DNA of 64,000 nucleotides from Chitinophaga oryzae (lineage in GTDB: Bacteria; Bacteroidota; Bacteroidia; Chitinophagales; Chitinophagaceae), in NCBI RefSeq assembly GCF_012516375.2, contig NZ_CP051204.2:1426001-1490000 (forward strand), in the 5' to 3' direction. Shown here piece by piece: positions 1 to 64,000 of this stretch. The translations under genes and the position numbers were made by a program. Numbering within the stretch: position 1 is the stretch's first letter; the number at the start of each line of letters is the position of its first letter. The notes beneath the pieces were generated by a model that saw nothing but the letters and a program-made list of their open reading frames with translations, had not been told where the DNA came from and did no database searches.

Positions 1-49
1 TACATTATACCGGGCATGCATTGCGGGATTAACAAAATGAAAGAAAGCT

Positions 50-1342
50 ATGCTTAGATTACTGGCTACCATAAGAAAAGAATGGCAGCTGCTGTTGCGC
101 GATAAAACGGGGCTGACACTGCTGTTTGTCATGCCGGTGGTCCTGATCACCGTGATGGCCCTGATACAGGATGCGCCTTTTAAGGATTACCAGGACGTGA
201 AGTTCGATATCCTGACGGTAGACAACGATCACGGCCGCCTGGGCAAATATGTCCGGGAGGGGCTGGCATCAGGCGGACAGTTCAATATTATCGATACGCT
301 GGACGGTCGGCCTGTTACCGAGCAGCAGGCCCGGGAGCTGGTCAACAACGGCCGGTATAAAATCAGCATTATCGTGCCGGCCGGCGCTACAGCGGCTATT
401 GTGAGCAATGCCAACCGGATTGTGAACGATATCACGCAACGGATGGGCATGAGCGTGTCGCTGCCGGTAAAAAAGGGAGCCGACTCCATGAATGTGGTCA
501 TTTACTTCGACCCGGCGGCTAAAAAAGCTTTTAAAGGCGCCATTCACCAGGCGCTGGATAATTTCCTGACGCAGGTGGAAACGGACATGTTGCTGGACCG
601 GATAAAGCAGCAGCTGCGCAACAAGGACGTACAGGCTACGCCGGAAGATACCCTGCCCATCCGTTTGCAGGCCGTGGGACTGAAGGAACATGCCACCGGC
701 AACAGCAAACAGCTGGACGTGGTGTCTAACTCGGTGCAGCATAACGTGCCTGCCTGGAGCATTTTTGCGATGTTTTTTATCGTGATCCCAATTGCCGGTA
801 ATATGATCCGCGAGCGGGAAGACGGTAGTTTGTTGAGAATGAAGCTGATACCCGGTTCTTATCTGTTGATCCTGGCGGGAAAGATGTTGTTTTTCGTGGG
901 TATCTGCCTGTTACAGTTTTACCTGATGATGCTCGTCGGCATTTATGCGATGCCGCTGCTGGACCTGCCCAGGCTGGCAATGGGGCACGACCAGGGCGCT
1001 ACGTTGCTGGTAGCCGGCGCCATAGGACTGGCGGCCACGGCCTACGGAATACTGATCGGGACGCTTTTCAAGACACCTAACCAGGCCCTGAACTTCGGCG
1101 CTATCTCTATTGTGATCCTGTCGGCCATCGGCGGTATCTGGATACCGCTGGAAGTGATGCCGGCCAACATGCAGGTAATCGGCCGCCTGTCGCCGCTCAG
1201 CTGGGGATTGGACGCTATCAACGATATTTACCTGCGTAACGGCGATATAGGCTATGTGTGGAAGAACGTGTTGCGTCTTGTGCTGACGGGCGGGGTGATG
1301 CTGGCCGTTGCCGGATACGTGGAAAAACGAAGAATGAACTGA
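50..1342 (+). CDS. ABC-2 type transporter permease
   Basis: This 430-residue membrane protein looks like the permease half of an ABC exporter of the ABC-2/YhfI-NodJ type. One membrane segment lies near residues 20-38, followed by a large extracytoplasmic domain (about 45-235). Five or so hydrophobic segments then run from about 240 to 425, with an EREDGSL segment at the start of the permease core that is typical of the family. It sits directly upstream of an acyl carrier protein and two ketosynthase-like genes in the same direction. In Bacteroidota flexirubin and aryl-polyene clusters such permeases are common, so a role in moving the pigment lipid or a precursor is likely. The ATPase partner is presumably left of the window. 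The family call is firm; the substrate is inferred from context. Confidence 0.8.
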   Translation: MLRLLATIRKEWQLLLRDKTGLTLLFVMPVVLITVMALIQDAPFKDYQDVKFDILTVDNDHGRLGKYVREGLASGGQFNIIDTLDGRPVTEQQARELVNNGRYKISIIVPAGATAAIVSNANRIVNDITQRMGMSVSLPVKKGADSMNVVIYFDPAAKKAFKGAIHQALDNFLTQVETDMLLDRIKQQLRNKDVQATPEDTLPIRLQAVGLKEHATGNSKQLDVVSNSVQHNVPAWSIFAMFFIVIPIAGNMIREREDGSLLRMKLIPGSYLLILAGKMLFFVGICLLQFYLMMLVGIYAMPLLDLPRLAMGHDQGATLLVAGAIGLAATAYGILIGTLFKTPNQALNFGAISIVILSAIGGIWIPLEVMPANMQVIGRLSPLSWGLDAINDIYLRNGDIGYVWKNVLRLVLTGGVMLAVAGYVEKRRMN

Positions 1343-1434
1343 TAAACTATTTTCTAAACAACAGTAAAACTGTATTTTTACTCCCCACAAAGGGAATCCC
1401 TGTGTACAGACGGGGATAAACCTACAACTTGATT

Positions 1435-1692
1435 ATGGAAGATTTAAAAAGCAAACTCAAAGCGCAGATCATTGAAGCATTAAATCTGCAGGATACCAAA
1501 CCGGAAGATATTGACGACAATGCTCCTTTATTTGGTGAGGGGCTTGGTCTGGACAGCATCGATTCCCTGGAGCTGATGGTGTTACTGGAAAGGCAATATC
1601 ATATTAAAGTGGAAGATCCGCGCGAAGGACGCAAGATCCTGCAGTCCGTGCAATCCATGGCCGATTTTATCCAATCCAAACAGCCGGCATAA
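1435..1692 (+). CDS. Acyl carrier protein of a polyene/flexirubin-type cluster
   Basis: A small acidic protein of 85 residues carries the acyl carrier protein signature GLDSIDSLEL; the serine (residue 41 from this start) would take the 4'-phosphopantetheine arm. The reading frame also has a TTG six bases upstream, but the ATG at 1435 is the more likely start. It lies 92 bases after the permease and 13 bases before a ketosynthase. That order (permease, carrier, ketosynthase, ketosynthase-like partner) fits an aryl-polyene or flexirubin assembly line rather than primary fatty-acid synthesis, where acpP normally sits next to fabF alone. Confidence 0.88.
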   Translation: MEDLKSKLKAQIIEALNLQDTKPEDIDDNAPLFGEGLGLDSIDSLELMVLLERQYHIKVEDPREGRKILQSVQSMADFIQSKQPA

Positions 1693-1705
1693 GTAAGAAG
1701 CTGAT

Positions 1706-2920
1706 ATGGCGGAAAGAGTGTTTATAACAGGGATGGGAATGATCACCGCCATAGGTGATAATGTGGCTGAAAACCTGGAACAATTGCGGCAACAACGCAG
1801 TGGCCTTGGTTATACCAGTTATATCGATACCATTTACAAACAGGTATTGCCGGTAGCGGAAGTAAAGCATCCCAACGACGCTTTGGCGGCCCTTGCCGGC
1901 ATCGCTCTCCGGGAAGGATATACCCGCACAACATTGCTGGGGCTCACCGCTATGCGGGAAGCGTTGCAGCAGGCAGGCATTACCGATGTACAAACAGCCC
2001 CTACCGGTTTTATCAACGCCAGCACCGTAGGCGGCATGTGCGATACCGAAAAGGTTTATTTTGATATTGTTGATCCCGCCAAAGAAGGCACTTTCCTGCA
2101 ATATATCGACACGCTTGACTGTGCGGACTGTACACAACGTATAGCTGATACCGTTGGTTTCAGCGAGCATATCGCTACGATCAGTACCGCCTGTTCATCT
2201 TCCGCCAATGCGCTGATGTTCGGCGCCCGTATGATCAAACAGGGTTTTCTGCCCCGTATGGTTTGTGGCGGTACAGAAGCGCTGACCCGTTTCACCCTGA
2301 ACGGTTTCAATTCCCTGAAAAACGTGGACAAACAGTTCTGCCGGCCGTTTGACCAGCAGCGTACCGGTCTTAACCTCGGCGAAGGCGCCGCTTATCTTGT
2401 ACTGGAAAGCGAATCCTTCGCAAAGGCCAACAACAGCCGTATACTGGCGGAATTCACCGGTTATTGCAATGCCAACGAAGCGTTTCACCCTACGTCACCG
2501 TCACCGGAAGGCGATGGCGCCTATGAGGCGATGAAAGCCGCGCTGGCCATGAGTGGCAGAACACTGAAAGATGTGGACTATATTAATGTGCATGGTACTG
2601 CCACGCTCAACAACGACGTGTCGGAAGGGAAGGCACTGGAACGGCTGTTCGGCAACGATGTGCCGTTGTTCAGTTCCACCAAACCTTTCACCGGGCATAC
2701 GCTGGCGGCGGCGGGCGCTATTGAGGCCATCTACGCTGTGCTGGCCATACAGCAGGGACTGATATTCCCTAATCTCAATTTTACAGAAAAGATGGAAGAG
2801 CTGAATATCACGCCGGTAACGGCGCTGATGGAGGGCGTTTCCGTGAACAATGTTATTTCAAACTCATTCGGCTTCGGAGGTAACAACGCCTCCCTGGTGA
2901 TCAGCAAATATGAAGGTTAA
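1706..2920 (+). CDS. Beta-ketoacyl-ACP synthase (active subunit)
   Basis: A 404-residue thiolase-fold condensing enzyme of the FabF/KS-alpha type. The full catalytic triad is visible: Cys163 in TACSSSANAL, His296 in VHGTATLNND and His331 in GHTLAAAGA. The C-terminal NSFGFGGNNAS motif is also present. It would elongate a chain carried on the adjacent acyl carrier protein. It overlaps the next gene by 11 bases, which suggests translational coupling and a heterodimer of an active ketosynthase and an inactive partner, as in KS/chain-length-factor pairs of type II polyketide and aryl-polyene systems. The family is certain; the pigment assignment is by context. Confidence 0.9.
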   Translation: MAERVFITGMGMITAIGDNVAENLEQLRQQRSGLGYTSYIDTIYKQVLPVAEVKHPNDALAALAGIALREGYTRTTLLGLTAMREALQQAGITDVQTAPTGFINASTVGGMCDTEKVYFDIVDPAKEGTFLQYIDTLDCADCTQRIADTVGFSEHIATISTACSSSANALMFGARMIKQGFLPRMVCGGTEALTRFTLNGFNSLKNVDKQFCRPFDQQRTGLNLGEGAAYLVLESESFAKANNSRILAEFTGYCNANEAFHPTSPSPEGDGAYEAMKAALAMSGRTLKDVDYINVHGTATLNNDVSEGKALERLFGNDVPLFSSTKPFTGHTLAAAGAIEAIYAVLAIQQGLIFPNLNFTEKMEELNITPVTALMEGVSVNNVISNSFGFGGNNASLVISKYEG

Positions 2921-3953
2921 GTGTTACATACAAGGAATGGCGGCTATCTCCCCGCAATCTACTTTTGAGGGGGATGTTTTTTCTGCGCCGCTGGTGCATA
3001 CGGACAGTAACCTGCTTACCTGTATGGAACCTGATTACAAGCCGTTCATTCCTGCCAACAGCCTGCGCCGCATGACGCGGGTGCTGAAGATAGGGCTGAC
3101 CACCGCGCTGCAAAGCATCCGTGACAGCGGCGTGGAAGCTATCGGTCCCATCGTGACCGGCACCGGCAAAGGCAGCCTGCAGGACACCGAAAAGTTCATC
3201 CGGGAAATAGAACAATACAAGGAAACAGCCCTGAACCCCACGCCTTTTATTCAATCTACGTACAACTCTGTCAACGGTCTCATTGCCTTACAGGTAAAAG
3301 GGACCGCCTACAATAATACCTTCGTGCACCGGGGCTTCTCTTTTGAAAACGCTTTGCTCGACAGCATGATGCTGCTGGCAGAAGGCGCTTCCAATACGCT
3401 GACAGGCGCTTTCGAGGAGATGACCGCAGAACATTTCTACATCAAGAGCCGCATCGGTTTCTGGAAGGCAGCGGCCACAGACAGCCGGCAGCTTTATGAG
3501 CAGCTGTCGCCCGGTAGTATTGCCGGTGAAGGCGCTACTTTTTTTGTGCTGACAGGAACGCCTACCTCCCAAAGCAAAGCGGCGTTGACCGGCTTCAAAA
3601 TGCTTTACAAACCAACGGCGGAAAAGGTAGCCGCGGGTTTGTCGGCGTTTAAAGAAGGGATCGACCTGGTGCTGACCGGCCGCAACGGCGACAGTCGTTA
3701 CGAGCATTTTTACCAGCAGGCAGATGTCCTGTTTCCCGGCGTGCCACAGTTGCCCTTCAAACATCTCTGTGGTGAACATGACACTGCCGGCGCTTTTGGT
3801 ATGTGGCTGGGGGCGCAGATATTGCACCGCCAACAAATCCCGGCCGGGTGGTTCCCGATGTTAAAGGATATTCCGGCTACTGCCGGCAGGATATTGCTGT
3901 ACAATCACTTTTACGGGGAACAGCACACCATGATGGTGCTGGAGCGGGTATAG
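2910..3953 (+). CDS. Ketosynthase-like chain-length-factor protein (no active-site Cys)
   Basis: This 347-residue protein aligns in outline with the N-terminal part of ketosynthases (GTGKGSLQDTEKF, then QSTYNSVNGLIAL). The segment that should hold the catalytic cysteine reads NTFVHRGFSFENALLD, so there is no nucleophile, and no clear VHGTxT histidine motif follows. It starts inside the end of the active ketosynthase gene. The combination argues for a non-catalytic partner that shapes the pocket and sets product length, as in type II polyketide and aryl-polyene/flexirubin clusters. It is shorter than a standard ketosynthase by some 50-60 residues. Confidence 0.75.
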   Translation: MKVKCYIQGMAAISPQSTFEGDVFSAPLVHTDSNLLTCMEPDYKPFIPANSLRRMTRVLKIGLTTALQSIRDSGVEAIGPIVTGTGKGSLQDTEKFIREIEQYKETALNPTPFIQSTYNSVNGLIALQVKGTAYNNTFVHRGFSFENALLDSMMLLAEGASNTLTGAFEEMTAEHFYIKSRIGFWKAAATDSRQLYEQLSPGSIAGEGATFFVLTGTPTSQSKAALTGFKMLYKPTAEKVAAGLSAFKEGIDLVLTGRNGDSRYEHFYQQADVLFPGVPQLPFKHLCGEHDTAGAFGMWLGAQILHRQQIPAGWFPMLKDIPATAGRILLYNHFYGEQHTMMVLERV

Positions 3954-4263
3954 CTTCCTCTTTCTCCATTCATCTGCATAAAATATTCCGCGCTTTCCTG
4001 CATCAGGAAGGTGATCCTGTATGGGCGCCGGTTAGTTGGCCGGCCTGGTTCGTCAACGCTACTATTTCATGTTTTGACACTTTTGTATTTAAATAAAAAA
4101 TATATTTAAAATGACTGCACCCGAATGGAGTATTGGGCTGTCTTTAGAGAGAAGGTATTGAATGAATGAAAAATATAATTTGACAAAATCTCTTCTTTTT
4201 AGCGCTTAGTGCACATTTTCAGTGAAATTTTGATTGTTTATTTTAAATATTAAATTGTTAAAT
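3954..4263. other. Intergenic stretch after the polyene block
   Basis: About 310 bases hold no convincing gene. Two small hairpins are present: TTCCTG-CAT-CAGGAA at 3995-4009 and GCCGG/CCGGC at 4027-4044. Neither has a T tract. The stretch from 4080 onward is very A+T-rich and probably holds the promoter of the small membrane gene that follows. Confidence 0.5.
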
Positions 4264-4452
4264 ATGATTAGCAGAATGTTTCAGGGCCTTAATGTGATTG
4301 CCTTTCTGGCGGTTATGCTGAGTTATGTGGCCATCATCAATCATTGGGAGGATGTTAATCTGTACCTGAGGATCGGCATTGTTGCCTACTGCATTTTGAT
4401 TATCAGCACGGGTATTTTCATGCTGCAACTGATCGTTAAAAGAGCGGAGTAA
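4264..4452 (+). CDS. Small two-helix membrane protein, unknown function
   Basis: A 62-residue protein made of two hydrophobic helices (about residues 8-27 and 36-58) separated by a short polar turn (NHWEDVNLY). The frame is open from a TTG at 4234, but the ATG at 4264 gives a clean small membrane protein. It is followed within 50 bases by a very strong hairpin terminator and faces a peptidase gene on the other strand. I do not recognise a family. It is more likely real than not because of the strongly biased hydrophobic composition and the terminator placed right after it. Confidence 0.55.
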   Translation: MISRMFQGLNVIAFLAVMLSYVAIINHWEDVNLYLRIGIVAYCILIISTGIFMLQLIVKRAE

Positions 4453-4500
4453 TGCTTTCAAACGAGCGGCTGCTTCATTGAGAGCATTGAGGAGGAAGTT

Positions 4501-4559
4501 CTGCTTCAAAAGAAAAGGAGATACAGTTTTCGGCTGTATCTCCTTTTCTTTTGAAGCAG
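4501..4559. terminator. 26-bp perfect hairpin, bidirectional terminator
   Basis: Bases 4501-4526 and 4534-4559 are exact reverse complements with a 7-base loop (TTTTCGG). The stem contains AAAAGAAAAGG on one arm and CCTTTTCTTTT on the other, so both strands end in a U-rich run. It lies between convergent genes and would stop transcription from both sides. Confidence 0.85.
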
Positions 4560-4569
4560 TTATGATGAA

Positions 4570-6300
4570 CTACAACACCCTGTACACGGGATACCGCAGG
4601 TATTCCGGTTCTGCATAGGGTGAGTTTTTATAAATAAAGTTTAGTTGTGCATTGGCGCTGTTGGCGAACGCGGTGTCCGTAGCTTTTTTCTTGTCCAGTA
4701 ATGTCTTTAGCTCCGGATGACTTTTCAGATATTCAGCGGCGGTGTCTTCAAAAACATATGGAGAGTATCCTTCCTTCTGGCCGAGGATGGCGTCGAAGAA
4801 ATTCCAGGCGAAGAACGAGTCACCGCCGGTGGGCTCCAGCGTTTCCATGAGGAAGCGGTTGGCCGTCTGGTTCATGGGAATGTAGTAGTCGCCGGCGCGG
4901 AAGCGGATAGAGTCTTTGCTGCTGTTGACTTTGATGTCTGTATGCAGATAGTGTTTCTCGTAGGGCCTTGGATAGGTTTTGAAATCGCCGATATGATACA
5001 CCTCTGCATAGATGGTAGTGTCTTTGGGCAGGCGTTTCAGCTGTACGCGGTTGTTTTTCAGCTGGTCGATGACTGCCCACCAGCCTTGCGGGATGATGTA
5101 GGCTTGTGGTTTGTCCACATAGTTTTCCGCGTTGGCGTAGTTGTAGAACTTTACCTTTTTTTCATAGGGCCTGCTGCGGTCATAGTAGAGGCGCGGCAGT
5201 CCGGAGATGGCGCTGGGCTTATGGCCGGAGGCAAAGCCTTTGAAGGTGATGAGGCTGTATTTGTTCATATCAAACTTCCACGCGAGCGGAAAACTTTTTT
5301 GCGTAATGACGCTTTGTTTGGTTTGATCGCGGAGTTGTTTGATAGTAGCGCTGTGTTCGCTGGTGAACTGTATAAAGGCTTCCATCAGGGCGTAGGTTGC
5401 TTTTACGCGCTGGGGATAAGGTTTGAGCATATGTGTTTCCGGTACAAACCCGAAAGTATGGAAGAGGGTAGTGTATCCGGAGGAGTAGCGGGGGAGGTCG
5501 GAGAATTCTACCCAGCCGCTGTCGGGTGTTTCGTCGAAGTGATTGACATAAGGGACAAGGTCGTAGCCTTTAGCTTTCATTAGTCGGTACAGGCCGGGTT
5601 CGAACGTGTTGTGCATGAATTCGCCCATGGGACCACCCAGTTTATTGTACTGGGTGGAGAGGAGGGTGATGATATGCTGATAATCGGCGCCGTTGCTGAC
5701 ATGGTTGTCAATAAATACGTCGGGGTCGGTAAGGTGGTATATTTCCTGGAAGGCACGGGCATTTTTGGAGTCAGTTTTAATGAAATCGCGGTTTAAGTCG
5801 AGATTTTGGCCATTTCCACGGGAGCCGAAGGCGTCCGGACCGTCCTGGTCCACCCGGTAGTACGGCGAACGGTTGAGTGCGCCACCAATATTATAAACAG
5901 GGATGACCGCGAGGACGATATTGTCCGGCAGTTTGGTTTTGCCCTGGGCGATATCGCGGAGCAGCATCATGGAAGCGTCTATACCATCCGGTTCACCGGG
6001 ATGTATACCATTGTTAATCAGTAAGATGCGCTTGTTTTTACGATGGAGGCTGCTGAAATCGAAATCTTTTGTGGGCGAGCAGATGACCAGGTGGAGGGGG
6101 AAACCGGCGTCGGTAGCGCCTACGGTGATCATTTTCAGCAGTTGTGGATAACGGGCGGCCAGCTGCTGATAGTATTGGATGACCTCCGGATAGGTGGCTG
6201 TTTCGCGGCCTGCTGTTTTTTCATAGCGGGTCATGAAGTTTTGGGCAGACGAGGAGGCCCATACCAGCACGAGGGCTATGATAGTGCATAGTTTTCTCAT
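4570..6300 (-). CDS. Secreted M14 family zinc carboxypeptidase-like protein
   Basis: A metallopeptidase of the M14 group with 576 residues from the chosen start. The zinc ligands are seen as HPGE (His100, Glu103) and the later histidine in DNHVS (His200), with the family's LDLNRD motif between them (about 168-172). An ETHML segment further on may supply the catalytic glutamate. The start is placed at MRKLCTIIALVLVW, which gives a standard signal peptide ending near SSAQ; upstream in-frame methionines would only add a non-signal extension. It probably trims peptides in the periplasm or outside the cell. It is the last gene of its strand before the 26-bp hairpin. Confidence 0.8.
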   Translation of the reverse strand: MRKLCTIIALVLVWASSSAQNFMTRYEKTAGRETATYPEVIQYYQQLAARYPQLLKMITVGATDAGFPLHLVICSPTKDFDFSSLHRKNKRILLINNGIHPGEPDGIDASMMLLRDIAQGKTKLPDNIVLAVIPVYNIGGALNRSPYYRVDQDGPDAFGSRGNGQNLDLNRDFIKTDSKNARAFQEIYHLTDPDVFIDNHVSNGADYQHIITLLSTQYNKLGGPMGEFMHNTFEPGLYRLMKAKGYDLVPYVNHFDETPDSGWVEFSDLPRYSSGYTTLFHTFGFVPETHMLKPYPQRVKATYALMEAFIQFTSEHSATIKQLRDQTKQSVITQKSFPLAWKFDMNKYSLITFKGFASGHKPSAISGLPRLYYDRSRPYEKKVKFYNYANAENYVDKPQAYIIPQGWWAVIDQLKNNRVQLKRLPKDTTIYAEVYHIGDFKTYPRPYEKHYLHTDIKVNSSKDSIRFRAGDYYIPMNQTANRFLMETLEPTGGDSFFAWNFFDAILGQKEGYSPYVFEDTAAEYLKSHPELKTLLDKKKATDTAFANSANAQLNFIYKNSPYAEPEYLRYPVYRVL

Positions 6301-6328
6301 AAGTAGCATAAAGTATAAAAGCGACTGG

Positions 6329-6364
6329 AAAAACAAAAAGCCCTTCCCCTGTTAAGGAAGAGCT
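6329..6364 (-). terminator. Terminator of rpsT
   Basis: On the minus strand AGCTCTTCC and GGAAGGGCT (6356-6364 and 6339-6347) pair over 9 bp with one G-U, followed by TTTTTGTTTTT. It separates rpsT from the peptidase gene downstream. Confidence 0.75.
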
Positions 6365-6388
6365 GTAAATATTTGTTACCGGAAAGGA

Positions 6389-6643
6389 CTAAGCCAGGGT
6401 AGCTATTTTCTTAGCCAGCTTGCTTTTCAGGTTTGCAGCTTTGTTCTTGTGAATAACGTTACGTTTAGCCAGCTTGTCAATCATAGATGCCACATCAGAT
6501 AATTCTTTCTCCGCTTGCGCTTTGTCAGTTATCGCCTTCAGGTCACGGATGGCATTACGGGTAGTTTTACCGTAGTAACGGTTACGCTCATTACGCTTTC
6601 TGCTTTGACGTACGTCTTTTTTCGTTGCTTTATGATTTGCCAT
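6389..6643 (-). CDS. rpsT: 30S ribosomal protein S20
   Basis: An 84-residue, strongly basic, alanine/lysine-rich helical protein that starts [14 protein letters not shown] and matches ribosomal protein S20 in length and layout (MANxKSxxKRxRQ at the start, NxxHKNKAAxxKSKL near the end). S20 binds 16S rRNA in the body of the small subunit. It is a single-gene unit with its own promoter box (6669-6676) and terminator. Confidence 0.97.
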
Positions 6644-6668
6644 TTTTCAAATTTCAAGTTTCGGACGG

Positions 6669-6676
6669 CAAAGGTA
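6669..6676 (-). promoter_or_regulatory. Promoter of rpsT (Bacteroidota type)
   Basis: The minus strand reads TACCTTTG, an exact match to the Bacteroidota -7 consensus TAnnTTTG, about 26 bases before the rpsT start. TTTG repeats lie 16-20 bases further upstream, at the expected place for the -33 box. Confidence 0.65.
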
Positions 6677-6896
6677 AGGATATTCCAAATACCAAACAAA
6701 CAAAAAACAAGTTTTCCGTCCGGAGGTAAAAGTAAAGCATTCCACCATATTTACAATCAACCTAAATCATATGATATTTTCTCATTTTTTCCATCCTCTG
6801 TATTGAAAAACGTGCGATATTTGCAATCCCATATATTAATATATCGGGCACCAACAGAAAAGTATTTGAACTGAAGATCAGCAAAACTCGTTGTAA

Positions 6897-9653
6897 ATGA
6901 AGGACTTCTCATTTGTCACTAACTCACATCCTGCTTACATTGAATCGTTATACCAGGATTTCCTCAAAGATCCCAATTCTGTAGACCCTGATTGGGTGAA
7001 ATTTTTTGAAGGATTTGATTTTGCGGTTTCCAACGTAAATGGTAAAGCGGCAGGAGCGGCTCCGGCAGCAGGCGGCAACGCAGTGCCGGTGAGTGGTGAT
7101 CAACAGGCCAAGGAACTGGGCGTGTACCGCCTGATCCAGGCATACCGCAAAAAGGGCCATCTCATTGCTAAAACCAATCCTATCCGTGAAAGAAAGGACA
7201 GAAGGGCCAATCTCGACCTGGCCAGCTACGGACTGGGAGATGCTGATCTCAAAACCCGGTTCTATGCAGGTATTGTAGTTGGACTGAAAGATGCCACACT
7301 GGAAGAAATTGTGGCCCATATGAAGAAGATTTACGCCGGTTCTGTTGGTATTCAGTATACCTATATCAATGACCGCGATAAATCCAAATGGCTGGAGAAA
7401 GAGTTTGAGGCGATTATGACCCAGCCGCTGTCGCTGGAACAACGCCGCCGGGTGTTGCAGAAACTGAACCAGGGCGTTATTTTCGAAAAATTCCTGCATA
7501 CCAAATATATCGGTCAGAAACGTTTTGGCCTGGAAGGGGGCGAATCCACCATTCCGGCGCTGGACGCGATGATCAATGTGGCCGCTGAATATGGCGTAAA
7601 AGAATCTGTGATCGGGATGGCGCACCGCGGCCGTCTGAGCGTACTGGCCAACATTCTCGGTAAAACCTACGAACAGATCTTCAATGAATTTGAGGGACTG
7701 GCTGTTCCGGATATGACCATGGGCAGCGGCGACGTGAAGTACCATCTCGGTTTCCGTTCCCAGGTGACCACGCCTTCCGGCAATACGGTCAACCTGCAGC
7801 TGATGCCGAACCCATCTCACCTGGAAGTGGTAGACCCGATCGTGATCGGTTTCTCCCGCAGCAAGGCAGATGTGATCTATGACAGCGACTATGATAAAAT
7901 ATTGCCTATCCTGATCCATGGCGACGCCGCCGTGGCTGGCCAGGGTATCGTTTATGAAGTGGAGCAGATGAGCAAACTGAAAGGTTACTACACGGGTGGT
8001 ACCATTCACTTTGTGATCAACAACCAGATCGGCTTTACCACCGATTTTGACGACGCCCGCTCTTCTGACTACTGTACCAGCGTTGCTTCCATCGTGCAGG
8101 CGCCGGTATTCCACGTCAATGGCGACGATACCGAAGCCGTGGTGAAAGTATCCCAGCTGGCAGCCCGCTACCGTCAGGAATTTAACGAGGACATCTACAT
8201 CGACATGGTTTGTTACCGCAAACATGGCCACAACGAAGGTGATGAGCCTAAATTTACCCAACCCAGCCTGTATGCGCTGATCGATAAACATCCGAATCCG
8301 CGTGAAGTATATACCCAGTACCTGCTCAACAACGGTGAGTCCGATGCACAGGCGCTGGCCAAAGAAATGGAGACTGCTTTCTGGGGTGACCTGCAGGCCC
8401 GTCTGGATGAAGTAAAACAACATCCGCTGCCTTACTCCAACCAGAAACCGGAAGAATGGTGGCAGGCGCTGCGTAAAGCGACGCCGCAGGATTTCGAAAG
8501 CTCCCCGGTAACCGCCATCAAGGAAGAAGACTTCAAACACCTGTTCGACGCCCTGATGAAGTGGCCGGAAAAGTTTGTGCCGCTGCGTAAAGTGAGCAAA
8601 CTGCTGCAGGACAAAATCAAACTGTACCAGGAAGAAGGTAAAGTAGACTGGGCTACCGGCGAACTGCTGGCTTACGCCAGCCTGCTCATCGAAGGTAAGG
8701 ACGTGCGTATGAGCGGAGAAGACGTGAAACGCGGTACTTTCTCCCACCGTCATGCTGTGCTGTTTGATGAGAACACCAACGAGACTTATAACCGTTTAAG
8801 CGAACTTGCCGAAAAACAAGGCAAGTTCAGAATATACAACTCCCTGCTGAGCGAATACGGCGTACTGGGCTTTGAATATGGTTATGCCATGGCCAACCCC
8901 AACGCGCTGGTCATCTGGGAAGCGCAGTATGGCGACTTCGTGAACGGAGCGCAGACTGTGATTGACCAGTATATCAGCAGTGCCGAGCAGAAATGGACTA
9001 CCCAGAACGGCCTGGTAATGCTGCTGCCTCATGGTTATGAAGGCGGCGGACCGGACCACTCCAATGCCCGTCCGGAGCGTTTCCTGCAGACCTGTGCGGA
9101 AGAAAACATGGTGATCACCAACATCACTACTGCAGCTAACTTCTTCCATGCGCTGCGCCGTCAGTTGACCTGGCAGTTCCGCAAACCGCTGATCAACTTC
9201 TCTCCCAAGGCGAACCTGCGGCATACCGGAGCTTATTCCACCATGGAAGAATTCACCCAGGGCGGGTTTAAGGAAGTGCTGGACGATCCGTTCGTTACCG
9301 ACGCTTCCCTGGTGAAAAAAGTGTTGCTCTGTACCGGTAAGATGTATTTTGACCTGAGCGACAAACAAATCAAGGAAGACCGTAAAGATGTGGCTATTGT
9401 AAGGCTGGAACAGCTGTATCCGCTGCCTGTAAAACAGCTGGAAGCCATTGCGCAGAAATACAAAGGCGCTACTTTCTTCTGGGTACAGGAAGAGCCGCTG
9501 AACATGGGCGCTGCAGGGTATCTGCAGATGAACCTGAAGCAGATCAACTATGGTGTTATCAGCCGTAATCCAAGTGCGTCTACCGCTACCGGCTATGCGA
9601 AAGTGCATGCCCGTGAGCAGCAGCAGATCATCGATACAGCTTTTAACATCTAA
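6897..9653 (+). CDS. sucA: 2-oxoglutarate dehydrogenase E1 component
   Basis: A 918-residue thiamine-diphosphate enzyme that decarboxylates 2-oxoglutarate and passes the succinyl group to the E2 lipoyl arm. The N-terminal segment (SHPAYIESLYQDFLKDP and VDPDWVKFFEGF) is the E1 N-terminal anchor. GMAHRGRLSVLAN is the conserved histidine region of the active site. HGDAAVAGQG followed by NNQIGFTT forms the thiamine-diphosphate/metal site. EAQYGDFVNGAQ and LPHGYEGGGPDHSNARPERF mark the transketolase-like second half. Length is normal for the family. The E2 gene follows after 102 bases, so the two are probably one unit. Confidence 0.97.
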   Translation: MKDFSFVTNSHPAYIESLYQDFLKDPNSVDPDWVKFFEGFDFAVSNVNGKAAGAAPAAGGNAVPVSGDQQAKELGVYRLIQAYRKKGHLIAKTNPIRERKDRRANLDLASYGLGDADLKTRFYAGIVVGLKDATLEEIVAHMKKIYAGSVGIQYTYINDRDKSKWLEKEFEAIMTQPLSLEQRRRVLQKLNQGVIFEKFLHTKYIGQKRFGLEGGESTIPALDAMINVAAEYGVKESVIGMAHRGRLSVLANILGKTYEQIFNEFEGLAVPDMTMGSGDVKYHLGFRSQVTTPSGNTVNLQLMPNPSHLEVVDPIVIGFSRSKADVIYDSDYDKILPILIHGDAAVAGQGIVYEVEQMSKLKGYYTGGTIHFVINNQIGFTTDFDDARSSDYCTSVASIVQAPVFHVNGDDTEAVVKVSQLAARYRQEFNEDIYIDMVCYRKHGHNEGDEPKFTQPSLYALIDKHPNPREVYTQYLLNNGESDAQALAKEMETAFWGDLQARLDEVKQHPLPYSNQKPEEWWQALRKATPQDFESSPVTAIKEEDFKHLFDALMKWPEKFVPLRKVSKLLQDKIKLYQEEGKVDWATGELLAYASLLIEGKDVRMSGEDVKRGTFSHRHAVLFDENTNETYNRLSELAEKQGKFRIYNSLLSEYGVLGFEYGYAMANPNALVIWEAQYGDFVNGAQTVIDQYISSAEQKWTTQNGLVMLLPHGYEGGGPDHSNARPERFLQTCAEENMVITNITTAANFFHALRRQLTWQFRKPLINFSPKANLRHTGAYSTMEEFTQGGFKEVLDDPFVTDASLVKKVLLCTGKMYFDLSDKQIKEDRKDVAIVRLEQLYPLPVKQLEAIAQKYKGATFFWVQEEPLNMGAAGYLQMNLKQINYGVISRNPSASTATGYAKVHAREQQQIIDTAFNI

Positions 9654-9681
9654 CTAAAACAGCAAACAATAAACAGAAACG

Positions 9682-9732
9682 AGTGTTCAGCTGTTAGCCA
9701 TTAGCGACGAAGATTGTCAACAGCTAAACACT
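9682..9732. repeat. Inverted repeat between sucA and sucB
   Basis: AGTGTTCAGCTGTT at 9682-9695 and AACAGCTAAACACT at 9719-9732 are reverse complements with one mismatch, around a 23-base loop. There is no T tract. It could attenuate or process the sucA-sucB message. Confidence 0.6.
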
Positions 9733-9755
9733 GGTTCACCATCAACTGATAAAAT

Positions 9756-11324
9756 ATGGTTATCGAAATCAAAGTCCCTACGGTAGGAGAATCTATTAGC
9801 GAGGTAACAATTGCAAAGTGGTTGAAAAAAGACGGAGATTATGTGCAGCAGGACGAGGTGTTGTGTGAAATGGAATCAGAGAAGGCCACCTTTGAACTGA
9901 ATGCAGAAAAAGCAGGTATTCTGAAAATTGCAGCACAGGAAGGAGCCACGCTGAAGATTGGTGATGTGGCCTGTACTATTGATACAGCTGCAGCAGCACC
10001 TGCACAGGCGGCGGCGCCCGCGGCACCGGCAGCGCCGGCAGAAGCAGCTGCTCCGGCAGCGGCAGCTGAAGCGCCCGCAGCACCGGCTGTCAACAAAGGG
10101 GTCATTGAAATGAAAGTACCTACAGTAGGTGAGTCTATCAGCGAAGTAACCCTGGTGAAGTGGACCAAAAAAGAAGGCGATTATGTAGAGCGGGATGAAG
10201 TGCTGTGCGAACTGGAGTCAGAGAAAGCCACTTTCGAACTGAATGCTGAAGAAGCCGGTGTACTGACGCTGGTAGCCAAAGAAGGCGATACTTTAAAAAT
10301 AGGCGACGTAGCCTGCAAAATAGATACCGGCGCTCCGCGCCCGGCAGGTAAAGCGGCTCCGGCAGCAGCCCCTGCGGCGCAACCGGCGAAAGCAGCAGCA
10401 CCACAGGCTCAACAGGCCCCGGTGACCAGCATCCCGAATGATATCCGCACTACGCCCGTAGCGGCTGCAGTGATTGCCGACAAACAGGTAGACCCGGCCA
10501 CCATCAAAGGTTCCGGCGCCCACGGCAAAATCATGAAGGATGATGTGTATGCCGCTCTGCAGAACCCCGGCGTAGCTATCGGCCAGGAAATGTTCTCCCG
10601 CAACGAACGTCGCGAGAAAATGAGCAACCTGCGTAAAACCGTTTCCCGTCGCCTGGTGGAAGCTAAAAACACCACCGCTATGCTGACTACCTTCAACGAG
10701 GTAGACATGACCAACATCATGGCGCTGCGTGCCAAATACAAAGACATCTTTAAAAAGCAGCATGAGGTGAACCTCGGCTTTATGAGCTTCTTCACCAAAG
10801 CCTGCTGCTTCGCCTTACAGGAGTTCCCTTCCGTGAACGCCTATATCGACGGTGAAGAACTGGTGTACCACGATTACTGCGACGTTTCCATCGCGGTATC
10901 TGCTCCTAAAGGGCTGGTAGTGCCGGTGATCCGCAATGCAGAAAGCCTGGACATGGCCGGCATCGAAAAAGCCGTGCTGGAACTGGCTACCAAAGCCCGT
11001 GAGAACAAGCTGACCATCCCGGAAATGACCGGCGGTACGTTCACCATCACCAACGGTGGCGTATTCGGCTCCCTGATGAGCACACCGATCATCAACATTC
11101 CGCAGTCTGCTATCCTTGGTATGCACAAGATACAGGACCGCCCGATGGCCGTTAACGGTCAGGTAGTGATCCGTCCGATGATGTACATCGCGCTGAGCTA
11201 CGACCACCGTATCATCGATGGCCGCGAGTCTGTAAGCTTCCTCGTACGAGTGAAAGAGATGCTGGAAAATCCTGAACAACTGCTGTTCGGTAAAGATCCG
11301 CTGAAAGCGCTGCTGAAACTCTAA
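9756..11324 (+). CDS. sucB: Dihydrolipoyllysine succinyltransferase (E2) with two lipoyl domains
   Basis: A 522-residue E2 subunit. Two lipoyl domains are present, each starting [13 protein letters not shown]: the first with lipoyl-lysine Lys43 (ESEKATF), the second beginning near residue 116 with Lys157. Each is followed by an Ala/Pro-rich linker. A peripheral-subunit-binding domain ([28 protein letters not shown]) follows near 228-265, then the acyltransferase core with the catalytic motif [11 protein letters not shown] (histidine near 483). SucB usually has one lipoyl domain; two are more usual in pyruvate E2, though several Bacteroidota carry two here. The position after sucA supports the succinyl assignment. 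Confidence 0.93.
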
Positions 11325-11345
11325 ATTAACAGCTTTAAAAATATA

Positions 11346-11379
11346 ACGGGGCGAAGAGCAATCTTCGCCCCGTTTTTTT
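11346..11379 (+). terminator. Terminator after sucB
   Basis: ACGGGGCGAAGA (11346-11357), loop GCAA, then TCTTCGCCCCGT (11362-11373) forms a perfect 12-bp stem with a GNRA loop and is followed by six further T. The next gene starts 16 bases later. Confidence 0.9.
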
Positions 11380-11394
11380 AGGATACCTTTGCGT

Positions 11395-12552
11395 ATGACC
11401 CGTTGGGAGAATTATGTAGCTACCGCTACCAAAATTATCGGCGCCTATACCGGCAGCCTGCCTTTGCATCATTTCCTGAAAGCTTTTTTCAAGGAACATC
11501 CCTACATGGGAAGCCGTGACCGGCGCTGGATTTCGCAGCTGGTGTATCACTATTACCGCCTTGGCGACTGGGGCCGGGAGCTGCCCGTAGCGGAACGCCT
11601 GGTGGCCGGTACTTTCCTGTGTGAACATACTTCCACCGACCTGCTCAGGGCCCTGAAACCCGAATGGGATGAACAGATCACCCTGCCGCTGGCAGAGAAA
11701 GCGGCATTGTTGAAACTACCGGTAACGGCTACACGCATTTTTCCGTTGCTGGATGAATTGTCTCCGGCCGTCGATGCGGAAGCTTTCGGTTTGTCGTTCC
11801 TGCAGCAGCCGCGGCTGTTTATCCGCGTGCGGAACAACCGGCTGGACAAGGTGCGGCGGTTGCTGGATACAGCTGCCGTGCCGTACGATGTCTTTGAAAA
11901 CGGTGCCACCATTGCGTTACCCAATGGTACTAAAGTAGAAACCTTGTTGACCGAAAAAAGCTGGTACGAAATACAGGATGCTTCCAGCCAGCAGACCGGC
12001 ACCTTGTTCCACCCCGCGCCCAACCAGCGCTGGTGGGACTGCTGCGCCGCCAGCGGTGGTAAATCCATCCTGCTTAAAGACCAGCAGCCGGGCGTGCAGC
12101 TGTTGGTCAGCGACGTACGGCGTTCTATTCTTGAAAACCTGCAGACGCGTTTTGCCGCTGCCGGTATCAGAAATTACGAAGCCCGCGTGGCAGACCTTAC
12201 GTCCGACCGTTTCCCGGAAACGATGGGGCAGCAACGGTTTGACGGTATTATCCTCGATGCGCCGTGCAGCGGTTCAGGTACCTGGGGCCGTACGCCAGAA
12301 AGCGTGAGTTTCTTCAAACGGGAAGAGATCACCCAATACCAGCAATTACAAAAGCGTATAGCCCATAACGTTATACCGTTCCTGAAAAAGGGCGGTTCCC
12401 TGATTTACATTACCTGTTCCGTATTCCGGCAGGAGAATGAAGAGGTGGTGAAATATATTGAGGAAAACAGCGGGCTGCGGCAGCAGGAGGGGGGGATTAT
12501 TGAAGGGTATGGCAAAGGGGCGGACACGATGTTTGCAGTAAGGTTTTCGTAA
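11395..12552 (+). CDS. RsmB/RsmF-family RNA cytosine-C5 methyltransferase
   Basis: A 385-residue SAM-dependent methyltransferase of the NOL1/NOP2/Sun group. The SAM-binding region is WWDCCAASGGKS, motif IV is DAPCSGSGTWGR with the conserved cysteine, and motif VI is ITCSVFRQENE with the catalytic cysteine. It should make 5-methylcytosine in 16S rRNA. The frame is open from a TTG two codons upstream, but ATG at 11395 is preferred. The N-terminal part (about 1-140) resembles the NusB-like/RNA-binding half of RsmB. Which cytosine is modified cannot be told from sequence. Confidence 0.9.
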   Translation: MTRWENYVATATKIIGAYTGSLPLHHFLKAFFKEHPYMGSRDRRWISQLVYHYYRLGDWGRELPVAERLVAGTFLCEHTSTDLLRALKPEWDEQITLPLAEKAALLKLPVTATRIFPLLDELSPAVDAEAFGLSFLQQPRLFIRVRNNRLDKVRRLLDTAAVPYDVFENGATIALPNGTKVETLLTEKSWYEIQDASSQQTGTLFHPAPNQRWWDCCAASGGKSILLKDQQPGVQLLVSDVRRSILENLQTRFAAAGIRNYEARVADLTSDRFPETMGQQRFDGIILDAPCSGSGTWGRTPESVSFFKREEITQYQQLQKRIAHNVIPFLKKGGSLIYITCSVFRQENEEVVKYIEENSGLRQQEGGIIEGYGKGADTMFAVRFS

Positions 12553-12570
12553 TCAGTCAGTTGTATTTTT

Positions 12571-12642
12571 GACAATAGATTTTTTGTTAAATATTTTGAC
12601 AATAGATTTTTTGTTAAGTAACTTAACAAAAAATCCATTGTC
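12571..12642. repeat. Direct repeat plus 22-bp palindrome touching the start codon
   Basis: GACAATAGATTTTTTGTTAA occurs twice (12571-12590 and 12598-12617). The second copy and bases 12621-12642 form an inverted repeat with arms of 22 bases, one mismatch and almost no loop (GTTAAGT-A-ACTTAAC at the centre). The palindrome ends on the base before the ATG of the first ATPase gene, so the ribosome-binding region lies inside it. Confidence 0.85.
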
Positions 12643-13818
12643 ATGAAAAACCTAGTTGGTATCCCCGCCCGACTCGATAATTTTTACCAGCGTCAGCGTG
12701 AAGTAGATCTCGTTGACCGTACATTATCGAACGGGAATAATATTCAGATCGCCGCACCCCGCAGGGTGGGCAAGACTTCGATTCTCTGTTATCTGCTGGA
12801 CAACAGTGTTGCCGGCAGGCATTATGTGTACATCGATACAGAAAGTGTAACAGAAGCTGACCAATTTTATAAAAAGATGTTGGAGGCGATAGTGAGATCG
12901 CCGGTTATACCTAAAACCGTAAAACTCGCTGCCGGTTTAAAGAACAAAAGTGGCCGTTTCTTCAATAAAATCAAAAGCATTTCCATCCTTAACAATTCCG
13001 TGGAATTCAATAACGATATGGCCCCAAGGGATTATCACGCGGAATTTTACCATTTTTTGCTGGCCTATGCGGAAACAGAAGAGACGCCATTGGTGTTGTT
13101 GATTGATGAATTTCCTCAAACCATTCAGAATATTGGTAACAAAGATCCTGCTGCGGCTGTTGTTTTTCTGCAACAAAACAGGGAAATCAGGCTGGATCCG
13201 GTAGTTTCACAGAGAGTTCGTTTCGTTTATACCGGTTCTATTGGGCTAAACCAGACAGTAGCAGCATTGAATGCTACAGCTACCATTAACGATCTGGCTT
13301 CGCTGGAGGTGAAACCGCTTATGGAGGAAGAAGCATTAGACTTGTTTCATTTACTATTACGACAGGAAGAAAGAATAGTGGACATCAGTGGAGATGTAGC
13401 ATTTAAGGAACAGGTCCGTTGGTTTATTCCGTTTCACATTCAATTGGTGGTACAGGAGGTGGTGGCCATTAGCCCTCACGGAGAAGTGATCAACCGACAA
13501 AAGATTACTCATGCGATCAAAGAGGTGTTGAAACCGAAACATAAAAATCACTTCGCACACTATTATACCCGGTTGAAAGTACATTTCAAAAATGGCGCTT
13601 TTCTATACGCAGACGAGTTTTTAAAGCAACTGGCTAAAAGAAAACGATTGGATAAAGCGGCTGCCGCAACACTAGCTACTACCTGCGGGGTGACTGATTA
13701 CCGGTTGGTTATCGAGAACCTGATATACGATGGTTATATTGAATTTGATGATGATTCACAAAATTATCTTTTCAACTCTCCCATTCTTATGCGATGGTGG
13801 GAGCATCACATTTGTTAG
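12643..13818 (+). CDS. AAA/STAND-like ATPase (first of a pair)
   Basis: A 391-residue ATP-binding protein. Walker A is APRRVGKTS (about residues 39-47) and Walker B is LVLLIDEFPQ (about 148-157), followed by an arginine-containing FVYTGSIG segment typical of sensor 1 in ATPase_2/STAND-like enzymes. The C-terminal third (after about 280) is helical and basic and may be a winged-helix domain. The next gene begins 3 bases after the stop and encodes a second, larger ATPase, so the two probably act together. There is no other recognisable domain. The A+T content is higher than in the neighbours, which hints at acquisition. A defence or DNA-related role is possible but not shown. Confidence 0.75.
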   Translation: MKNLVGIPARLDNFYQRQREVDLVDRTLSNGNNIQIAAPRRVGKTSILCYLLDNSVAGRHYVYIDTESVTEADQFYKKMLEAIVRSPVIPKTVKLAAGLKNKSGRFFNKIKSISILNNSVEFNNDMAPRDYHAEFYHFLLAYAETEETPLVLLIDEFPQTIQNIGNKDPAAAVVFLQQNREIRLDPVVSQRVRFVYTGSIGLNQTVAALNATATINDLASLEVKPLMEEEALDLFHLLLRQEERIVDISGDVAFKEQVRWFIPFHIQLVVQEVVAISPHGEVINRQKITHAIKEVLKPKHKNHFAHYYTRLKVHFKNGAFLYADEFLKQLAKRKRLDKAAAATLATTCGVTDYRLVIENLIYDGYIEFDDDSQNYLFNSPILMRWWEHHIC

Positions 13819-13821
13819 AAT

Positions 13822-15789
13822 ATGAGCATTCTTCTATATAATCCTGACAAAAAGGACAAAGCTGCATTCCTGGACGAGTTTGTGATCCGTAACCGGATAT
13901 TCGATCATATGTTTTGGGAGATCCAGACAGACAAAATGATCGTGCCGGAACAGCATTACATGATCGTAGGCCCCCGTGGTGCCGGTAAAACCAGTTTGTT
14001 ATTGCGATTGAGGTATGCAGTGGAAGATGATCCGGTATTATCCAAACGGGTCATCCCGGTGATGTTTGGCGAAGAGCAGTATAATATTGGGGAATTGGGA
14101 AATCTTTGGGAACGTATTGCCGAATACCTTGAAGATTATTACGGCTTTGACGGGATAACAGGCGAAATAGAAAAATACATTTACCGGGATGACTATGAAG
14201 AGGCATCTTTCAGAATATTGATCAAATATCTGGACCAACGGAAACAGAATAGAATCATGTTGCTGATAGATAATATTGGCCAGTTGTTCGATAAATTTGA
14301 AATAAATGAGATAAGGCGTTTACGGGAGATCCTGCAAACATGGCCGCACATTCGGTTAGTGGCCGGATCTCCTGTAATATTGCATTATATCGTTGACTAT
14401 GATCAGCCGTTGCATGAATTCTTTAAGATCATAAGGCTGAATAGTCTAACAGATGAGGAGGCCGTAACATTGATACGCAAGCTGGCTGTTGTTTATCACG
14501 AAGAGGAAAAGATAGAGCGGATTCTTGCTAAGATGCCGGAAAGGGTGTCTACACTGAATACTTTATCAGGGGGAATACCCCGTACCATTGTTTTGTTGTT
14601 CAAAGTGTTTGTGGACAATGAGCATGGTAATGCATTAAGTGATCTCGAAAGGATTCTGGATGCCGTGACACCTTTATATAAGCACAGGATGGATGATCTT
14701 CCCCCGCAGCAGCAGAAAATCATAGACGCGGTAGCGTTACACTGGGAGCCAATAGAGGTGAAGGACCTGACGAAAGCTGTTCGCCTGGAAAGTAAGGTGA
14801 TATCCGCGCAATTGCGGCAACTGGAAAAAAATCAGGTAGTAGAAAAATATCGAACCAAAACTAAAAATCATCAGTACCAGCTAAAGGAGCGGTTCTTTAA
14901 TATTTGGTATTTGATGCGTTATGGTCGGAAAATGGATCGTAACAAGGTGATATGGCTGGTGAAGTTCCTGGAGGCGTGGTGCGAGAAGGGAGAGATCGAG
15001 AAGAGGATAAAAGATTACATCAAGAAAGCAAAAAAAGGAGAAATGAATGAAAATGCACTAGAAATCTATGCATTGACTTATTCTTTTTTTGAAAGTATAA
15101 AAACTGAAACAAAGTTACAGTTAAAAGATAGTGTCCCCTCACACCTTTCAAAAAACATTGTTATTAAAGACGATGATTTATTTGATGTTTTAGATAAAGC
15201 GATAAAAAAAGGTAATGGGAAGAGGGCCTTTGCTTTACTGAAGAATATTAATTTTGCAAAGGAACAAAATCGCGACAGGATTCTCCATTGTTTTATTCAA
15301 TTGGATTTAGCGCTTTTGCAAGCTTGGGCTTCGGTTTTAATTAATGTGGAAGAAAAAGAGTATGATGAAAATTTACTATATTTGAATAGCGTCGTTGCAC
15401 TTATATTAGCTCTTCGGGGTATTTCTGTATTGGTAATTACGGATGAGAAACAGCACCTGAGTATTATAATGAAGCATTTTGCAGATTTTCTTGAAACTAG
15501 CTTCCATAGGATTACGCAGACGGGGCAAAGAATGATAATTGTTTTAATTCAGTTGTTGTTGTCTGGGAATTATTGGAGCATAGTAATGGACTTTTTCAAT
15601 GAAAAAAAATCTCTAAAGAAGAAGATGCCGTATCTATTTGAGCTTTCACAATATTATATTGCGCTTCATAATAACGAGGAGCGCCGTATTCATACCATTT
15701 CTGCGCGGTTAGATCAGACAATTGGGAGAGAGAGAATGGATGCCTTTATAAAAGAGACGGAAGAAGTTAAACTCGCTTGGGAAAAATAG
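13822..15789 (+). CDS. AAA ATPase with winged-helix region (second of a pair)
   Basis: A 655-residue protein with Walker A GPRGAGKTS (about residues 53-61) and a Walker B-like IMLLIDNIGQL (about 147-157) in which the usual glutamate is replaced by asparagine. A region near 300-360 (QQKIIDAVALHWEPIEVKDL onward, SKVISAQLRQLEKNQVVEKY) looks like a winged helix, followed by YQLKERFFNIWYLMRYG, a motif seen after the winged helix in ATPase_2-type proteins. The last 280 residues are helical and repeat-like, with no known domain visible. It follows the first ATPase after 3 bases. The 3' half is clearly A+T-richer than the surroundings. Confidence 0.75.
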   Translation: MSILLYNPDKKDKAAFLDEFVIRNRIFDHMFWEIQTDKMIVPEQHYMIVGPRGAGKTSLLLRLRYAVEDDPVLSKRVIPVMFGEEQYNIGELGNLWERIAEYLEDYYGFDGITGEIEKYIYRDDYEEASFRILIKYLDQRKQNRIMLLIDNIGQLFDKFEINEIRRLREILQTWPHIRLVAGSPVILHYIVDYDQPLHEFFKIIRLNSLTDEEAVTLIRKLAVVYHEEEKIERILAKMPERVSTLNTLSGGIPRTIVLLFKVFVDNEHGNALSDLERILDAVTPLYKHRMDDLPPQQQKIIDAVALHWEPIEVKDLTKAVRLESKVISAQLRQLEKNQVVEKYRTKTKNHQYQLKERFFNIWYLMRYGRKMDRNKVIWLVKFLEAWCEKGEIEKRIKDYIKKAKKGEMNENALEIYALTYSFFESIKTETKLQLKDSVPSHLSKNIVIKDDDLFDVLDKAIKKGNGKRAFALLKNINFAKEQNRDRILHCFIQLDLALLQAWASVLINVEEKEYDENLLYLNSVVALILALRGISVLVITDEKQHLSIIMKHFADFLETSFHRITQTGQRMIIVLIQLLLSGNYWSIVMDFFNEKKSLKKKMPYLFELSQYYIALHNNEERRIHTISARLDQTIGRERMDAFIKETEEVKLAWEK

Positions 15790-16335
15790 TTATGACTCCC
15801 TCACTAACGCCCACATATTAATATCAAACAATCTTCCTTCCCATTCCATCCATTTCTTCAGCGTGCCTTCCTGGCGGAAGCCGTTCTTGATGAGCACTCT
15901 CTCGGAGGAAATATTGGCGGGCATTACTTCTGCTTCCATGCGGCTGAGTTCCAGTTCCCGGAAGCCGTAGCGTACCAGTTCAAGGATGGCTTCGGTCATG
16001 TATCCCTGGCCCCAGTAGGCATGTGCGAGGGCGTAGACGATAACGCCGCGGTGCAATTGTGGAAAGCTGTTAAAGCCGATGGTGCCGATGAGTTTTGACT
16101 GTCCCCGCAGGGTGATGCCCCACCGGATACCCAGCTGGTCCCTGAAACGCTGGTGGAAATAGGAGATGACTCTTTCTGCATCCAGTTCTGTTTTTAGCGG
16201 CATGACATGGTAATATTGCGTAACGCGCTGGTCGCTGAAGAGGTCCAGCAGATCGGCGGCATGCCAGGGCTGCAGTTCTACGAGGTCCAGGCGGTCGGTG
16301 TGCAGTATGGGAAATATGTTGGGTAACGGATGCAT
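15790..16335 (-). CDS. GNAT N-acetyltransferase (RimJ/RimL type)
   Basis: A 181-residue acetyltransferase of the GNAT fold. It begins with the RimJ-like TDRLDLVELQPWHAADLL, has the acetyl-CoA binding segment AYWGQGYMTEAI (R/Q-x-x-G-x-G/A motif A) and the usual LIKNGFRQEG near the end. The family acetylates N-termini of ribosomal proteins or small amines; the substrate here is unknown. It converges on the ATPase gene with its stop directly adjoining. A terminator of mnmA lies just before it, so it probably has its own promoter. Confidence 0.85.
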   Translation of the reverse strand: MHPLPNIFPILHTDRLDLVELQPWHAADLLDLFSDQRVTQYYHVMPLKTELDAERVISYFHQRFRDQLGIRWGITLRGQSKLIGTIGFNSFPQLHRGVIVYALAHAYWGQGYMTEAILELVRYGFRELELSRMEAEVMPANISSERVLIKNGFRQEGTLKKWMEWEGRLFDINMWALVRES

Positions 16336-16363
16336 GGTAACTGGTGGTTGTCTCTCTAAAATA

Positions 16364-16393
16364 CAAAAAAAGGGCGGGATAGGTTCCCGCCCT
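16364..16393 (-). terminator. Terminator of mnmA
   Basis: Read on the minus strand, AGGGCGGGA and TCCCGCCCT (16385-16393 and 16371-16379) pair over 9 bp around a 5-base loop and run into a T tract. Confidence 0.85.
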
Positions 16394-16417
16394 TCTATGG
16401 TTTATGTAGCATAAGAT

Positions 16418-17530
16418 TTATTGGTGCAGCGAAATTGGGCCGCGTTGGATGATACCACCGCCGATAACATCATCGCCTTCATAGAAAACGGCGGACTGGC
16501 CGGGGGCGATGCCTTTTACATGTTCGAAGAAGTTGACTTTTACCTTGCCGTCTTCGTTGTGCAGGAGGCTCAGGGCGCCGGGGTCTTTGTAGCGGATCTT
16601 GGTGATGGCTTCCATGCCGTCCGGGATCGTTTCATATTTGCCCATGTTGAGGCCGCTGACGAACATCTCATTTTTCTGCAGTTCGTCTTCGTTGCCCAGG
16701 ACGATGGTATTGGTTTCCGGGATGATTTCGGTAACGAATACCGGGCGACCGAGGGCGATATCGAGTCCTTTTCTCTGTCCGATGGTATAGAAAGGATAAC
16801 CTTTGTGTTTACCCACGATGGTGCCGTCGGCCAGCACGAAGTTGCCGCCGTTGACCCTTTCTTCCAGTCCTTCTACTTTCCGTTTGAGGAATCCGCGGTA
16901 GTCGTTGTCGGGCACGAAGCAGATCTCATAGCTTTCTGCTTTTTTAGCCAGTTCGGGGTATCCGAAGTCGAAGGCCATTTGCCTGATTTCCGTTTTGCGG
17001 TATTTCCCTAAGGGAAGGATGGTGCGGGCGAGGACGTCCTGCTGGATGCCCCACAATACGTAGCTTTGATCTTTTGTTTCGTCGATTCCTTTGCTGATAA
17101 CCATTCGGCCGTTGTCGTGACGCCGGATCTGACCGTAGTGTCCGGTAGCAATAAATTCACAGTCCATGGCATCGGCCCGTTTCATGAGGGCTCGCCATTT
17201 GATATGTGTATTACACAGTACGCACGGGTTGGGGGTGCGACCGGCAATATATTCGTCTACGAAGTTATTGATGACAAAGTCCCCGAATTCATCGCGGATA
17301 TCCAGCACAAAGTGCGGGAACCCGTGATGCACCGCAGCTGCGCGGGCATCATTGAATGAGTCGAGGTTACAGCAGCCGGTTTCCTTTTTACTGGCCCCGG
17401 CAGAAGCATAATCCCAGGTCTTCATGGTGATACCCACCACTTCATAGCCCTGCTCATGCAACATCAGCGCTGTAACGGTACTATCGATACCGCCGCTCAT
17501 GGCCACCAGCACTTTACCATGCTTGCTCAT
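16418..17530 (-). CDS. mnmA: tRNA-specific 2-thiouridylase
   Basis: A 370-residue enzyme that thiolates uridine 34 of Lys, Glu and Gln tRNAs. The PP-loop AMSGGIDST (residues 8-16) binds ATP. The two catalytic cysteines are in NPCVLCN and SYEICFVPDND. The central segment TGHYGQIR and the C-terminal beta-barrel region (YTIGQRKGLDIALG, SGLNMG) match MnmA. Length is typical. It has its own -7 box and terminator, so it is a single-gene unit. Confidence 0.97.
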   Translation of the reverse strand: MSKHGKVLVAMSGGIDSTVTALMLHEQGYEVVGITMKTWDYASAGASKKETGCCNLDSFNDARAAAVHHGFPHFVLDIRDEFGDFVINNFVDEYIAGRTPNPCVLCNTHIKWRALMKRADAMDCEFIATGHYGQIRRHDNGRMVISKGIDETKDQSYVLWGIQQDVLARTILPLGKYRKTEIRQMAFDFGYPELAKKAESYEICFVPDNDYRGFLKRKVEGLEERVNGGNFVLADGTIVGKHKGYPFYTIGQRKGLDIALGRPVFVTEIIPETNTIVLGNEDELQKNEMFVSGLNMGKYETIPDGMEAITKIRYKDPGALSLLHNEDGKVKVNFFEHVKGIAPGQSAVFYEGDDVIGGGIIQRGPISLHQ

Positions 17531-17550
17531 TTTAAAAAAGTTTAAGGACG

Positions 17551-17558
17551 CAAATTTA
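17551..17558 (-). promoter_or_regulatory. Candidate -7 box of mnmA
   Basis: The minus strand reads TAAATTTG, which fits TAnnTTTG, about 21 bases before the mnmA start. No clear -33 box was seen at the expected distance. Confidence 0.45.
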
Positions 17559-17733
17559 CTGATTTTCCGGGCAACCGCCTATTGATAGAATAAATGCCTG
17601 TATTGAAGCCGTTTATGGGCTTTAATAGCATTTTACCCAGTTTTAGCTAATATTTGTCCACACACTACAATTTGTAGCCCCAACATTATATATTTATTGG
17701 ATTAAGTATCTATTTAGCCTAATTTTAGACGAG

Positions 17734-19224
17734 ATGCTACACACATTAAACAAAGAGTATATATTAAAGCAGACAAATTCCGGCGTTGATGAAAAAGTCT
17801 TTCATTTCCCGGAAAAGATATTACAGTTTGGCACCGGCGTATTGTTACGCGGGCTGGTAGACTATCTGGTGGACCAGGGCAACCGCAGCGGCTGCTATGA
17901 AGGCCGTATTGTAGTGGTGAAATCCACCGACGGCGATACCAGTGAATTCTCCGGCCAGGACAACCTGTATACGACGCATATCAAAGGCATCGCCCAGGGG
18001 GAACTGGTTGACCAGGTACTGATCAACGCTTCTATCAGCCGGGTTTTGCAATCGAATGCAGATTGGGGGGAAGTGCTGGCAGCCGTGCGACAGCCGGCCC
18101 TGCAGACCATCATCTCCAATACCACCGAGGTGGGCATACAATACGTACCGGAGAAAATCGGCGACAGCGCTCCGGCATCTTTCCCGGGTAAACTGCTGGC
18201 CGTCCTGAAAGAACGGTACGAATACTTCCGCGGCAGCGGTAACACCGGCTTTGTGATCGTACCTACTGAACTTGTGGTCGACAACGGACGTCTGCTGAAA
18301 GAGATCGTTTTGAAACTGGCGGCCTATAACGACATGCCGGCAGCTTTTGTACAATGGATCGAAAACGAGAATCATTTCTGTAACTCGCTGGTGGACAGGA
18401 TCGTACCCGGTAAACCGCGTAACCTCGCGGAACTGGAAGAAAAAGCGGGTTATACCGATAAGCTGTGGATCGAAGTAGAGCCTTTCCTGTTGTGGGCGAT
18501 AGAAGGAGATGCCCACGTACAGTCGGTCCTGGGCTTTCATAAAGCAGACGAGCGGATGCTCATCGCCCCCAGCATCGTGCCTTTCCGGGAACAGAAGCTG
18601 CGCCTGCTCAATGGCAGTCACACCGCGGCAGTACCGCTGGCTTATCTCTCCGGGCTGAACACGGTATATGAATGCATGAAAGACGACTACATGCGGCATT
18701 TCTTTGAGGAAGTGGTCCTGCGGGAAATATTGCCTACCATCGAACAGACATGCCCGCAGGCGGCCAGCTTCGCGCAGGACGTACTGGACCGTTTCGCCAA
18801 TCCGTTCATCGCACATAAACTGATCAGCATCACTTTCCAGGAAAGCTCGAAAATGAATGCGCGTAACGTACGCACCCTCACCCGGTATTACGAGCAGTTT
18901 AAGACATTACCGGAATTTATGTGCCTCGGTTTTGCGGCCATGCTGCTGTTCCTGAAGCCCACCCGCATGGAGGACGGTAAATACTTCGGTACCCGGGACG
19001 GGGAGGAATACCAGATCACCGATGATAACATCGCCATTTTTGCCGCCCACTGGGAAACATATTCTTCCCCGCAACAGCTGGCAGAAAGGGTTTGCGCCGA
19101 TAGCCGTCTCTGGGAAGCAGACCTGGCCGCTATCCCGCATTTTACGGAGACAGTGGCTGGTTACCTGCAAACCATGATGACCGGTGTGAAAAACGTGATG
19201 CAACTCCAGCTACCAAAAAACTAA
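17734..19224 (+). CDS. uxaB: Tagaturonate reductase (altronate oxidoreductase)
   Basis: A 496-residue NAD-dependent polyol dehydrogenase of the mannitol dehydrogenase family. The N-terminal dinucleotide-binding segment is ILQFGTGVLLRGLVDYL (about residues 29-46) and the C-terminal part carries the family's KLRLLNGSHTA motif with the catalytic lysine upstream in PFREQKLRL. It interconverts tagaturonate and altronate. It starts a cluster uxaB-uxaC-kdgK-kdgA-transporter with gaps of 10, 0, 2 and 35 bases, which is the isomerase pathway for galacturonate ending in 2-keto-3-deoxygluconate. Closely related mannonate/fructuronate enzymes are distinguished here by the altronate dehydratase gene nearby and the absence of uxuA. 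Confidence 0.92.
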   Translation: MLHTLNKEYILKQTNSGVDEKVFHFPEKILQFGTGVLLRGLVDYLVDQGNRSGCYEGRIVVVKSTDGDTSEFSGQDNLYTTHIKGIAQGELVDQVLINASISRVLQSNADWGEVLAAVRQPALQTIISNTTEVGIQYVPEKIGDSAPASFPGKLLAVLKERYEYFRGSGNTGFVIVPTELVVDNGRLLKEIVLKLAAYNDMPAAFVQWIENENHFCNSLVDRIVPGKPRNLAELEEKAGYTDKLWIEVEPFLLWAIEGDAHVQSVLGFHKADERMLIAPSIVPFREQKLRLLNGSHTAAVPLAYLSGLNTVYECMKDDYMRHFFEEVVLREILPTIEQTCPQAASFAQDVLDRFANPFIAHKLISITFQESSKMNARNVRTLTRYYEQFKTLPEFMCLGFAAMLLFLKPTRMEDGKYFGTRDGEEYQITDDNIAIFAAHWETYSSPQQLAERVCADSRLWEADLAAIPHFTETVAGYLQTMMTGVKNVMQLQLPKN

Positions 19225-19234
19225 TCATTAGTAT

Positions 19235-20629
19235 ATGAAGGGATTTCTGACGGAAGATTTTTTATTACAAACAGAAACGGCTAAACGATTATATTTTGAC
19301 TATGCGCAATCGATGCCGGTGATTGACTATCATAATCATCTGCCTCCTGACGAAATTGCACAGAACAAGGTCTTTAAAAACATGACCGACATATGGCTGC
19401 GCGGCGATCACTACAAGTGGCGCGCCATGCGGGCCAACGGCGTAGCGGAGCAGTACATCACCGGCAGCGCCGACGACTTCACCAAATTCCGCCACTGGGC
19501 AGCGACAACGCCGTATACCATGCGTAACCCGCTGTACCACTGGTCGCACATGGAGCTGAAAAATCCCTTCGGCATCACCGACCTGCTAAGCGAAGCTACC
19601 GCCGAAAAAATATGGGAAGCCGGCAATGATAAACTGCCGAAGCTTTCCACCCGGCAGCTGCTGCAACATTTTAAGGTAGAAGTGGTTTGCACCACCGATG
19701 ACCCCACCGATTCGCTGGAGCATCACCAGGCCATTGCCAATAAGCCTTTTGGCACCCGCGTGTTGCCTACCTTCCGGCCCGACAAGGCCATGGCGGTGGA
19801 CACGCCGGCCGTATTCAACGCATTTGTGGATAAGCTGTCGGCCATTACCGACCGCGAGATCCGCTCTTACCGCGACCTCGTGGAAGCGCTGCAGCTGCGT
19901 CATACCTACTTCCATGAAGCGGGCGGCCGGTTGAGCGACCACGGTATTACCACCTTCTCTTTTGCCGCTTATACCCAGCAGGAGCTGGACAATATTTTCC
20001 TCAACGCCCGTGGCCACCAGGCGGCCACGCCCTATGAGAGCGAGCAGTTTAAAACCGCTATGCTGCTGCAAATCTGCGAGTGGAACCACGAACGGGGCTG
20101 GGCCCAGCAATTCCATGCCGGCGCTATCCGTAACAACAATTCCCGGCTGTTGCAGCAACTGGGCGCCGATGCCGGTGTGGACTCCATCGGCGACTGGAGC
20201 ATGGCAGCTGCCATGAGCGCATTCTTCGATGCACTGGATAAGAAAAACAAACTGGCAAAGACCGTTATCTATAATCTTAATCCCGCCTGGAACGAAGTGT
20301 TTGCCACAATGGCCGGCAACTTCCAGGACGGCACCATCCCCGGCAAGATCCAGTTTGGCTCCGGCTGGTGGTTCCTCGACCAGAAAGACGGGATGGAGAA
20401 ACAAATCAATACCCTGAGCAATATGGGGCTGCTGAGCCGTTTTGTAGGTATGCTGACAGATTCCCGGAGTTTTCTATCTTTTCCCCGTCATGAATATTTT
20501 CGTCGTATTTTGTGCAATCTCATTGGTCGTGATGTGGAAAACGGTGAACTCCCCAACGACATTCCATGGTTAGGGAAGATGGTCCAGGATATTTGTTACT
20601 ACAACGCAAAAGCATATTTTGATTTTTAG
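19235..20629 (+). CDS. uxaC: Glucuronate/galacturonate isomerase
   Basis: A 464-residue metal-dependent isomerase of the amidohydrolase-like UxaC family. The metal-binding motif VIDYHNHLPP lies at about residues 30-39, and CTTDDPTDSLEHH, HAGAIRNNN and YNLNPAWNE are the conserved later segments. It converts D-galacturonate to tagaturonate (and glucuronate to fructuronate). Its stop is immediately followed by the kdgK start, with no spacer, which implies one message. Confidence 0.96.
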   Translation: MKGFLTEDFLLQTETAKRLYFDYAQSMPVIDYHNHLPPDEIAQNKVFKNMTDIWLRGDHYKWRAMRANGVAEQYITGSADDFTKFRHWAATTPYTMRNPLYHWSHMELKNPFGITDLLSEATAEKIWEAGNDKLPKLSTRQLLQHFKVEVVCTTDDPTDSLEHHQAIANKPFGTRVLPTFRPDKAMAVDTPAVFNAFVDKLSAITDREIRSYRDLVEALQLRHTYFHEAGGRLSDHGITTFSFAAYTQQELDNIFLNARGHQAATPYESEQFKTAMLLQICEWNHERGWAQQFHAGAIRNNNSRLLQQLGADAGVDSIGDWSMAAAMSAFFDALDKKNKLAKTVIYNLNPAWNEVFATMAGNFQDGTIPGKIQFGSGWWFLDQKDGMEKQINTLSNMGLLSRFVGMLTDSRSFLSFPRHEYFRRILCNLIGRDVENGELPNDIPWLGKMVQDICYYNAKAYFDF

Positions 20630-21628
20630 ATGAAGTCTGTAAAAGTTATCACTTTCGGGGAACTGTTGTTGCGCCTGTCACCCGACCTGGCGGGCAATAG
20701 TTCCGCTATTTTTGTCGGTGGCGCAGAAGCCAATGTAGCTGCTGCACTGGCACGCTGGGGTACGCCGGTGGCATATATCAGTAAAGTGCCGGAAAACGGT
20801 TTTTCGCGGGACGTATTGAAACAGCTGAGTGACCGCGGCATTGCCACCGACCGGATGTTGTGGGGCGGCGACCGTATCGGTATCTATTACCTTGCACAGG
20901 GCAGCGATCTGAAACACGCCGAGGTGGTGTATGACCGTAAATATTCTTCTTTCAGCCAGATAATACCGGGTACGGTCAACTGGGACGAGCTGCTGGGAGA
21001 TGCCGAATGGTTTCACTGGAGCGCTATCAGCCCTGCGCTGAACCCTGATGCTGCCGTGATTTGCAAAGAAGTGCTGGAAGCTGCTACCCGGAAGGGAATG
21101 ACCATCTCCACCGATCTCAACTACCGCAGCAAATTATGGCAATACGGCAAGCAGCCGCATGAAGTGATGCCTGAGCTGGTGGCTTATTGCGATGTGATCA
21201 TGGGTAATATCTGGGCTGCCCGCACCATGCTGGACACCACGCTGGACAGTGCGGCGCTGGAAGCGGACACCAAAACCGTGTACCTGGAACAGGCGCTGAA
21301 AGTAGCGGAAGAGATAACGGCGCGGAATAAACGCTGTAAAAGAGTGGCCTTCACTTTCCGTTTCAGCAAAGACACCACCCACGCGCAATACTATACTTTC
21401 TATTATCACAACGGACAGGCCAGCATTTCAAAAGAATATGAAACACATGCAGTGGTGGACCGTGTAGGCAGCGGCGACTGTTTTATGGCGGGCCTTATCC
21501 ATGCACAGCTGGAAGGAAAGGATGATCAGGGTATCATCTCTTATGCCGCCGCCGCCGCTTATTCCAAGTTTTTTGTGAAAGGAGATTTTAACACCACCTC
21601 TTATGAGGATATTATAAAACTGATGTAA
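20630..21628 (+). CDS. kdgK: 2-keto-3-deoxygluconate kinase
   Basis: A 332-residue PfkB-family sugar kinase. It begins with ITFGELLLRLSPD, carries the substrate-binding GGAEANVAAALARWG motif (about residues 26-40) and the second PfkB signature VGSGDCFMAGLIHA, with the catalytic aspartate, near 280. It phosphorylates the common product of both uronate branches to 2-keto-3-deoxy-6-phosphogluconate. It is joined to uxaC with zero spacing and followed two bases later by the aldolase. Confidence 0.94.
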   Translation: MKSVKVITFGELLLRLSPDLAGNSSAIFVGGAEANVAAALARWGTPVAYISKVPENGFSRDVLKQLSDRGIATDRMLWGGDRIGIYYLAQGSDLKHAEVVYDRKYSSFSQIIPGTVNWDELLGDAEWFHWSAISPALNPDAAVICKEVLEAATRKGMTISTDLNYRSKLWQYGKQPHEVMPELVAYCDVIMGNIWAARTMLDTTLDSAALEADTKTVYLEQALKVAEEITARNKRCKRVAFTFRFSKDTTHAQYYTFYYHNGQASISKEYETHAVVDRVGSGDCFMAGLIHAQLEGKDDQGIISYAAAAAYSKFFVKGDFNTTSYEDIIKLM

Positions 21629-21630
21629 TT

Positions 21631-22293
21631 ATGGCACCAAACCCGGAAACCATTATAGCTGCATTTGAGCAGAGCGGTATTATCCCCGTTTTTTACCACG
21701 ACGATGCAGATGTTTGTTGCGAAGTGCTGCAGGCTTGTTACGACGGAGGCCTCCGCGTATTTGAGTTCACCAGCAGGGGCGCGCAGGCGCAGCCCAATTT
21801 CTCCCGCCTGCTGGAACTGAAAAAGGCGAAGATGCCTGATCTGTACCTCGGTATCGGCACTATTAAAGATGCCACTGCCGCGGCAGCCTATACGCAACTG
21901 GGCGCCGATTTCATCGTGTGTCCTGTCACAGATCCTGAAACAGGCGCTTACTGCCGTTCACAGCAGATCCTGTGGATACCAGGTTGTATGACGCCTACCG
22001 AAATTTCCGTGGCAGAAAAAAACGGCGCTCCGCTGGTGAAGCTATTCCCCGGTAATGTATTGGGGCCGGCTTATGTAAAAGCTATCAAGCCACTGTTCCC
22101 GGACCTGAAGTTTATGCCTACCGGCGGTGTGGAGCCTACCCGGGTGAGCATGGACGCCTGGTTTGATGCCGGTGTTGTTTGCGTGGGCATGGGCAGTAAC
22201 CTGCTCTCTAAATCACTGATTGACAGCCGCGATTGGGCATCGCTGAAAGAGAAAATAGTGCAAACGTTTGCATTTCTCAGCAGTAAGCCGTAA
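21631..22293 (+). CDS. kdgA: 2-keto-3-deoxy-6-phosphogluconate aldolase
   Basis: A 220-residue class I aldolase of the Eda/KHG family. The Schiff-base lysine is in LVKLFPGNVLGP and the phosphate-binding loop is FMPTGGVEP. It cleaves 2-keto-3-deoxy-6-phosphogluconate to pyruvate and glyceraldehyde 3-phosphate. The last 35 bases of the gene contain the perfect palindrome TGCAAACGTTTGCA (22259-22272), which looks like an operator for the transporter gene that follows and constrains the codons of the C-terminal QTFAF. Confidence 0.94.
   Translation: MAPNPETIIAAFEQSGIIPVFYHDDADVCCEVLQACYDGGLRVFEFTSRGAQAQPNFSRLLELKKAKMPDLYLGIGTIKDATAAAAYTQLGADFIVCPVTDPETGAYCRSQQILWIPGCMTPTEISVAEKNGAPLVKLFPGNVLGPAYVKAIKPLFPDLKFMPTGGVEPTRVSMDAWFDAGVVCVGMGSNLLSKSLIDSRDWASLKEKIVQTFAFLSSKP
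22259..22272. promoter_or_regulatory. LacI-type operator inside the 3' end of kdgA
   Basis: TGCAAACGTTTGCA is a perfect 14-bp palindrome with a central CG, the usual shape of a LacI-family site. It lies 57-70 bases before the MFS transporter start. The same sequence occurs before kduI at 27858-27871, and both copies continue with TT. The LacI gene at 31923 is the obvious candidate to bind it. Confidence 0.75.
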
Positions 22294-22328
22294 ATTAAAG
22301 CCAACTTATAAATTCCAAATCAGCCGTA

Positions 22329-23615
22329 ATGAATTCCACAACTTTAGGTAACTATCGCTGGCGTGTGTGCGCACTTCTCTTTGTAGCTACCACGATTAAC
22401 TATATTGACAGGCAGGTGCTGGGTTTGCTGAAAAGCGATCTTTCCAGTGAATTCAACTGGACGGAGCAGGATTATAGTAACCTGGTCATGATTTTCTCTG
22501 CGGCGTATTCCGTTGGCTTACTGTTTTTTGGACGGTTGGTAGATAAAATGGGGTCCAAAAACGGATACAGCATTTCTATCATCGTGTGGAGCCTGTCGGC
22601 CATGGCGCATGCACTGGTGCGCTCCACCATGGGCTTTGGCGTGGTACGTTCCGTTCTGGGCGTAAGCGAGGCCGGTAACTTCCCTGCAGCGATCAAAGCC
22701 ACCGCTGAGTGGTTTCCCAAAAAAGAAAGGGCTTTTGCCACCGGTATTTTCAACAGTGGTTCCAATATTGCGGCCGTTGTTGGTCCGGTGATGGTATACT
22801 GGCTGGCCCGTAATCACGGCTGGCGCCATGCTTTCTTCTGGACGGGCGCCATTGGTTTCGTGTGGCTGGTGTTATGGTGGATTTACTATGAAATTCCCTC
22901 CCGTCAGAAAAGGCTGGGCAAGGCGGAATTTGATCATATTCACTCCGATCAGGAGGTAGAAGAAGTGGCGCCGCAACCGGTAAGATGGGGCCGGCTGCTG
23001 GGCATCAGGCAAACATGGGCTTTTGTATTCGGTAAACTGCTCACCGATCCGGTATGGTGGTTTTTCCTCTTCTGGCTGCCCGGCTACCTGGAATCTATTT
23101 TCCATGTGAATCTGAAAGCCAATCTGGGTCTTCCTATCATCATCATCTATGCTGTCACCAGCTTCGGCAGTATCGGCGGAGGATGGTTGTCTTCCCATCT
23201 CATTAAAACCGGTTGGCCTATTTTCAAAGCCCGTAAGGTGTCTATGCTGATCTTTGCGCTGTGTGTGGCGCCGATCATGTTAATTCAATATATCAGTAAC
23301 GTGTGGCTGGCCATTGCGCTTATCAGCCTGGCTACCGCGGCTCACCAGGCCTGGTCCGCCACCATCTTCACCACCGCTTCCGATATGTTCCCTAAACGCG
23401 CTGTAAGCTCTGTTGTAGGTATCGGCGGCATGGCCGGTTCCATCGGCGGCACGCTGTTTCCCATCGTGATCGGCGCTATGCTGGAACATTATAAACTGCT
23501 GGGTAATATTGGCATCGGTTATAATATCCTTTTCGTGATGTGCGGAGTGGCTTACCTGCTGGCATGGACAGTGATGCACTTCTTTGCACCGAAGATGGAA
23601 CAAGTGAAACTTTGA
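22329..23615 (+). CDS. MFS hexuronate transporter (ExuT-like)
   Basis: A 428-residue major facilitator protein with 12 expected membrane helices. It belongs to the anion:cation symporter branch: TTINYIDRQVLGLLKSDL at residues 20-37, RLVDKMGSKNGYS for the A-type loop, and RSVLGVSEAGNFPAAIKA (about 100-117), the signature region of ExuT/GudP-type carriers. It likely brings galacturonate, glucuronate or unsaturated uronates across the inner membrane. It follows kdgA after 35 bases and has the LacI-type palindrome just upstream, so it may be regulated apart from the enzyme genes. Substrate is inferred from neighbours. Confidence 0.9.
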   Translation: MNSTTLGNYRWRVCALLFVATTINYIDRQVLGLLKSDLSSEFNWTEQDYSNLVMIFSAAYSVGLLFFGRLVDKMGSKNGYSISIIVWSLSAMAHALVRSTMGFGVVRSVLGVSEAGNFPAAIKATAEWFPKKERAFATGIFNSGSNIAAVVGPVMVYWLARNHGWRHAFFWTGAIGFVWLVLWWIYYEIPSRQKRLGKAEFDHIHSDQEVEEVAPQPVRWGRLLGIRQTWAFVFGKLLTDPVWWFFLFWLPGYLESIFHVNLKANLGLPIIIIYAVTSFGSIGGGWLSSHLIKTGWPIFKARKVSMLIFALCVAPIMLIQYISNVWLAIALISLATAAHQAWSATIFTTASDMFPKRAVSSVVGIGGMAGSIGGTLFPIVIGAMLEHYKLLGNIGIGYNILFVMCGVAYLLAWTVMHFFAPKMEQVKL

Positions 23616-23741
23616 TGGCCATGATTTTTGCTGATTTCGCTGATCCAGGAAGATGGGAGCGAAGCATGAAAGCGGAGATTAAACAGCGATCAGAAAGCGC
23701 TTAATAATACTTTAACACAACTGCAAAACAATTAAAGAAAG

Positions 23742-23770
23742 AAGGCCGGCTGAATATTCAGCCGGCCTTT
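23742..23770. terminator. Bidirectional terminator between transporter and uxaA
   Basis: AAGGCCGGCTGAA (23742-23754) and TTCAGCCGGCCTT (23757-23769) are perfect reverse complements around a minimal loop, flanked by A-rich sequence on the left and TTTCT on the right. It sits between convergent genes. Confidence 0.8.
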
Positions 23771-23824
23771 CTATTACGATATGTTCAGAAATAAGTGAAC
23801 AGGTAGTGTTGCGTGGCATCACAG

Positions 23825-25471
23825 TTATAACGACACTCCTCTTTTCCACGGAATAAAGTCATCCTGGTTCAGCTGTTCCGCTTTGGTATGTACCTCGCCG
23901 CTGGCCGCTTTGATGACGAATTCGAGGATCTGTTCGCCCATCTCGGCGATGCTGTGTTCTCCGCTGATAATAGTGCCGGTATTGATATCGATAATGTCTT
24001 TCATGCGGGTGGCCAGTTTCGTGTTGGTCGCCAGTTTCACTACAGGAGCGATCGGGTTGCCGGTAGGCGTGCCGAGGCCGGTGGTGAACAGTACGATATT
24101 GGCGCCGGAACCTACTTCCGCAGAGGTGGACTCTACGTCGTTGCCTGGTGTGCATAAAAGGTTCAGCCCCGGTTTGGTCACATACTCCGTATAGTCGAGC
24201 ACGTCAGTCACCGGAGAGGTGCCGCCTTTTTTGGCAGCGCCGGCAGATTTGATGGCGTCGGTAATGAGGCCGTCTTTGATATTGCCGGGGGAAGGGTTCA
24301 TATAAAAACCGGAACCTACTGACTGGGCCTGGTTTTCATAAGCCCGCATGATGCGGATGAATTTATCGGAAATTTCTTCTGTTACGCAGCGGTTGATCAG
24401 TTCCTGTTCTACGCCGCACAGTTCCGGGAATTCGGAGAGGATGGAGGTGCCGCCCAGTGCTACGAGCAGGTCGGAGGTGTGCCCTACGGCCGGGTTGGCG
24501 GAAATGCCGGAGAAGCCGTCGGAGCCGCCGCATTCCAGGCCTATCACCAGTTTGGACAGGGGAGTGGGCTTACGCGTCTGTTTGTTCGCTTCTATCAGCG
24601 CCAGGAAAGTGTCTTTGATGGCGGCTGACAGCATCGCAAATTCAGATGCGCTTTTTTGCTGCTCGTAAACCAGTACCGGTTTGTTGAACTGCGGATTCAG
24701 TTTCTTCAGGGCTTCCTGCAGGATAGACACCTGTGCATGCTGGCAACCCAGGCTGAGGATGGTAGCTCCCGCCACGTTGGAGTGGTGGATATAGCCGGCC
24801 AGCAGGGCGCACAATGCATCTGAATCCTGACGGGTACCGCCACAGCCGCCTTCGTGCGTGAGAAACTTGATACCGTCGATATTAGGGAATATAACATTAC
24901 GTTTATCCGTTGCCGTTATATTTTCTGCTTCGTATTGTTTAACCGCGTCGATGTTGCCGCTTTTGTACAGCGCAACGAGGTCCTGCACCTGTTCGTTATA
25001 AACTTCTGCCGGTGCGAATCCCAGCCCTTTTTCGAAAGCTGTTTTGATTACGCCTACGTTCCTGTTTTCGCAGAAAACGAGCGGTATTACGAGCCAGTAG
25101 TTGCGGGTGCCCACCTGTCCGTCTTCACGCTGGTAGCCCATAAAAGTGGCGTTCTTCCATTTGCTGACATCGGGGGCCTGCCACTGGATGGCGCCGTCTT
25201 TTTCATGGAAAGCGTTTGCATCGTGCACAACGTTTTCCGTGGTGAGGCTTTCCCCTTTTTTCAGCGGGCGGGTAGATTTCCCTACCAGTACGCCGTACAT
25301 GGTAATGGGTTCGTTGCCGTCGATATCGTTGATCAGGAATTTATGTTTCGCAGAGATATTTTGCTGGAGCTGTATGTCTTGGCCATTGAATGAAACATGG
25401 GTGCCGGCGGGGATATCCTGCAACGCCACTAGCACATTATCATTCGGATGAATTTGTAAGTAAGTGTTCAT
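23825..25471 (-). CDS. uxaA: Altronate dehydratase
   Basis: A 548-residue dehydratase of the UxaA/GarD family. The N-terminal SAF domain (about 1-95: DNVLVALQDIPAGTHV) is joined to the catalytic part with THEGGCGGTRQDSD, SLGCQHAQVS and LECGGSDGFSGISANP, whose cysteines and histidines bind the iron/metal. It converts altronate to 2-keto-3-deoxygluconate, the step after UxaB. It is on the opposite strand to uxaB-uxaC-kdgK-kdgA, converging on the transporter, so it is expressed from its own promoter in the shared region at 25472-25766. Confidence 0.94.
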   Translation of the reverse strand: MNTYLQIHPNDNVLVALQDIPAGTHVSFNGQDIQLQQNISAKHKFLINDIDGNEPITMYGVLVGKSTRPLKKGESLTTENVVHDANAFHEKDGAIQWQAPDVSKWKNATFMGYQREDGQVGTRNYWLVIPLVFCENRNVGVIKTAFEKGLGFAPAEVYNEQVQDLVALYKSGNIDAVKQYEAENITATDKRNVIFPNIDGIKFLTHEGGCGGTRQDSDALCALLAGYIHHSNVAGATILSLGCQHAQVSILQEALKKLNPQFNKPVLVYEQQKSASEFAMLSAAIKDTFLALIEANKQTRKPTPLSKLVIGLECGGSDGFSGISANPAVGHTSDLLVALGGTSILSEFPELCGVEQELINRCVTEEISDKFIRIMRAYENQAQSVGSGFYMNPSPGNIKDGLITDAIKSAGAAKKGGTSPVTDVLDYTEYVTKPGLNLLCTPGNDVESTSAEVGSGANIVLFTTGLGTPTGNPIAPVVKLATNTKLATRMKDIIDINTGTIISGEHSIAEMGEQILEFVIKAASGEVHTKAEQLNQDDFIPWKRGVSL

Positions 25472-25766
25472 AAAAGCTAAAGTAGTAAATAACGTTACCG
25501 GCTGTTAATACTATAATGTTAATCCTTGATAAGATTTTGACTATTTGCCTGACACGCTGTAACGTTTGATGGTAGCAAGTTACGAATGATTTATCATTTC
25601 CGGAGAGCCTGTTGACTGTTAAAAAAACATCTGTTTTTGAACTGATATTTTTTAATCATAACCTGATATGTTTTTGATAAAAGAACTGCCTGTCCTGCCG
25701 GCGTCATCCCCCTGCTTCCGCTGAAACATGCGACATATTTTATATCTTACCCGAAATATTGTTTGT
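25472..25766. other. Divergent promoter region uxaA / lyase
   Basis: About 295 bases separate the two divergent genes. TAACGTTA (25491-25498) and CTGTAACGTTTGATGG (25557-25572) resemble half or degenerate versions of the LacI-type palindrome seen at 22259 and 27858, but neither is a full match. The rest is A+T-rich and presumably holds both promoters. Confidence 0.45.
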
Positions 25767-27725
25767 ATGCGTATTCCACGGGTAACCGGATTTTTAGTGA
25801 TGATCATTGTTTGTTGTTCCCTGCATGTGGCTGCCCAACAGGAGCAGCGGAACTATTTATACACCGCCTGGAGCGAGGCCAACGGAAATGCAGCCTTCAG
25901 TAATATGAGCTGGCGGGAGAACCAGCGAAAGCATATGGCGGAGGTGATACAGCAACTGCCGGACGCTATGCGGGCCAGGATGCTGGCCGATGCTGACAAG
26001 GCCATGAGTTTTACCTGGCCAGCCTTGCCGGCCTCTTTGTATCTGCAGTTCCGCGATAATGGCAACCGGGTCAATTTTGAGAATGCGCAGTTTGAGCGAC
26101 GTAAGATATTGTCTTCCCTGGTGGTAGGGGAACTGGCGGGCGGTAATGGTAAATACATTCCGCAGATCGCTAATGGTTTGTGGGCTATTATGGAAGAAAG
26201 CACCTGGGTGTTGCCGGCGCATGTCGGTATACAGAAAGCCGGTACCGGCCTGGCGGACCCCGCGGAACCCATCATTGATCTGTTTGCCGGTGAAACAGCG
26301 GCTACTATCAGCTGGGCGCAATTCCTCCTGGGAACGAAGCTGGATAAATTTTCTCCTATGATCGGCCGGCGGATCGACTATGAGCTGAACCGGCGTATTG
26401 TATCGCCCTATCTTGAGCGGACGGATTTCTGGTGGATGGGTTTCAACGGCCGGCCTATGAACAACTGGAATATCTGGATCAATACCAACATTCTGCAGGT
26501 GGCCCTGCTGGCGGTGAACGAAAGGGATATCCGTAACAAGGTGATAGAAAAAACGATTCGCAGCGCCGACTTTTTCCTGAATAGTTATCCGGAAGATGGC
26601 GGTTGTGACGAAGGCCCCAGCTATTGGGGACATGCCGGCGGCAAGCTGATAGAGTTTATCAACTGGATGCGCTGGGCTTCGGCCGGCAAGGCGGACTTCA
26701 GTAAGAATGAGCTGATACACCGCATAGGCACCTATATCTACAAAATGCACATCGACAGCAGCCGGTTTGTGAATTTCGCGGATGCCTCTGCCCGCACCAT
26801 TCCGCCGCCGCATACAGTATACCTTTACGGGGAAATCTTCAAAGACCGGCAGATGAAGGAGTTTGGCGCTTACCTGTACCGGCTGGCCAACCCGGATACC
26901 ACCCGCATCAATACCTGGTCGTTGCTGACATTTATTTATGATCTCGAAGGGCGCAAGTCATTTTTAAGCACCACGCCGAAGGCGCCTTATACGAGCGACA
27001 ACTGGCTGCCCGATCTGCAGGTGCTGTCACTTCGTTCCATCCCCGGCAGCTTCCGCGGCCTGTTTTTCGCCGCCAAGGGCGGTCATAACGCAGAGAGCCA
27101 TAATCACAATGATATCGGCAATTTCGTGCTGTATATGGACGGAGAGCCTGCTATTATAGATGTGGGCGTTGGTACCTATACCAAACAGACTTTCAGCAAC
27201 GACCGCTATCAGTTGTGGTATATGCAGTCGCAATGGCATAACTGCCCTACGGTGAATGGCGTGCAGCAGCAGGATGGTCGCCGGTTTAAGGCTAAATCGG
27301 TCTCTTATGCCGATAAAGGCGATAGCAAAACATTCAGCCTGGATATTGCTGCAGCCTATCCCGAGGCGGCCATGGTAAAAACGCTAACACGCACCTTCTC
27401 CTTTATACCGGCGGATTCCCGTCTGAAACTGACCGAAGATTATGAGCTACAGTCCTGGAAAGCGCCCTATCAGCTGCACTTTATGACCTGCCTGCCGGCA
27501 GATGTCAAAACACCCGGAAAGGTGCTGCTGCAAGGCAACAATGCCATCTTGCAAATGACCTATGATGCGTCCCGCTTTGAGGCCGTTGCAGAGCGGCAGG
27601 CCATTGATGACGGCCGGTTGTCGCCCGTCTGGGGAGCGGCGGTGTACCGCATCACTCTTAAAGACAAAGGACAGGCGTTGCAGGCCAAAAACACCATTGA
27701 CTTCGAGATGAAACGCAAGCGATAG
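25767..27725 (+). CDS. Secreted heparinase II/III-like polysaccharide lyase
   Basis: A 652-residue exported protein. The chosen start gives a signal peptide (MRIPRVTGFLVMIIVCCSLHVAAQ). The N-terminal alpha/alpha toroid contains the FWWMGFNGRPMNNWNIW segment and PEDGGCDEGPSYWGHAGG (about 275-292), typical of heparinase II/III and alginate-lyase-type proteins. The beta-sandwich half carries GGHNAESHNHNDIGNFVLYMDG, whose histidines are conserved in PF07940 (heparinase II/III-like) members. It would cleave uronate-containing glycans by beta-elimination, producing 4,5-unsaturated uronate ends for the GH88/GH105 enzymes downstream. The exact glycan is not evident. Confidence 0.85.
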   Translation: MRIPRVTGFLVMIIVCCSLHVAAQQEQRNYLYTAWSEANGNAAFSNMSWRENQRKHMAEVIQQLPDAMRARMLADADKAMSFTWPALPASLYLQFRDNGNRVNFENAQFERRKILSSLVVGELAGGNGKYIPQIANGLWAIMEESTWVLPAHVGIQKAGTGLADPAEPIIDLFAGETAATISWAQFLLGTKLDKFSPMIGRRIDYELNRRIVSPYLERTDFWWMGFNGRPMNNWNIWINTNILQVALLAVNERDIRNKVIEKTIRSADFFLNSYPEDGGCDEGPSYWGHAGGKLIEFINWMRWASAGKADFSKNELIHRIGTYIYKMHIDSSRFVNFADASARTIPPPHTVYLYGEIFKDRQMKEFGAYLYRLANPDTTRINTWSLLTFIYDLEGRKSFLSTTPKAPYTSDNWLPDLQVLSLRSIPGSFRGLFFAAKGGHNAESHNHNDIGNFVLYMDGEPAIIDVGVGTYTKQTFSNDRYQLWYMQSQWHNCPTVNGVQQQDGRRFKAKSVSYADKGDSKTFSLDIAAAYPEAAMVKTLTRTFSFIPADSRLKLTEDYELQSWKAPYQLHFMTCLPADVKTPGKVLLQGNNAILQMTYDASRFEAVAERQAIDDGRLSPVWGAAVYRITLKDKGQALQAKNTIDFEMKRKR

Positions 27726-27778
27726 TAATATATATTTTTTGTAGAATATGATTGCCAACAGGAATGATGAAATGTAAT

Positions 27779-27840
27779 AAGATAGCGGGTTGTCTATATA
27801 ATAATTGTAGTTTTTACAATTAATTGACGCTATCTTTTTT
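27779..27840 (+). terminator. Two-tier terminator after the lyase gene
   Basis: AAGATAGCG (27779-27787) pairs with CGCTATCTT (27828-27836). Inside it TAATTGTA pairs with TACAATTA. A run of T follows the outer stem. Confidence 0.75.
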
Positions 27841-27857
27841 GCAAAAGCTTTGTATTT

Positions 27858-27871
27858 TGCAAACGTTTGCA
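27858..27871. promoter_or_regulatory. LacI-type operator before kduI
   Basis: TGCAAACGTTTGCA, identical to the palindrome at 22259-22272. It lies about 170 bases before the kduI start and just after the terminator of the preceding gene, so it sits where the promoter of the kduI-to-DUF2264 operon should be. Confidence 0.8.
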
Positions 27872-28041
27872 TTACTTTAGGCGAAAGCTTTGAGAGCGGA
27901 GGGTAATGCAGTCCACGTTAGTACAGGCCGTCATGCTGCATGACAGGCTGCCGCCGGATAGTGTATGCCTTCCTGGAAACAACCGGCTATCGTCAGCACG
28001 AAAATTAAACATCGGTAAATAAATAAGATAACTATAACGAT

Positions 28042-28884
28042 ATGAGCACACAGTATGAATCAAGGTATGCCAGCAGCCCTTCAGAGGTGAAAAGCATGGA
28101 CACCGAAGCGCTGAGAAAGGCATTCCTGATAGAGAAAATTTTTGAGGCAGATCGTATCTCCTGGGTACATACGCATTACGACCGGTATCTCACCGCTGGC
28201 GCCATGCCGGTAAAAGGCGGTATCGAACTGCAAACGATTGATCTCCTGAAAGCCGCTTATTTCCTGGAACGCAGGGAACTGGGCATGATCAATGTCGGCG
28301 GTCCGGGCATGGTAGAGGTAGACGGAGAACAGTTTGACATCGGCTTCAAGGAAGCGTTGTATGTGGGAAAAGGCAAACAAAAGGTAGTCTTTCATAGTAA
28401 AGACGCCGCACAGCCTGCAAAATTTTATCTGAACTCCACCCCGGCGCATCACAGCTATCCTACGCGTAAAGTAGCCAGGGCAGAAGCGGAAGTAGTGACG
28501 CTGGGCGCGCTGGAAACATCCAATCACCGTACCATCAATAAGTTGCTGGTGAACTCCGTGCTGGAGACCTGCCAGTTGCAGATGGGCATGACGGAGCTGA
28601 AACCCGGCAGCGTATGGAACACCATGCCTGCACATACACACGACAGGAGAATGGAGGTGTATTTCTACTTTGAAGTGCCGGAGGGGCAGTCTGTATGCCA
28701 CTTTATGGGGCAGCCGCAGGAGACCCGTCATATCTGGATGCAGAATGAACAGGCGGTGATTTCTCCGCCCTGGTCCGTACACTCCGGCGCCGGCACCAGC
28801 AATTATACTTTTATCTGGGGAATGGCAGGAGAGAACCTGGACTACGGTGATATGGACCACTGTAAGATCACCGAATTACGTTAA
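28042..28884 (+). CDS. kduI: 5-keto-4-deoxyuronate isomerase
   Basis: A 280-residue zinc-dependent double cupin. The metal-binding segment [18 protein letters not shown] (His-x-His ... Glu, about residues 193-210) and the later [11 protein letters not shown] histidine match KduI. It isomerises 5-keto-4-deoxyuronate, formed spontaneously from unsaturated uronates, to 2,5-diketo-3-deoxygluconate, the substrate of KduD encoded two genes on. It is the first gene of a six-gene operon (kduI, GH105 fusion, kduD, lacI, GH88, DUF2264) with gaps of 9-26 bases. Confidence 0.95.
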
Positions 28885-28905
28885 AACCCGATCATCCTTT
28901 TTATC

Positions 28906-31125
28906 ATGAAAATGAAAAACATCATTGCAGGGAGCCTGCTGGGCCTGTCGGCCCTGCACTTTGGGCCGGATGCGGGTGCTGCTCCGCAGAAAACGGCTGT
29001 TACAGCTCCGTCGCTCAATACGCTCTCGGCGCAGTTTATCCGTGGTTACATGGAGAAAGTGGCCAGCTGGCAGTGGCAGTCCATTGAACGGAAAGGCTGG
29101 GCGAACCCTCAGACCAACTGGACCAACGGCGCCATGTATACCGGTATGATGGCCCTGAGCCAGGTAACCGACAACCCGTTTTATATACAACGGTTGATAC
29201 AGGTGGGCAGGGACAACGACTGGAACACTGGACCGGACCGTTTTTTTGCAGACGAATACTGTGTCGGTCAACTGTACGCCCAGCTGTATCCTTACTATAA
29301 AGACCCGGTGATGATCGATAAATTCCGGAAGCTGGCAGACAGCATCGTGGCTGCTCCGCACACGGAGCCGCTGGACTGGAAAAACGGTATCCACCACCGG
29401 GAATGGGCCTGGTGTGACGCCCTGTTTATGGGCCCGCCGGCATTGGGCTATCTCTCTGCCGCCACCGGCGATCCGCGCTACCTGGAAACGGCCGACAAGC
29501 TGTGGTGGAAAACCACCGATTTCCTTTTCGATAAAAATGACAGTCTCTACTACCGCGACGCCCGTTACTTTGACCAGAAAGAAAACAACGGCGCCAAAGT
29601 ATTCTGGAGCCGCGGCAACGGCTGGGTGATGGGCGGACTCGCCCGCCTGCTGGACAATATGCCCGCCGGTTATACTAACAGGGCACGTTTTGTAGACCTG
29701 TTCAAAAAAATGGCTTACCGTGTTGCCGCGCTGCAAACCGCGGACGGCACCTGGCACGCCAGCCTGCTGGACCCCGACAGCTATCCGGCCAAAGAAACCA
29801 GCGGTACCGGCTTTTACGTGTATGCGCTCATGTGGGGCGTGAACAACGGTATCCTGCCGGAGAAAGACTTTTTACCTGTGATCCATAAAGGATGGCAGGC
29901 GCTGGTGGACTGCGTGCAGCCCAACGGTAAACTGGGATACGTACAGGTGGTGGCCGCCGCTCCCGGTAAAGCCACTGCCGATGATTCGGAAGTATATGGC
30001 GTAGGCGCTTTCCTGTTAGCCGGTTCAGAACTGATCCGGTATAACCTCCGGCAAAACAGTCCCGGTGATATCACCATCACCAACCCTACAGGGTTAAACC
30101 GGGAAGGTGAGATCGTGGAGATCCCTTACGATCAGTTCACCGCGAAGCTGAACAAGGATACGCGTAAGTCCTTCAAAGTAGTGGACCTGCTGTCTGACCA
30201 GGAAATTCCCTATCAGCTGATATATGAAGGCGGCAAAACGCCGAAAGCGGTACTGCTGCAGGTAAGTGTAACGCCGGCCGGCAGCCGTCAGCTGGGCATA
30301 AAGGCAGGTACGCCCGCCCCTGTGGCAGCCAAAGCATACGGCCGTTTTGTGCCGGAAAGAAAAGACGACTATGCCTGGGAAAACGACCGCATGGCTTACC
30401 GCATGTATGGCGCCGCCCTGGAGAAAACGCCTAAGGAAATGGCTTTCGGCATCGACGTATGGGCCAAGCGTACCACCGATATGGTGATCGACAACTGGTA
30501 CAAACTGGACAATTATCACCATGACAACGGGCAAGGGCTTGATTATTATAGTGTGGGCCTTACACTTGGCGCAGGCGACACCGCTCCTTACGGTAAGGAC
30601 ACCATCTATTTCCCCAAAAATTACCGCCAGTGGAAGCGGTTGGACAATGGCCCGCTCCGCACCACTTTCGCCCTCAGCTATGATACATGGCAGGCAGGCA
30701 ATATACCCGTTTCCGTTACCAAAACCATCTCCCTGGACGCTGGTTCCCAGCTGAACAAAATGCAGGTGCAATACACCTTTAAAGGTGACCAGCTGCCGGT
30801 GGTGACAGGCATCGTAAAACGGAAAGAGCCCGGCGCCGTATTGCTGGACGAGAAAAACGGCGTGATGGGCTACTGGGAGCCGCAACACGGTGAAGACGGT
30901 ACCCTGGGCGTTGGCTGTGTGTTCCCTGCACCCGTGCCCGGCATGAAAACAGATAACGTACATTTACTCAGTCCGGGTACGGCCGGCAGCCATCAACCGT
31001 ACGTGTACTATGCCGGCGCCGCCTGGAACAAGGGAGGCCGGATCACCAGTGCGGAAGAATGGTTTAAGTACCTCGAAACATTTGCACAACGTATCAAAGA
31101 ACCACTTAAAGTAACGATTCAATAA
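28906..31125 (+). CDS. GH105-like unsaturated glycuronyl hydrolase fused to DUF4861
   Basis: A 739-residue exported protein with two parts. Residues about 30-385 are a GH88/GH105-type (alpha/alpha)6 barrel: GWANPQTNWTNGAMYTGM, HHREWAWCDALFMGPPALG with the catalytic aspartate, and WSRGNGWVMGGLARLL. Residues about 390-735 match the layout of DUF4861 (NREGEIVEIPYDQF; later NWYKLDNYHHDNGQGLDYYSVG), a domain often found next to such hydrolases. The signal peptide ends near residue 28. It would remove unsaturated uronate from rhamnogalacturonan- or glycosaminoglycan-like oligosaccharides, feeding KduI. The fusion of both domains in one chain is less usual than separate genes. Confidence 0.85.
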   Translation: MKMKNIIAGSLLGLSALHFGPDAGAAPQKTAVTAPSLNTLSAQFIRGYMEKVASWQWQSIERKGWANPQTNWTNGAMYTGMMALSQVTDNPFYIQRLIQVGRDNDWNTGPDRFFADEYCVGQLYAQLYPYYKDPVMIDKFRKLADSIVAAPHTEPLDWKNGIHHREWAWCDALFMGPPALGYLSAATGDPRYLETADKLWWKTTDFLFDKNDSLYYRDARYFDQKENNGAKVFWSRGNGWVMGGLARLLDNMPAGYTNRARFVDLFKKMAYRVAALQTADGTWHASLLDPDSYPAKETSGTGFYVYALMWGVNNGILPEKDFLPVIHKGWQALVDCVQPNGKLGYVQVVAAAPGKATADDSEVYGVGAFLLAGSELIRYNLRQNSPGDITITNPTGLNREGEIVEIPYDQFTAKLNKDTRKSFKVVDLLSDQEIPYQLIYEGGKTPKAVLLQVSVTPAGSRQLGIKAGTPAPVAAKAYGRFVPERKDDYAWENDRMAYRMYGAALEKTPKEMAFGIDVWAKRTTDMVIDNWYKLDNYHHDNGQGLDYYSVGLTLGAGDTAPYGKDTIYFPKNYRQWKRLDNGPLRTTFALSYDTWQAGNIPVSVTKTISLDAGSQLNKMQVQYTFKGDQLPVVTGIVKRKEPGAVLLDEKNGVMGYWEPQHGEDGTLGVGCVFPAPVPGMKTDNVHLLSPGTAGSHQPYVYYAGAAWNKGGRITSAEEWFKYLETFAQRIKEPLKVTIQ

Positions 31126-31134
31126 AACTGACAT

Positions 31135-31896
31135 ATGGACCTGTTTCAATTGAAAGGAAAAACCGCGCTCGTCACTGGTTGTAAGCGGGGCATCGGAAAA
31201 GCGATGGCGGTGGCGCTGGCCTCCGCCGGCGCGGACATCATCGGGGTATCGGCCTCGCTGGAATTGCAGGGCAGCGACGTGGAAAAAGAAGTGACAGCGC
31301 TGGGCCGCCGTTTTAAAGCCTATCAATGCGACTTCTCCAGCCGCGATTCACTCTACGCCTTTATCGGCCAGCTGCAGCAGGAAGTAAAGGCAGTGGACAT
31401 TCTCGTGAACAATGCCGGTACCATTCTCCGCAAACCGGCCGCCGAGCACCCGGACGAGTACTGGGACGAGGTGATCAACATCAACCTGAATGCGCAGTTT
31501 ATCCTTACCCGTGAAATCGGGAAGGGGATGATTGAAAGAGGCGCCGGAAAGATTATCTTTACAGCCTCATTGCTCACCTTCCAGGGGGGTATCAATGTAC
31601 CGGGATATGCCGCCAGCAAAGGAGCGGTAGGCTCGCTGGTGAAAGCGTTTGCCAACGAGTGGGCCGGCAAAGGGGTGAACGTGAATGCGATAGCCCCGGG
31701 GTATATTGCCACGGACAACACGGCTGCTCTGAGGGCGGATGAAAAACGCAGTAACTCCATACTCGACAGAATACCCGCAGGACGCTGGGGCGAACCGGAA
31801 GACTTTGCCGGACCCGTGATATTCCTGGCCTCCAAAGCTGCGGATTATGTACATGGTACTATACTCACAGTCGACGGCGGATGGATGGGCAGATAA
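31135..31896 (+). CDS. kduD: 2-dehydro-3-deoxy-D-gluconate 5-dehydrogenase
   Basis: A 253-residue short-chain dehydrogenase. Cofactor motif TGCKRGIGKAMA (residues 15-26), NNAGTILR, and the YAASKG active-site Tyr-x-x-x-Lys are all present. It reduces 2,5-diketo-3-deoxygluconate, the KduI product, to 2-keto-3-deoxygluconate, which KdgK phosphorylates. The substrate assignment rests on strong similarity in layout to KduD (MDLFQLKGKTALVTG start) and on the kduI neighbour. Confidence 0.94.
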   Translation: MDLFQLKGKTALVTGCKRGIGKAMAVALASAGADIIGVSASLELQGSDVEKEVTALGRRFKAYQCDFSSRDSLYAFIGQLQQEVKAVDILVNNAGTILRKPAAEHPDEYWDEVININLNAQFILTREIGKGMIERGAGKIIFTASLLTFQGGINVPGYAASKGAVGSLVKAFANEWAGKGVNVNAIAPGYIATDNTAALRADEKRSNSILDRIPAGRWGEPEDFAGPVIFLASKAADYVHGTILTVDGGWMGR

Positions 31897-31922
31897 TTAA
31901 TTTTACCGTTAATGGTTAATAC

Positions 31923-32975
31923 ATGAGTAAACGTACAGAAAAAACAATCGTTGATATTGCAGAAGAACTGAAGTTATCGGTATCTACTGTATCCCGCGCC
32001 CTGAACGACAACCCCAACATCAGCGCACGTACGAAAGACAGGGTTAAGAAAATGGCCCGCAAACTGGGCTACCGCCCCAATGCGCTGGCTGCCGGTTTAC
32101 GCAACAACAAAAGCAAAACCATCGGCCTGATCGTTCCGCGTATCTCCATGTTTTTTCCTGCTGCCATCAGTACCATTATCCAGAATAAATTACAGGAGCA
32201 TGGCTACAACCTGATCATCTGCCAGTCCAACGACTCCTATGAACAGGAAGTAGCCCTGGTCAATACCCTGTATTCCGCCAGGGTAGACGGCCTGGTGGTC
32301 AGCACCACGCTGTATACCACCGATTTCTCGCATTTCGATGTCTTCAAAGACAACAATATCCCGCTGGTGTTTTTTGACCGCGTGCCCAAGGACTACAATG
32401 TAAAGGTGATCAAGGGAGATGACTACCTGGGTGGGTTTACCGCCACCAGTCACCTGATAGAAAGAGGATGTAAAGACATTGTACATATCTCCGGACCACT
32501 GTCCTGTAACCTGTACCTCGAAAGGGTGGCAGGTTATAAAAGCGCCTTGCAGCAACATAAACTGCCTTTCCGCAAAACCAGGATCTTCTACCAGGAACTG
32601 ACACGCGACAACGCCTGGCAGACCTGCGAAAAAATTTTCGCACAGAAGCCTTATCCGGATGGCATTTTTGCCTCCAATGATACCACCGCCATTACTATCA
32701 TGGAGTACTGCCGCAAAATCAACCTGCGGGTGCCGGAAGACCTGAAGATAGTAGGCTATTCCAATGATCCCAGAACCGAAATCGTGACCCCGCCTATCAC
32801 CAGCGTGGACCAATACCCCGCCATGATGGGCGAACGGGTGGTAGCGGCGCTGATGGAGCTGGTCACCAGCCGTCAGACCGGCACCCCGCGTTATTCACAG
32901 GAGATCATACCTATCCAGCTGATAGCCAGAGAATCCAGCGCCGGCGCCACAAAAGCCGCTGCCAAAAAGAAATAA
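31923..32975 (+). CDS. LacI-family transcriptional regulator of uronate use
   Basis: A 350-residue repressor. The N-terminal helix-turn-helix TIVDIAEELKLSVSTVSRALND (about residues 8-29) and hinge helix KLGYRPNALAAGLR are standard for LacI proteins. The effector-binding periplasmic-binding-protein fold follows, with GLIVPRISMFFPAA and the DGIFASNDTTA segment. It is embedded in the kduI operon. The only two full copies of a LacI-type palindrome seen here lie upstream of kduI and of the uronate transporter. I infer that it controls both, with a uronate pathway intermediate as inducer. Confidence 0.93.
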   Translation: MSKRTEKTIVDIAEELKLSVSTVSRALNDNPNISARTKDRVKKMARKLGYRPNALAAGLRNNKSKTIGLIVPRISMFFPAAISTIIQNKLQEHGYNLIICQSNDSYEQEVALVNTLYSARVDGLVVSTTLYTTDFSHFDVFKDNNIPLVFFDRVPKDYNVKVIKGDDYLGGFTATSHLIERGCKDIVHISGPLSCNLYLERVAGYKSALQQHKLPFRKTRIFYQELTRDNAWQTCEKIFAQKPYPDGIFASNDTTAITIMEYCRKINLRVPEDLKIVGYSNDPRTEIVTPPITSVDQYPAMMGERVVAALMELVTSRQTGTPRYSQEIIPIQLIARESSAGATKAAAKKK

Positions 32976-32997
32976 GTCAACCTATAACAAACTTATT

Positions 32998-34191
32998 ATG
33001 AAGAAGAACCTGTTCTTTACCCTGCTGCTGTTGCCCGCGATGTTTATGCAATCGTATGCACAGCCAGGTAAGGCCGACCGGGCATTGCTCCGCAAGGCCG
33101 ATGAAACACTACAGTTTGCCGCCAGACAATATAAGCTGATGATGAGCCATGTGCCGGACACCGTGCTGCCCCGCAGCACCAACAAAGACGGCAGCCTCAT
33201 GACTTCCAACGCCAACTGGTGGACGTCCGGGTTCTATCCGGGCACCACCTGGTTCCTGTACGAATACACGAAAGACGAGGCGTTTAAAACAGAAGCGCTG
33301 AAACGGATGGCGCTCATTCAAAAGAACCAGTTCAACACGCGCACCCACGACCTCGGGTTCATGATGTATTGCCCCTTCGGCAATGCCTTGCGCATTACCG
33401 GCGATACCAGCTACAAACGGATGCTGCTCAACAGTGCGCAATCGCTGTCCACCCGCTTTAATCCAACCGTTGGCTGCATCAAATCATGGGACCATGGCAC
33501 CTGGAAGTTCCCGGTTATCATTGACAACATGATGAACCTCGAATTGCTGACATGGGCCAGCCGCGAATCGGGTGATGCCCGGTTTGACAAGATCGCACGC
33601 ACCCATGCCACCACCACCATGAAACATCATTTCCGGCCCGATTACAGCTCTTATCACGTAATTGACTATGACCCGTCCAACGGCGCCGTATTGCAAAAGA
33701 AAACGCATCAGGGACTGGCAGACAGCTCGGCCTGGTCACGCGGCCAGGCATGGGGCCTGTACGGTTATACCATGATGTACCGGGAAACCAAAGACAAGGC
33801 TTACCTGGACCAGGCCCGTCATATCGCCGAATACATCCTCCGCCACCCGCATATGCCGGCCGACCTGATCCCTTACTGGGACTATGACGCACCGGAGATC
33901 CCCAACGCTCCGCGCGACGTTTCCGCCGGCGCCGTAGCCGCCTCCGCACTGCTGGAACTGAGCCGCTATACCAACAAGGCAGAAGGCAAACGTTACTGGA
34001 ACGCAGCAGAAAAAATGCTGACCAGCCTTTGCAGCCCGGCTTACCTGGCGAAAGAAGGAGAGAACAATGATTTTATCCTGATGCATAGCGTAGGCTCCCT
34101 GCCTCATCAGTCTGAGGTAGATGTACCACTGACCTATGCTGACTATTATTTTGTGGAAGCGTTGCTGCGTTACAAACAGTGGGCTAAATAA
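32998..34191 (+). CDS. GH88 unsaturated glucuronyl hydrolase
   Basis: A 397-residue exported enzyme of glycoside hydrolase family 88. The signal peptide ends near the QSYAQ segment (residue 20). Conserved parts are NWWTSGFYPGTTWFLYEYT, THDLGFMMYCPFGNAL with the first catalytic aspartate region, and VIIDNMMNLELLTWAS with the second. It hydrolyses the 4,5-unsaturated uronic acid from the non-reducing end of oligosaccharides made by lyases. It follows the regulator by 22 bases in the same operon. Confidence 0.92.
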   Translation: MKKNLFFTLLLLPAMFMQSYAQPGKADRALLRKADETLQFAARQYKLMMSHVPDTVLPRSTNKDGSLMTSNANWWTSGFYPGTTWFLYEYTKDEAFKTEALKRMALIQKNQFNTRTHDLGFMMYCPFGNALRITGDTSYKRMLLNSAQSLSTRFNPTVGCIKSWDHGTWKFPVIIDNMMNLELLTWASRESGDARFDKIARTHATTTMKHHFRPDYSSYHVIDYDPSNGAVLQKKTHQGLADSSAWSRGQAWGLYGYTMMYRETKDKAYLDQARHIAEYILRHPHMPADLIPYWDYDAPEIPNAPRDVSAGAVAASALLELSRYTNKAEGKRYWNAAEKMLTSLCSPAYLAKEGENNDFILMHSVGSLPHQSEVDVPLTYADYYFVEALLRYKQWAK

Positions 34192-34200
34192 AACGATACC

Positions 34201-35457
34201 TTGGACAGACGTTTTTTTCTCAAGGCAGTACCGATGGCTGGTATCGCCGGTTCGCTGAAGACAGACAAAAATCTGCTGGCTGAGCTGGCGGCACCACCGC
34301 CGGCCAACGACCGGGCCTATAACCTGGAGTTACTTTTACGTATATGCCATCCCGTTATATCCCATCTCAGCAAGGGGACACTGGTAGCCAATATGCCTAC
34401 AGAAGTAGCGCCACATTACAGCAAGCCGGTACGTAAGGTGACCTACCTCGAAGCTTTCGGCAGAGCACTGGCAGGACTGGCGCCCTGGCTGGAGCTGGGG
34501 CCGGACAATACCATGGAGGGCAGCAAGCGTATCGATATGCTGACAATGACGCGTAAAGCGATGGCACAGGCAGTAGATCCCGCTTCGCCGGACTTTATGA
34601 ACTTCACCGGCAAGTTTGACGCACAGCCGCTGGTAGACGGCGCTTTCATGGCCCATGGCCTGTTGCGCGCGCCAACGCAGCTGTGGGGATCGTTATCTGA
34701 ACGTACGCAGCAACAGACCATCGATGCGCTTAAAAGCCTCCGTAGCATCAAAGCCTTCAGTACCAACAACTGGGTGTTGTTTGCCGCTATGATTGAAATT
34801 GCCCTGTTGCAGTTTGGCGGCGGGTGGGACCGCAAGCCGGTGGACCTGGCCGTGGAGAAAATCATGGAATGGTATAAAGGCGACAGCATGTATGGCGATG
34901 GTCCTCATTTTCATTACGACTATTATAATTCCTTTGTGATCCAGCCGATGCTGGTAGACGTACTGAAAGTGCTGGCGGCAAAAGGCGAAGGCAGTAAAGA
35001 ACAATACGAACTGGCGCTGAAAAGGATGCAACGTTATGGCGCCATCCTGGAAAGACAGATATCTCCCGAAGGAACGTTCCCGGTAGTAGGCCGCTCGATG
35101 CCTTACCGCAACGGCGCTTTCCAGGCGCTGGCACAGCTGGCCATGGAACGGAAACTGCCTGCAGAGCTGCAACCGGCACAGGTACGTTGCGCACTAACGG
35201 CAGTGAATAAACGAATTTTTGAAGCGCCCGGCACGTTCGATAAAAACGGCTGGCTGCAGATTGGTTTCTGTGGTCATCAGCCGGAGATCGCCGATGTGTA
35301 TACTTCTACCGGCAGCCTCTATTTATGCACCACCGGTTTCCTGGATTTGGGATTACCGGCGCATGATCCCTACTGGAGCGCTCCCGCTGCAGAGTGGACG
35401 GCACAAAGAGTATGGAAAGGTAAACCCGTTCAGAAAGACCACGCTATTGATATGTAG
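34201..35457 (+). CDS. DUF2264 protein with Tat-like signal, TTG start
   Basis: A 418-residue protein of the DUF2264 family (segments RKVTYLEAFGRALAGLAPWLELG, TNNWVLFAAMIEIALLQFGG, GDGPHFHYDYYNSFVIQPML). The start is a TTG ten bases after GH88; no ATG is available before the signal. The N-terminus MDRRFFLKAVPMAGIAG has the twin-arginine pattern (RRFFLK), so folded export by Tat is likely. DUF2264 proteins sit in many pectin and glycosaminoglycan loci and have a predicted (alpha/alpha)6 toroid; no activity can be stated. It is the last gene of the operon and is followed by a terminator. Confidence 0.85.
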   Translation: MDRRFFLKAVPMAGIAGSLKTDKNLLAELAAPPPANDRAYNLELLLRICHPVISHLSKGTLVANMPTEVAPHYSKPVRKVTYLEAFGRALAGLAPWLELGPDNTMEGSKRIDMLTMTRKAMAQAVDPASPDFMNFTGKFDAQPLVDGAFMAHGLLRAPTQLWGSLSERTQQQTIDALKSLRSIKAFSTNNWVLFAAMIEIALLQFGGGWDRKPVDLAVEKIMEWYKGDSMYGDGPHFHYDYYNSFVIQPMLVDVLKVLAAKGEGSKEQYELALKRMQRYGAILERQISPEGTFPVVGRSMPYRNGAFQALAQLAMERKLPAELQPAQVRCALTAVNKRIFEAPGTFDKNGWLQIGFCGHQPEIADVYTSTGSLYLCTTGFLDLGLPAHDPYWSAPAAEWTAQRVWKGKPVQKDHAIDM

Positions 35458-35458
35458 A

Positions 35459-35488
35459 GATTTTTTGATTTGCGATTTTTTGATTTCG
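35459..35488. repeat. Tandem GATTTTTTGATTT motif
   Basis: Two 15-base units that begin GATTTTTTGATTT are placed head to tail directly after the DUF2264 stop. The same motif occurs at 46431 and 46447 and inverted at 46535. Confidence 0.7.
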
Positions 35489-35501
35489 TAAACGGATAAG
35501 G

Positions 35502-35540
35502 AAAAAGACCGGATCGATTTGTTTCGCTTCGGTCTTTTTT
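35502..35540 (+). terminator. Terminator of the kduI operon
   Basis: AAAAAGACCG (35502-35511) and CGGTCTTTTT (35530-35539) pair over 10 bp and run into more T. Confidence 0.8.
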
Positions 35541-35591
35541 TATCTATCTAAAATAGATAGTTTAGTAGTGTTTAGAAAATTATAACAAATT

Positions 35592-36059
35592 ATGGGACTG
35601 TTTTTAAAAATTACAGCTGAATCTCAGGGGGCAAAAGCGGTAGAGAAAGCGTTTATAAACAACAGCGTGATAAATGATATTCTTGATGGTTTAAATGATT
35701 ATGCCTGGCAGGATCAAATTTCAGCGAAACTTAGAACGATACATCCTCAATACAGTCATATTACACTTGGTACCATTCTTCGACTTTTTCTTCTTAAGAA
35801 TATCGAAGCCGGTAATCTAAAATCATTTTCAAGATATGTAAAGAAAAATGACAAACTGGTGATCGATCAGCTGCTGGTTGCAGACAAGTATGAGTTGCTA
35901 TCTGAGGATGAAACCAGGCAGGCAATCTGTGACGATGTTTACAGCTATTTTGAGGAAGTAATTTTGAAAAACAAAGTTAAGTTTCAGGATTTCGATGCTA
36001 TTTCATTTGTTCCTTTACTTAAGAAGAGGTTTCAGGAAATTAAGGAGAAAACAATCTGA
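35592..36059 (+). CDS. Unrecognised 155-residue protein
   Basis: A soluble, mostly helical protein of 155 residues without signal peptide or membrane segment. I do not recognise a family. The sequence has an alternating pattern of charged helices (KKNDKLVIDQLLVADKYELLSEDETRQAI) that could be a small interaction domain. It starts with a clean ATG after an A+T-rich leader, is A+T-richer than its neighbours and overlaps the end of the convergent acetyltransferase gene by 20 bases. It may be an acquired gene. Confidence 0.6.
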   Translation: MGLFLKITAESQGAKAVEKAFINNSVINDILDGLNDYAWQDQISAKLRTIHPQYSHITLGTILRLFLLKNIEAGNLKSFSRYVKKNDKLVIDQLLVADKYELLSEDETRQAICDDVYSYFEEVILKNKVKFQDFDAISFVPLLKKRFQEIKEKTI

Positions 36060-36558
36060 TCGGCGCTTTCCCATCCGGCGTAAGCCATTTTTCATACACC
36101 AGCCTCACGGGCTCATACTGCTGTGAGGCCAGGAACTGCTGCATCCGGAGATTGTTGCTCAGGGTATAACGTACGATCCTGCGTACGCCTTTTTGAAGGT
36201 AGATTGTCTCCAGGGCATCGTTGAGCTGACGATAGATGCCCATGCGCCGGAAGGCCGGCGCCACATATCCATCGGACACATACAACGTATTGCCGGTATA
36301 GGCTTCGATGCGGCTTTCATCCGGTTCTTCCACATACGCAAAGATGAAACCTGCCGGTTCGTCGTCTTTGGCAGCGAGCAGGCAGGTACCGTCATTTTCT
36401 TCCTGTGCGGAGATAACATGCTCCATATAATTTTCCTGTATGTCTTCCCAGACGGCTGTCTGCGGAAAGAAAGCCCGTTCAGACAAGTGAAGTTCCTTCA
36501 TCATGGCTGAAAGGAGTGTGTAATGTTCTTTTATGCGTATGGGCGTAATTGTTATCAT
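36040..36558 (-). CDS. GNAT N-acetyltransferase linked to the NRPS-like gene
   Basis: A 172-residue GNAT-fold protein: GYVAPAFRRMGIYRQLND is motif A with the acetyl-CoA loop (R-x-x-G-x-x), and EEPDESRIEAYTGNTLYVSDG leads into it. Its start lies 8 bases after the stop of the large PosA-like gene, so the two are co-transcribed. In that setting it could acetylate the amino-acid product or a tailored intermediate, but this is only inferred. The 3' end overlaps the convergent small gene by 20 bases. Confidence 0.8.
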   Translation of the reverse strand: MITITPIRIKEHYTLLSAMMKELHLSERAFFPQTAVWEDIQENYMEHVISAQEENDGTCLLAAKDDEPAGFIFAYVEEPDESRIEAYTGNTLYVSDGYVAPAFRRMGIYRQLNDALETIYLQKGVRRIVRYTLSNNLRMQQFLASQQYEPVRLVYEKWLTPDGKAPIRLFSP

Positions 36559-36566
36559 AGCAGTGG

Positions 36567-39500
36567 TTATTCTGGTCTGACCGGGCTGCCGGTCCAGTCG
36601 GTGCCAGGTTGCAGTTTTTCTCCTTTCATCACCAGTGAGAGCGGCGCGATGTTCACATCATTGCCGATTTCACTGTCGTAGAGGATGATGGTACGGGCGC
36701 CGATGCTGGTGCGTTCGCCGATTTTTATCGGGCCTATTTTCATGACGCGGTCTTCAAACAGGTGGGTCTGCGGACCGCTGTCTTCGTTGAGCGCGGCGTC
36801 GGAGCCTATTTCCACCATGTCAAATTCGGTGATGTCGGTGGTATTGAGCCACACGCGATGGCCTGTTTTTACGCCCAGGAAGCGCAGCAGTACGGGGAGC
36901 CAGGGTGTGCCCCTGAGAAAATCGAGGAGGAACGGTACCGACAGCGCTTCGTAGGTAGAGGTGGTGCCTTCGCTGCGCCATACTTTGGAAGTCCACATCG
37001 GATGCTGTACAGCGTGGTATTTGCCTGTCAGTATCCATTTCATGAATACTGTAAAGAGGAAAGCCGGCAGGCCAAGGAAGAAGAGGTAGTAGAAAGGTAT
37101 TTTGAGCAGTATCTGCCACCAGGACTGTTCGGTTACCAGGTCATGTGCGTAGGCGATGAAAAGGATGCTGCAACAAATGACCATGGTTTCCGGTATCAGG
37201 ATACGGACGAATTCTACCAGTCCTCTGGCCATCTTTCTTTGGGAAGAGGGGTGGGTAGTCAGTTCCGGCGGAAAGAAGTGGCTTTCCTGGCGGCGGGGCA
37301 GTGCAATGGCGGGAGAGCCGAACCAGTCGCGTGCCGTACTGCCGGCCAGCTGCTCTTTTGTGGGAGGCGTGGACAATACGCCGATCAGCATATTGGGCGG
37401 CAGCTCGTATCCCTGTGGTATGAGGGCGCTGTTACCCACAAAGCTGGTATCGTGGATGATTGTTTTTTCGAGGACCAGTTGCTGTCCGCGTACATCGGAT
37501 TCACCGAGGGTAACGGCGTCGGCGATAAAGGCGCCGTTGCCGATTTCGAGCAGCGGGTGGGTGACGCTGCTGGCGGTAGACACTTCCGTGTTTTTACCGA
37601 CGCGGGCGCCCAGTGCGCGGAACAGGCCGGAGATATATACTGTCGCAAAAATAGGATGGATCACGATCAATGTAAGTGACATCAGTTGGTCGGCAAACCA
37701 TTTACGGACATAAAACAGGCTGTAAATGGGATAGGTGCCGGGCTTGATGCCCCATTGCAACAGGCGGGTCAGTACGACGGTCTGCGCAGTGAACAGGATG
37801 ATATAACTCAGCGCCAGCGATGGCGTGATGACCATGTAGTTGAAGTTATAGTCCGGCGCTGCGTTGTCCAGCTGGTTGAGCGTGATGATGGTAGGCAACA
37901 GCGGCAGCAGGACGGTGAACGGAAATACCAGCAGGAACAGCGAGAAAATAAGGCTGTATTTTCTGCGGGTAGCTGCGGACACGGGCAGTGGCTGCGGCAT
38001 CTCATCCATATTTTTCTTCACTTTCAGCTGTGCGGGGCTTCCGTACCACACTTCGCAGGTCGCTATCCGGCTGCCGGCGGGCAGGTAACTAAGGTCCTGC
38101 AGTTCGCTCCAGGGCTCCATCACGGTGTCGCCGGCGATGACAGCGCTGCTGCCGATGTAGGCGTGGTCGCCGAGGTGTACGGCGCGCAGTTTGAGCCAGC
38201 CGTCTTCCACCCATGCGTTGTTGATGACCGCCTGGGAACTGATGCTGACGTCGCTGCCGATGCTCACCAGGTCTTCCGCCCCGATAGTGACGGCTGCCAG
38301 CTGTGCGTCGGATGCTATTTTAACGCCCAGCAGCCGCAGATAGGCAGGGTAGAGGGGCGTGCCGTTAAGGAACTGGGAAGGCATGAGGCGCTGCATGGTT
38401 TTCACCAGCCACCAGCGGAAATAGTATTGTCCCCACAGCGGATAGTCGCCGGCTTTCATTTTTCCGATGATCAGCCATTTGGCGGTGATGATCAGCGCAG
38501 AGAACAGCGGCGGCAGCAGGCAGAACATGCACAGCGCGGTGATGATGGCATATCCCAGGTGACTGGTCTCCTGCTCCACATAGTAGTATCCCAGGTAAGG
38601 CAGGAATATCTGCATGGCGAACAGGCCGAAGATCGCCAGCAGGGCGATCGTTTGGGCGATCCAGCAGGCGAGATGCCGCCACCAGGGCACTTTATTGAAG
38701 CTGCGTTCTTTTTTCCCGCTGCTTTGTGGTTGCACGTTCCAGGTATCTACAAGGACCTGTAACGGGCGATGGATATAGATGTCTTTCAGTGATGCCTGCG
38801 GCACATCGGCTTCGCGGCGCAGGCGCGACACAAATGCCGCGGCCAGCAGGGAATGCCCGCCCAGGTCGGTGAAGAAGTCCTGCTGCAGGTGGATATCCTT
38901 GTCGGGGAATACTTTGGCCAGGACGGCCATAACCCTGTCCTGCAACGGAGCGTTGGCATCGATCGCTTCATGGGTAACGGGTTGTGCAAAGGCCGGCGGC
39001 AGCGGCAGGGCTTTACGGTTTATTTTTCCGCTGGGAAGGCGGGGCATTTCATCCAGCCGGAGGACGGTGCCGGGCACCATGTAAGGCGGCAGCACTTTGG
39101 CCAGGGCTGTACGGAAAAAGCTTTCCTCAAAAGGTTGCCCGTTTTCCATTGTCACATATCCTACCAGCTGGTCTTGTTCGTTGTTGTCCTTTTTCACCGC
39201 TACTGCTGCAGAGATGACGCCGTTGACGGCATTCAGGCGGTTTTCAATTTCTCCCAGTTCGATACGGTATCCGCGCAGTTTTATCTGATCGTCGAGGCGG
39301 CCCTGGAAGTCGATGCTGCCATCGGGCAGGATGATGGCCGCGTCGCCGGTGCGGTATACCATTTCGCCCGGCACCATGTCCATGGACGCTGGCTTGGGAA
39401 CGAATTTTTCGCGGGTGAGTTCGGGGCGGTCGATGTAACCATGTCCGACGCCCGGGCCGGTGATCACCAGTTCCCCTCTTTCTCCGAGGGGGAGAATGTT

Positions 39501-40499
39501 GAGTTTATCATCTACCACCGCCATGTTGTAATTGGGCAGGGGATGGCCGATGGTAATGGTATCGCCGGGTTTGAGGGCGGCAAAGGTGGCGCTGACGGTT
39601 GTTTCCGTAGGGCCGTAGCTGTTATAAAATGTTCTTGGCGGGACGCCCCAGCGCGCCAGTACCTGTGGGGTACAGGCTTCACCGCCGGCATTGATCAGGC
39701 GGAGGGAGGGGATATCGTCTTCCATAACTGCCAGCAGGCTGGGTACTGCATGGAGGATGGTAATTTTTTCGTTGCGCAGTACGCCGCCCAGTTCATCGAT
39801 GGCTTTGGCGGTCGTGCTGTCAGCCACCCAGAGGGTGGCGCCGGCGAAATAGCTGACCCATGTTTCCTCGCACCACATGTCAAAGGACACAGAGAAACCC
39901 TGGTACACCTTATCGTGGGCGGTGATGTTGAGAATGGTTTGTTCAGCTCTTACCAGGTGGCATATCTGCCGGTGGGAGATGGGGATGCCTTTGGGCTTGC
40001 CGGTGCTGCCGGACGTATACAGCACGTAGGCAATATCGTCCGGCGTGGGGCCGGCGCGGAGGGTGAATGTTTCCGCTGCCGCCGGTACCGGCGGAACAGA
40101 GAGGATGGCTGCATCGAGGCGAAGGGGTTCCTGACTGAAGCAGGCGGCGGCCTTTACTTCTGTGAGCACGCCTTCCACCCTTTCGGCAGGCATTTCGCGG
40201 TCGAGCGGAACATATGCCGCCCCGGCTTTCACGATGCCGAGGATGGCAGCGTGCAGTTCCAGCCCGCGGGGCCACCATACGCCCACCACGCTGCCCGGGC
40301 CTATGCCGCGTGCCTGCAGCATGGCTGCCACTGCATCGCTCCAGTGGTCTGTTTCAGCGTAGGAGAGGGATTGGTGTTGGAAGATCAGCGCAGTATGGTG
40401 TCCATGCGCTTTGACTGACTGCCTGAAGATATCTGCCAGTGTTTCCTGATGCAACAATTCCTGGAGCCGGGGTCCTTGTACTATACTATAGCCGTTCAT
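36567..40499 (-). CDS. PosA/Pls-like NRPS: adenylation, carrier and membrane acyltransferase-like domain
   Basis: A 1310-residue protein. Residues about 20-500 are an adenylation domain with core motifs YVLYTSGSTGKPKGIPISH, NSYGPTETTVSAT, YRTGDAAIILPDGSIDFQGR, KLRGYRIELGEIE and PSGKINRKALP. The aspartate that holds the alpha-amino group appears in SFDMWCEE. A carrier domain follows (about 515-590, DLGGHSLLAAAFV). The remaining 700 residues have several membrane helices and left-handed beta-helix (hexapeptide) segments in three blocks. This is the layout of Pls/PosA-family synthetases, which include the epsilon-poly-lysine synthetase. No condensation or thioesterase domain is present. A GNAT gene follows at 8 bases. 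Confidence 0.85.
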   Translation of the reverse strand: MNGYSIVQGPRLQELLHQETLADIFRQSVKAHGHHTALIFQHQSLSYAETDHWSDAVAAMLQARGIGPGSVVGVWWPRGLELHAAILGIVKAGAAYVPLDREMPAERVEGVLTEVKAAACFSQEPLRLDAAILSVPPVPAAAETFTLRAGPTPDDIAYVLYTSGSTGKPKGIPISHRQICHLVRAEQTILNITAHDKVYQGFSVSFDMWCEETWVSYFAGATLWVADSTTAKAIDELGGVLRNEKITILHAVPSLLAVMEDDIPSLRLINAGGEACTPQVLARWGVPPRTFYNSYGPTETTVSATFAALKPGDTITIGHPLPNYNMAVVDDKLNILPLGERGELVITGPGVGHGYIDRPELTREKFVPKPASMDMVPGEMVYRTGDAAIILPDGSIDFQGRLDDQIKLRGYRIELGEIENRLNAVNGVISAAVAVKKDNNEQDQLVGYVTMENGQPFEESFFRTALAKVLPPYMVPGTVLRLDEMPRLPSGKINRKALPLPPAFAQPVTHEAIDANAPLQDRVMAVLAKVFPDKDIHLQQDFFTDLGGHSLLAAAFVSRLRREADVPQASLKDIYIHRPLQVLVDTWNVQPQSSGKKERSFNKVPWWRHLACWIAQTIALLAIFGLFAMQIFLPYLGYYYVEQETSHLGYAIITALCMFCLLPPLFSALIITAKWLIIGKMKAGDYPLWGQYYFRWWLVKTMQRLMPSQFLNGTPLYPAYLRLLGVKIASDAQLAAVTIGAEDLVSIGSDVSISSQAVINNAWVEDGWLKLRAVHLGDHAYIGSSAVIAGDTVMEPWSELQDLSYLPAGSRIATCEVWYGSPAQLKVKKNMDEMPQPLPVSAATRRKYSLIFSLFLLVFPFTVLLPLLPTIITLNQLDNAAPDYNFNYMVITPSLALSYIILFTAQTVVLTRLLQWGIKPGTYPIYSLFYVRKWFADQLMSLTLIVIHPIFATVYISGLFRALGARVGKNTEVSTASSVTHPLLEIGNGAFIADAVTLGESDVRGQQLVLEKTIIHDTSFVGNSALIPQGYELPPNMLIGVLSTPPTKEQLAGSTARDWFGSPAIALPRRQESHFFPPELTTHPSSQRKMARGLVEFVRILIPETMVICCSILFIAYAHDLVTEQSWWQILLKIPFYYLFFLGLPAFLFTVFMKWILTGKYHAVQHPMWTSKVWRSEGTTSTYEALSVPFLLDFLRGTPWLPVLLRFLGVKTGHRVWLNTTDITEFDMVEIGSDAALNEDSGPQTHLFEDRVMKIGPIKIGERTSIGARTIILYDSEIGNDVNIAPLSLVMKGEKLQPGTDWTGSPVRPE

Positions 40500-40802
40500 A
40501 ATTTTGCAGTCCCTGGTGTTCTTGGGGCCTGGTAGAACAAAGTTACAGGGTACGGTGATAGCGCTGCCTTATAATTAGCTTAAAAATAGGTTATTATAGG
40601 CGAATACAGACTTAGTGGCGTTCAACAGGCCCTGACTGTCGGTGAAACGGCGGTAGTCTCCGTCAGCAGGGCCGTTTATCTCCTATTAAAACAACGTTTT
40701 TGTTAACATTTATTTAAAGATCCTATCGCAGGGAGCTATGCCGTCCAACGCTTTTTAAATACGTGTATAACAGTAATGGGTATACGATTTTTCCGATGGC
40801 GC
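40500..40802. other. Gap between NRPS-like and SRPBCC genes
   Basis: About 303 bases without a gene. GGCCCTG (40628-40634) and CAGGGCC (40667-40673) form a hairpin without a U tract that may end the SRPBCC message. The A+T-rich part next to 40500 probably holds the promoter of the NRPS-like gene. Confidence 0.5.
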
Positions 40803-41222
40803 TTATCCTTCCAGTGTACGGCCGATAGCATCGAGGACATGTGTCCAGTAGTTCTTCATGGCTTCGCGCTCGGCGCTGTTGGCAAGCCATTCGTGATGAA
40901 AGCTGACCGTAGTTTTTTCTTTGGCCGGGATTACCCTTATCTGTAAGGTAGAGGCGTCTGTCTGTCCTTTTTGCTGCCATTTCATCCGGATCACTTTTAT
41001 ATCCGTAACACTGGTAACGGTGATGGTTATGCCGGAAGCGGTGGTGTAGGTGTCTCCCTTCTGAAAGGCGATATCGGCTTTGTTGTCCAGCCATACGCCG
41101 AGGACAGGCTGGGAGAAAAGTGTTTCCCAGGCGGCGGCCGGTGAAAGGGCGAAGGTGCGTCTTACTCCAATTTCCCACCCCTGGGAGGCGGTATGTCCGA
41201 TAGTATTTCCAGGTGTACTCAT
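40803..41222 (-). CDS. SRPBCC/AHSA1-family protein
   Basis: A 139-residue START-like (SRPBCC) protein of the AHSA1 type: an N-terminal RRTFALSPAAAWETLFSQPVLGVWL segment, a central beta-sheet (VTSVTDIKVIRMKWQQKG, TLQIRVIPAKEKTTVSFHHEWL) and the closing helix MKNYWTHVLDAIGRTL. Such proteins bind small hydrophobic molecules; the bacterial ones have no settled role. The frame at 40803-41222 has family-like content, unlike the longer overlapping frame on the same strand. Confidence 0.8.
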   Translation of the reverse strand: MSTPGNTIGHTASQGWEIGVRRTFALSPAAAWETLFSQPVLGVWLDNKADIAFQKGDTYTTASGITITVTSVTDIKVIRMKWQQKGQTDASTLQIRVIPAKEKTTVSFHHEWLANSAEREAMKNYWTHVLDAIGRTLEG

Positions 41223-41726
41223 ATTTTTTATTTAAATAAAGGTAAAAAAAATATTTTGGCTCCTTTTTAATATGTAATAAATTAATTATCACTAAATTTA
41301 TGGGAGATCCTGTGCGTATAAAAACAGACGGGGAAGCAGAAAGTATGACGGGGTAAAGATTTTTTTTTATTTTTATTCAGACCTGTTTACTAAGTGATCG
41401 TAGAGGATAACGATAGTATTGCAACCAGAATCTAAATCAGTGATACGTCTCGTGAAGACTGTAGCATAAAAAAACCAAAATCAGAACCGTTTTTCTTAAC
41501 CAGTAAAACAAAAAAACACTAAGCGAAGTAAATCTAAATCTAGCGAAACCTGCAGCAATGCTGTAGATCTATGGCCAGAAACCGTTTAAGCTAAACCGTA
41601 TTTTCAAAACTCAAACGCCATCAAATATATCATCATGATGAACGTCATGATGCTGGAGAACTATGACCAAAATCTGATCAGATCAGACTTCTTTTTTAAT
41701 TTATCTAAACCAAAATCTGCAATTAC
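41223..41726. other. Long leader before susC with hairpins
   Basis: About 504 bases without a gene. CATCATGA (41631-41638) pairs with TCATGATG (41645-41652), and TCTGATC-A-GATCAGA (41673-41687) is followed by CTTCTTTTTT. The second hairpin plus T tract ends about 30 bases before the susC start and looks like an intrinsic terminator within the leader. No sigma/anti-sigma pair is encoded next to it. Confidence 0.6.
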
Positions 41727-44700
41727 ATGAGGAAATTCTTACTCGTGGTAGCCAGTATGCTGTTTATAGCATCGACTTTACTGGCGCAATCCCACCGTAC
41801 GGTTACAGGTAAAGTGACCGATGAGCAGGGTTCCGCTTTGCCTGGCGTATCCGTAAGCCTGCCCGGTGGTAAAACTGGTACTGTAACAGACGCCAAAGGT
41901 GCGTTTTCCCTATCTGTTCCTTCCGATGCAAAGTCATTACGCATATCCTTCGTGGGATATGAACCTAAGTCCTTACCTATTACCGGAGAGAACATGGGAA
42001 CTATCAAACTGACATCAGATACAAAAGCGATATCTGAAGTAGTGGTGGTGGGATATGGTACACAACGTAAGAAGGAAGTGACGGGTAACATCGCTTCCGT
42101 GAAAGGTACGGCACTGGCCAATTTGCCGGTGCAGAGCTTTGAATCCGGTTTGGGCGGCCGTGCTGCCGGTGTACAGATCACTGTGCCCAACGGTGTTGTG
42201 AACAACCCGCCGGTGTTCAGGATCCGTGGCGTCAACTCCCTGTCTATGAGCGCCTATCCGCTGATCGTGATCGACGGGGTGCCTACCTTCAGTGGTGATG
42301 TAGGATCTACTAACGCTCCGCTGAACCCTCTGTCCAGCATCAATCCGGCTGACATCGAGTCCATTGATATCGCGAAAGATGCCGCCGCTACTGCTATCTA
42401 TGGTAGCCGTGCCGCCAACGGCGTAGTACTGGTGACCACCAAGAAAGGTAAAGCCGGCCGCCCGCGCGTGATGTATGACGGCTGGGTAGGCATGACCACC
42501 CCTAACCGTTTGCCTAAACTGCTGAACGCGCAGGAGTATATCGACACAAAGAACGAAGCACTGGCCAATGCTGGTGACAGCAGGCGTTATGAGTTTAACA
42601 AAGATGCGAACGGCAATAACATCGACACCAAATGGCTGGATGTTGTTTACCGCGACAAGGCCATTTCTCACAGCCATAGCCTGAGCGTAGGCGGTGGTAC
42701 GGAGAATACCAGCTATTATTTTTCTGCCGGGTATACCAAACAGGAAGGTATCCTGAAAAGAAATGATTTTATCCGCAAAAACCTGATGTTGAACGTAGAC
42801 CAGAAGGTAGGAAGAATTTTTTCCGTGGGTACCAAAATGTCTTTCTCCAATGAGAACAGCCTGATCTCTGGTTCTTCCGGGTCACTGGAAGGAGAGGCTT
42901 TCAGTTCCGGCGGCCTGGCCCGTCTGGCGTTCCTCACTTCCCCGATCGTAGCACCCCACAATAACGACGGTAGCTATAATACGAATGGCGGCTCCGGCAT
43001 CGGCGGCGCCAAAGGTGGTCTGAACGTGGGTATCTATAACCCCAAGATCCTGCTGGACCTCGATCACTCCAATACAGAGGCGAACCACGTACAGGGAAGC
43101 GTGTATGGTCAGCTGAAACCCTGGGAATGGCTGACTTTACGTACGCAGTACGGTATCGACTATATCCTGATGAACAACGATATTTACGCCAATAACAAAA
43201 ATGGCGACGGTTACAGCTCCAACGGTGACGCTACCAGCACTTATACACAGTATAAAAGATGGATGTGGACCAACACAGCGCAGTTTGACAAAACATTTAA
43301 CCAGCATAGCCTGAGTGTACTGCTGGGTTCTGAGCAGCAACGCGACCAGCGTGAACGTTATGGTATCGGTCGCCAGAACCAGATGGACCCTTACTTCAAT
43401 AACTCCGAAGGCGGCTGGTTGACAGACCTGAGCAGGAATATGCTGCGCCGCGAGAACTACCTGTTGTCCTGGTTCTCCCGTCTGAACTATAACTACAAAG
43501 AGAAATATTTCGTAAGCGGAAGCGTGCGTCAGGACCAGTATTCAGCGTTTGGTGAAGACAAGAAGAAAGGTACTTTCTTCAGCGTGTCTGCCGGTTGGGA
43601 AATCACCAAAGAAGATTTCTGGGCCGACAGCAAACTGGCGAATGTGTTCTCCACCCTGAAGCTGCGTGGTAGCTATGGTAAAGTGGGTAACTATGCCGGT
43701 CTGGGCGACTATGATGCGTTGTCTCTCTACAGACCGGTGCCTTATGGCGAAAGACCTTCCCTGTACTTCAGCCAGGCGGGTAACCCTAACCTCGGATGGG
43801 AAGTAAGTAAAAAGACAGATATCGGCATCAGCTATGGTTTCCTGAACAACAGGATTACCGGTGAACTGAGCTACTACTATAACAATATCGACGGCCTGAT
43901 CCTGTTTGTGCCTCAAATCCCTTCCGCCGGTATTCCTTCCACCTCTGCTATTGCCACTATTCCTGCCAACGTAGGCAAGATGTACAATAAAGGGGTGGAG
44001 TTCAGCATCAGTGCAGCTGCTGTTACTAAAAAGGACTTTACGTGGAACACCTCTTTCAACATTGCCTACAACAAAAACGAAATCACGGAGCTGGCAGGCG
44101 CCCTGGACAAGATTCCGTTTGTGACCAGTTCACTGGAACAGACGAGCGTAAACCAGGTTGGTCATCCGGCCAGTATGATTTATGTTGTTCGTTCTCATGG
44201 AGTGGACCCGCAAACCGGCAGAAGGATCTTCGTTAACAAAGCGGGGGAGGAAGTATTCTACAACCCGGTAGGTGCTGTCTTTTCTTATGCAGACGGTAAA
44301 CCGGCTCCTGCTGTTGGCGCCAAAGACGCGGTGGCTTACAAGAACACCAATCCCAAGCTGATCGGCGGTTTTGAAAACACTTTCCGCTACAAAAATTTTG
44401 AGCTGAACGTGTTGCTGACTTATCAGACCGGTTTCTACGTTTACTACGGCAGCCTTGCCGGCATGAAGGACCAACGCTACTGGAACAACAGTGTGGAAGT
44501 ATTGGACAGATGGAAAAATCCGGGTGATGTCAGCGAAACACCGAAGGTGGTGTATGGCGATAACATCTCCAATGGTTCTTCTTTTGCTATCAGCGCCAAT
44601 GCGTTTAAAGGGGATTTCCTTAAACTCCGTACAGTGGGGCTGACTTACATACTGCCGGAGACAGCGCTTAAATCCATTCACCTGAGCGGCGCCAAGGTAT

Positions 44701-44855
44701 ATGTAAGAGGCCAGAACCTGGCTATCCTGACGAAGTATCCTGGTCCTGACCCTGAAGTATCCTCCAATGGTAACAACGCTTCCGGCCAGGGTATTGACCG
44801 TAACACCCTGGGTAATGGCCGTACTGTGACAGTGGGTTTAAATGTTAATTTCTAA
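41727..44855 (+). CDS. SusC/RagA-family TonB-dependent transporter
   Basis: A 1042-residue outer-membrane transporter. After the signal peptide (ending near LLAQS) there is a carboxypeptidase-like regulatory domain (VTGKVTDEQGSALPGVSVSL), then the TonB box region EVVVVGYGTQRKKEVTGNIASVKG, the plug domain (FRIRGVNSLS, PLIVIDGVP, SIDIAKDAAATAIYGSRAANGVVLVTTKKG) and a long beta-barrel. The C-terminus ends in NVNF, as expected for barrels. It pairs with the SusD-like gene 11 bases downstream to import a glycan or other nutrient. No degrading enzyme or regulator is linked, so the substrate is unknown. Confidence 0.95.
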   Translation: MRKFLLVVASMLFIASTLLAQSHRTVTGKVTDEQGSALPGVSVSLPGGKTGTVTDAKGAFSLSVPSDAKSLRISFVGYEPKSLPITGENMGTIKLTSDTKAISEVVVVGYGTQRKKEVTGNIASVKGTALANLPVQSFESGLGGRAAGVQITVPNGVVNNPPVFRIRGVNSLSMSAYPLIVIDGVPTFSGDVGSTNAPLNPLSSINPADIESIDIAKDAAATAIYGSRAANGVVLVTTKKGKAGRPRVMYDGWVGMTTPNRLPKLLNAQEYIDTKNEALANAGDSRRYEFNKDANGNNIDTKWLDVVYRDKAISHSHSLSVGGGTENTSYYFSAGYTKQEGILKRNDFIRKNLMLNVDQKVGRIFSVGTKMSFSNENSLISGSSGSLEGEAFSSGGLARLAFLTSPIVAPHNNDGSYNTNGGSGIGGAKGGLNVGIYNPKILLDLDHSNTEANHVQGSVYGQLKPWEWLTLRTQYGIDYILMNNDIYANNKNGDGYSSNGDATSTYTQYKRWMWTNTAQFDKTFNQHSLSVLLGSEQQRDQRERYGIGRQNQMDPYFNNSEGGWLTDLSRNMLRRENYLLSWFSRLNYNYKEKYFVSGSVRQDQYSAFGEDKKKGTFFSVSAGWEITKEDFWADSKLANVFSTLKLRGSYGKVGNYAGLGDYDALSLYRPVPYGERPSLYFSQAGNPNLGWEVSKKTDIGISYGFLNNRITGELSYYYNNIDGLILFVPQIPSAGIPSTSAIATIPANVGKMYNKGVEFSISAAAVTKKDFTWNTSFNIAYNKNEITELAGALDKIPFVTSSLEQTSVNQVGHPASMIYVVRSHGVDPQTGRRIFVNKAGEEVFYNPVGAVFSYADGKPAPAVGAKDAVAYKNTNPKLIGGFENTFRYKNFELNVLLTYQTGFYVYYGSLAGMKDQRYWNNSVEVLDRWKNPGDVSETPKVVYGDNISNGSSFAISANAFKGDFLKLRTVGLTYILPETALKSIHLSGAKVYVRGQNLAILTKYPGPDPEVSSNGNNASGQGIDRNTLGNGRTVTVGLNVNF

Positions 44856-44866
44856 AATGATCGACG

Positions 44867-46324
44867 ATGAATAAAATTAGTGCATATATACTGGCGTTAG
44901 GTCTTACTGCTTTTGGCACCGCCTGTCAGAAAGATTTGCTGACACCAAAGCCGACAACCGATATTCCGGACTGGGAGGCATTTACGCTGAAAGAGAGGAT
45001 TGCCAACGAAGCTACCGGTTTGTACACCGTGATGAAAAACGGTAAGTTCCTGGGAGGCAAGGTCCTGATCGCAAACGATGTAAGAGGAGAGGATTTTGTG
45101 AACCTGACGACCAACAACGTAACCCTGAATGCTTCCTGGAAGATGACCGCCGTAGGGGAGTCGCAGGAGATCAAGGAGATCTGGTCACAGGGATATATGG
45201 CCATTAACAATGTCAATGTATTCCTGGCCGGTATGGCCGCCAAGGGCAACGCCGTGGTGGGCGACTCACTGGCAAAGATATACGCCGGCGACGCCAAGTT
45301 CGTAAGAGGGCTGTCTTATTTCTCCCTGCTGCAGTTGTTTGCCCGCCCTTACTGGGATGGCGCCGGCAGCAAACTGGGGCTGGTACTTTTCTGGGAACCG
45401 CATACCAGGCTGGGTGACTACTCCCGTGCGCGCAGCACTGTGAAAGAGACCTATGCGCAGATCATCCGTGACCTGGACTCAGCAGAAACACTGCTGCCCA
45501 AGCTGACGGCATCTACACGATTTGCTGCCAACAAGGGCAATGCTTACAGCGCCATCGCCCTGAAGATGAAAGTGTACCTGCAAATGGGGCAGTACGATAA
45601 GGTACTGAGCGAAGGCGCCAAGCTGATTGCCGGTTCCGGCCCGTTCACTTCTCCCGCCGGTTACACGCTGGAAGCAGACCTGAAGAACCTGTACATTCCC
45701 AAATACGCTGGTAAAGAAGCGGTGATATATATGCCGTTCGGTGCTTCTCCCGGCGATTTCCCGGGTACGCAGACGCAGCTGGGCTACTATTACAGCCCTG
45801 CATCCGTAGGCGGTAATGCTGAATATGCCCTGAGCCCTAAAGGCATTATGGGAGATCCCGCATGGAAAGAGACCGATGCCAGAAGGCAGTTTATCCTGCC
45901 GGTAGGCACGCGTTCTTTCCTGGTAAAGTATTCCGGTCCGAGCCCTTACCTGGACTTTTCCCCGGTGCTGCGTTGGGCAGAAGTGCTGCTGATCCAGGCG
46001 GAAGCGATCGTGCGCCAGTCCAATACCATAGATCCTACTGCCATCGCTTTGCTGAACGCCGTACATGGACGTTCAGACCCGGGCACTGTATTTACCCCAG
46101 CCAATTTCACCAGTGCGGCTGACCTGATTGATACTATTCTGAAAGAAAAACATATTGAATTACTGGGAGAAGGCAACAGGGCGATGGAGATTATCCGGCT
46201 GGGTATTCCGTTTCCCGGTAAGAGCGCAACCGTGCTGGAAGTGAAGCCTACCGCGCCTAACTACATCTGGCCTATCTCTTCCGATGAGCTGGTGTATAAC
46301 AGGCTGGCGGTGGACAACCAGTAA
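44867..46324 (+). CDS. SusD/RagB-family surface lipoprotein
   Basis: A 485-residue lipoprotein. The lipobox is FGTAC with the lipidated cysteine near residue 20. The rest has the SusD tetratricopeptide-like layout (AKIYAGDAKFVRGLSYFSLLQLFARPYWDGAG) and the usual ending with LGEGNRAMEIIRLGIPFPG and YIWPISSDE. It caps the SusC barrel and binds substrate at the cell surface. Confidence 0.93.
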   Translation: MNKISAYILALGLTAFGTACQKDLLTPKPTTDIPDWEAFTLKERIANEATGLYTVMKNGKFLGGKVLIANDVRGEDFVNLTTNNVTLNASWKMTAVGESQEIKEIWSQGYMAINNVNVFLAGMAAKGNAVVGDSLAKIYAGDAKFVRGLSYFSLLQLFARPYWDGAGSKLGLVLFWEPHTRLGDYSRARSTVKETYAQIIRDLDSAETLLPKLTASTRFAANKGNAYSAIALKMKVYLQMGQYDKVLSEGAKLIAGSGPFTSPAGYTLEADLKNLYIPKYAGKEAVIYMPFGASPGDFPGTQTQLGYYYSPASVGGNAEYALSPKGIMGDPAWKETDARRQFILPVGTRSFLVKYSGPSPYLDFSPVLRWAEVLLIQAEAIVRQSNTIDPTAIALLNAVHGRSDPGTVFTPANFTSAADLIDTILKEKHIELLGEGNRAMEIIRLGIPFPGKSATVLEVKPTAPNYIWPISSDELVYNRLAVDNQ

Positions 46325-46390
46325 TATCTTATTATCCTCTAATAAACAGACAGGCACTCTCTAGTGCTGGTCCTCTTTCATAAGCAAATA

Positions 46391-46422
46391 AGGGCTGCCC
46401 TTCACGAGTGGGCGGCCCTTTT
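46391..46422 (+). terminator. Terminator of the susC-susD unit
   Basis: AGGGCTGCCC (46391-46400) pairs with GGGCGGCCCT (46410-46419) over 10 bp with one G-U, followed by TTT. Confidence 0.75.
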
Positions 46423-46423
46423 C

Positions 46424-46554
46424 ATTTGGGGATTTTTTGATTTTGAGATTTTTTGATTTTGGGGATGATGATATTTTAATATTTTGATATTGGGTCATTT
46501 AAAGTTCCAAAATACCAGCATCCCCAAAATCCCCAAATCAAAAAATCCCCAAAT
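46424..46554. repeat. Nested inverted repeat with GATTTTTTGATTT motifs
   Basis: ATTTGGGGATTTTTTGATTT (46424-46443) and its exact reverse complement at 46535-46554 enclose a second pair, ATTTTGGGGATG (46456-46467) and CATCCCCAAAAT (46519-46530). The whole 131-bp stretch folds back on itself between convergent genes. It may end transcription from both sides, or be a small mobile or REP-like repeat. Confidence 0.7.
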
Positions 46555-46564
46555 CTCTAAATGA

Positions 46565-47389
46565 CTATCTGCTCCGTGCGGATTCCCAGCCGATCATTGC
46601 CTGTTTGCGGATGTCTCCCCAATGGTAGTGGCCAAATTCGCCGGTCGCTTTAATCACGCGATGACAGGGGATGAGGAAGGCTACGGGGTTCTGGCCTACA
46701 GCGGTGCCTACCGCCCTGGATGCTTTAGGATTATCTACGGTGGTTGCCAGTTGCTGATAGGTGGTGAGATTGCCCATGGGAATTTTCAGCAGGGCTTCCC
46801 ACACTTTCAGCTGGAAGGCGGTGCCTTTCAGATGGAGTTTGATCTCCGAAAGGCGGTGTTGCTCCTGGGTGAAGACATAGAGGGCATTTTGCTGGATGAG
46901 GTCTGTCATCTGCGTAAACTGTGCATTGGGGAAGTTGGTGATCAGCTCCTGCAGGGCTTCTTCGCGGTTGTCCGCAAAAGCCATATGACAGATGCCTTTG
47001 CTGGTAGAGGCGACGAGGATATTGCCAAACGGGCTTTCCGCAAAGCTGTAATTGATGTGCAGCAATTTTCCGCCGTTTTTATACTCGCCCGGCGTCATGC
47101 TTTCTATGTTGATGAACAGGTCGTGCAGCCTGCCGGTGCCGGATAGCCCTGTTTCAAAGGCAGCGTCAAACAGTGTTGTTTTCTCTTGTTTCAGCAGTTG
47201 CTTGGCGTGATGCAATGTAAGATATTGCAGAAATTTTTTAGGTGTAACGCCCGCCCATTCACTGAACACCCGTTGAAAATGGAACGGGCTCATGTGTACG
47301 GCAGCCGCCATGTCTTTCAATTCGGGTTGTTCCCTGTAGTTGTCGTTGATATATGCAATTGCCGTGGCAATTTTATCGTAATTGTTCAT
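46565..47389 (-). CDS. AraC HTH - methylated-DNA--cysteine methyltransferase fusion (Ada-like)
   Basis: A 274-residue protein. Residues about 1-105 are an AraC-type helix-turn-helix (LKDMAAAVHMSPFHFQRVFSEWAGVTPKKFLQ). The rest is an O6-methylguanine-DNA methyltransferase with the acceptor motif IPCHRVI (Cys242) and the DNA-binding segment YQQLATTVDNPKASRAVGTAVGQNP. The N-terminal zinc/phosphotriester domain of classical Ada is missing. It repairs O6-alkylguanine and may also act as a regulator. It is convergent with the susCD unit and separated from it by the nested repeat. Confidence 0.9.
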   Translation of the reverse strand: MNNYDKIATAIAYINDNYREQPELKDMAAAVHMSPFHFQRVFSEWAGVTPKKFLQYLTLHHAKQLLKQEKTTLFDAAFETGLSGTGRLHDLFINIESMTPGEYKNGGKLLHINYSFAESPFGNILVASTSKGICHMAFADNREEALQELITNFPNAQFTQMTDLIQQNALYVFTQEQHRLSEIKLHLKGTAFQLKVWEALLKIPMGNLTTYQQLATTVDNPKASRAVGTAVGQNPVAFLIPCHRVIKATGEFGHYHWGDIRKQAMIGWESARSR

Positions 47390-47615
47390 GGCTTTATCAT
47401 TTTAAGACAAAGTTACCCCGGCGAAAATCGGTAAAAAACCCGGAACTTGCGGATATGGCCTTCGCCGGTCCGTGTTTTACGGCGGGTAGTGCCGACTAAC
47501 GCGTTTGCCCGTACGAAGATGACGGAAGCTATTTCCGTCTGTCAAAAAAAATCCCGTTACATATATAATTTTTTGTAGATTCCGTATCAGGAAGCTTTAC
47601 ATACTATTTAAATCC

Positions 47616-48020
47616 ATGGTCATGAAAATGAAAAAGACATTCATGGTGGCGGCAGCTTTAACGGCGGCGGTTACCCTATGTTCACTGGCGTTGCCGCAGG
47701 AGCCGGAGAAGCCTAAAAACCTCAAAGTCTTACCCAAAAACATCAGTCACGATGAGTTGATTGCCACTATGCGCGGGTTTAACGCGGCGCTGGGCGTAAA
47801 GTGCGGCTACTGTCACGTTGCACAAAAAGATGATCCCAAGAAACTGGATTTCGCCAGCGATGATAATCAACACAAAGGCATCGCACGGGATATGATGAAG
47901 ATGACCCGTCGCATCAACAAAAAGTACTTTGGAAAAGATGTGATGGCTGTGTCCTGTTACACCTGTCACCATGGTAACGAAGAGCCAAAAACCAAACCTG
48001 ATGAAGCTGCGGCTAAGTAA
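47616..48020 (+). CDS. Small diheme c-type cytochrome
   Basis: A 134-residue exported protein. The signal peptide spans about residues 1-28. Two heme-binding motifs are seen, CGYCH (about residues 66-70) and CYTCH (about 111-115), in a context (LGVKCGYCHV ... DDNQHKGIARDMMKMTRRINKKYF ... VSCYTCHHGNEEP) that resembles the repeat of the photosynthetic-reaction-centre cytochrome c subunit family (CytC_RC). In non-phototrophic Bacteroidota such small proteins are common and probably carry electrons in the periplasm. It stands alone with its own terminator. Confidence 0.85.
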   Translation: MVMKMKKTFMVAAALTAAVTLCSLALPQEPEKPKNLKVLPKNISHDELIATMRGFNAALGVKCGYCHVAQKDDPKKLDFASDDNQHKGIARDMMKMTRRINKKYFGKDVMAVSCYTCHHGNEEPKTKPDEAAAK

Positions 48021-48041
48021 GTCCGGCCAATGACATTGCGG

Positions 48042-48076
48042 AAAGGGGCCTTTTCCCCGTGGAGTTGGCCCTTTTC
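48042..48076 (+). terminator. Terminator of the cytochrome gene
   Basis: AAAGGGGCC (48042-48050) pairs with GGCCCTTTT (48067-48075) over 9 bp with one G-U, ending in T. Confidence 0.7.
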
Positions 48077-48305
48077 TATGTATAAGTCATTGAATAATAG
48101 TGTTTTTTACCCGCTTGATTTCCACATATATCCATTATCCGTGCCCTGAGGGTTTTGCTGACGGGAAAATCCGTATCTTTACGTCTGTTATGTTGAGTTC
48201 AAAGCATAAAGCACTCTCCCGAATCTTTCTTTACTGCTCTCCTCAATGCTGAACGCCGGCCATAAAGAGGCGTTTAATTTTATTACTGAAGATTATAAAC
48301 ACAAT

Positions 48306-49574
48306 ATGCTATTTGAGCAATTAGGGTTGATTGAGCCCATTTTAAAAGCAATTAAAAAAGAAGGTTATACCCAACCTACCCCCATACAATTACAATCCAT
48401 TCCGATCGTTTTAGCAGGAAAAGACCTGTTGGGATGTGCGCAGACAGGCACCGGCAAGACCGCCGCTTTCGCCATTCCCATCCTGCAGCAGTTGTACAAC
48501 ACCCGCTCCGGCGTGCAAGGCGGCTATAAGCATATCCGCGCACTGGTACTGACACCTACCCGGGAACTGGCGACACAGATCGACGAAAGTTTTGAAGCGT
48601 ATGGCCGGTTTACCGGATTAAAACACGACGTGATATTCGGTGGCGTGCCGCAACACCGGCAGACCATCGCGCTGCGCAACGGCACAGACGTGCTGATTGC
48701 CACGCCGGGCCGCCTGCTGGACCTGATGAACCAGGGGTATATTTACCTGGACCACCTCGAGATATTTGTACTGGACGAAGCCGACCGCATGCTGGACATG
48801 GGCTTCATCAACGATATCAAGAAGGTAGTACGTGAGCTGCCAGAACAGCGCCAGACACTGTTCTTCTCCGCTACCATGCCCCCCAATATCGCCAAGCTGG
48901 CCAACTCACTGCTGTACCACCCGGAGAAAGTAGAGATCACACCGGTGTCCACTACCGCTGAAAGAGTGGAACAGTGCGTGTTCTTCGTGAAGAAAAAAGA
49001 CAAACAACAACTGCTGGACCATATCCTGCAGGACAAAAATATCAAACGCACGATCGTATTCACACAAACCAAACACGGCGCCGACCGTATCGCCAAAAAC
49101 CTGCGTAAGCGTAATATCAACGCAGACGCCCTGCATGGCGACAAGTCACAGGCGTCCCGGCAGAATACGCTGGCCAATTTCAAAAATGGCCGTTTACGCG
49201 TGCTCGTTGCCACTGACATCGCTGCCAGAGGTATCGACGTGGAAGCACTGGAACATGTGATCAACTACGACCTGCCCAACGTATCAGAAACGTACGTACA
49301 CCGCATAGGCCGTACCGGCCGCGCAGGAGCCACCGGCTACGCCCTCTCTTTCTGCGCCACTGAAGAGCGTCCTTTCCTCAACAGCATCAACAAACTGACC
49401 AAACAGAAGATCCCTTCCGTGCGTCATCCGTTTGAAGAATCTGCGCTGATCGAGGCTAATAACGCCGATCCGGATGCTCCGAAAGCAGAACCCAGAAGGC
49501 CAAAACCACGTAACCGTAACCGTTATGGCCGTAAAGACAAGGTGGATAAACGTGATCAGAGAATAGATTTTTAA
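48306..49574 (+). CDS. DEAD-box RNA helicase (RhlE-like)
   Basis: A 423-residue ATP-dependent RNA helicase. Motifs in order: Q motif [12 protein letters not shown], Walker [22 protein letters not shown] in [16 protein letters not shown] in FFSATMPP, and [10 protein letters not shown]. The C-terminal tail is basic and rich in Arg/Asn/Lys ([16 protein letters not shown]). The frame is open 20 codons further upstream, but ATG 48306 ([16 protein letters not shown]) starts the conserved domain and is preferred. Likely role: RNA unwinding in ribosome assembly or mRNA turnover. It is followed by a GC-rich hairpin and tandem terminator-like repeats. Confidence 0.93.
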
Positions 49575-49584
49575 TATCCGGTTT

Positions 49585-49604
49585 CCCCGGGCTCACGCCC
49601 GGGG
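49585..49604. repeat. REP-like GC hairpin
   Basis: CCCCGGGC-TCAC-GCCCGGGG is a perfect 8-bp stem with a 4-base loop, followed by CTACGATG. It has no T tract and looks like an interspersed REP-type element rather than a terminator. Confidence 0.6.
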
Positions 49605-49641
49605 CTACGATGTTGTTCAGGCTTCTTTGATGAAGCGCTGA

Positions 49642-49750
49642 AAAAGGGGCTTCTAAAGCCCTTTTGTTTTTTTAGGATAGTTGAGGGGCTTTAGAAGCTC
49701 TTTTGTTTTTTTGGATAGTTGAGGGGCTTTAGAAGCCCTTTTTTTGTGTC
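49642..49750. terminator. Tandem terminator-like repeats (38-bp unit)
   Basis: Three hairpins of the GGGCTT-nnn-AAGCCC type (about 49647-49661, 49686-49700 and 49724-49738), each followed by a T tract, lie in a row. The last two belong to a 38-bp unit starting GGATAGTTGAGGGGCTTTAG, at 49675 and 49713. They are placed between the helicase gene and the convergent KTSC gene. Confidence 0.75.
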
Positions 49751-49816
49751 TTTTTGGTAGTTTTTTAAGCCCCTTTTGCCGGATTTTGCCGGTGTGTAAA
49801 TTAGCCTAGATGAGGC

Positions 49817-50032
49817 TCAGGCGTGGTCGTGCGGATCGCGGTGGCGGGAGAATTTAAATTTGTCTTTGATGTATCGGTTGAAAAAGGTGCCTTTGGACTT
49901 TGTTTTTTTCATTTCCTCATACAGGGATTCCGGTACGGCTTCATAGTCGTATACCGCCCCTGAAACAAACACAATCCGCAGTACAGCATGCAGGGCGTCG
50001 TAATGGTATGTACGGATGACAGACGACGGCAT
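49817..50032 (-). CDS. KTSC-domain small protein
   Basis: A 71-residue protein with the layout of the KTSC domain: SSVIRTYHYDALHAVLRIVFVSGAVYDYEAVPESLYEEMKKTKSKGTFFNRYIKDKF. The KSKGTFFN segment is the diagnostic part. KTSC occurs alone or at the C-terminus of lysyl-tRNA synthetase-like proteins and is thought to bind nucleic acid, without proven function. It converges on the helicase gene. Confidence 0.85.
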   Translation of the reverse strand: MPSSVIRTYHYDALHAVLRIVFVSGAVYDYEAVPESLYEEMKKTKSKGTFFNRYIKDKFKFSRHRDPHDHA

Positions 50033-50185
50033 GGCTTTTCCCGGTTTTTCCGTTTTTCAGGTCTCAATTATCATACCCACAGAAATTAATTTACCGGGAA
50101 CGACAGGAAAGGTTAACTTTAGGTAGTGGCAAAAGTGCCTTGCTGAAAGTTATTATTGCCATAATCATATAATTCCGGAAATCAT

Positions 50186-51193
50186 ATGCGTATTGCTATT
50201 CTCGATTATGAAAATGCCGTACCCTCCAGTGTGGCGGGCCCGGCAGACATCCTGGCCGCTATGGCGCGGACGGCGCCGTTGCTTACAGGCAGCCCTGTCA
50301 GCGTGAGGTTTGAGATAGATTTTGTGAGAGAGAAGGATGGCCAGCTCTGGCGAAGAGCCATGGGAACGGCTGTGCCGGTCAAATTGCCCAAACAGGAAGT
50401 CTATGACCTGGTGATCGTACCAGCCATGGAGTCGGACAAGATAATGCCGGTGGTGCAGCAGGAGCGGCGGCTGATCGACTGGCTGCGGCAGCAGCACCTG
50501 CAGCAGGCTGAACTGGCCAGCATCTGCGTAGGCGCATTTTTGCTGGGGGCCACCGGTCTGCTCAACGGGAAAGTGGCCACCACGCACTGGCTCTTTGCCG
50601 ACCGTTTCCGGGCGTTGTACCCGGAAGTGGAAGTGCAGGATGATAAGATTATCGTTGACCAGGGCAGTATTTACACCTGTGGCGGCGCTTTCAGCTTCAC
50701 TACTTTTATGATGTACCTCGTGGAGAAATTTTGCGGGCATGAAGCAGCCATCATTGCTTCCAAGATATTGATGATCAACATGCATCAACAGCCACAGGAC
50801 GCTTTTTCCATTTTCCGGCTACAGCATGACCACACCGATGACCTGATCGGTAAAGCCCAGCACTTCATCGAAAAAAACTATGCAGAGGCCATCAGTATCG
50901 AGGCGCTGGCAGCCCGGCATAATATGAGCATCCGGCATTTCATCCGCCGGTTTGAGCAGGCCACAGGCAATACGCCGCTGGCCTACCTGCAACGGGTGCG
51001 TATCGAAGCTGCCAAAAAAATGCTGGAAAGCAGCCAGGAGGGCGTAGAACAGATCGCTTTCCGCTGTGGTTATGAAGATATGAGCTTCTTTCGCAAAATA
51101 TTCAAGCGGTATGTGGCGATGACGCCCAAAGCCTACAAGGAAAAATACGGCCGGAACGGCCTGCGGCTGGTCACAGCCGGCATGGCCTCCTGA
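50186..51193 (+). CDS. GlxA-family AraC transcriptional regulator
   Basis: A 335-residue regulator. Residues about 1-190 form a DJ-1/PfpI-like domain (LASICVGAFLLGATGLLNGKVATTHW with the conserved nucleophile-elbow cysteine). Residues about 225-320 are the double AraC helix-turn-helix (SIEALAARHNMSIRHFIRRFEQATGNTPLAYLQRVRIEAAKKML, then IAFRCGYEDMSFFRKIFKRYVAMTPKAYK). The PfpI part is a ligand-sensing domain in this family. It stands alone, 139 bases before the two-component operon. Its target is unknown. Confidence 0.92.
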   Translation: MRIAILDYENAVPSSVAGPADILAAMARTAPLLTGSPVSVRFEIDFVREKDGQLWRRAMGTAVPVKLPKQEVYDLVIVPAMESDKIMPVVQQERRLIDWLRQQHLQQAELASICVGAFLLGATGLLNGKVATTHWLFADRFRALYPEVEVQDDKIIVDQGSIYTCGGAFSFTTFMMYLVEKFCGHEAAIIASKILMINMHQQPQDAFSIFRLQHDHTDDLIGKAQHFIEKNYAEAISIEALAARHNMSIRHFIRRFEQATGNTPLAYLQRVRIEAAKKMLESSQEGVEQIAFRCGYEDMSFFRKIFKRYVAMTPKAYKEKYGRNGLRLVTAGMAS

Positions 51194-51256
51194 GCGGATA
51201 TTTTACCTCCCGCCGCGAATATTTACCGGCCGTCCGCGAATATTACCCTGGCCGAA
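51194..51256 (+). promoter_or_regulatory. Three 21-bp phased repeats before the LytS/LytTR operon
   Basis: GCGGATATTTTACC (51194), GCGAATATTTACCGG (51215) and GCGAATATTACCC (51236) start at exact 21-bp steps. The last unit ends 19 bases before the box TAATTTTG. LytTR regulators bind direct repeats with about two helical turns spacing, so this is a likely binding array for the response regulator at 53252. Confidence 0.7.
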
Positions 51257-51275
51257 AACGAATCACATCACTCCT

Positions 51276-51283
51276 TAATTTTG
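51276..51283 (+). promoter_or_regulatory. -7 box of the two-component operon
   Basis: TAATTTTG fits TAnnTTTG, about 50 bases before the histidine kinase start. No -33 TTG-type box is present upstream; the phased repeats occupy that place, as expected for an activated promoter. Confidence 0.5.
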
Positions 51284-51332
51284 TTCCTGTTAGCAATCGT
51301 TATCGCTTACAAGGGGACACGGATAAACGAAT

Positions 51333-53237
51333 ATGATCAAACTGTTCAATACACATAAGTTATTACTTCCCTTGTTTGTTGCCCTTTATTGGTGCGCCGG
51401 TTGCAGGATGCCGGACCAAAAGAAGGCTCCTGACAATACCGGCGTATCCGATAAAAACTATATATCCTTCATCCTTTCCGGCGATACGGCTAAAACAAAG
51501 CCGTATATGGATGGCCTCCGCGCGCTGCTGGCGCAGCTGGACTCCACGCCCGACAAAGCTGTTAACCCCTGGTACCGCTATCTGCGCGGTAACCTGTATA
51601 CACTGGAAAAGAAATATGACAGCGCCTCACTCTCCTTCCGCCAGGTAGTGCCGGCCTCCAGGCAGACAGACCTGCAAACGTTAAAGGACTACGCCACGCT
51701 GAACCGAGCGTTGTCCAGCTCCGATATTGCCCAGGCTGATCTGGTAACCCGCATCCTGGAGGCCGTAAAAAGGGCGGAACAACATCAGAGTGTGTTCACC
51801 TACCGGCTGTACGACCTGCTGGCGAAATCCTACTACAACAATCAGAATGTGGCCAAGGCACTGGAGTACACGCAGCAGTACTACAATCACCATCCATTCC
51901 GCACCCATCCGAATATCCGTCAGCGTTATTTCGATATTGCCTTTCTGCTCGCCGCACGGCAACTCAATACTGCCGCTATGGAACGGTTCCTGGACAGCGC
52001 CCGACAGCTGGCGGTGCAGATAGACGACACGCTGGCGATCGCCCGCACCTACGACTATGAATCGCAGCTTTATTCCGCCCGAAAAGAGTTTGGCAAAGCC
52101 GTTGCGCCCGAGCGGCGCTATTTTAGCTACCTGCAATCGCAGCAGAAGCTGAACCTGCAGGCATTTAATAATATGGCAACCACGTTTGTACGCAATTACC
52201 AGACAGATTCGGCCATTTATTATTATAAAGCCGCTATCTTATGGGCAGGGCAGCAGCCTGAGAAAATGAACCTGCTGCTGGAATACCAGGGGTTGCATGA
52301 AGCCTACAAACAAAAAGGCGATTACAAAAATGCGCTGGAGGCTTTACATGCAGCTTTCAACATCTTTGGCCGTAACATGCAGGTCATTGAAGCTTCCAGG
52401 ATAGAAGAACTGCACACCCAGTACCAGACAGAGAAAAAAGACCAGGCGATTGCGGCGTTGCAGATGAACAACGAACTGAATAAAAAGGTCATCTCCCAGC
52501 AACGCTGGATTTTCGTAGGCGTCTGCACGTTATTGGCCATCGTTGCCTTTTATGTGTATAACATCTACCGCCAGAAGCTGCTCAAAGAGAAAAACGAAAG
52601 ACTGTCCATTGAAAACAAACGGCTGCTGCTGGAACAGAAGACCCGCCAGATGCAGCTGAACCCTCACTTTATCTACAACGCCATTGCCAATATGCAGGGC
52701 CTGATCAGCGCGGATAAAAAGCGGGAAGCCAACGCATACCTGGTATCTTTCTCCAAACTGATGCGCAATGTGCTGGAGCTGAACCGCCACGACCTGATAA
52801 CTTTGGAGGATGAAATCAGCTCACTGAAGAACTACATCGAACTGCAGCAGATGCGTTTTGAACACACATTTTCCTACAGTATTGATACTGACGATACCGA
52901 TGTGTCGTCTATCCTGATACCCCCCATGCTGGTGCAGCCATTCGTGGAAAACTCCATAGAACACGGCTTTAAGTCCATCGATTACCGCGGTATGCTGACC
53001 ATCACCTTCCGCCAGGAGCAACAGCAGCTGGTGATTTGTATCGACGATAACGGCGCGGGAGAACAGGAAAAGACGCATGGCCCGCGGGAGAAAAAGTCAT
53101 TGTCACGCATCATTACACAGGAACGGCTGGACCTCCTGTTCAACAAGACGACCCGCGAAGCGCACTTCGAAGCTCAGCCCAAAACAGAGGGGCAGGGCTT
53201 CCGGGCGACCATCTATCTACCTTTATTAACTGATTAA
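51333..53237 (+). CDS. LytS-like sensor histidine kinase with TPR sensor domain
   Basis: A 634-residue membrane sensor. The N-terminus is a lipoprotein-like signal (VALYWCAGC). Residues about 30-375 are tetratricopeptide-like helices (KPYMDGLRALLAQ, YTLEKKYDSASLSFRQVV, YKQKGDYKNALEALHAAF). One membrane helix (about 390-408, WIFVGVCTLLAIVAFYVY) is followed by a coiled coil. The His_kinase domain then has RQMQLNPHFIYNAIANMQGL with phospho-accepting His445 and an ATPase domain (PPMLVQPFVENSIEHGFK, IDDNGAG). Kinases of this type regulate LytTR partners. The regulator gene starts 14 bases later. Confidence 0.9.
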   Translation: MIKLFNTHKLLLPLFVALYWCAGCRMPDQKKAPDNTGVSDKNYISFILSGDTAKTKPYMDGLRALLAQLDSTPDKAVNPWYRYLRGNLYTLEKKYDSASLSFRQVVPASRQTDLQTLKDYATLNRALSSSDIAQADLVTRILEAVKRAEQHQSVFTYRLYDLLAKSYYNNQNVAKALEYTQQYYNHHPFRTHPNIRQRYFDIAFLLAARQLNTAAMERFLDSARQLAVQIDDTLAIARTYDYESQLYSARKEFGKAVAPERRYFSYLQSQQKLNLQAFNNMATTFVRNYQTDSAIYYYKAAILWAGQQPEKMNLLLEYQGLHEAYKQKGDYKNALEALHAAFNIFGRNMQVIEASRIEELHTQYQTEKKDQAIAALQMNNELNKKVISQQRWIFVGVCTLLAIVAFYVYNIYRQKLLKEKNERLSIENKRLLLEQKTRQMQLNPHFIYNAIANMQGLISADKKREANAYLVSFSKLMRNVLELNRHDLITLEDEISSLKNYIELQQMRFEHTFSYSIDTDDTDVSSILIPPMLVQPFVENSIEHGFKSIDYRGMLTITFRQEQQQLVICIDDNGAGEQEKTHGPREKKSLSRIITQERLDLLFNKTTREAHFEAQPKTEGQGFRATIYLPLLTD

Positions 53238-53251
53238 AAAAAAGATGTCCG

Positions 53252-53989
53252 ATGACTGTTTATATACTCGAAGATGAAATCAATATCCTGAAACATATTA
53301 TGGCGCTTGTGAATGAGATTCCCTACCTGCAGGTAGTGGGCTATTCCGGTGAAATTGCAAAGGCACAGGAAGAGATACCCTCGCTTCAGCCCGAGCTGAT
53401 CCTGGCAGACATACAATTGAAAGACGGCAACAGCTTCACACTATTCAGCCGTATCGATGTTACCGCCAGCCAGATTATTTTTATCACCGCCTATGACCAG
53501 TATGCCTTACAGGCGCTGAACCTCGGCGCTTTCGCTTACCTGCTGAAACCGATCGAAACAACTGTTTTTGAAGAAGCGGTGGACCGTTGTTTCAAAAAAA
53601 GCGAGCAACAGAAATTCAATCAGCATCAGCTGGAAATAGCCGCCAATCATTATAAAGGCGGAACACGCCCGCGCCGCGTGGCGCTCAGGAGCGCGGAGTA
53701 CACGCAGATCATCGATATAGAAGATATCATTTATTGTAAGAGCGACCGGGGATACACCACTTTCTACCTCAAGAATGGCAGTTCCATCCTTGTCTCCAAA
53801 GTACTGAAGGAATATGAAGCGCTGTTGCCGGAAGAAACGTTTATCCGTTGCCATCAGTCTTATCTTGTGAATGGAAATTACGTCAGCAAATATTACAAGG
53901 AAGGCTATCTTGAAATGTTTAACGGTGAGACGGTACCGGTATCTGACCGCAAGAGAGAGGTGGTACTCAGCTTTATCGACAAAATATAA
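53252..53989 (+). CDS. LytTR response regulator
   Basis: A 245-residue regulator. Residues 1-120 are a receiver domain with the acceptor Asp53 (ILADIQLKDG), the conserved ITAYDQYA Thr/Ser region and the AYLLKPI lysine. Residues about 140-240 are a LytTR DNA-binding domain (IEDIIYCKSDRGYTTFYLKNG, FIRCHQSYLVN). It forms a two-component pair with the kinase just upstream. The 21-bp phased repeats found before both this operon and the next one are its probable sites. Confidence 0.94.
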   Translation: MTVYILEDEINILKHIMALVNEIPYLQVVGYSGEIAKAQEEIPSLQPELILADIQLKDGNSFTLFSRIDVTASQIIFITAYDQYALQALNLGAFAYLLKPIETTVFEEAVDRCFKKSEQQKFNQHQLEIAANHYKGGTRPRRVALRSAEYTQIIDIEDIIYCKSDRGYTTFYLKNGSSILVSKVLKEYEALLPEETFIRCHQSYLVNGNYVSKYYKEGYLEMFNGETVPVSDRKREVVLSFIDKI

Positions 53990-53991
53990 AT

Positions 53992-54054
53992 GCGGATATT
54001 TTTCTGCAACCGACAGATGTTGACCCGTCGTGTGCGGAAATTGATCTGCCCCAA
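53992..54054 (+). promoter_or_regulatory. Three 21-bp phased repeats before the 54121 operon
   Basis: GCGGATATTTTTC (53992), ACAGATGTTGACCC (54013) and GCGGAAATTGATC (54034) start at exact 21-bp steps. The first shares GCGGATATTTT with the site at 51194. The last unit ends 20 bases before TAACTTTA (54075-54082), which is the same geometry as in front of the kinase gene. Confidence 0.65.
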
Positions 54055-54120
54055 AGCATACAGCGGTCCTTACTTAACTTTAATCACTGAAAACCGTATT
54101 TCAGAAAAAACAGTGATTCC

Positions 54121-54702
54121 ATGGCACAAATAGCAGGAAAACGCATCATAGGACTGTTGCTGGTGTTGGTATTAATAGGATGTTATGCCGGCTACGAGCT
54201 GTTGTTGAAACCAACGCTCAACGGCGCAACGCTGATTGATAACCCAACAGGCCGGGACATAACTGTTGCGATAGACCAGGAGCAATATGTTGTTCCGGCG
54301 CGTTCTTTTTTGAGGATCACGTTAGCGGAAGGCGTACACAATATCAGCTGTGAAGCCCTGGGGATGCCGCCGCAGGAGCTGCACATGGAATTAACCTCTT
54401 ATGGTGTAATTAACCCTTCGCGGTCCAAATATGTTATTTATAATACCATCTATACCAGGAAAAACCTCAGTTCCCGGTTTAAGCCCTATGCGGTGGAAGG
54501 CCGGGAAGTTTATTCTTTGCTGGGTGAGCCGGAAGTAACAAATGCGTTGTTTATCCCCGATCGTACCCTTGGCAAAGGTAACCTGGATGTAGCAGCGCCC
54601 TCCCTGAAAAGTTATCAGCAGGTGGACCAGGACTATGCTTATCTTACCAGGATTTTCCGTTTGGGCGATTTTTTTGAGTATTGTAATCAACACAATTTAT
54701 GA
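54121..54702 (+). CDS. Unrecognised membrane-anchored protein (LytTR target operon, gene 1)
   Basis: A 193-residue protein with one N-terminal membrane helix (GLLLVLVLIGCYAGYELLL, about residues 11-29) and an extracytoplasmic part. The section IDNPTGRDITVAIDQEQYVVPARSFLRITLAEGVHNISCEALG has the look of a small beta-sandwich, with a lipid-facing or cell-wall role possible. No family recognised. Its stop overlaps the next start (ATGA), so it is translationally coupled to gene 2. The phased repeats upstream suggest control by the two-component pair. Confidence 0.75.
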   Translation: MAQIAGKRIIGLLLVLVLIGCYAGYELLLKPTLNGATLIDNPTGRDITVAIDQEQYVVPARSFLRITLAEGVHNISCEALGMPPQELHMELTSYGVINPSRSKYVIYNTIYTRKNLSSRFKPYAVEGREVYSLLGEPEVTNALFIPDRTLGKGNLDVAAPSLKSYQQVDQDYAYLTRIFRLGDFFEYCNQHNL

Positions 54703-55727
54703 ACAGAGTATTCTACCTTCTTTATATACTGAGTTCCATCACTATATCTTCATTTATGAATAACGATGCTTCTGCGCAGTCCCTCGCCGGCCGCTATGGC
54801 GGCGTTCAGGACGGGTTCTGTCTTTTTGATAACGGGCGGTTTTTCCTGTATGGTTACGCCACACTGGTGCCAGGGACTTATCATGTGGAAAAAGACCATA
54901 TCCGGTTTGTACCGGATAAGCCGGCCAATACTTTTATGGTATTCGCCCGGGAGAATAAGGACTTGCATGACAGTGTACGGATGTATTTCAACGGATTTGA
55001 ACGCGGGAAAACTTTTTTACAGTTGAACAATGATAAAACACGCAGCGTATTCAATGAAGACGCGAACTGTTTTAGTCCTCCTTATGTTTATGAAGATGCC
55101 ACCGTACCTTCACAGATCGCTTTTTCCCATATGGGCAGTAACTATGAGATAACGAAAACAGACCATAACACAGAGATATACACACCCGGGAAAAAGTACA
55201 ACGATTTTGTATTTCTTTATCAGAAGCCTAACCGCTACCAGGAACCGTTTGTAGGTGTTGTCACCAAAGAAGAAGGAGAGACGGTGCTGCGGACGAGTCT
55301 TACGGGAAGCCGGGGCCTTCTTCATGAACCCAATGATAAGGAGGTGGAAGAAATGAGGGCTTACCTGGGCGAAGGCAAAGAGAAAAAGGAAGATGTGCTG
55401 TATGTGAACCGTTTTTACAAGTTACTGATGGAAATCGATACCGCTGAATATACCTATAATGGCGCGACAGGGCAATATACGGCGCATGGTACATCGCCGG
55501 ATGGACCGGTAACGGACTACAACGATATAAGCATCCTGCATAAATATGTATTACTGACGCCGGCATCAAAAGAGAACAGGAAGCCGGAGAAGACAACATT
55601 ACCGCCAGTATTTTATACTGCCTGCGGAGACCCGGAAAAATCGTACCGGTATAAGCCGCTCGACAAACCCGCCACACCACCGGAAGGGCCTATACCTACT
55701 ACAACTGTACCGGTACAGATAAAATAA
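54699..55727 (+). CDS. Unrecognised secreted protein (LytTR target operon, gene 2)
   Basis: A 342-residue protein with a signal peptide (about residues 1-27, ending near ASAQS). The mature part starts with a beta-rich domain (LAGRYGGVQDGFCLFDNGRFFLYGYATLVPGTYHVEKDHIRFV split into short strands) and ends in a Pro/Thr-rich tail (PPEGPIPTTTVPVQIK). I do not recognise a family. The first 100 residues resemble small periplasmic lipocalin-like sheets by pattern only. It is coupled to the previous gene by an ATGA overlap and followed 5 bases later by gene 3. Confidence 0.75.
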   Translation: MNRVFYLLYILSSITISSFMNNDASAQSLAGRYGGVQDGFCLFDNGRFFLYGYATLVPGTYHVEKDHIRFVPDKPANTFMVFARENKDLHDSVRMYFNGFERGKTFLQLNNDKTRSVFNEDANCFSPPYVYEDATVPSQIAFSHMGSNYEITKTDHNTEIYTPGKKYNDFVFLYQKPNRYQEPFVGVVTKEEGETVLRTSLTGSRGLLHEPNDKEVEEMRAYLGEGKEKKEDVLYVNRFYKLLMEIDTAEYTYNGATGQYTAHGTSPDGPVTDYNDISILHKYVLLTPASKENRKPEKTTLPPVFYTACGDPEKSYRYKPLDKPATPPEGPIPTTTVPVQIK

Positions 55728-55732
55728 CGGGG

Positions 55733-56434
55733 ATGACAGCTATCAAAGAAAAGGAATTCCGTTTCCAGGGACTTGACCTGAGAACGGAGATGTGGTTGGG
55801 ACTTGCGATCCTGCCCATCCTGGTCACTGTGCTGGCGGGATTGTTTTATCTTCTCAAAACGGTTTTGTCATTCAACCTATTGAAGATACCGCGTGGTCTG
55901 ATCATTGTCGTGGTCCTGGGTACCAGTTTGTTTTCCATACATTGGCTGGCGAAGCTGATCCGCGACAAAACCTGGATAGTGAGGGTAACCGCTGACCGTT
56001 TATTGATCCGGTTCAGGAAGCGGCAGTTTGATATTCCGCTGGACAGCATCCGGGAAATAAAAAATTTGGGTAGTACTGAACACCGGTACCTTTCATTCTT
56101 TACCACAGATGGGCAGACGGTCCGGATACGGGTGGGTAATGGCGCCATGACGCCTTTTTCCAAAAAAGAGGACATACAGACCGTAGATGACCTGATAACG
56201 CATCTCAAGCCTTATATGGACAAGTACTTCAACAAAAAGGAACTTCGAAATAAAATTAATCAGCACCCTTTCCCGCATTGCGGCGTATATATTGTCAAGA
56301 GTGAACCACTCACTTACAGGTGGATAGAAAAGTTGACCCCGGGGCAAGTGATACTGTTGATTTTTGGCGGCGGTGTTGCTTTCATCGTGCTGCTGTTGCA
56401 GGTATTGTTTTATTACATAGACCACAAGTCATGA
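55733..56434 (+). CDS. Unrecognised membrane protein with PH-like middle domain (gene 3)
   Basis: A 233-residue protein with two N-terminal membrane helices (about 20-42 and 50-68), a cytoplasmic middle part (ADRLLIRFRKRQFDIPLDSIREIKN, FTTDGQTVRIRV) that looks like a bacterial PH domain, and one C-terminal helix (about 208-228). Such bPH proteins often sense or organise the membrane under envelope stress. No exact family can be named. It closes the three-gene operon and converges on the RNA array that follows on the other strand. Confidence 0.75.
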   Translation: MTAIKEKEFRFQGLDLRTEMWLGLAILPILVTVLAGLFYLLKTVLSFNLLKIPRGLIIVVVLGTSLFSIHWLAKLIRDKTWIVRVTADRLLIRFRKRQFDIPLDSIREIKNLGSTEHRYLSFFTTDGQTVRIRVGNGAMTPFSKKEDIQTVDDLITHLKPYMDKYFNKKELRNKINQHPFPHCGVYIVKSEPLTYRWIEKLTPGQVILLIFGGGVAFIVLLLQVLFYYIDHKS

Positions 56435-56591
56435 TGGAAAAAAAACTTTCGTGTGGCATCTCATATACACCAGTGGCACAGCGGTGATGCATGATTTTAT
56501 TCATCAGGCGTTTGTGCATTTTTTTCATTGGACAGGCATCTGCCGGTAGTGTCTTCCGGAAAAGGTATAGAGACGCGCGAGTATTCATTCA
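56435..56591. other. Short gap after the envelope operon
   Basis: About 157 bases without a gene. A weak hairpin, TGATG/CATCA (about 56485-56508), is followed by a T run at 56519-56525 and may end the plus-strand operon. On the minus strand GGTGTATATGAGATG (56459-56473) faintly resembles the class II RNA motif but does not fold the same way. Confidence 0.4.
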
Positions 56592-56738
56592 GATAACAAT
56601 GACGGGGCAAAAAGCGTAACAGGTATATTGTGTCTTATCCATTAGACGATTCCGGATTGCTCCGGAAGCAGGACTCGAACCTGCAATCCCAATCCCCTGC
56701 GGAAGTAACCCGTTACTACGGCACCCGTCATTATTATC
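56592..56738 (-). ncRNA. Class I Y-RNA-like RNA with permuted tRNA mimic (copy a)
   Basis: On the minus strand this 147-nt element is closed by a 15-bp helix (56724-56738 with 56592-56606; one G-U, otherwise perfect). Next come the conserved motif UGCCGUAGUAACGGG and an inner helix UAACGGG/CCUGUUA (56709-56715 with 56617-56623). Inside is a tRNA-like module in permuted order: T arm GCAGG-TTCGAGT-CCTGC (56668-56684), an acceptor-like hairpin TTCCGGA-GCAA-TCCGGAA capped by a GNRA loop (56650-56667), then D arm GTCT-AATGGATA-AGAC (56632-56647). This is the topology of bacterial YrlA-type Y RNAs. It lies downstream of a Ro60 homolog gene on the same strand. Ends are inferred from the helix. Confidence 0.8.
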
Positions 56739-56739
56739 A

Positions 56740-56805
56740 CAAGGTAACAAACTAAATGGGAGGTGGTTTCATTGACAGTGAAGTATCCCATTCATACGAC
56801 ACTTG
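56740..56805 (-). ncRNA. Class II mini Y-RNA-like hairpin (copy b)
   Basis: A 66-nt element on the minus strand. CAAG/CUUG (56802-56805 with 56740-56743) closes it. It is followed by the conserved UGUCGUAUG strand, the inner helix AAUGGGA/UCCCAUU (56786-56792 with 56755-56761) and a loop beginning UACUUCACU. It has the Ro-motif side of the class I RNA without the tRNA module. Base pairs differ from copy d but pairing is kept. Confidence 0.65.
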
Positions 56806-56827
56806 CTTTTCTTAAATTAGTTTATAG

Positions 56828-57009
56828 ATAACAACAGCAGGGCAAAAGAGCGCAACAGGATGGCTGTGGGCCTGCCCCCGGATTTCTCCGCTGCAGACTG
56901 CCTGCGTCCTGCCATTAGACGATCGCGGAGATCACCGCGAGCAGGAGTCGAACCTGCATATCAAGCCTGAATCGAAGTAGCCCGTTACTACGGCACCTGC
57001 TATTGTTAT
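56828..57009 (-). ncRNA. Class I Y-RNA-like RNA with permuted tRNA mimic (copy c)
   Basis: A 182-nt element on the minus strand closed by a 14-bp helix (56996-57009 with 56828-56841; one G-U). The conserved motif UGCCGUAGUAACGGG is identical to copy a, and the inner helix is UAACGGG/CCUGUUG (56981-56987 with 56853-56859). The tRNA-like module is T arm GCAGG-TTCGACT-CCTGC (56941-56957), acceptor-like hairpin TCGCGG/CCGCGA (56923-56940, different sequence from copy a but the same pairing), and D arm GTCT-AATGGCA-GGAC (56906-56920). An extra segment includes CGGA-GAAA-TCCG (56879-56890). The differing but paired stems support a real structure. Confidence 0.8.
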
Positions 57010-57077
57010 ATCAGGGTAAAGAGCCGAATAGGAATTTTCGTTTGGAGTGAAGTAGCCCATTCATACGACACCTGACA
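57009..57077 (-). ncRNA. Class II mini Y-RNA-like hairpin (copy d)
   Basis: A 69-nt element on the minus strand. UGUCAGG/CCUGAUA (57071-57077 with 57009-57015) forms the outer helix. UGUCGUAUG follows, then the inner helix GAAUGGG/CCUAUUC (57056-57062 with 57026-57032) and a loop beginning CUACUUCACU. Its 3' end meets the 5' end of copy c. The CAGG/CCUG pair here replaces CAAG/CUUG in copy b, a compensatory change. Confidence 0.65.
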
Positions 57078-57089
57078 GATGTTGTTGTT

Positions 57090-57280
57090 GCCCGGACAGG
57101 GATCGAACCTGCATTTTCATTGCTGAACAGTATGGCTGTAAATACGCTTCCCTACTGGCATTTAAGCGTTCGGTGCACTGTAAATTCTGATCATGGCAGG
57201 GCGTGCCCGTCACGATATGTTCCATACACTCCGCGGTGACGTAATTTTACCGCAGCTTTGTCCTTTTAAGCTACCGGGCC
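57090..57280 (-). ncRNA. Un-permuted tRNA-like element with a long insert
   Basis: On the minus strand the 5' part reads GGCCCGG-TA, then a good D arm GCTT-AAAAGGACA-AAGC (57255-57271). About 140 nt later come a T arm GCAGG-TTCGATC-CCTGT (57096-57112) and CCGGGC (57090-57095), which pairs with GCCCGG of the 5' end. So acceptor, D arm, insert, T arm and acceptor are in normal tRNA order, but the anticodon arm is replaced by a long insert with hairpins (CGTCAC/GTGACG, ACGCTT/AAGCGT, ACAG/CTGT). No CCA follows (the tail is AACAACAACA). It lies between the Ro60 gene and the Y-RNA-like copies. A competing hairpin CTACCGG/CCGGTAG (57271-57285) lowers certainty. Confidence 0.5.
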
Positions 57281-57286
57281 GGTAGT

Positions 57287-57311
57287 GCAGCGCGCCCTTT
57301 CAGCGCGCTGC
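57287..57311. repeat. GC hairpin between Ro60 gene and RNA array
   Basis: GCAGCGCGC (57287-57295) and GCGCGCTGC (57303-57311) form a 9-bp stem with a 7-base loop, 29 bases after the Ro60 stop. There is no T tract on the minus strand, so it could be a processing or partial termination site. Confidence 0.6.
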
Positions 57312-57339
57312 GTTTTATGTAGTTAACAAAAACGGATGA

Positions 57340-58860
57340 TTAAAGGGTTATACTATGGATGTGTTCCAGTGCAGTCTGACCATTTTCGATGGCTTCCATT
57401 ACATCAAACACTTTATCGCTCCAGCCGCTGATAAGGTGTACATCATTTTGACGTACATCCACCGGTGTTGTACCCTGGCCTTGCAGGTCAAAGAGGTACA
57501 GTTTGGCGTTGGGCGCCACCTGCTGTTTGTAGGTGGCCCAGCTGCCGGCAAATGTATTTTGTTTGCCGGTGCTGTCCCATAGCTGGCAGTCGGTGAAGAG
57601 CATGATCTTATCAGCCACGTGGCCGCGTTCGATCAGGTCTTTTATTACAAGGTAGCCGTTGGTGGAGTAGCCGACTTCTCCCGCTCTCCGGTGGAACGCG
57701 TCGACATTGGAGAGGATGCTGTTACCCGGCAGCGCTACGGTTTTCCAGGTGTCCCCGAACATACCGCTGATAACATGCCTGCATTTATGCTGCAGTAACA
57801 TGCCGAGCATCAGGCCGACGTCGTAACCGGTGACTTTGCTGCGGGGAGACAGCGGGAACTGCATGGATCCGGACACATCGCAGGCGATGACCACGCGGGT
57901 GTTGACATCGAATCCTTTCAGGTGTGTTACGCTGGTTTTGACAGCGGTTTCCAGCGCCTGCATCAGTTGACCGGTAAGGCCGTGCTGCACATCTTTCAGT
58001 TCGCGGTATGCGGCGAGGTAGCGGAAAGGCAACTGTTTGGAATTCCATACCGCTGTCTCGTTGGCCAGGTAATCGCATACCAGGCCGATATGCGCCGGGC
58101 TGATATCCGCCTGCAGCATATTGCGCAGGTTCCGCATGGTAGCCATATATCCCAGTTGTTTGCTGGTGATCAGTTCTTCCCAGGCTTCGCGCATGGCCGC
58201 TCTTTTATCAGTTTCACAGGCAAAGGAACGCTGACCAACGGCCGACAGGGTGGTTTCCCAGGTATAGGGCACGGAAAGCGTGCCGGTGACTATTTTGTTG
58301 AACACTTCCTGCTGGGCATTGTCTTTGGCTTTCGGGTGTACCAGGAACAATGCGTCTTTCAGCGAGATGGCTGTTTTGCGGTTGTATTTCGCAAACTGGT
58401 ATTCATCGAAGTGGTTGAAGGCTTCCGCCAGCCCTTTCTGAACCTGTTTGCTCAGCTTATTCAGCTTTTTTACCTGTGTACGTTTGTTGGCCATGGTATA
58501 ATAGGCCAGTATTTCCGTGATTTCATCCGCACGTTGTACCACACGCGCCACTGTTTTACCTACCAGCGCATGGCCGCTGAAGCGTTTGGCCATTTCCACG
58601 GCCAATACCATCGGGATGCTGCGCAGGTACATTTTTTCGCGGGCATACACGGCCAGCCTGGCTATAAAGGCCGGATCGTTTTTGTCCATCAGTGCGCAGA
58701 TACGAGCCAGTCTGTCACCGGCTCCTTCATAGAACTGGTCATTCAGAGAAGCTGTCACCACGCTGGTGTACAGTTCCATTTCCGGAGTTGTCTTATACGC
58801 CGGTGCGCCTGCATGATTGGTTACCTTTTGGGTGCCTTTGGTGAAAAGATTGAATTTCAT
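57340..58860 (-). CDS. Ro60/Rsr-like RNA-binding protein (TROVE plus vWA)
   Basis: A 506-residue homolog of the Ro 60-kDa autoantigen. Residues about 1-310 are the TROVE helical-repeat ring (ARICALMDKNDPAFIARLAVYAREKMYLRSIPMVLAVEMAKRF in part, RDA-like KDALFLVHPKAKD). Residues about 318-500 are a von Willebrand A domain with the metal site DVSGS (Asp328, Ser330, Ser332) and later LFTDCQLWDS. In animals and in Deinococcus and Salmonella, Ro binds Y RNAs on the outside of the ring and misfolded RNA ends in its pore, and helps RNA decay under stress. The non-coding array downstream and the divergent WYL regulator fit such a stress RNP. No rtcBA or PNPase gene is adjacent. Confidence 0.93.
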   Translation of the reverse strand: MKFNLFTKGTQKVTNHAGAPAYKTTPEMELYTSVVTASLNDQFYEGAGDRLARICALMDKNDPAFIARLAVYAREKMYLRSIPMVLAVEMAKRFSGHALVGKTVARVVQRADEITEILAYYTMANKRTQVKKLNKLSKQVQKGLAEAFNHFDEYQFAKYNRKTAISLKDALFLVHPKAKDNAQQEVFNKIVTGTLSVPYTWETTLSAVGQRSFACETDKRAAMREAWEELITSKQLGYMATMRNLRNMLQADISPAHIGLVCDYLANETAVWNSKQLPFRYLAAYRELKDVQHGLTGQLMQALETAVKTSVTHLKGFDVNTRVVIACDVSGSMQFPLSPRSKVTGYDVGLMLGMLLQHKCRHVISGMFGDTWKTVALPGNSILSNVDAFHRRAGEVGYSTNGYLVIKDLIERGHVADKIMLFTDCQLWDSTGKQNTFAGSWATYKQQVAPNAKLYLFDLQGQGTTPVDVRQNDVHLISGWSDKVFDVMEAIENGQTALEHIHSITL

Positions 58861-58891
58861 ATCGTTTTGTATTATTGTGTGATTGACGATA

Positions 58892-58929
58892 CAAAGATGT
58901 CCCCCTATGTGCGCAGTCTTTTTGCGCAG
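58892..58929. promoter_or_regulatory. Divergent Ro60 / WYL promoter with TGCGCA repeats
   Basis: The minus strand has CATCTTTG (58892-58899), close to TAnnTTTG, about 32 bases before the Ro60 start. TGCGCAG occurs twice (58910-58916 and 58923-58929, 13 bases apart) where the -33 element should be. No standard -33 box is seen. The repeats are candidate sites for the WYL regulator. Confidence 0.5.
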
Positions 58930-58967
58930 GTCAATTTTTTATTTATTTTTATTAAAATTTTTTTTGG

Positions 58968-59987
58968 ATGCCTGTTAACCGTAACGCATTAATAAGATAT
59001 AAAACTATTGACGCCTGCCTCCGAAACCGCCGCCGGCGCTGGACTTTAGCGAACCTGATCGACAAAGTGTCTGAAGCGCTGTATGACTATGAAGGCATGG
59101 AAAAGGGCATCAGCCGCCGTACCATACAGGCGGACATACAGATGATGCGCAGCGATAAGCTGGGCTATAATGCGCCTATTATTATAGTAGAGAAAAAGTA
59201 TTATACCTACGAAGACCCCGGCTATAGCATTACCAATATCCCGCTGAGCGAGCATGACCTGACCCGCATGACGGAAGCCGTGGAGGTACTGAAGCAGTTC
59301 AGGGGCTTTTCCCATTTCCAGCACCTGAACGACGTGGTGCAGAAACTGGAAGGCCATGTGTATGCTTCGTCACATAACCAGCGGACGGTGGTCGACTTCG
59401 AAAAAAATGAACACCTGCGGGGATTGTCGTATCTCGGCATGATCTATGATGCCATTGTCCGGGAACAGACCCTGTTGGTAAAATACCAGTCCTTCCGCGC
59501 TAAATCCGCCAGTGAAATGCACCTGCACGCCTGGTGGCTGAAAGAGTTTAAGAACCGCTGGTTTGTGGTAGGAACGAAAAATGCCACCGCCGGTATCATT
59601 ACCCTGGCGCTGGACAGGATCGAGGAGTTGAAAATCGATGAAACCGAAACTTACCGCCCTAACCTGGACGGGCATACGCCGGAAGACTACTATCAACATG
59701 CCATCGGGCCTACCGTTGCCAGGGTAAGACCGCAACGGGTGACGATCCTGGTGACGCCGGAACATGCTCCCTATGTGCTGACCAAGCCGCTGCATCATAG
59801 TCAGCAGGTGGTCTCCGAAGGAACAGAAGGGACCGTCGTTACCATAATGGTGGAACATAATTTCGAGCTGGAGCGGGAAATCCTCGGTTTTGCGGACGGT
59901 ATGAAGGTGCTGGGGCCGGAGAAGCTGCGCAGGGCTATCCAATGGAAGCTACGACGTGCGGCAGATATATATGATACAGAAAATTAA
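58968..59987 (+). CDS. WYL-domain transcriptional regulator
   Basis: A 339-residue regulator. An N-terminal winged helix (about residues 8-70: RWTLANLIDKVSEALYDYEG, ISRRTIQADIQMMRSDKLGYNAPI) is followed by a WYL domain (about 150-235) with LHAWWLKEFKNRWFVVGTK, in which the family's WYL reads WWL, and a C-terminal WCX-like part. WYL proteins bind nucleic acids or nucleotides and switch stress or defence genes. It is transcribed away from the Ro60 gene with 107 bases between the starts, so it is the likely regulator of the RNP. This differs from the sigma-54 regulator RtcR that accompanies Salmonella rsr. Confidence 0.9.
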   Translation: MPVNRNALIRYKTIDACLRNRRRRWTLANLIDKVSEALYDYEGMEKGISRRTIQADIQMMRSDKLGYNAPIIIVEKKYYTYEDPGYSITNIPLSEHDLTRMTEAVEVLKQFRGFSHFQHLNDVVQKLEGHVYASSHNQRTVVDFEKNEHLRGLSYLGMIYDAIVREQTLLVKYQSFRAKSASEMHLHAWWLKEFKNRWFVVGTKNATAGIITLALDRIEELKIDETETYRPNLDGHTPEDYYQHAIGPTVARVRPQRVTILVTPEHAPYVLTKPLHHSQQVVSEGTEGTVVTIMVEHNFELEREILGFADGMKVLGPEKLRRAIQWKLRRAADIYDTEN

Positions 59988-59990
59988 AAA

Positions 59991-60030
59991 AACGACAGCC
60001 GGCTTTACAAGATAAGCCGGCTGTCGTTTT
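59991..60030. terminator. Bidirectional terminator WYL / GH16
   Basis: AACGACAGCCGGCTT (59991-60005) and AAGCCGGCTGTCGTT (60014-60028) are a perfect 15-bp stem with A's before and T's after. Confidence 0.9.
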
Positions 60031-60049
60031 TTAGAGAAATACCTGTCTG

Positions 60050-61090
60050 TTAGTGCTTATACACTCTTACATAGTCTACTTCCATGGTCCCTTTGGTGAA
60101 GGCCGGGTCGATAGCGCCGCCAAAAGTTCCGCCGATAGCGAAATTGAGCAGGATAAAGTAATCATGGTTGAAAGGCAGGCCGGCTGCATTGTTAAACGTA
60201 AAATAGAGTTTATCATCCACATACCAGCGGAGCTGCGCAGGCGACCAGTCCAATGTATACTTATGGAACGCGCCGGCCAGATTGGCAGCCATGGTGGTGC
60301 CGCCGTCGGCGTTACCGCCGGCATGGCCCGGATGATGCACGGTGCCGTATATTTTCTGCGGTTCGTTGCCTTTATGTTCCATAATGTCTATCTCGCCGCA
60401 GGCGGGCCATCCCGCGGTGGCGATATTGCTGCCCAGCATCCAGATGGCCGGCCAGGTGCCGCCGCCTGCGGGCAGTTTGGCGCTGACTTCCACGCGGCCA
60501 TAGGTGAAATTAAACTTGCCTTTGGTGAGCAGGCGGGCAGACGTATAGTCTCTCCCGTTATAGCTTTCCTTTACCGCATTGATTTTCAGCGTGCCGTTGG
60601 AAATGGCGGCGTTCTGAGTGCGATCGGTGTAGTACTGGGCTTCGTTGTTGCCCCAGCCGTTATCGCCGGTGCCGATGTCATAGCCCCAGTTTTTCGGGTC
60701 CGGCGCGCCGTCCTGGTTAAACTCGTCGGACCAGAGCAGCTTCGTGGACACCGGGACAGCTACAGACAATGATTGACCGACGGTAAGGCCATCGGCGCTT
60801 TTAGCGGTGACTTTCACCGTGTAGTTATTCACTCCCGGTGTGTTATATGTATAACTCGTACTGCCGTTGGCGGTAGTTCTGATATACCCGTTGCCGAAGT
60901 CATAGTCATAACTGACGGCGTTTTCGGCGGCTGCCGTAAAGGTCACGGTGCCGCTGCTGTCGGTGCTCACGACAGTGTTGACGACCAGGTTCAGCGGCGC
61001 TTTTTTTTCCGCCGGTGGGTTGTCATTTGATTTTCCGCAGCTGCTCAGGGAAACGAGCAGCCCCATCATCATTCCGGTTAAATGCTTCAT
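60050..61090 (-). CDS. GH16 beta-glucanase lipoprotein with PKD domain
   Basis: A 346-residue exported enzyme. The signal ends in a lipobox (LVSLSSC, Cys near residue 18). Residues about 35-110 are a PKD-type beta-sandwich (FTAAAENAVSYDYDFGNG). The rest is a GH16 jelly roll with the catalytic motif GEIDIMEHKG (Glu233, Asp235, Glu238). The profile is that of laminarinase or other beta-1,3-glucanase. It follows two lipoproteins and a SusD gene, so it is the enzyme of a beta-glucan utilization locus. It is the last gene before a strong terminator. Confidence 0.92.
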   Translation of the reverse strand: MKHLTGMMMGLLVSLSSCGKSNDNPPAEKKAPLNLVVNTVVSTDSSGTVTFTAAAENAVSYDYDFGNGYIRTTANGSTSYTYNTPGVNNYTVKVTAKSADGLTVGQSLSVAVPVSTKLLWSDEFNQDGAPDPKNWGYDIGTGDNGWGNNEAQYYTDRTQNAAISNGTLKINAVKESYNGRDYTSARLLTKGKFNFTYGRVEVSAKLPAGGGTWPAIWMLGSNIATAGWPACGEIDIMEHKGNEPQKIYGTVHHPGHAGGNADGGTTMAANLAGAFHKYTLDWSPAQLRWYVDDKLYFTFNNAAGLPFNHDYFILLNFAIGGTFGGAIDPAFTKGTMEVDYVRVYKH

Positions 61091-61093
61091 AAG

Positions 61094-61975
61094 TTATTGA
61101 ATTGCGATTAGTTTAACATACCATGCACCCGGCTCCTGCACACAACGTAACGTCATATGCGTGTCGGTCCTTTCCAGTACCTGGAACTTATGTGTTCCCA
61201 GGTAGATGCCAAGATGGCCTTTTACGGGGAAGGTGATAAATTCTTCAGTGGCGCTGCCGTCGTATCCGAATGTTTCCGTATAGTCGGCGGCTTTAGCACC
61301 GGTAAGGGTATAGTCTCCTGTGCCTGTCATGGCTGGATCGAAGTCTTTTAGGTATTCCTTTTTGCCGAAGAGGTCATTGTTGGTGGTGTGGGTGAACACA
61401 TTGCCGTTTGCATTGAAGGTGTAGATGTCATCGTAGATGCCGAGGCCGGCTTTTTCATCAGGAGCGGCAGCCCACCATGCCGGCGTGAATACATCGGCGG
61501 CAGATACGCCGAGATGACCGGGAGCATCTTTGTCTACCCGCCATTTCTTGACGCCGTTGTTGGTCAACATGCTGACCAGCTCAGGGGCGGGCGTGAACGC
61601 GCGGTATATCTCCACTTCCATGGTATTGGTACTGGTAATGCCGGCTTTGCCGGAGGCATACACGGTGATGGTGAACTTCTTTACACCGGTATGTTTATAA
61701 GTGTACGTATAGGCGCTGACGGTACCTGTTTTGGGCGCCTGGCCGTCGCCGAAATCCACTTTGTAGTTATAGGCGTGCTCTGAACTGATGTTCAGCTGTA
61801 TGGTGCCGGAGCCGTCGCCGTTTGGATGGGCTGCGTCTTTCCCGTTAACCGTAAGTGTGAGTACTGGTTTGCCCGGTGTGGTGAGATCACCGAACTTGTA
61901 GTCGTCTTTGCCGCAGCTGCCGGCCAGCAACAGCACGGCGCCGAAAAGGAATGTCAGTGTTATATGTTTGATCAT
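61094..61975 (-). CDS. PKD-domain surface lipoprotein of the GH16 locus
   Basis: A 293-residue lipoprotein: signal and lipobox LLAGSC (Cys near residue 20). One PKD domain (YNYKVDFGDGQAPKTGTVSAYTYTYKHTGVKKFTITV split around short strands) is followed by a C-terminal part with conserved aromatic residues (KKWRVDKDAPGHLGV, KEYLKDF) typical of surface glycan-binding proteins of SusE/SusF function. It starts 13 bases after the previous gene and ends 3 bases before the GH16 gene. Confidence 0.75.
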   Translation of the reverse strand: MIKHITLTFLFGAVLLLAGSCGKDDYKFGDLTTPGKPVLTLTVNGKDAAHPNGDGSGTIQLNISSEHAYNYKVDFGDGQAPKTGTVSAYTYTYKHTGVKKFTITVYASGKAGITSTNTMEVEIYRAFTPAPELVSMLTNNGVKKWRVDKDAPGHLGVSAADVFTPAWWAAAPDEKAGLGIYDDIYTFNANGNVFTHTTNNDLFGKKEYLKDFDPAMTGTGDYTLTGAKAADYTETFGYDGSATEEFITFPVKGHLGIYLGTHKFQVLERTDTHMTLRCVQEPGAWYVKLIAIQ

Positions 61976-61988
61976 AAGTGATGCGTCA

Positions 61989-63077
61989 TTAGTTGGTTAA
62001 TACGATGTCATCGAACAGGATGGTGTAGTTTTGGCTGCCATCGCCTTGTGTGCCGTTGTCCAGGAAGAAGAGGATGTTCTGTAATTTTTTGTTGTTATCC
62101 GTGATTTTACCGCTGAAGTCGAACGTCAGTTCTTCCCAGGTATTGGCTTTGGTGGTAACGGCTTCCATGTTTTCCATAAAAGTATTGTCACCGCTTCTTT
62201 CCAGTTGCAACAGTATGCGTAGCCCTGGCCGCCAGGAGTATACTTTCACCCTGAACTTTTTGTTACCGGTAAAATCTATCGGGCTGCTCATGCTGATGAA
62301 ATTGCCTGCCCAGGTCTGGTCTTTCGTTTTGATGATTTTACCAACGGTGGCGCTGCTGTTGATACCGCCGGGATAGGGATTGGGTATTACTGTGGTGAGG
62401 CTGCCGCCAAAATCGCCCCAGGCGTAGCTGACATCCGGTTGTTCAAATGTCATCGGCAGGGTGAGCGCGTTGTAGATGGTCACTTCTTTGGTGGCGGTGG
62501 TGATGGCTGCGCCGCCGCTGAGCGCTTCCACTTTTACCTGGTATTTGCCGGCTTTGGCGTAGGTGTGTGTAACATGGGCACCTTCAGCGATCAACACCGG
62601 TACTTCATTGGCCGCATCGCCGAAGTACACTTTATATCCTCCGGTCGCGTACAACGCCGCAGCCGACAGGGTAAGATCGTGCAGGTTGGCGTTGGCCGTG
62701 ATGGTCAGGCTTTCAGGTGCCCGGAATGTTACAGCGAGTTGTTTGGTGGTTTCTGCTTTCTGGCCGGTGATGCCGCTGGCGATTACTTTCACCGGATAGG
62801 TACCTTCCTTGTAGATATGGGTGGTGCTCTGCCCGGGAAGTACGCGCACAGGTTCGGTGGTGGCGTCCCCGAAATAAATATCGTAAGCGGTAGCGCCGGC
62901 GCTGTTGGGCGTGATGGTCACAAGCCCGGAGTTATCGTCCGTGATGTTGAAATGGACGGCTTCGCCGGTGGGTGCTGTTCCTGTGTTGAGGAAGTCCGTA
63001 TCGTCGAAGTTGTCTTTAGTGCAGCCGCTGCCAATGGTGAAGAGCAGCAGCAGCGGTATATAGGTAAGTTTGTTCAT
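61989..63077 (-). CDS. PKD-like and carbohydrate-binding surface lipoprotein
   Basis: A 362-residue lipoprotein (lipobox TIGSGC, Cys near residue 19) with two PKD-like repeats (FGDATTEPVRVLPGQSTTHIYKEG; FGDAANEVPVLIAEGAHVTHTYAKAG) and a C-terminal beta-sandwich (KKFRVKVYSWRPGLRILLQLE, WEELTFDFSGK, ILFDDI) like a carbohydrate-binding module. It follows the SusD gene by 18 bases and probably binds the glucan at the cell surface. Confidence 0.75.
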   Translation of the reverse strand: MNKLTYIPLLLLFTIGSGCTKDNFDDTDFLNTGTAPTGEAVHFNITDDNSGLVTITPNSAGATAYDIYFGDATTEPVRVLPGQSTTHIYKEGTYPVKVIASGITGQKAETTKQLAVTFRAPESLTITANANLHDLTLSAAALYATGGYKVYFGDAANEVPVLIAEGAHVTHTYAKAGKYQVKVEALSGGAAITTATKEVTIYNALTLPMTFEQPDVSYAWGDFGGSLTTVIPNPYPGGINSSATVGKIIKTKDQTWAGNFISMSSPIDFTGNKKFRVKVYSWRPGLRILLQLERSGDNTFMENMEAVTTKANTWEELTFDFSGKITDNNKKLQNILFFLDNGTQGDGSQNYTILFDDIVLTN

Positions 63078-63095
63078 GCGGTTGAAGTTTAACTG

Positions 63096-64000
63096 TTAAT
63101 AACCCGGATTTTGTTGCAGCTGGGAGATCTCAATTTCCCGTTGCGGAATAGGAAACAGTTCGTTTTTGCCTGCTTTGAAACCGGTGATGACAGTGGCGGC
63201 GCGGCCGGTGCGCACAAGGTCAAAGAAACGGTCGCCTTCCATGGCCAGCTCCAGCCGGCGTTCGTCCCAGATGGCCTGCCGCAGGGCTGTTCCGGAGGCG
63301 TTGACATCATGCAGGTTATCGCGGAAAGCCCGGCGCCGTACCCTGTTGAGGTAATCGCGGGCCCTGGCGTCGTTGGGCGTAGACGCACGGTTGTTGGCCT
63401 CTGCTGCCAGCAACAGTACTTCTGCAAAACGGATAGTGCGATAGTTGTTGAGATAATTGAGTTCTGTCTGGCCGGAAGTTTCTCCTTTGCGTGGCAGGTA
63501 TTTCTGGTTATACAGACCGGTGTTCTTATAAGGCGCTGCCTGGTAGGTGATGGTGAACTCGGGGTGCGCCGTCTTATAGGCTTCAATATCCAATACGGTG
63601 GCAGCTTTCCGCTGATCGCCGGCGGCATAGGCTTTGGCCAGCTCCTGGGTGGGCAGGTTGGTGCTCCATCCCGGTGCATAAGGGCTGCTACCGGTAAGAC
63701 CACGGATACCGCACTGTTGTACCGCGTAATTGCCTTGTCCGCGCGTGGCGGCGCCCCAGTTCCAATAGGGGAACAGGTTGGAATACTGGATCTCGAATAC
63801 GGATTCAGCGCCGTTTTCGCCGGACTGTAAAAAGATGTCGGCGAAATCAGGCATCAGCGTAAAAGGTCCATTTACCACATTCTCCAGTGTAGCAACGGCT
63901 GCGTCGAATTTATTCTGGTAGATCAGCACTTTTCCCAGCAGCGCCTGGGCGGCGTATTTGGTCACGCGGCCCGCCTGCGGATTGGAGTTAGGCAGTACAG
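63096..64000 (-). CDS. SusD/RagB-family lipoprotein, N-terminus outside the window
   Basis: The reading frame is open to the window edge, so only the C-terminal 301 residues are present; the start lies beyond 64000. TKYAAQALLGKVLIYQNKFDAAVATLENVVNGPF is the TPR-like part split over two helices, and FAEVLLLAAEANNRAST with WDERRLELAMEGDRFFDLVRTG and NELFPIPQREIEIS are typical SusD C-terminal motifs. A GTG at 63963-63965 is not the start because conserved sequence continues upstream of it. It belongs to the GH16 locus; the SusC gene should follow to the right. Confidence 0.92.
   Translation of the reverse strand, partial: VLPNSNPQAGRVTKYAAQALLGKVLIYQNKFDAAVATLENVVNGPFTLMPDFADIFLQSGENGAESVFEIQYSNLFPYWNWGAATRGQGNYAVQQCGIRGLTGSSPYAPGWSTNLPTQELAKAYAAGDQRKAATVLDIEAYKTAHPEFTITYQAAPYKNTGLYNQKYLPRKGETSGQTELNYLNNYRTIRFAEVLLLAAEANNRASTPNDARARDYLNRVRRRAFRDNLHDVNASGTALRQAIWDERRLELAMEGDRFFDLVRTGRAATVITGFKAGKNELFPIPQREIEISQLQQNPGY

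Follow-up and report, generated by a model that had tools for sequence, protein, structure and literature searches.

The window, a 64,000-nt stretch of the Chitinophaga oryzae genome, encodes a Ro60-type protein, four RNAs predicted to be Y RNAs, and a conserved RNA with a tRNA body, here called class C. This locus is probably the core of an RNA-damage regulon, which a divergently encoded WYL protein is predicted to repress through an inverted repeat. The proposal draws on sequence comparison: the order of the genes, the covarying stems of the class A Y RNAs and of class C, the copies of the repeat that relatives have at Ro, WYL, RtcB, class C and RING-family genes, and the occurrence of class C both with and without Ro. 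The DNA site that the locus has in common with RNA-repair genes suggests that one regulator is likely to switch on all of these genes upon RNA damage.

Organization of the Ro locus

An earlier note, made from the letters of the window, had taken the TROVE-vWA gene for a Ro60 homolog, and the Pfam domains agree with it (TROVE, 107.6 bits, cut-off 23; vWA_Ro60, 31.2 bits, cut-off 27.7). The relatives in the PDB are 9l5y, a TROVE domain protein (E 1.8e-27), and Ro60 itself (1yvp, E 5.9e-5). The protein is a divergent Ro and, because of this divergence, the NCBIfam Rsr equivalog label is withheld from it (30.6 bits vs a cut-off of 900). The Ro gene is followed, in the same orientation, by class C and then B1, A1, B2 and A2, such that short and tRNA-bearing Y RNAs alternate from 57079 to 56592 (Table 1). 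The two alternating classes had been read correctly from the sequence, as had the span of the RNAs (56592-57280) and the divergent regulator, which is an ORF with WYL and WCX domains. ARAGORN finds 0 tRNA and 0 tmRNA genes in the window. A promoter scan is uninformative (3 sites vs 4.5 in shuffles). Rfam matches to mir-192 at 59976-60050 were rejected as a microRNA; they fall on a terminator-like hairpin between convergent genes.

Table 1. Features of the Ro locus, in window positions
Feature	Position	Strand	Remarks
Ro60-type protein, TROVE + vWA, 506 aa	57340..58860	-	Pfam domains and PDB matches
Inverted repeat, perfect, 9 bp, between Ro stop and class C	57287..57311	-	Unchanged in L003-L005; differs in L006
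Class C RNA, complete tRNA-like body with conserved structured insert of ~100 nt	57087..57280	-	Distinct from Y RNAs; without Rfam match
Y RNA B1, short class: Ro-type stem without tRNA-like domain	57008..57079	-	
Y RNA A1, YrlA-like: permuted tRNA-like domain and extra segment of ~38 nt	56828..57009	-	
Y RNA B2, short class, ends approximate	56736..56810	-	
Y RNA A2, YrlA-like: permuted tRNA-like domain	56592..56738	-	
Predicted WYL operator TGCGCAGTCTTTTTGCGCA, inverted repeat with 7-bp spacer	58910..58928	.	
WYL + WCX regulator, 339 aa, divergent from Ro	58968..59987	+	

The Y RNAs

The four elements that the earlier note had seen to share a motif are borne out. A2 is YrlA-like: in the covariance search that the note had proposed, it matches the Rfam YrlA model (RF02553) with 41.2 bits (E 6.7e-7), under the gathering score of 69. 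A1 and A2 both have the conserved Ro-type stem and a permuted tRNA-like domain and adjoin Ro; they are named YrlA-like by structure and are not filed under RF02553. A class A model searched against the whole 8.36-Mb genome gives A2 (127.7 bits), A1 (80.4 bits) and B1 (47.5 bits) as its top three matches. B2 is not picked up in this search; it is kept in L003-L005, where its stems covary. The alignment of class A takes in 42 of 79 candidate places, and 24 of its 27 pairs have compensatory changes, which exceeds chance. Class B, the short class, has the same stem without the tRNA-like domain. Nine copies occur, in five of the nine Chitinophaga loci inspected, and 8 of the 17 pairs in their alignment have changes on both sides.

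The number of Y RNAs had seemed unlike described systems, a view that comparison did not support: at least two are found in 74 of 81 Bacteroidota Ro loci, which include the best 80 of 142 confirmed loci, with a median of 3 and a maximum of 6. Several Y RNAs at one Ro locus are thus usual in this sample of the best 80 of 142, all of which are relatives of the window's Ro, so that the counts describe that clade. Matches to the class A model of at least 40 bits were counted, and about eight partial matches without the Ro stem were excluded. In a few places, among them L032, L034, L059 and L072, a weak ARAGORN tRNA overlaps with a Y RNA match.

The class C RNA

The fifth, tRNA-like element is real and conserved; as a Y RNA it did not stand. 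Class C is a family of structured, tRNA-bodied RNAs that is distinct from the Y RNAs and also occurs in the absence of Ro and on viral contigs. It retains the acceptor, D and T arms and lacks a normal anticodon loop. Over 32 distinct sequences, its 47 pairs are formed in 97.3% of cells, compared with at most 42.4% once the pairing is slid, and 38 pairs have changes on both sides. For the alignment behind these figures (A4), the model placed the sequences onto the structure, a bias in favour of that structure; the same picture comes from nine rows aligned without structure. L035 (a deletion) and L019 (an insertion) are excluded from the sequence-only alignment, A3, and L019 is included in A4. 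The window's copy folded alone does no better than its shuffles (z -0.36), and for this reason the evidence for class C is comparative. A pseudoknot between the P5 loop and GCGYA was rejected on A-C and other mismatches; GCGYA pairs better with UAC..GC. Rfam 15 gives no credible match, either for three members at a low threshold or for L019, L049, L059 and L136 at the gathering score.

It is extremely improbable that removal of the insert turns class C into a decoding tRNA, whether an odd one or one with an intron. ARAGORN in intron mode does call tRNA-Val(tac) in the close relatives L003-L006 and L020; however, the called anticodon varies among relatives (Val, Leu, Ser, Thr, Arg), and the place of the anticodon is occupied by a hairpin, helix 3, that pairs with itself and covaries. 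An intron was rejected on these two grounds. In normal mode ARAGORN makes neither a tRNA nor a tmRNA call on the window's copy, and the Rfam tRNA model covers the L016 copy in part only (13.4 bits).

Class C occurs in four settings: beside Ro, in a Ro-less island with WYL, tRNAs, SPFH and RtcB, as an orphan, and in three viral contigs that also carry tRNA genes. Only matches of at least 80 bits were counted in genomes, as the model also matches ordinary tRNAs at about 25-35 bits; at E 0.001 some match is seen in 127 of 198 genomes. Copies may be missed in L084-L099, which are short pieces (3.2-4.6 kb), and the L086 copy runs off the end of its piece. Six places have two handles each (L106/L136, L119/L135, L109/L133, L115/L134, L108/L137 and L120/L139). 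In blastn searches, a class C member run against plasmids and one run against named phages had no match.

Two readings that differ from a separate decoy bear on this distribution. Class C could be a third Ro cargo, a subunit of the same RNP as the Y RNAs, which would suit its position next to Ro in 14 of the 19 genomes that carry it and at the head of the array in the window and L003-L006. This is rather unlikely, given that the Ro-stem motif is absent from it (the class A model, which finds A1, A2 and B1 in the window's own genome, does not find class C) and that it is found in 4 of 18 genomes without a Ro match and in the three viral contigs, whose fetched pieces contain no Ro match. The second reading, that class C is a hitch-hiker which reached Ro loci from phage tRNA arrays and is not involved in the Ro response, is unlikely to a greater degree. 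Consistent with it are the viral contigs, in two of which the copy lies within a clear tRNA array, and the orphans in G229 and G207, alone near unrelated genes. The copy in G257 has lost its 5' arms while the adjoining Ro is intact, so that class C is dispensable there. A hitch-hiker would not, however, be expected to keep its pairs and unpaired core bases strongly conserved across 33 members, to be enriched beside Ro, a gene that 17 of 195 genomes of the family have, or to have the TGCGCA repeat directly before it in two Ro-less genomes; in G196, the repeat is 27-28 nt upstream of an orphan class C. Over all 40 class C entries, the repeat stands within 300 nt in front of six, which are four distinct places, one of them (L049) the WYL/Ro site itself, and in front of 0 of the 3 viral copies; the orphans in G229 and G207 have no repeat over this distance.

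The WYL regulator and its predicted operator

A TGCGCA-N7-TGCGCA inverted repeat lies between Ro and WYL, with 49 nt separating it from the start of Ro and 39 nt from that of the WYL gene. From its position, we infer that the WYL protein acts at this repeat as its predicted operator; that the effect is repression and not activation is a guess. The repeat is upstream of the WYL gene at 24 of 26 WYL loci (vs 0.003 expected), L016 and L028 being the two without it. In the best 80 of 142 Ro loci, 100 sites are found vs 1.0 in shuffles. The WYL protein had been proposed as the partner of Ro, a proposal strengthened by the shared predicted operator, although the neighbourhood is not general: a WYL gene lies within the fetched stretch at 24 of 81 Ro loci and is absent from it at 57 (the sample described above).

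These 57 loci bear on whether a different, unlinked regulator uses the repeat, with the WYL protein a mere neighbour. At least 33 of them have the repeat before Ro and no WYL gene in the fetched stretch (best 80 of 142), a lower bound since six of those loci have Ro elsewhere in the piece. We consider such a regulator quite improbable: the repeat stays with the WYL gene whether the neighbour is Ro, SPFH or the RING-family gene RING742, and the WYL ortholog of Ro-less genomes keeps it at its own promoter. A WYL ortholog with the repeat upstream was found in 8 of the 8 genomes searched for WYL, and in Ro-less G196 two such sites lie between the WYL gene and RING742, which are oriented divergently.

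The identical 19-mer occurs twice in the window's genome, at Ro/WYL and between HPP and RING742. Degenerate matches number six (0 in the reversed control); about two are expected by letter count, and therefore only the identical 19-mer is relied on within this genome. One degenerate match, before recA, may be chance. Among 79 Chitinophaga genomes, 17 have exact sites, 26 in all, of which 10 adjoin Ro, 8 adjoin RING742 and 8 adjoin neither. RING742 is a distant relative only of the MXAN_6230/SCO0854 RING family (NCBIfam NF041916, 160.9 bits vs a cut-off of 600).

As had been noted, rtcBA is absent from the Ro locus. RtcB is encoded in three places elsewhere in the genome, which has no RtcA. In some relatives RtcB adjoins the Ro locus and has the same repeat in front. 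The distance from the repeat to RtcB is 36-51 nt at five loci and 252 nt at one more. In G289, which has no Ro, a single island holds a WYL gene of this family, the repeat, five tRNAs, class C, SPFH and RtcB.

A proposed RNA-damage response

A WYL dimer would occupy the inverted repeat between Ro and its own gene, and would be released when its WYL domain binds a damage signal, a nucleic-acid fragment or other. Ro and the RNA array would then be transcribed together, a single transcript being assumed, and the Y RNAs would be held by Ro through their common stem. The tRNA-like domain of YrlA attracts tRNA-acting enzymes, and the Y RNA of Deinococcus works with PNPase, an exoribonuclease; the permuted tRNA-like domain of class A may likewise recruit tRNA-acting enzymes or an exoribonuclease. 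Class C would belong to this response as a mimic of tRNA, with a decoy or sensor for tRNA-cutting enzymes as its likeliest role; the decoy role is suggested by its shape and its company. RtcB, in trans here and adjoining in some relatives, would restore translation together with the spare tRNAs that some relatives have.

Tentatively, class C may be a new class of noncoding RNA in which a full tRNA body carries a conserved effector domain of ~100 nt. Bacteria would use it in an RNA-damage regulon under WYL control (Ro-Y RNPs, RtcB, SPFH, RING proteins and spare tRNAs), and phages in tRNA arrays against tRNA-cutting defences. As a new structured RNA with a covariance model, common to bacteria and viral contigs, it points to a conflict over tRNA. 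With a defined candidate operator, and a candidate regulon as compact as this one (Ro, Y RNAs, RtcB, SPFH, the RING-family protein, tRNAs and class C), the purpose of bacterial Ro-Y RNPs becomes testable: one can ask to what signal the WYL protein responds and which RNAs undergo cleavage or repair.

Comparison with known systems

YrlA-type bacterial Y RNAs were reportedly treated by Chen and colleagues in 2014. The class A RNAs resemble this type (RF02553) in the Ro-type stem, T arm, acceptor hairpin, D arm and permuted order, and differ in that the window's best member is under the gathering score (41 vs 69) and that they stand in arrays. Burroughs and Aravind are said to have described, in 2016, RNA-repair operons with RtcB, TROVE and partners, and the kind of protein company at the present loci is alike; we know of no operator, class C or tRNA arrays in those operons. 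ROOL RNA is large, as is GOLLD. In the part of the literature drawn on here, GOLLD and ROOL are structured RNAs often near phage tRNA islands, and GOLLD, often >800 nt, may carry tRNAs in its linker, whereas class C is ~195 nt and itself tRNA-shaped (PMC12286853).

The Salmonella rsr-yrlBA-rtcBA locus is an RNA-repair operon regulated by damaged tRNA, with RtcR as regulator, according to the sections used of Hughes et al. (2020; PMC7790460). The two loci have in common a Ro60 ortholog with adjoining Y RNAs, and Salmonella YrlA has a tRNA-like domain. Here, in contrast, the place of RtcR is predicted to be taken by a divergent WYL protein that has a repeat of its own, and four Y RNAs and class C are present; RtcB lies elsewhere and RtcA is absent, so that no Rtc (RtcR-RtcBA) operon, with RtcB and RtcA in an operon, is found. 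WYL repressors of the BrxR family, as presented in the parts used of Picton et al. (2022; PMC9122601), have an inverted repeat at the promoter that they control, and a nucleic-acid ligand has been proposed for them. The window's protein, with its WYL and WCX domains, is likewise a WYL regulator with an inverted repeat upstream, here a predicted operator. It differs in that it gave no match at E 0.001 in a PDB sequence search, that its repeat is another one and that it stands in the company of RNA-repair genes.

The Ro locus and its Y RNA array

The Ro60 ORF carries TROVE and Ro-type vWA domains above the Pfam cut-offs and its divergent neighbor carries WYL and WCX domains, which confirms the TROVE-vWA gene and divergent WYL regulator named in the earlier note. 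Among the named genomes returned, the closest Ro is that of Chitinophaga eiseniae DSM 22224 (92% identity), which makes Chitinophaga the probable genus of the window. The window's Ro also matches 93 phage records, and TROVE proteins in jumbo phages are published (PMC7824862). Beyond WYL, a 19-bp hairpin with A/T flanks, likely a terminator, separates the convergent WYL and GH16 genes; it gives rise to chance microRNA matches in Rfam. The genes that follow encode a GH16 and PKD protein (Pfam) and, by eye, more secreted proteins and a SusD-like one, and probably form a polysaccharide-use operon.

Read in the direction of Ro, the array runs class C, B1, A1, B2, A2. Three relatives' loci (L004, L005, L006) have an additional class A RNA behind class C, and L006 lacks the last pair. 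In the window, ARAGORN found no tRNA genes and Rfam gave no match at gathering score; at low threshold, the YrlA family matches with 41.2 bits (E 6.7e-7). Aligned over 42 places from Bacteroidota Ro loci, out of 79 candidates, class A has a common fold with 27 base pairs, in 24 of which both sides change; its elements are an outer stem, a Ro-type stem with GGUGYCGU...UACUUC, a T arm and an acceptor hairpin. The consensus fold does not include the D arm, which can be made out in the sequences and in the match to YrlA. Class B retains the Ro-type stem and not the tRNA-like domain (17 pairs, both-side changes in 8, from nine Chitinophaga copies). On the whole genome of the window, the class A covariance model (R2) ranks A2, A1 and B1 as its top three. 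A weak fragment that lacks the Ro stem is its one further match, and B2 was not recovered.

Y RNAs were counted at a cut-off of 40 bits over 81 Ro loci, namely the window and the best 80 of 142 relatives' loci. Of these, 80 have at least one match at that level and 74 have at least two; the median is 3 and the maximum 6. In this clade, arrays of Y RNAs are therefore the norm, and the claim that the number of RNAs is unusual is not supported. Ro accompanied by two or more Y RNAs is reportedly known in kind, from Chen in 2014. It is likewise known in kind from Salmonella (PMC7790460).

Chryseobacterium loci have one or two tRNA cores in permuted order (T arm, acceptor hairpin, D arm) upstream of Ro and ahead of the SPFH gene. 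These cores lack a Ro stem and may be permuted tRNA genes or else remnants of Y RNAs. The window's genome holds a comparable partial R2 match of 36.6 bits, also without a Ro stem.

Coordinates of features in the window, relatives' loci (L), viral contigs and the window's genome (G000)
Feature	Sequence	Position	Strand
YrlA match	window	56601-56712	
Ro60 ORF	window	57340-58860	minus
TGCGCA-N7-TGCGCA	window	58910-58928	
WYL regulator	window	58968-59987	plus
Hairpin, likely terminator	window	59987-60032	
Probable polysaccharide-use operon	window	60050-63965	minus
Permuted tRNA cores, Chryseobacterium	L044	2400-2550	
Permuted tRNA cores, Chryseobacterium	L043	2006-2135	
Permuted tRNA cores, Chryseobacterium	L025	1770-1913	
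Permuted tRNA cores, Chryseobacterium	L018, L024, L035, L045, L055		
Ro in or beside array of 5-17 tRNA genes, many specificities	L014	2515-9038	
Ro in or beside array of 5-17 tRNA genes, many specificities	L063, L058, L059, L019, L079, L047, L049, L046, L039, L072		
S24-peptidase-like ORF, Chitinophaga genome	L137	5150-5473	
S24-peptidase-like ORF, viral	L100	3531-3857	
Partial R2 match	L220	G000:C1:386887-386953	
Degenerate repeat	L187	G000:C1:49653-49671	

Class C, an RNA with a tRNA body

Class C is 194 nt long in the window. Its acceptor stem has 7 bp and ends, in the window, with a G.A pair. The D arm reads GUAGCUUAAAAGGA(A)AAGC and the T arm, in most members, GGUUCGAAUCC; the position of the anticodon arm is taken by a hairpin whose loop is rich in A. 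An insert of about 100 nt separates this hairpin from the T arm. It comprises a stem formed by GUAUGG and CCAUAC, a long hairpin, and a core that hardly varies, GAAUUURCAG-GCACCGAA...AGUAGGGAAGCGYAUUU. In a structure-free alignment of nine diverse sequences, 97.2% of the 422 pair cells were standard and 32 of 47 pairs had changes on both sides; none of 500 shuffles matched any of five measures, and the structure slid along the alignment paired only 34.6-41.5%. For 33 members (32 distinct), the values are 97.3% and 38 of 47. The class C covariance model (R1) scores at least 120 bits in 18 of 97 sources, the next reaching at most 34 bits, many of them tRNAs. Rfam 15 offered no credible family for three members at low threshold; at gathering score, the members from L019, L049, L059 and L136 likewise gave none.

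Class C reaches at least 80 bits in 19 of 198 relatives' genomes (next best listed, 34.7 bits). It is rare phylum-wide: 4 of 395 genomes, the window's included, have a match with E no higher than 1e-10. Ro is present in 14 of the 18 class C genomes besides the window's own, and in 13 of these class C lies within about 1.4 kb of it; in G243 the two are on different contigs. The class C genomes G196, G207, G229 and G289 gave no Ro match. One copy (L121, genome G257) lacks the 5' arms and the adjoining Ro is intact. Two motif scans of viral contigs yielded 36 stretches in all, three of which hold class C (73-81 bits): flanked by tRNA-Phe and tRNA-Cys within a run of nine tRNAs (L101), adjoining tRNA-Gln among 24 tRNAs (L102), and on a piece with six scattered tRNAs (L100).

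The orphan class C of G229 and G207 (L133, L134) sits at the same place, adjoining what by eye is a likely rhamnose-use operon. Small S24-peptidase-like ORFs lie close to class C in L137 and L100, hinting at a phage remnant (Pfam was run on the L137 ORF only).

A predicted operator

The Ro/WYL gap contains the repeat TGCGCA-N7-TGCGCA. Searched as TRYGCA-N7-YGCRYA, it lies at most 170 nt upstream of 24 of 26 WYL genes, 0.003 being expected from shuffles; it was not found upstream of WYL in L016 and L028, where WYL does not adjoin Ro. Of 57 loci where no WYL adjoins Ro, 33 have it before Ro; the total is 100 sites in 80 loci, which are not independent, vs 1.0 in shuffles. RtcB has an additional repeat 36-51 nt upstream in L012, L060, L066, L071 and L136 and 252 nt upstream in L061, and class C has one 27-40 nt ahead of it in the Ro-less G196 and G289. 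The class C copies of G229, of G207 and of the viral contigs have none ahead of them.

The window's genome has two copies of the exact 19-mer, one in the Ro/WYL gap and one between genes for an HPP membrane protein and a 742-aa protein (RING742), a distant relative of the MXAN_6230/SCO0854 RING family (160.9 bits against a cut-off of 600). Across 17 of 79 Chitinophaga genomes there are 26 exact sites: 10 adjoin a Ro gene (two distant), 8 adjoin RING742 and 8 neither. WYL has an upstream site in all eight genomes searched; the gene divergent from it is Ro in G000, G256 and G216, SPFH in G229 and G207, and RING742 in G196. Since WYL keeps its site beside varying neighbors, regulator and site travel together; judging from sequence, this is the behavior expected of a repressor or activator that acts locally and regulates its own gene.

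In three Chitinophaga genomes (L199, L200, L201; G237, G269, G208), the exact 19-mer stands ahead of a similar small ORF of 211 codons, lipoprotein-like by eye. A degenerate repeat about 190 nt before a likely recA (by eye) in the window's genome may be chance.

Partner genes and tRNA arrays

Partner families were found by sequence search, with Pfam on examples: the 81 Ro loci hold the divergent WYL family in 24, RtcB in 26 and an SPFH protein in 14. The window's genome has RtcB in three places; RtcA was not found there. Such protein company of Ro loci is said to be known in kind, from Burroughs and Aravind in 2016. Of the 80 relatives' loci, eleven are within or next to an array of at least five tRNA genes (up to 17). 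These eleven and L136 contain 114 Rfam tRNA matches, all on the plus strand, which is the Ro strand. As whole genomes total 38-67 tRNAs (four tested), this clustering is far above background. L136 (G289, without Ro) unites WYL, five tRNAs, class C, SPFH and RtcB in a single island.

A proposed mechanism and known systems

The Salmonella Ro operon is under RtcR control with damaged tRNA as the cue, and Ro of Deinococcus is tethered to PNPase by a Y RNA (PMC7790460). A defense-island WYL regulator binds inverted repeats and is a proposed nucleic-acid sensor (PMC9122601). By analogy, we propose that the window's locus follows the same logic, with WYL as sensor. Damaged RNA or DNA ends would release WYL; the damaged RNA would be handled by Ro-Y RNPs and resealed by RtcB, and the loss of tRNA would be buffered by spare tRNAs and class C. 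In the open-licence PMC literature, most subscription papers being outside its scope, we recognized no description of class C, of a comparable Ro operator or of tRNA arrays at Ro loci. The only likeness of class C to GOLLD and ROOL is its location among phage tRNAs (PMC12286853).
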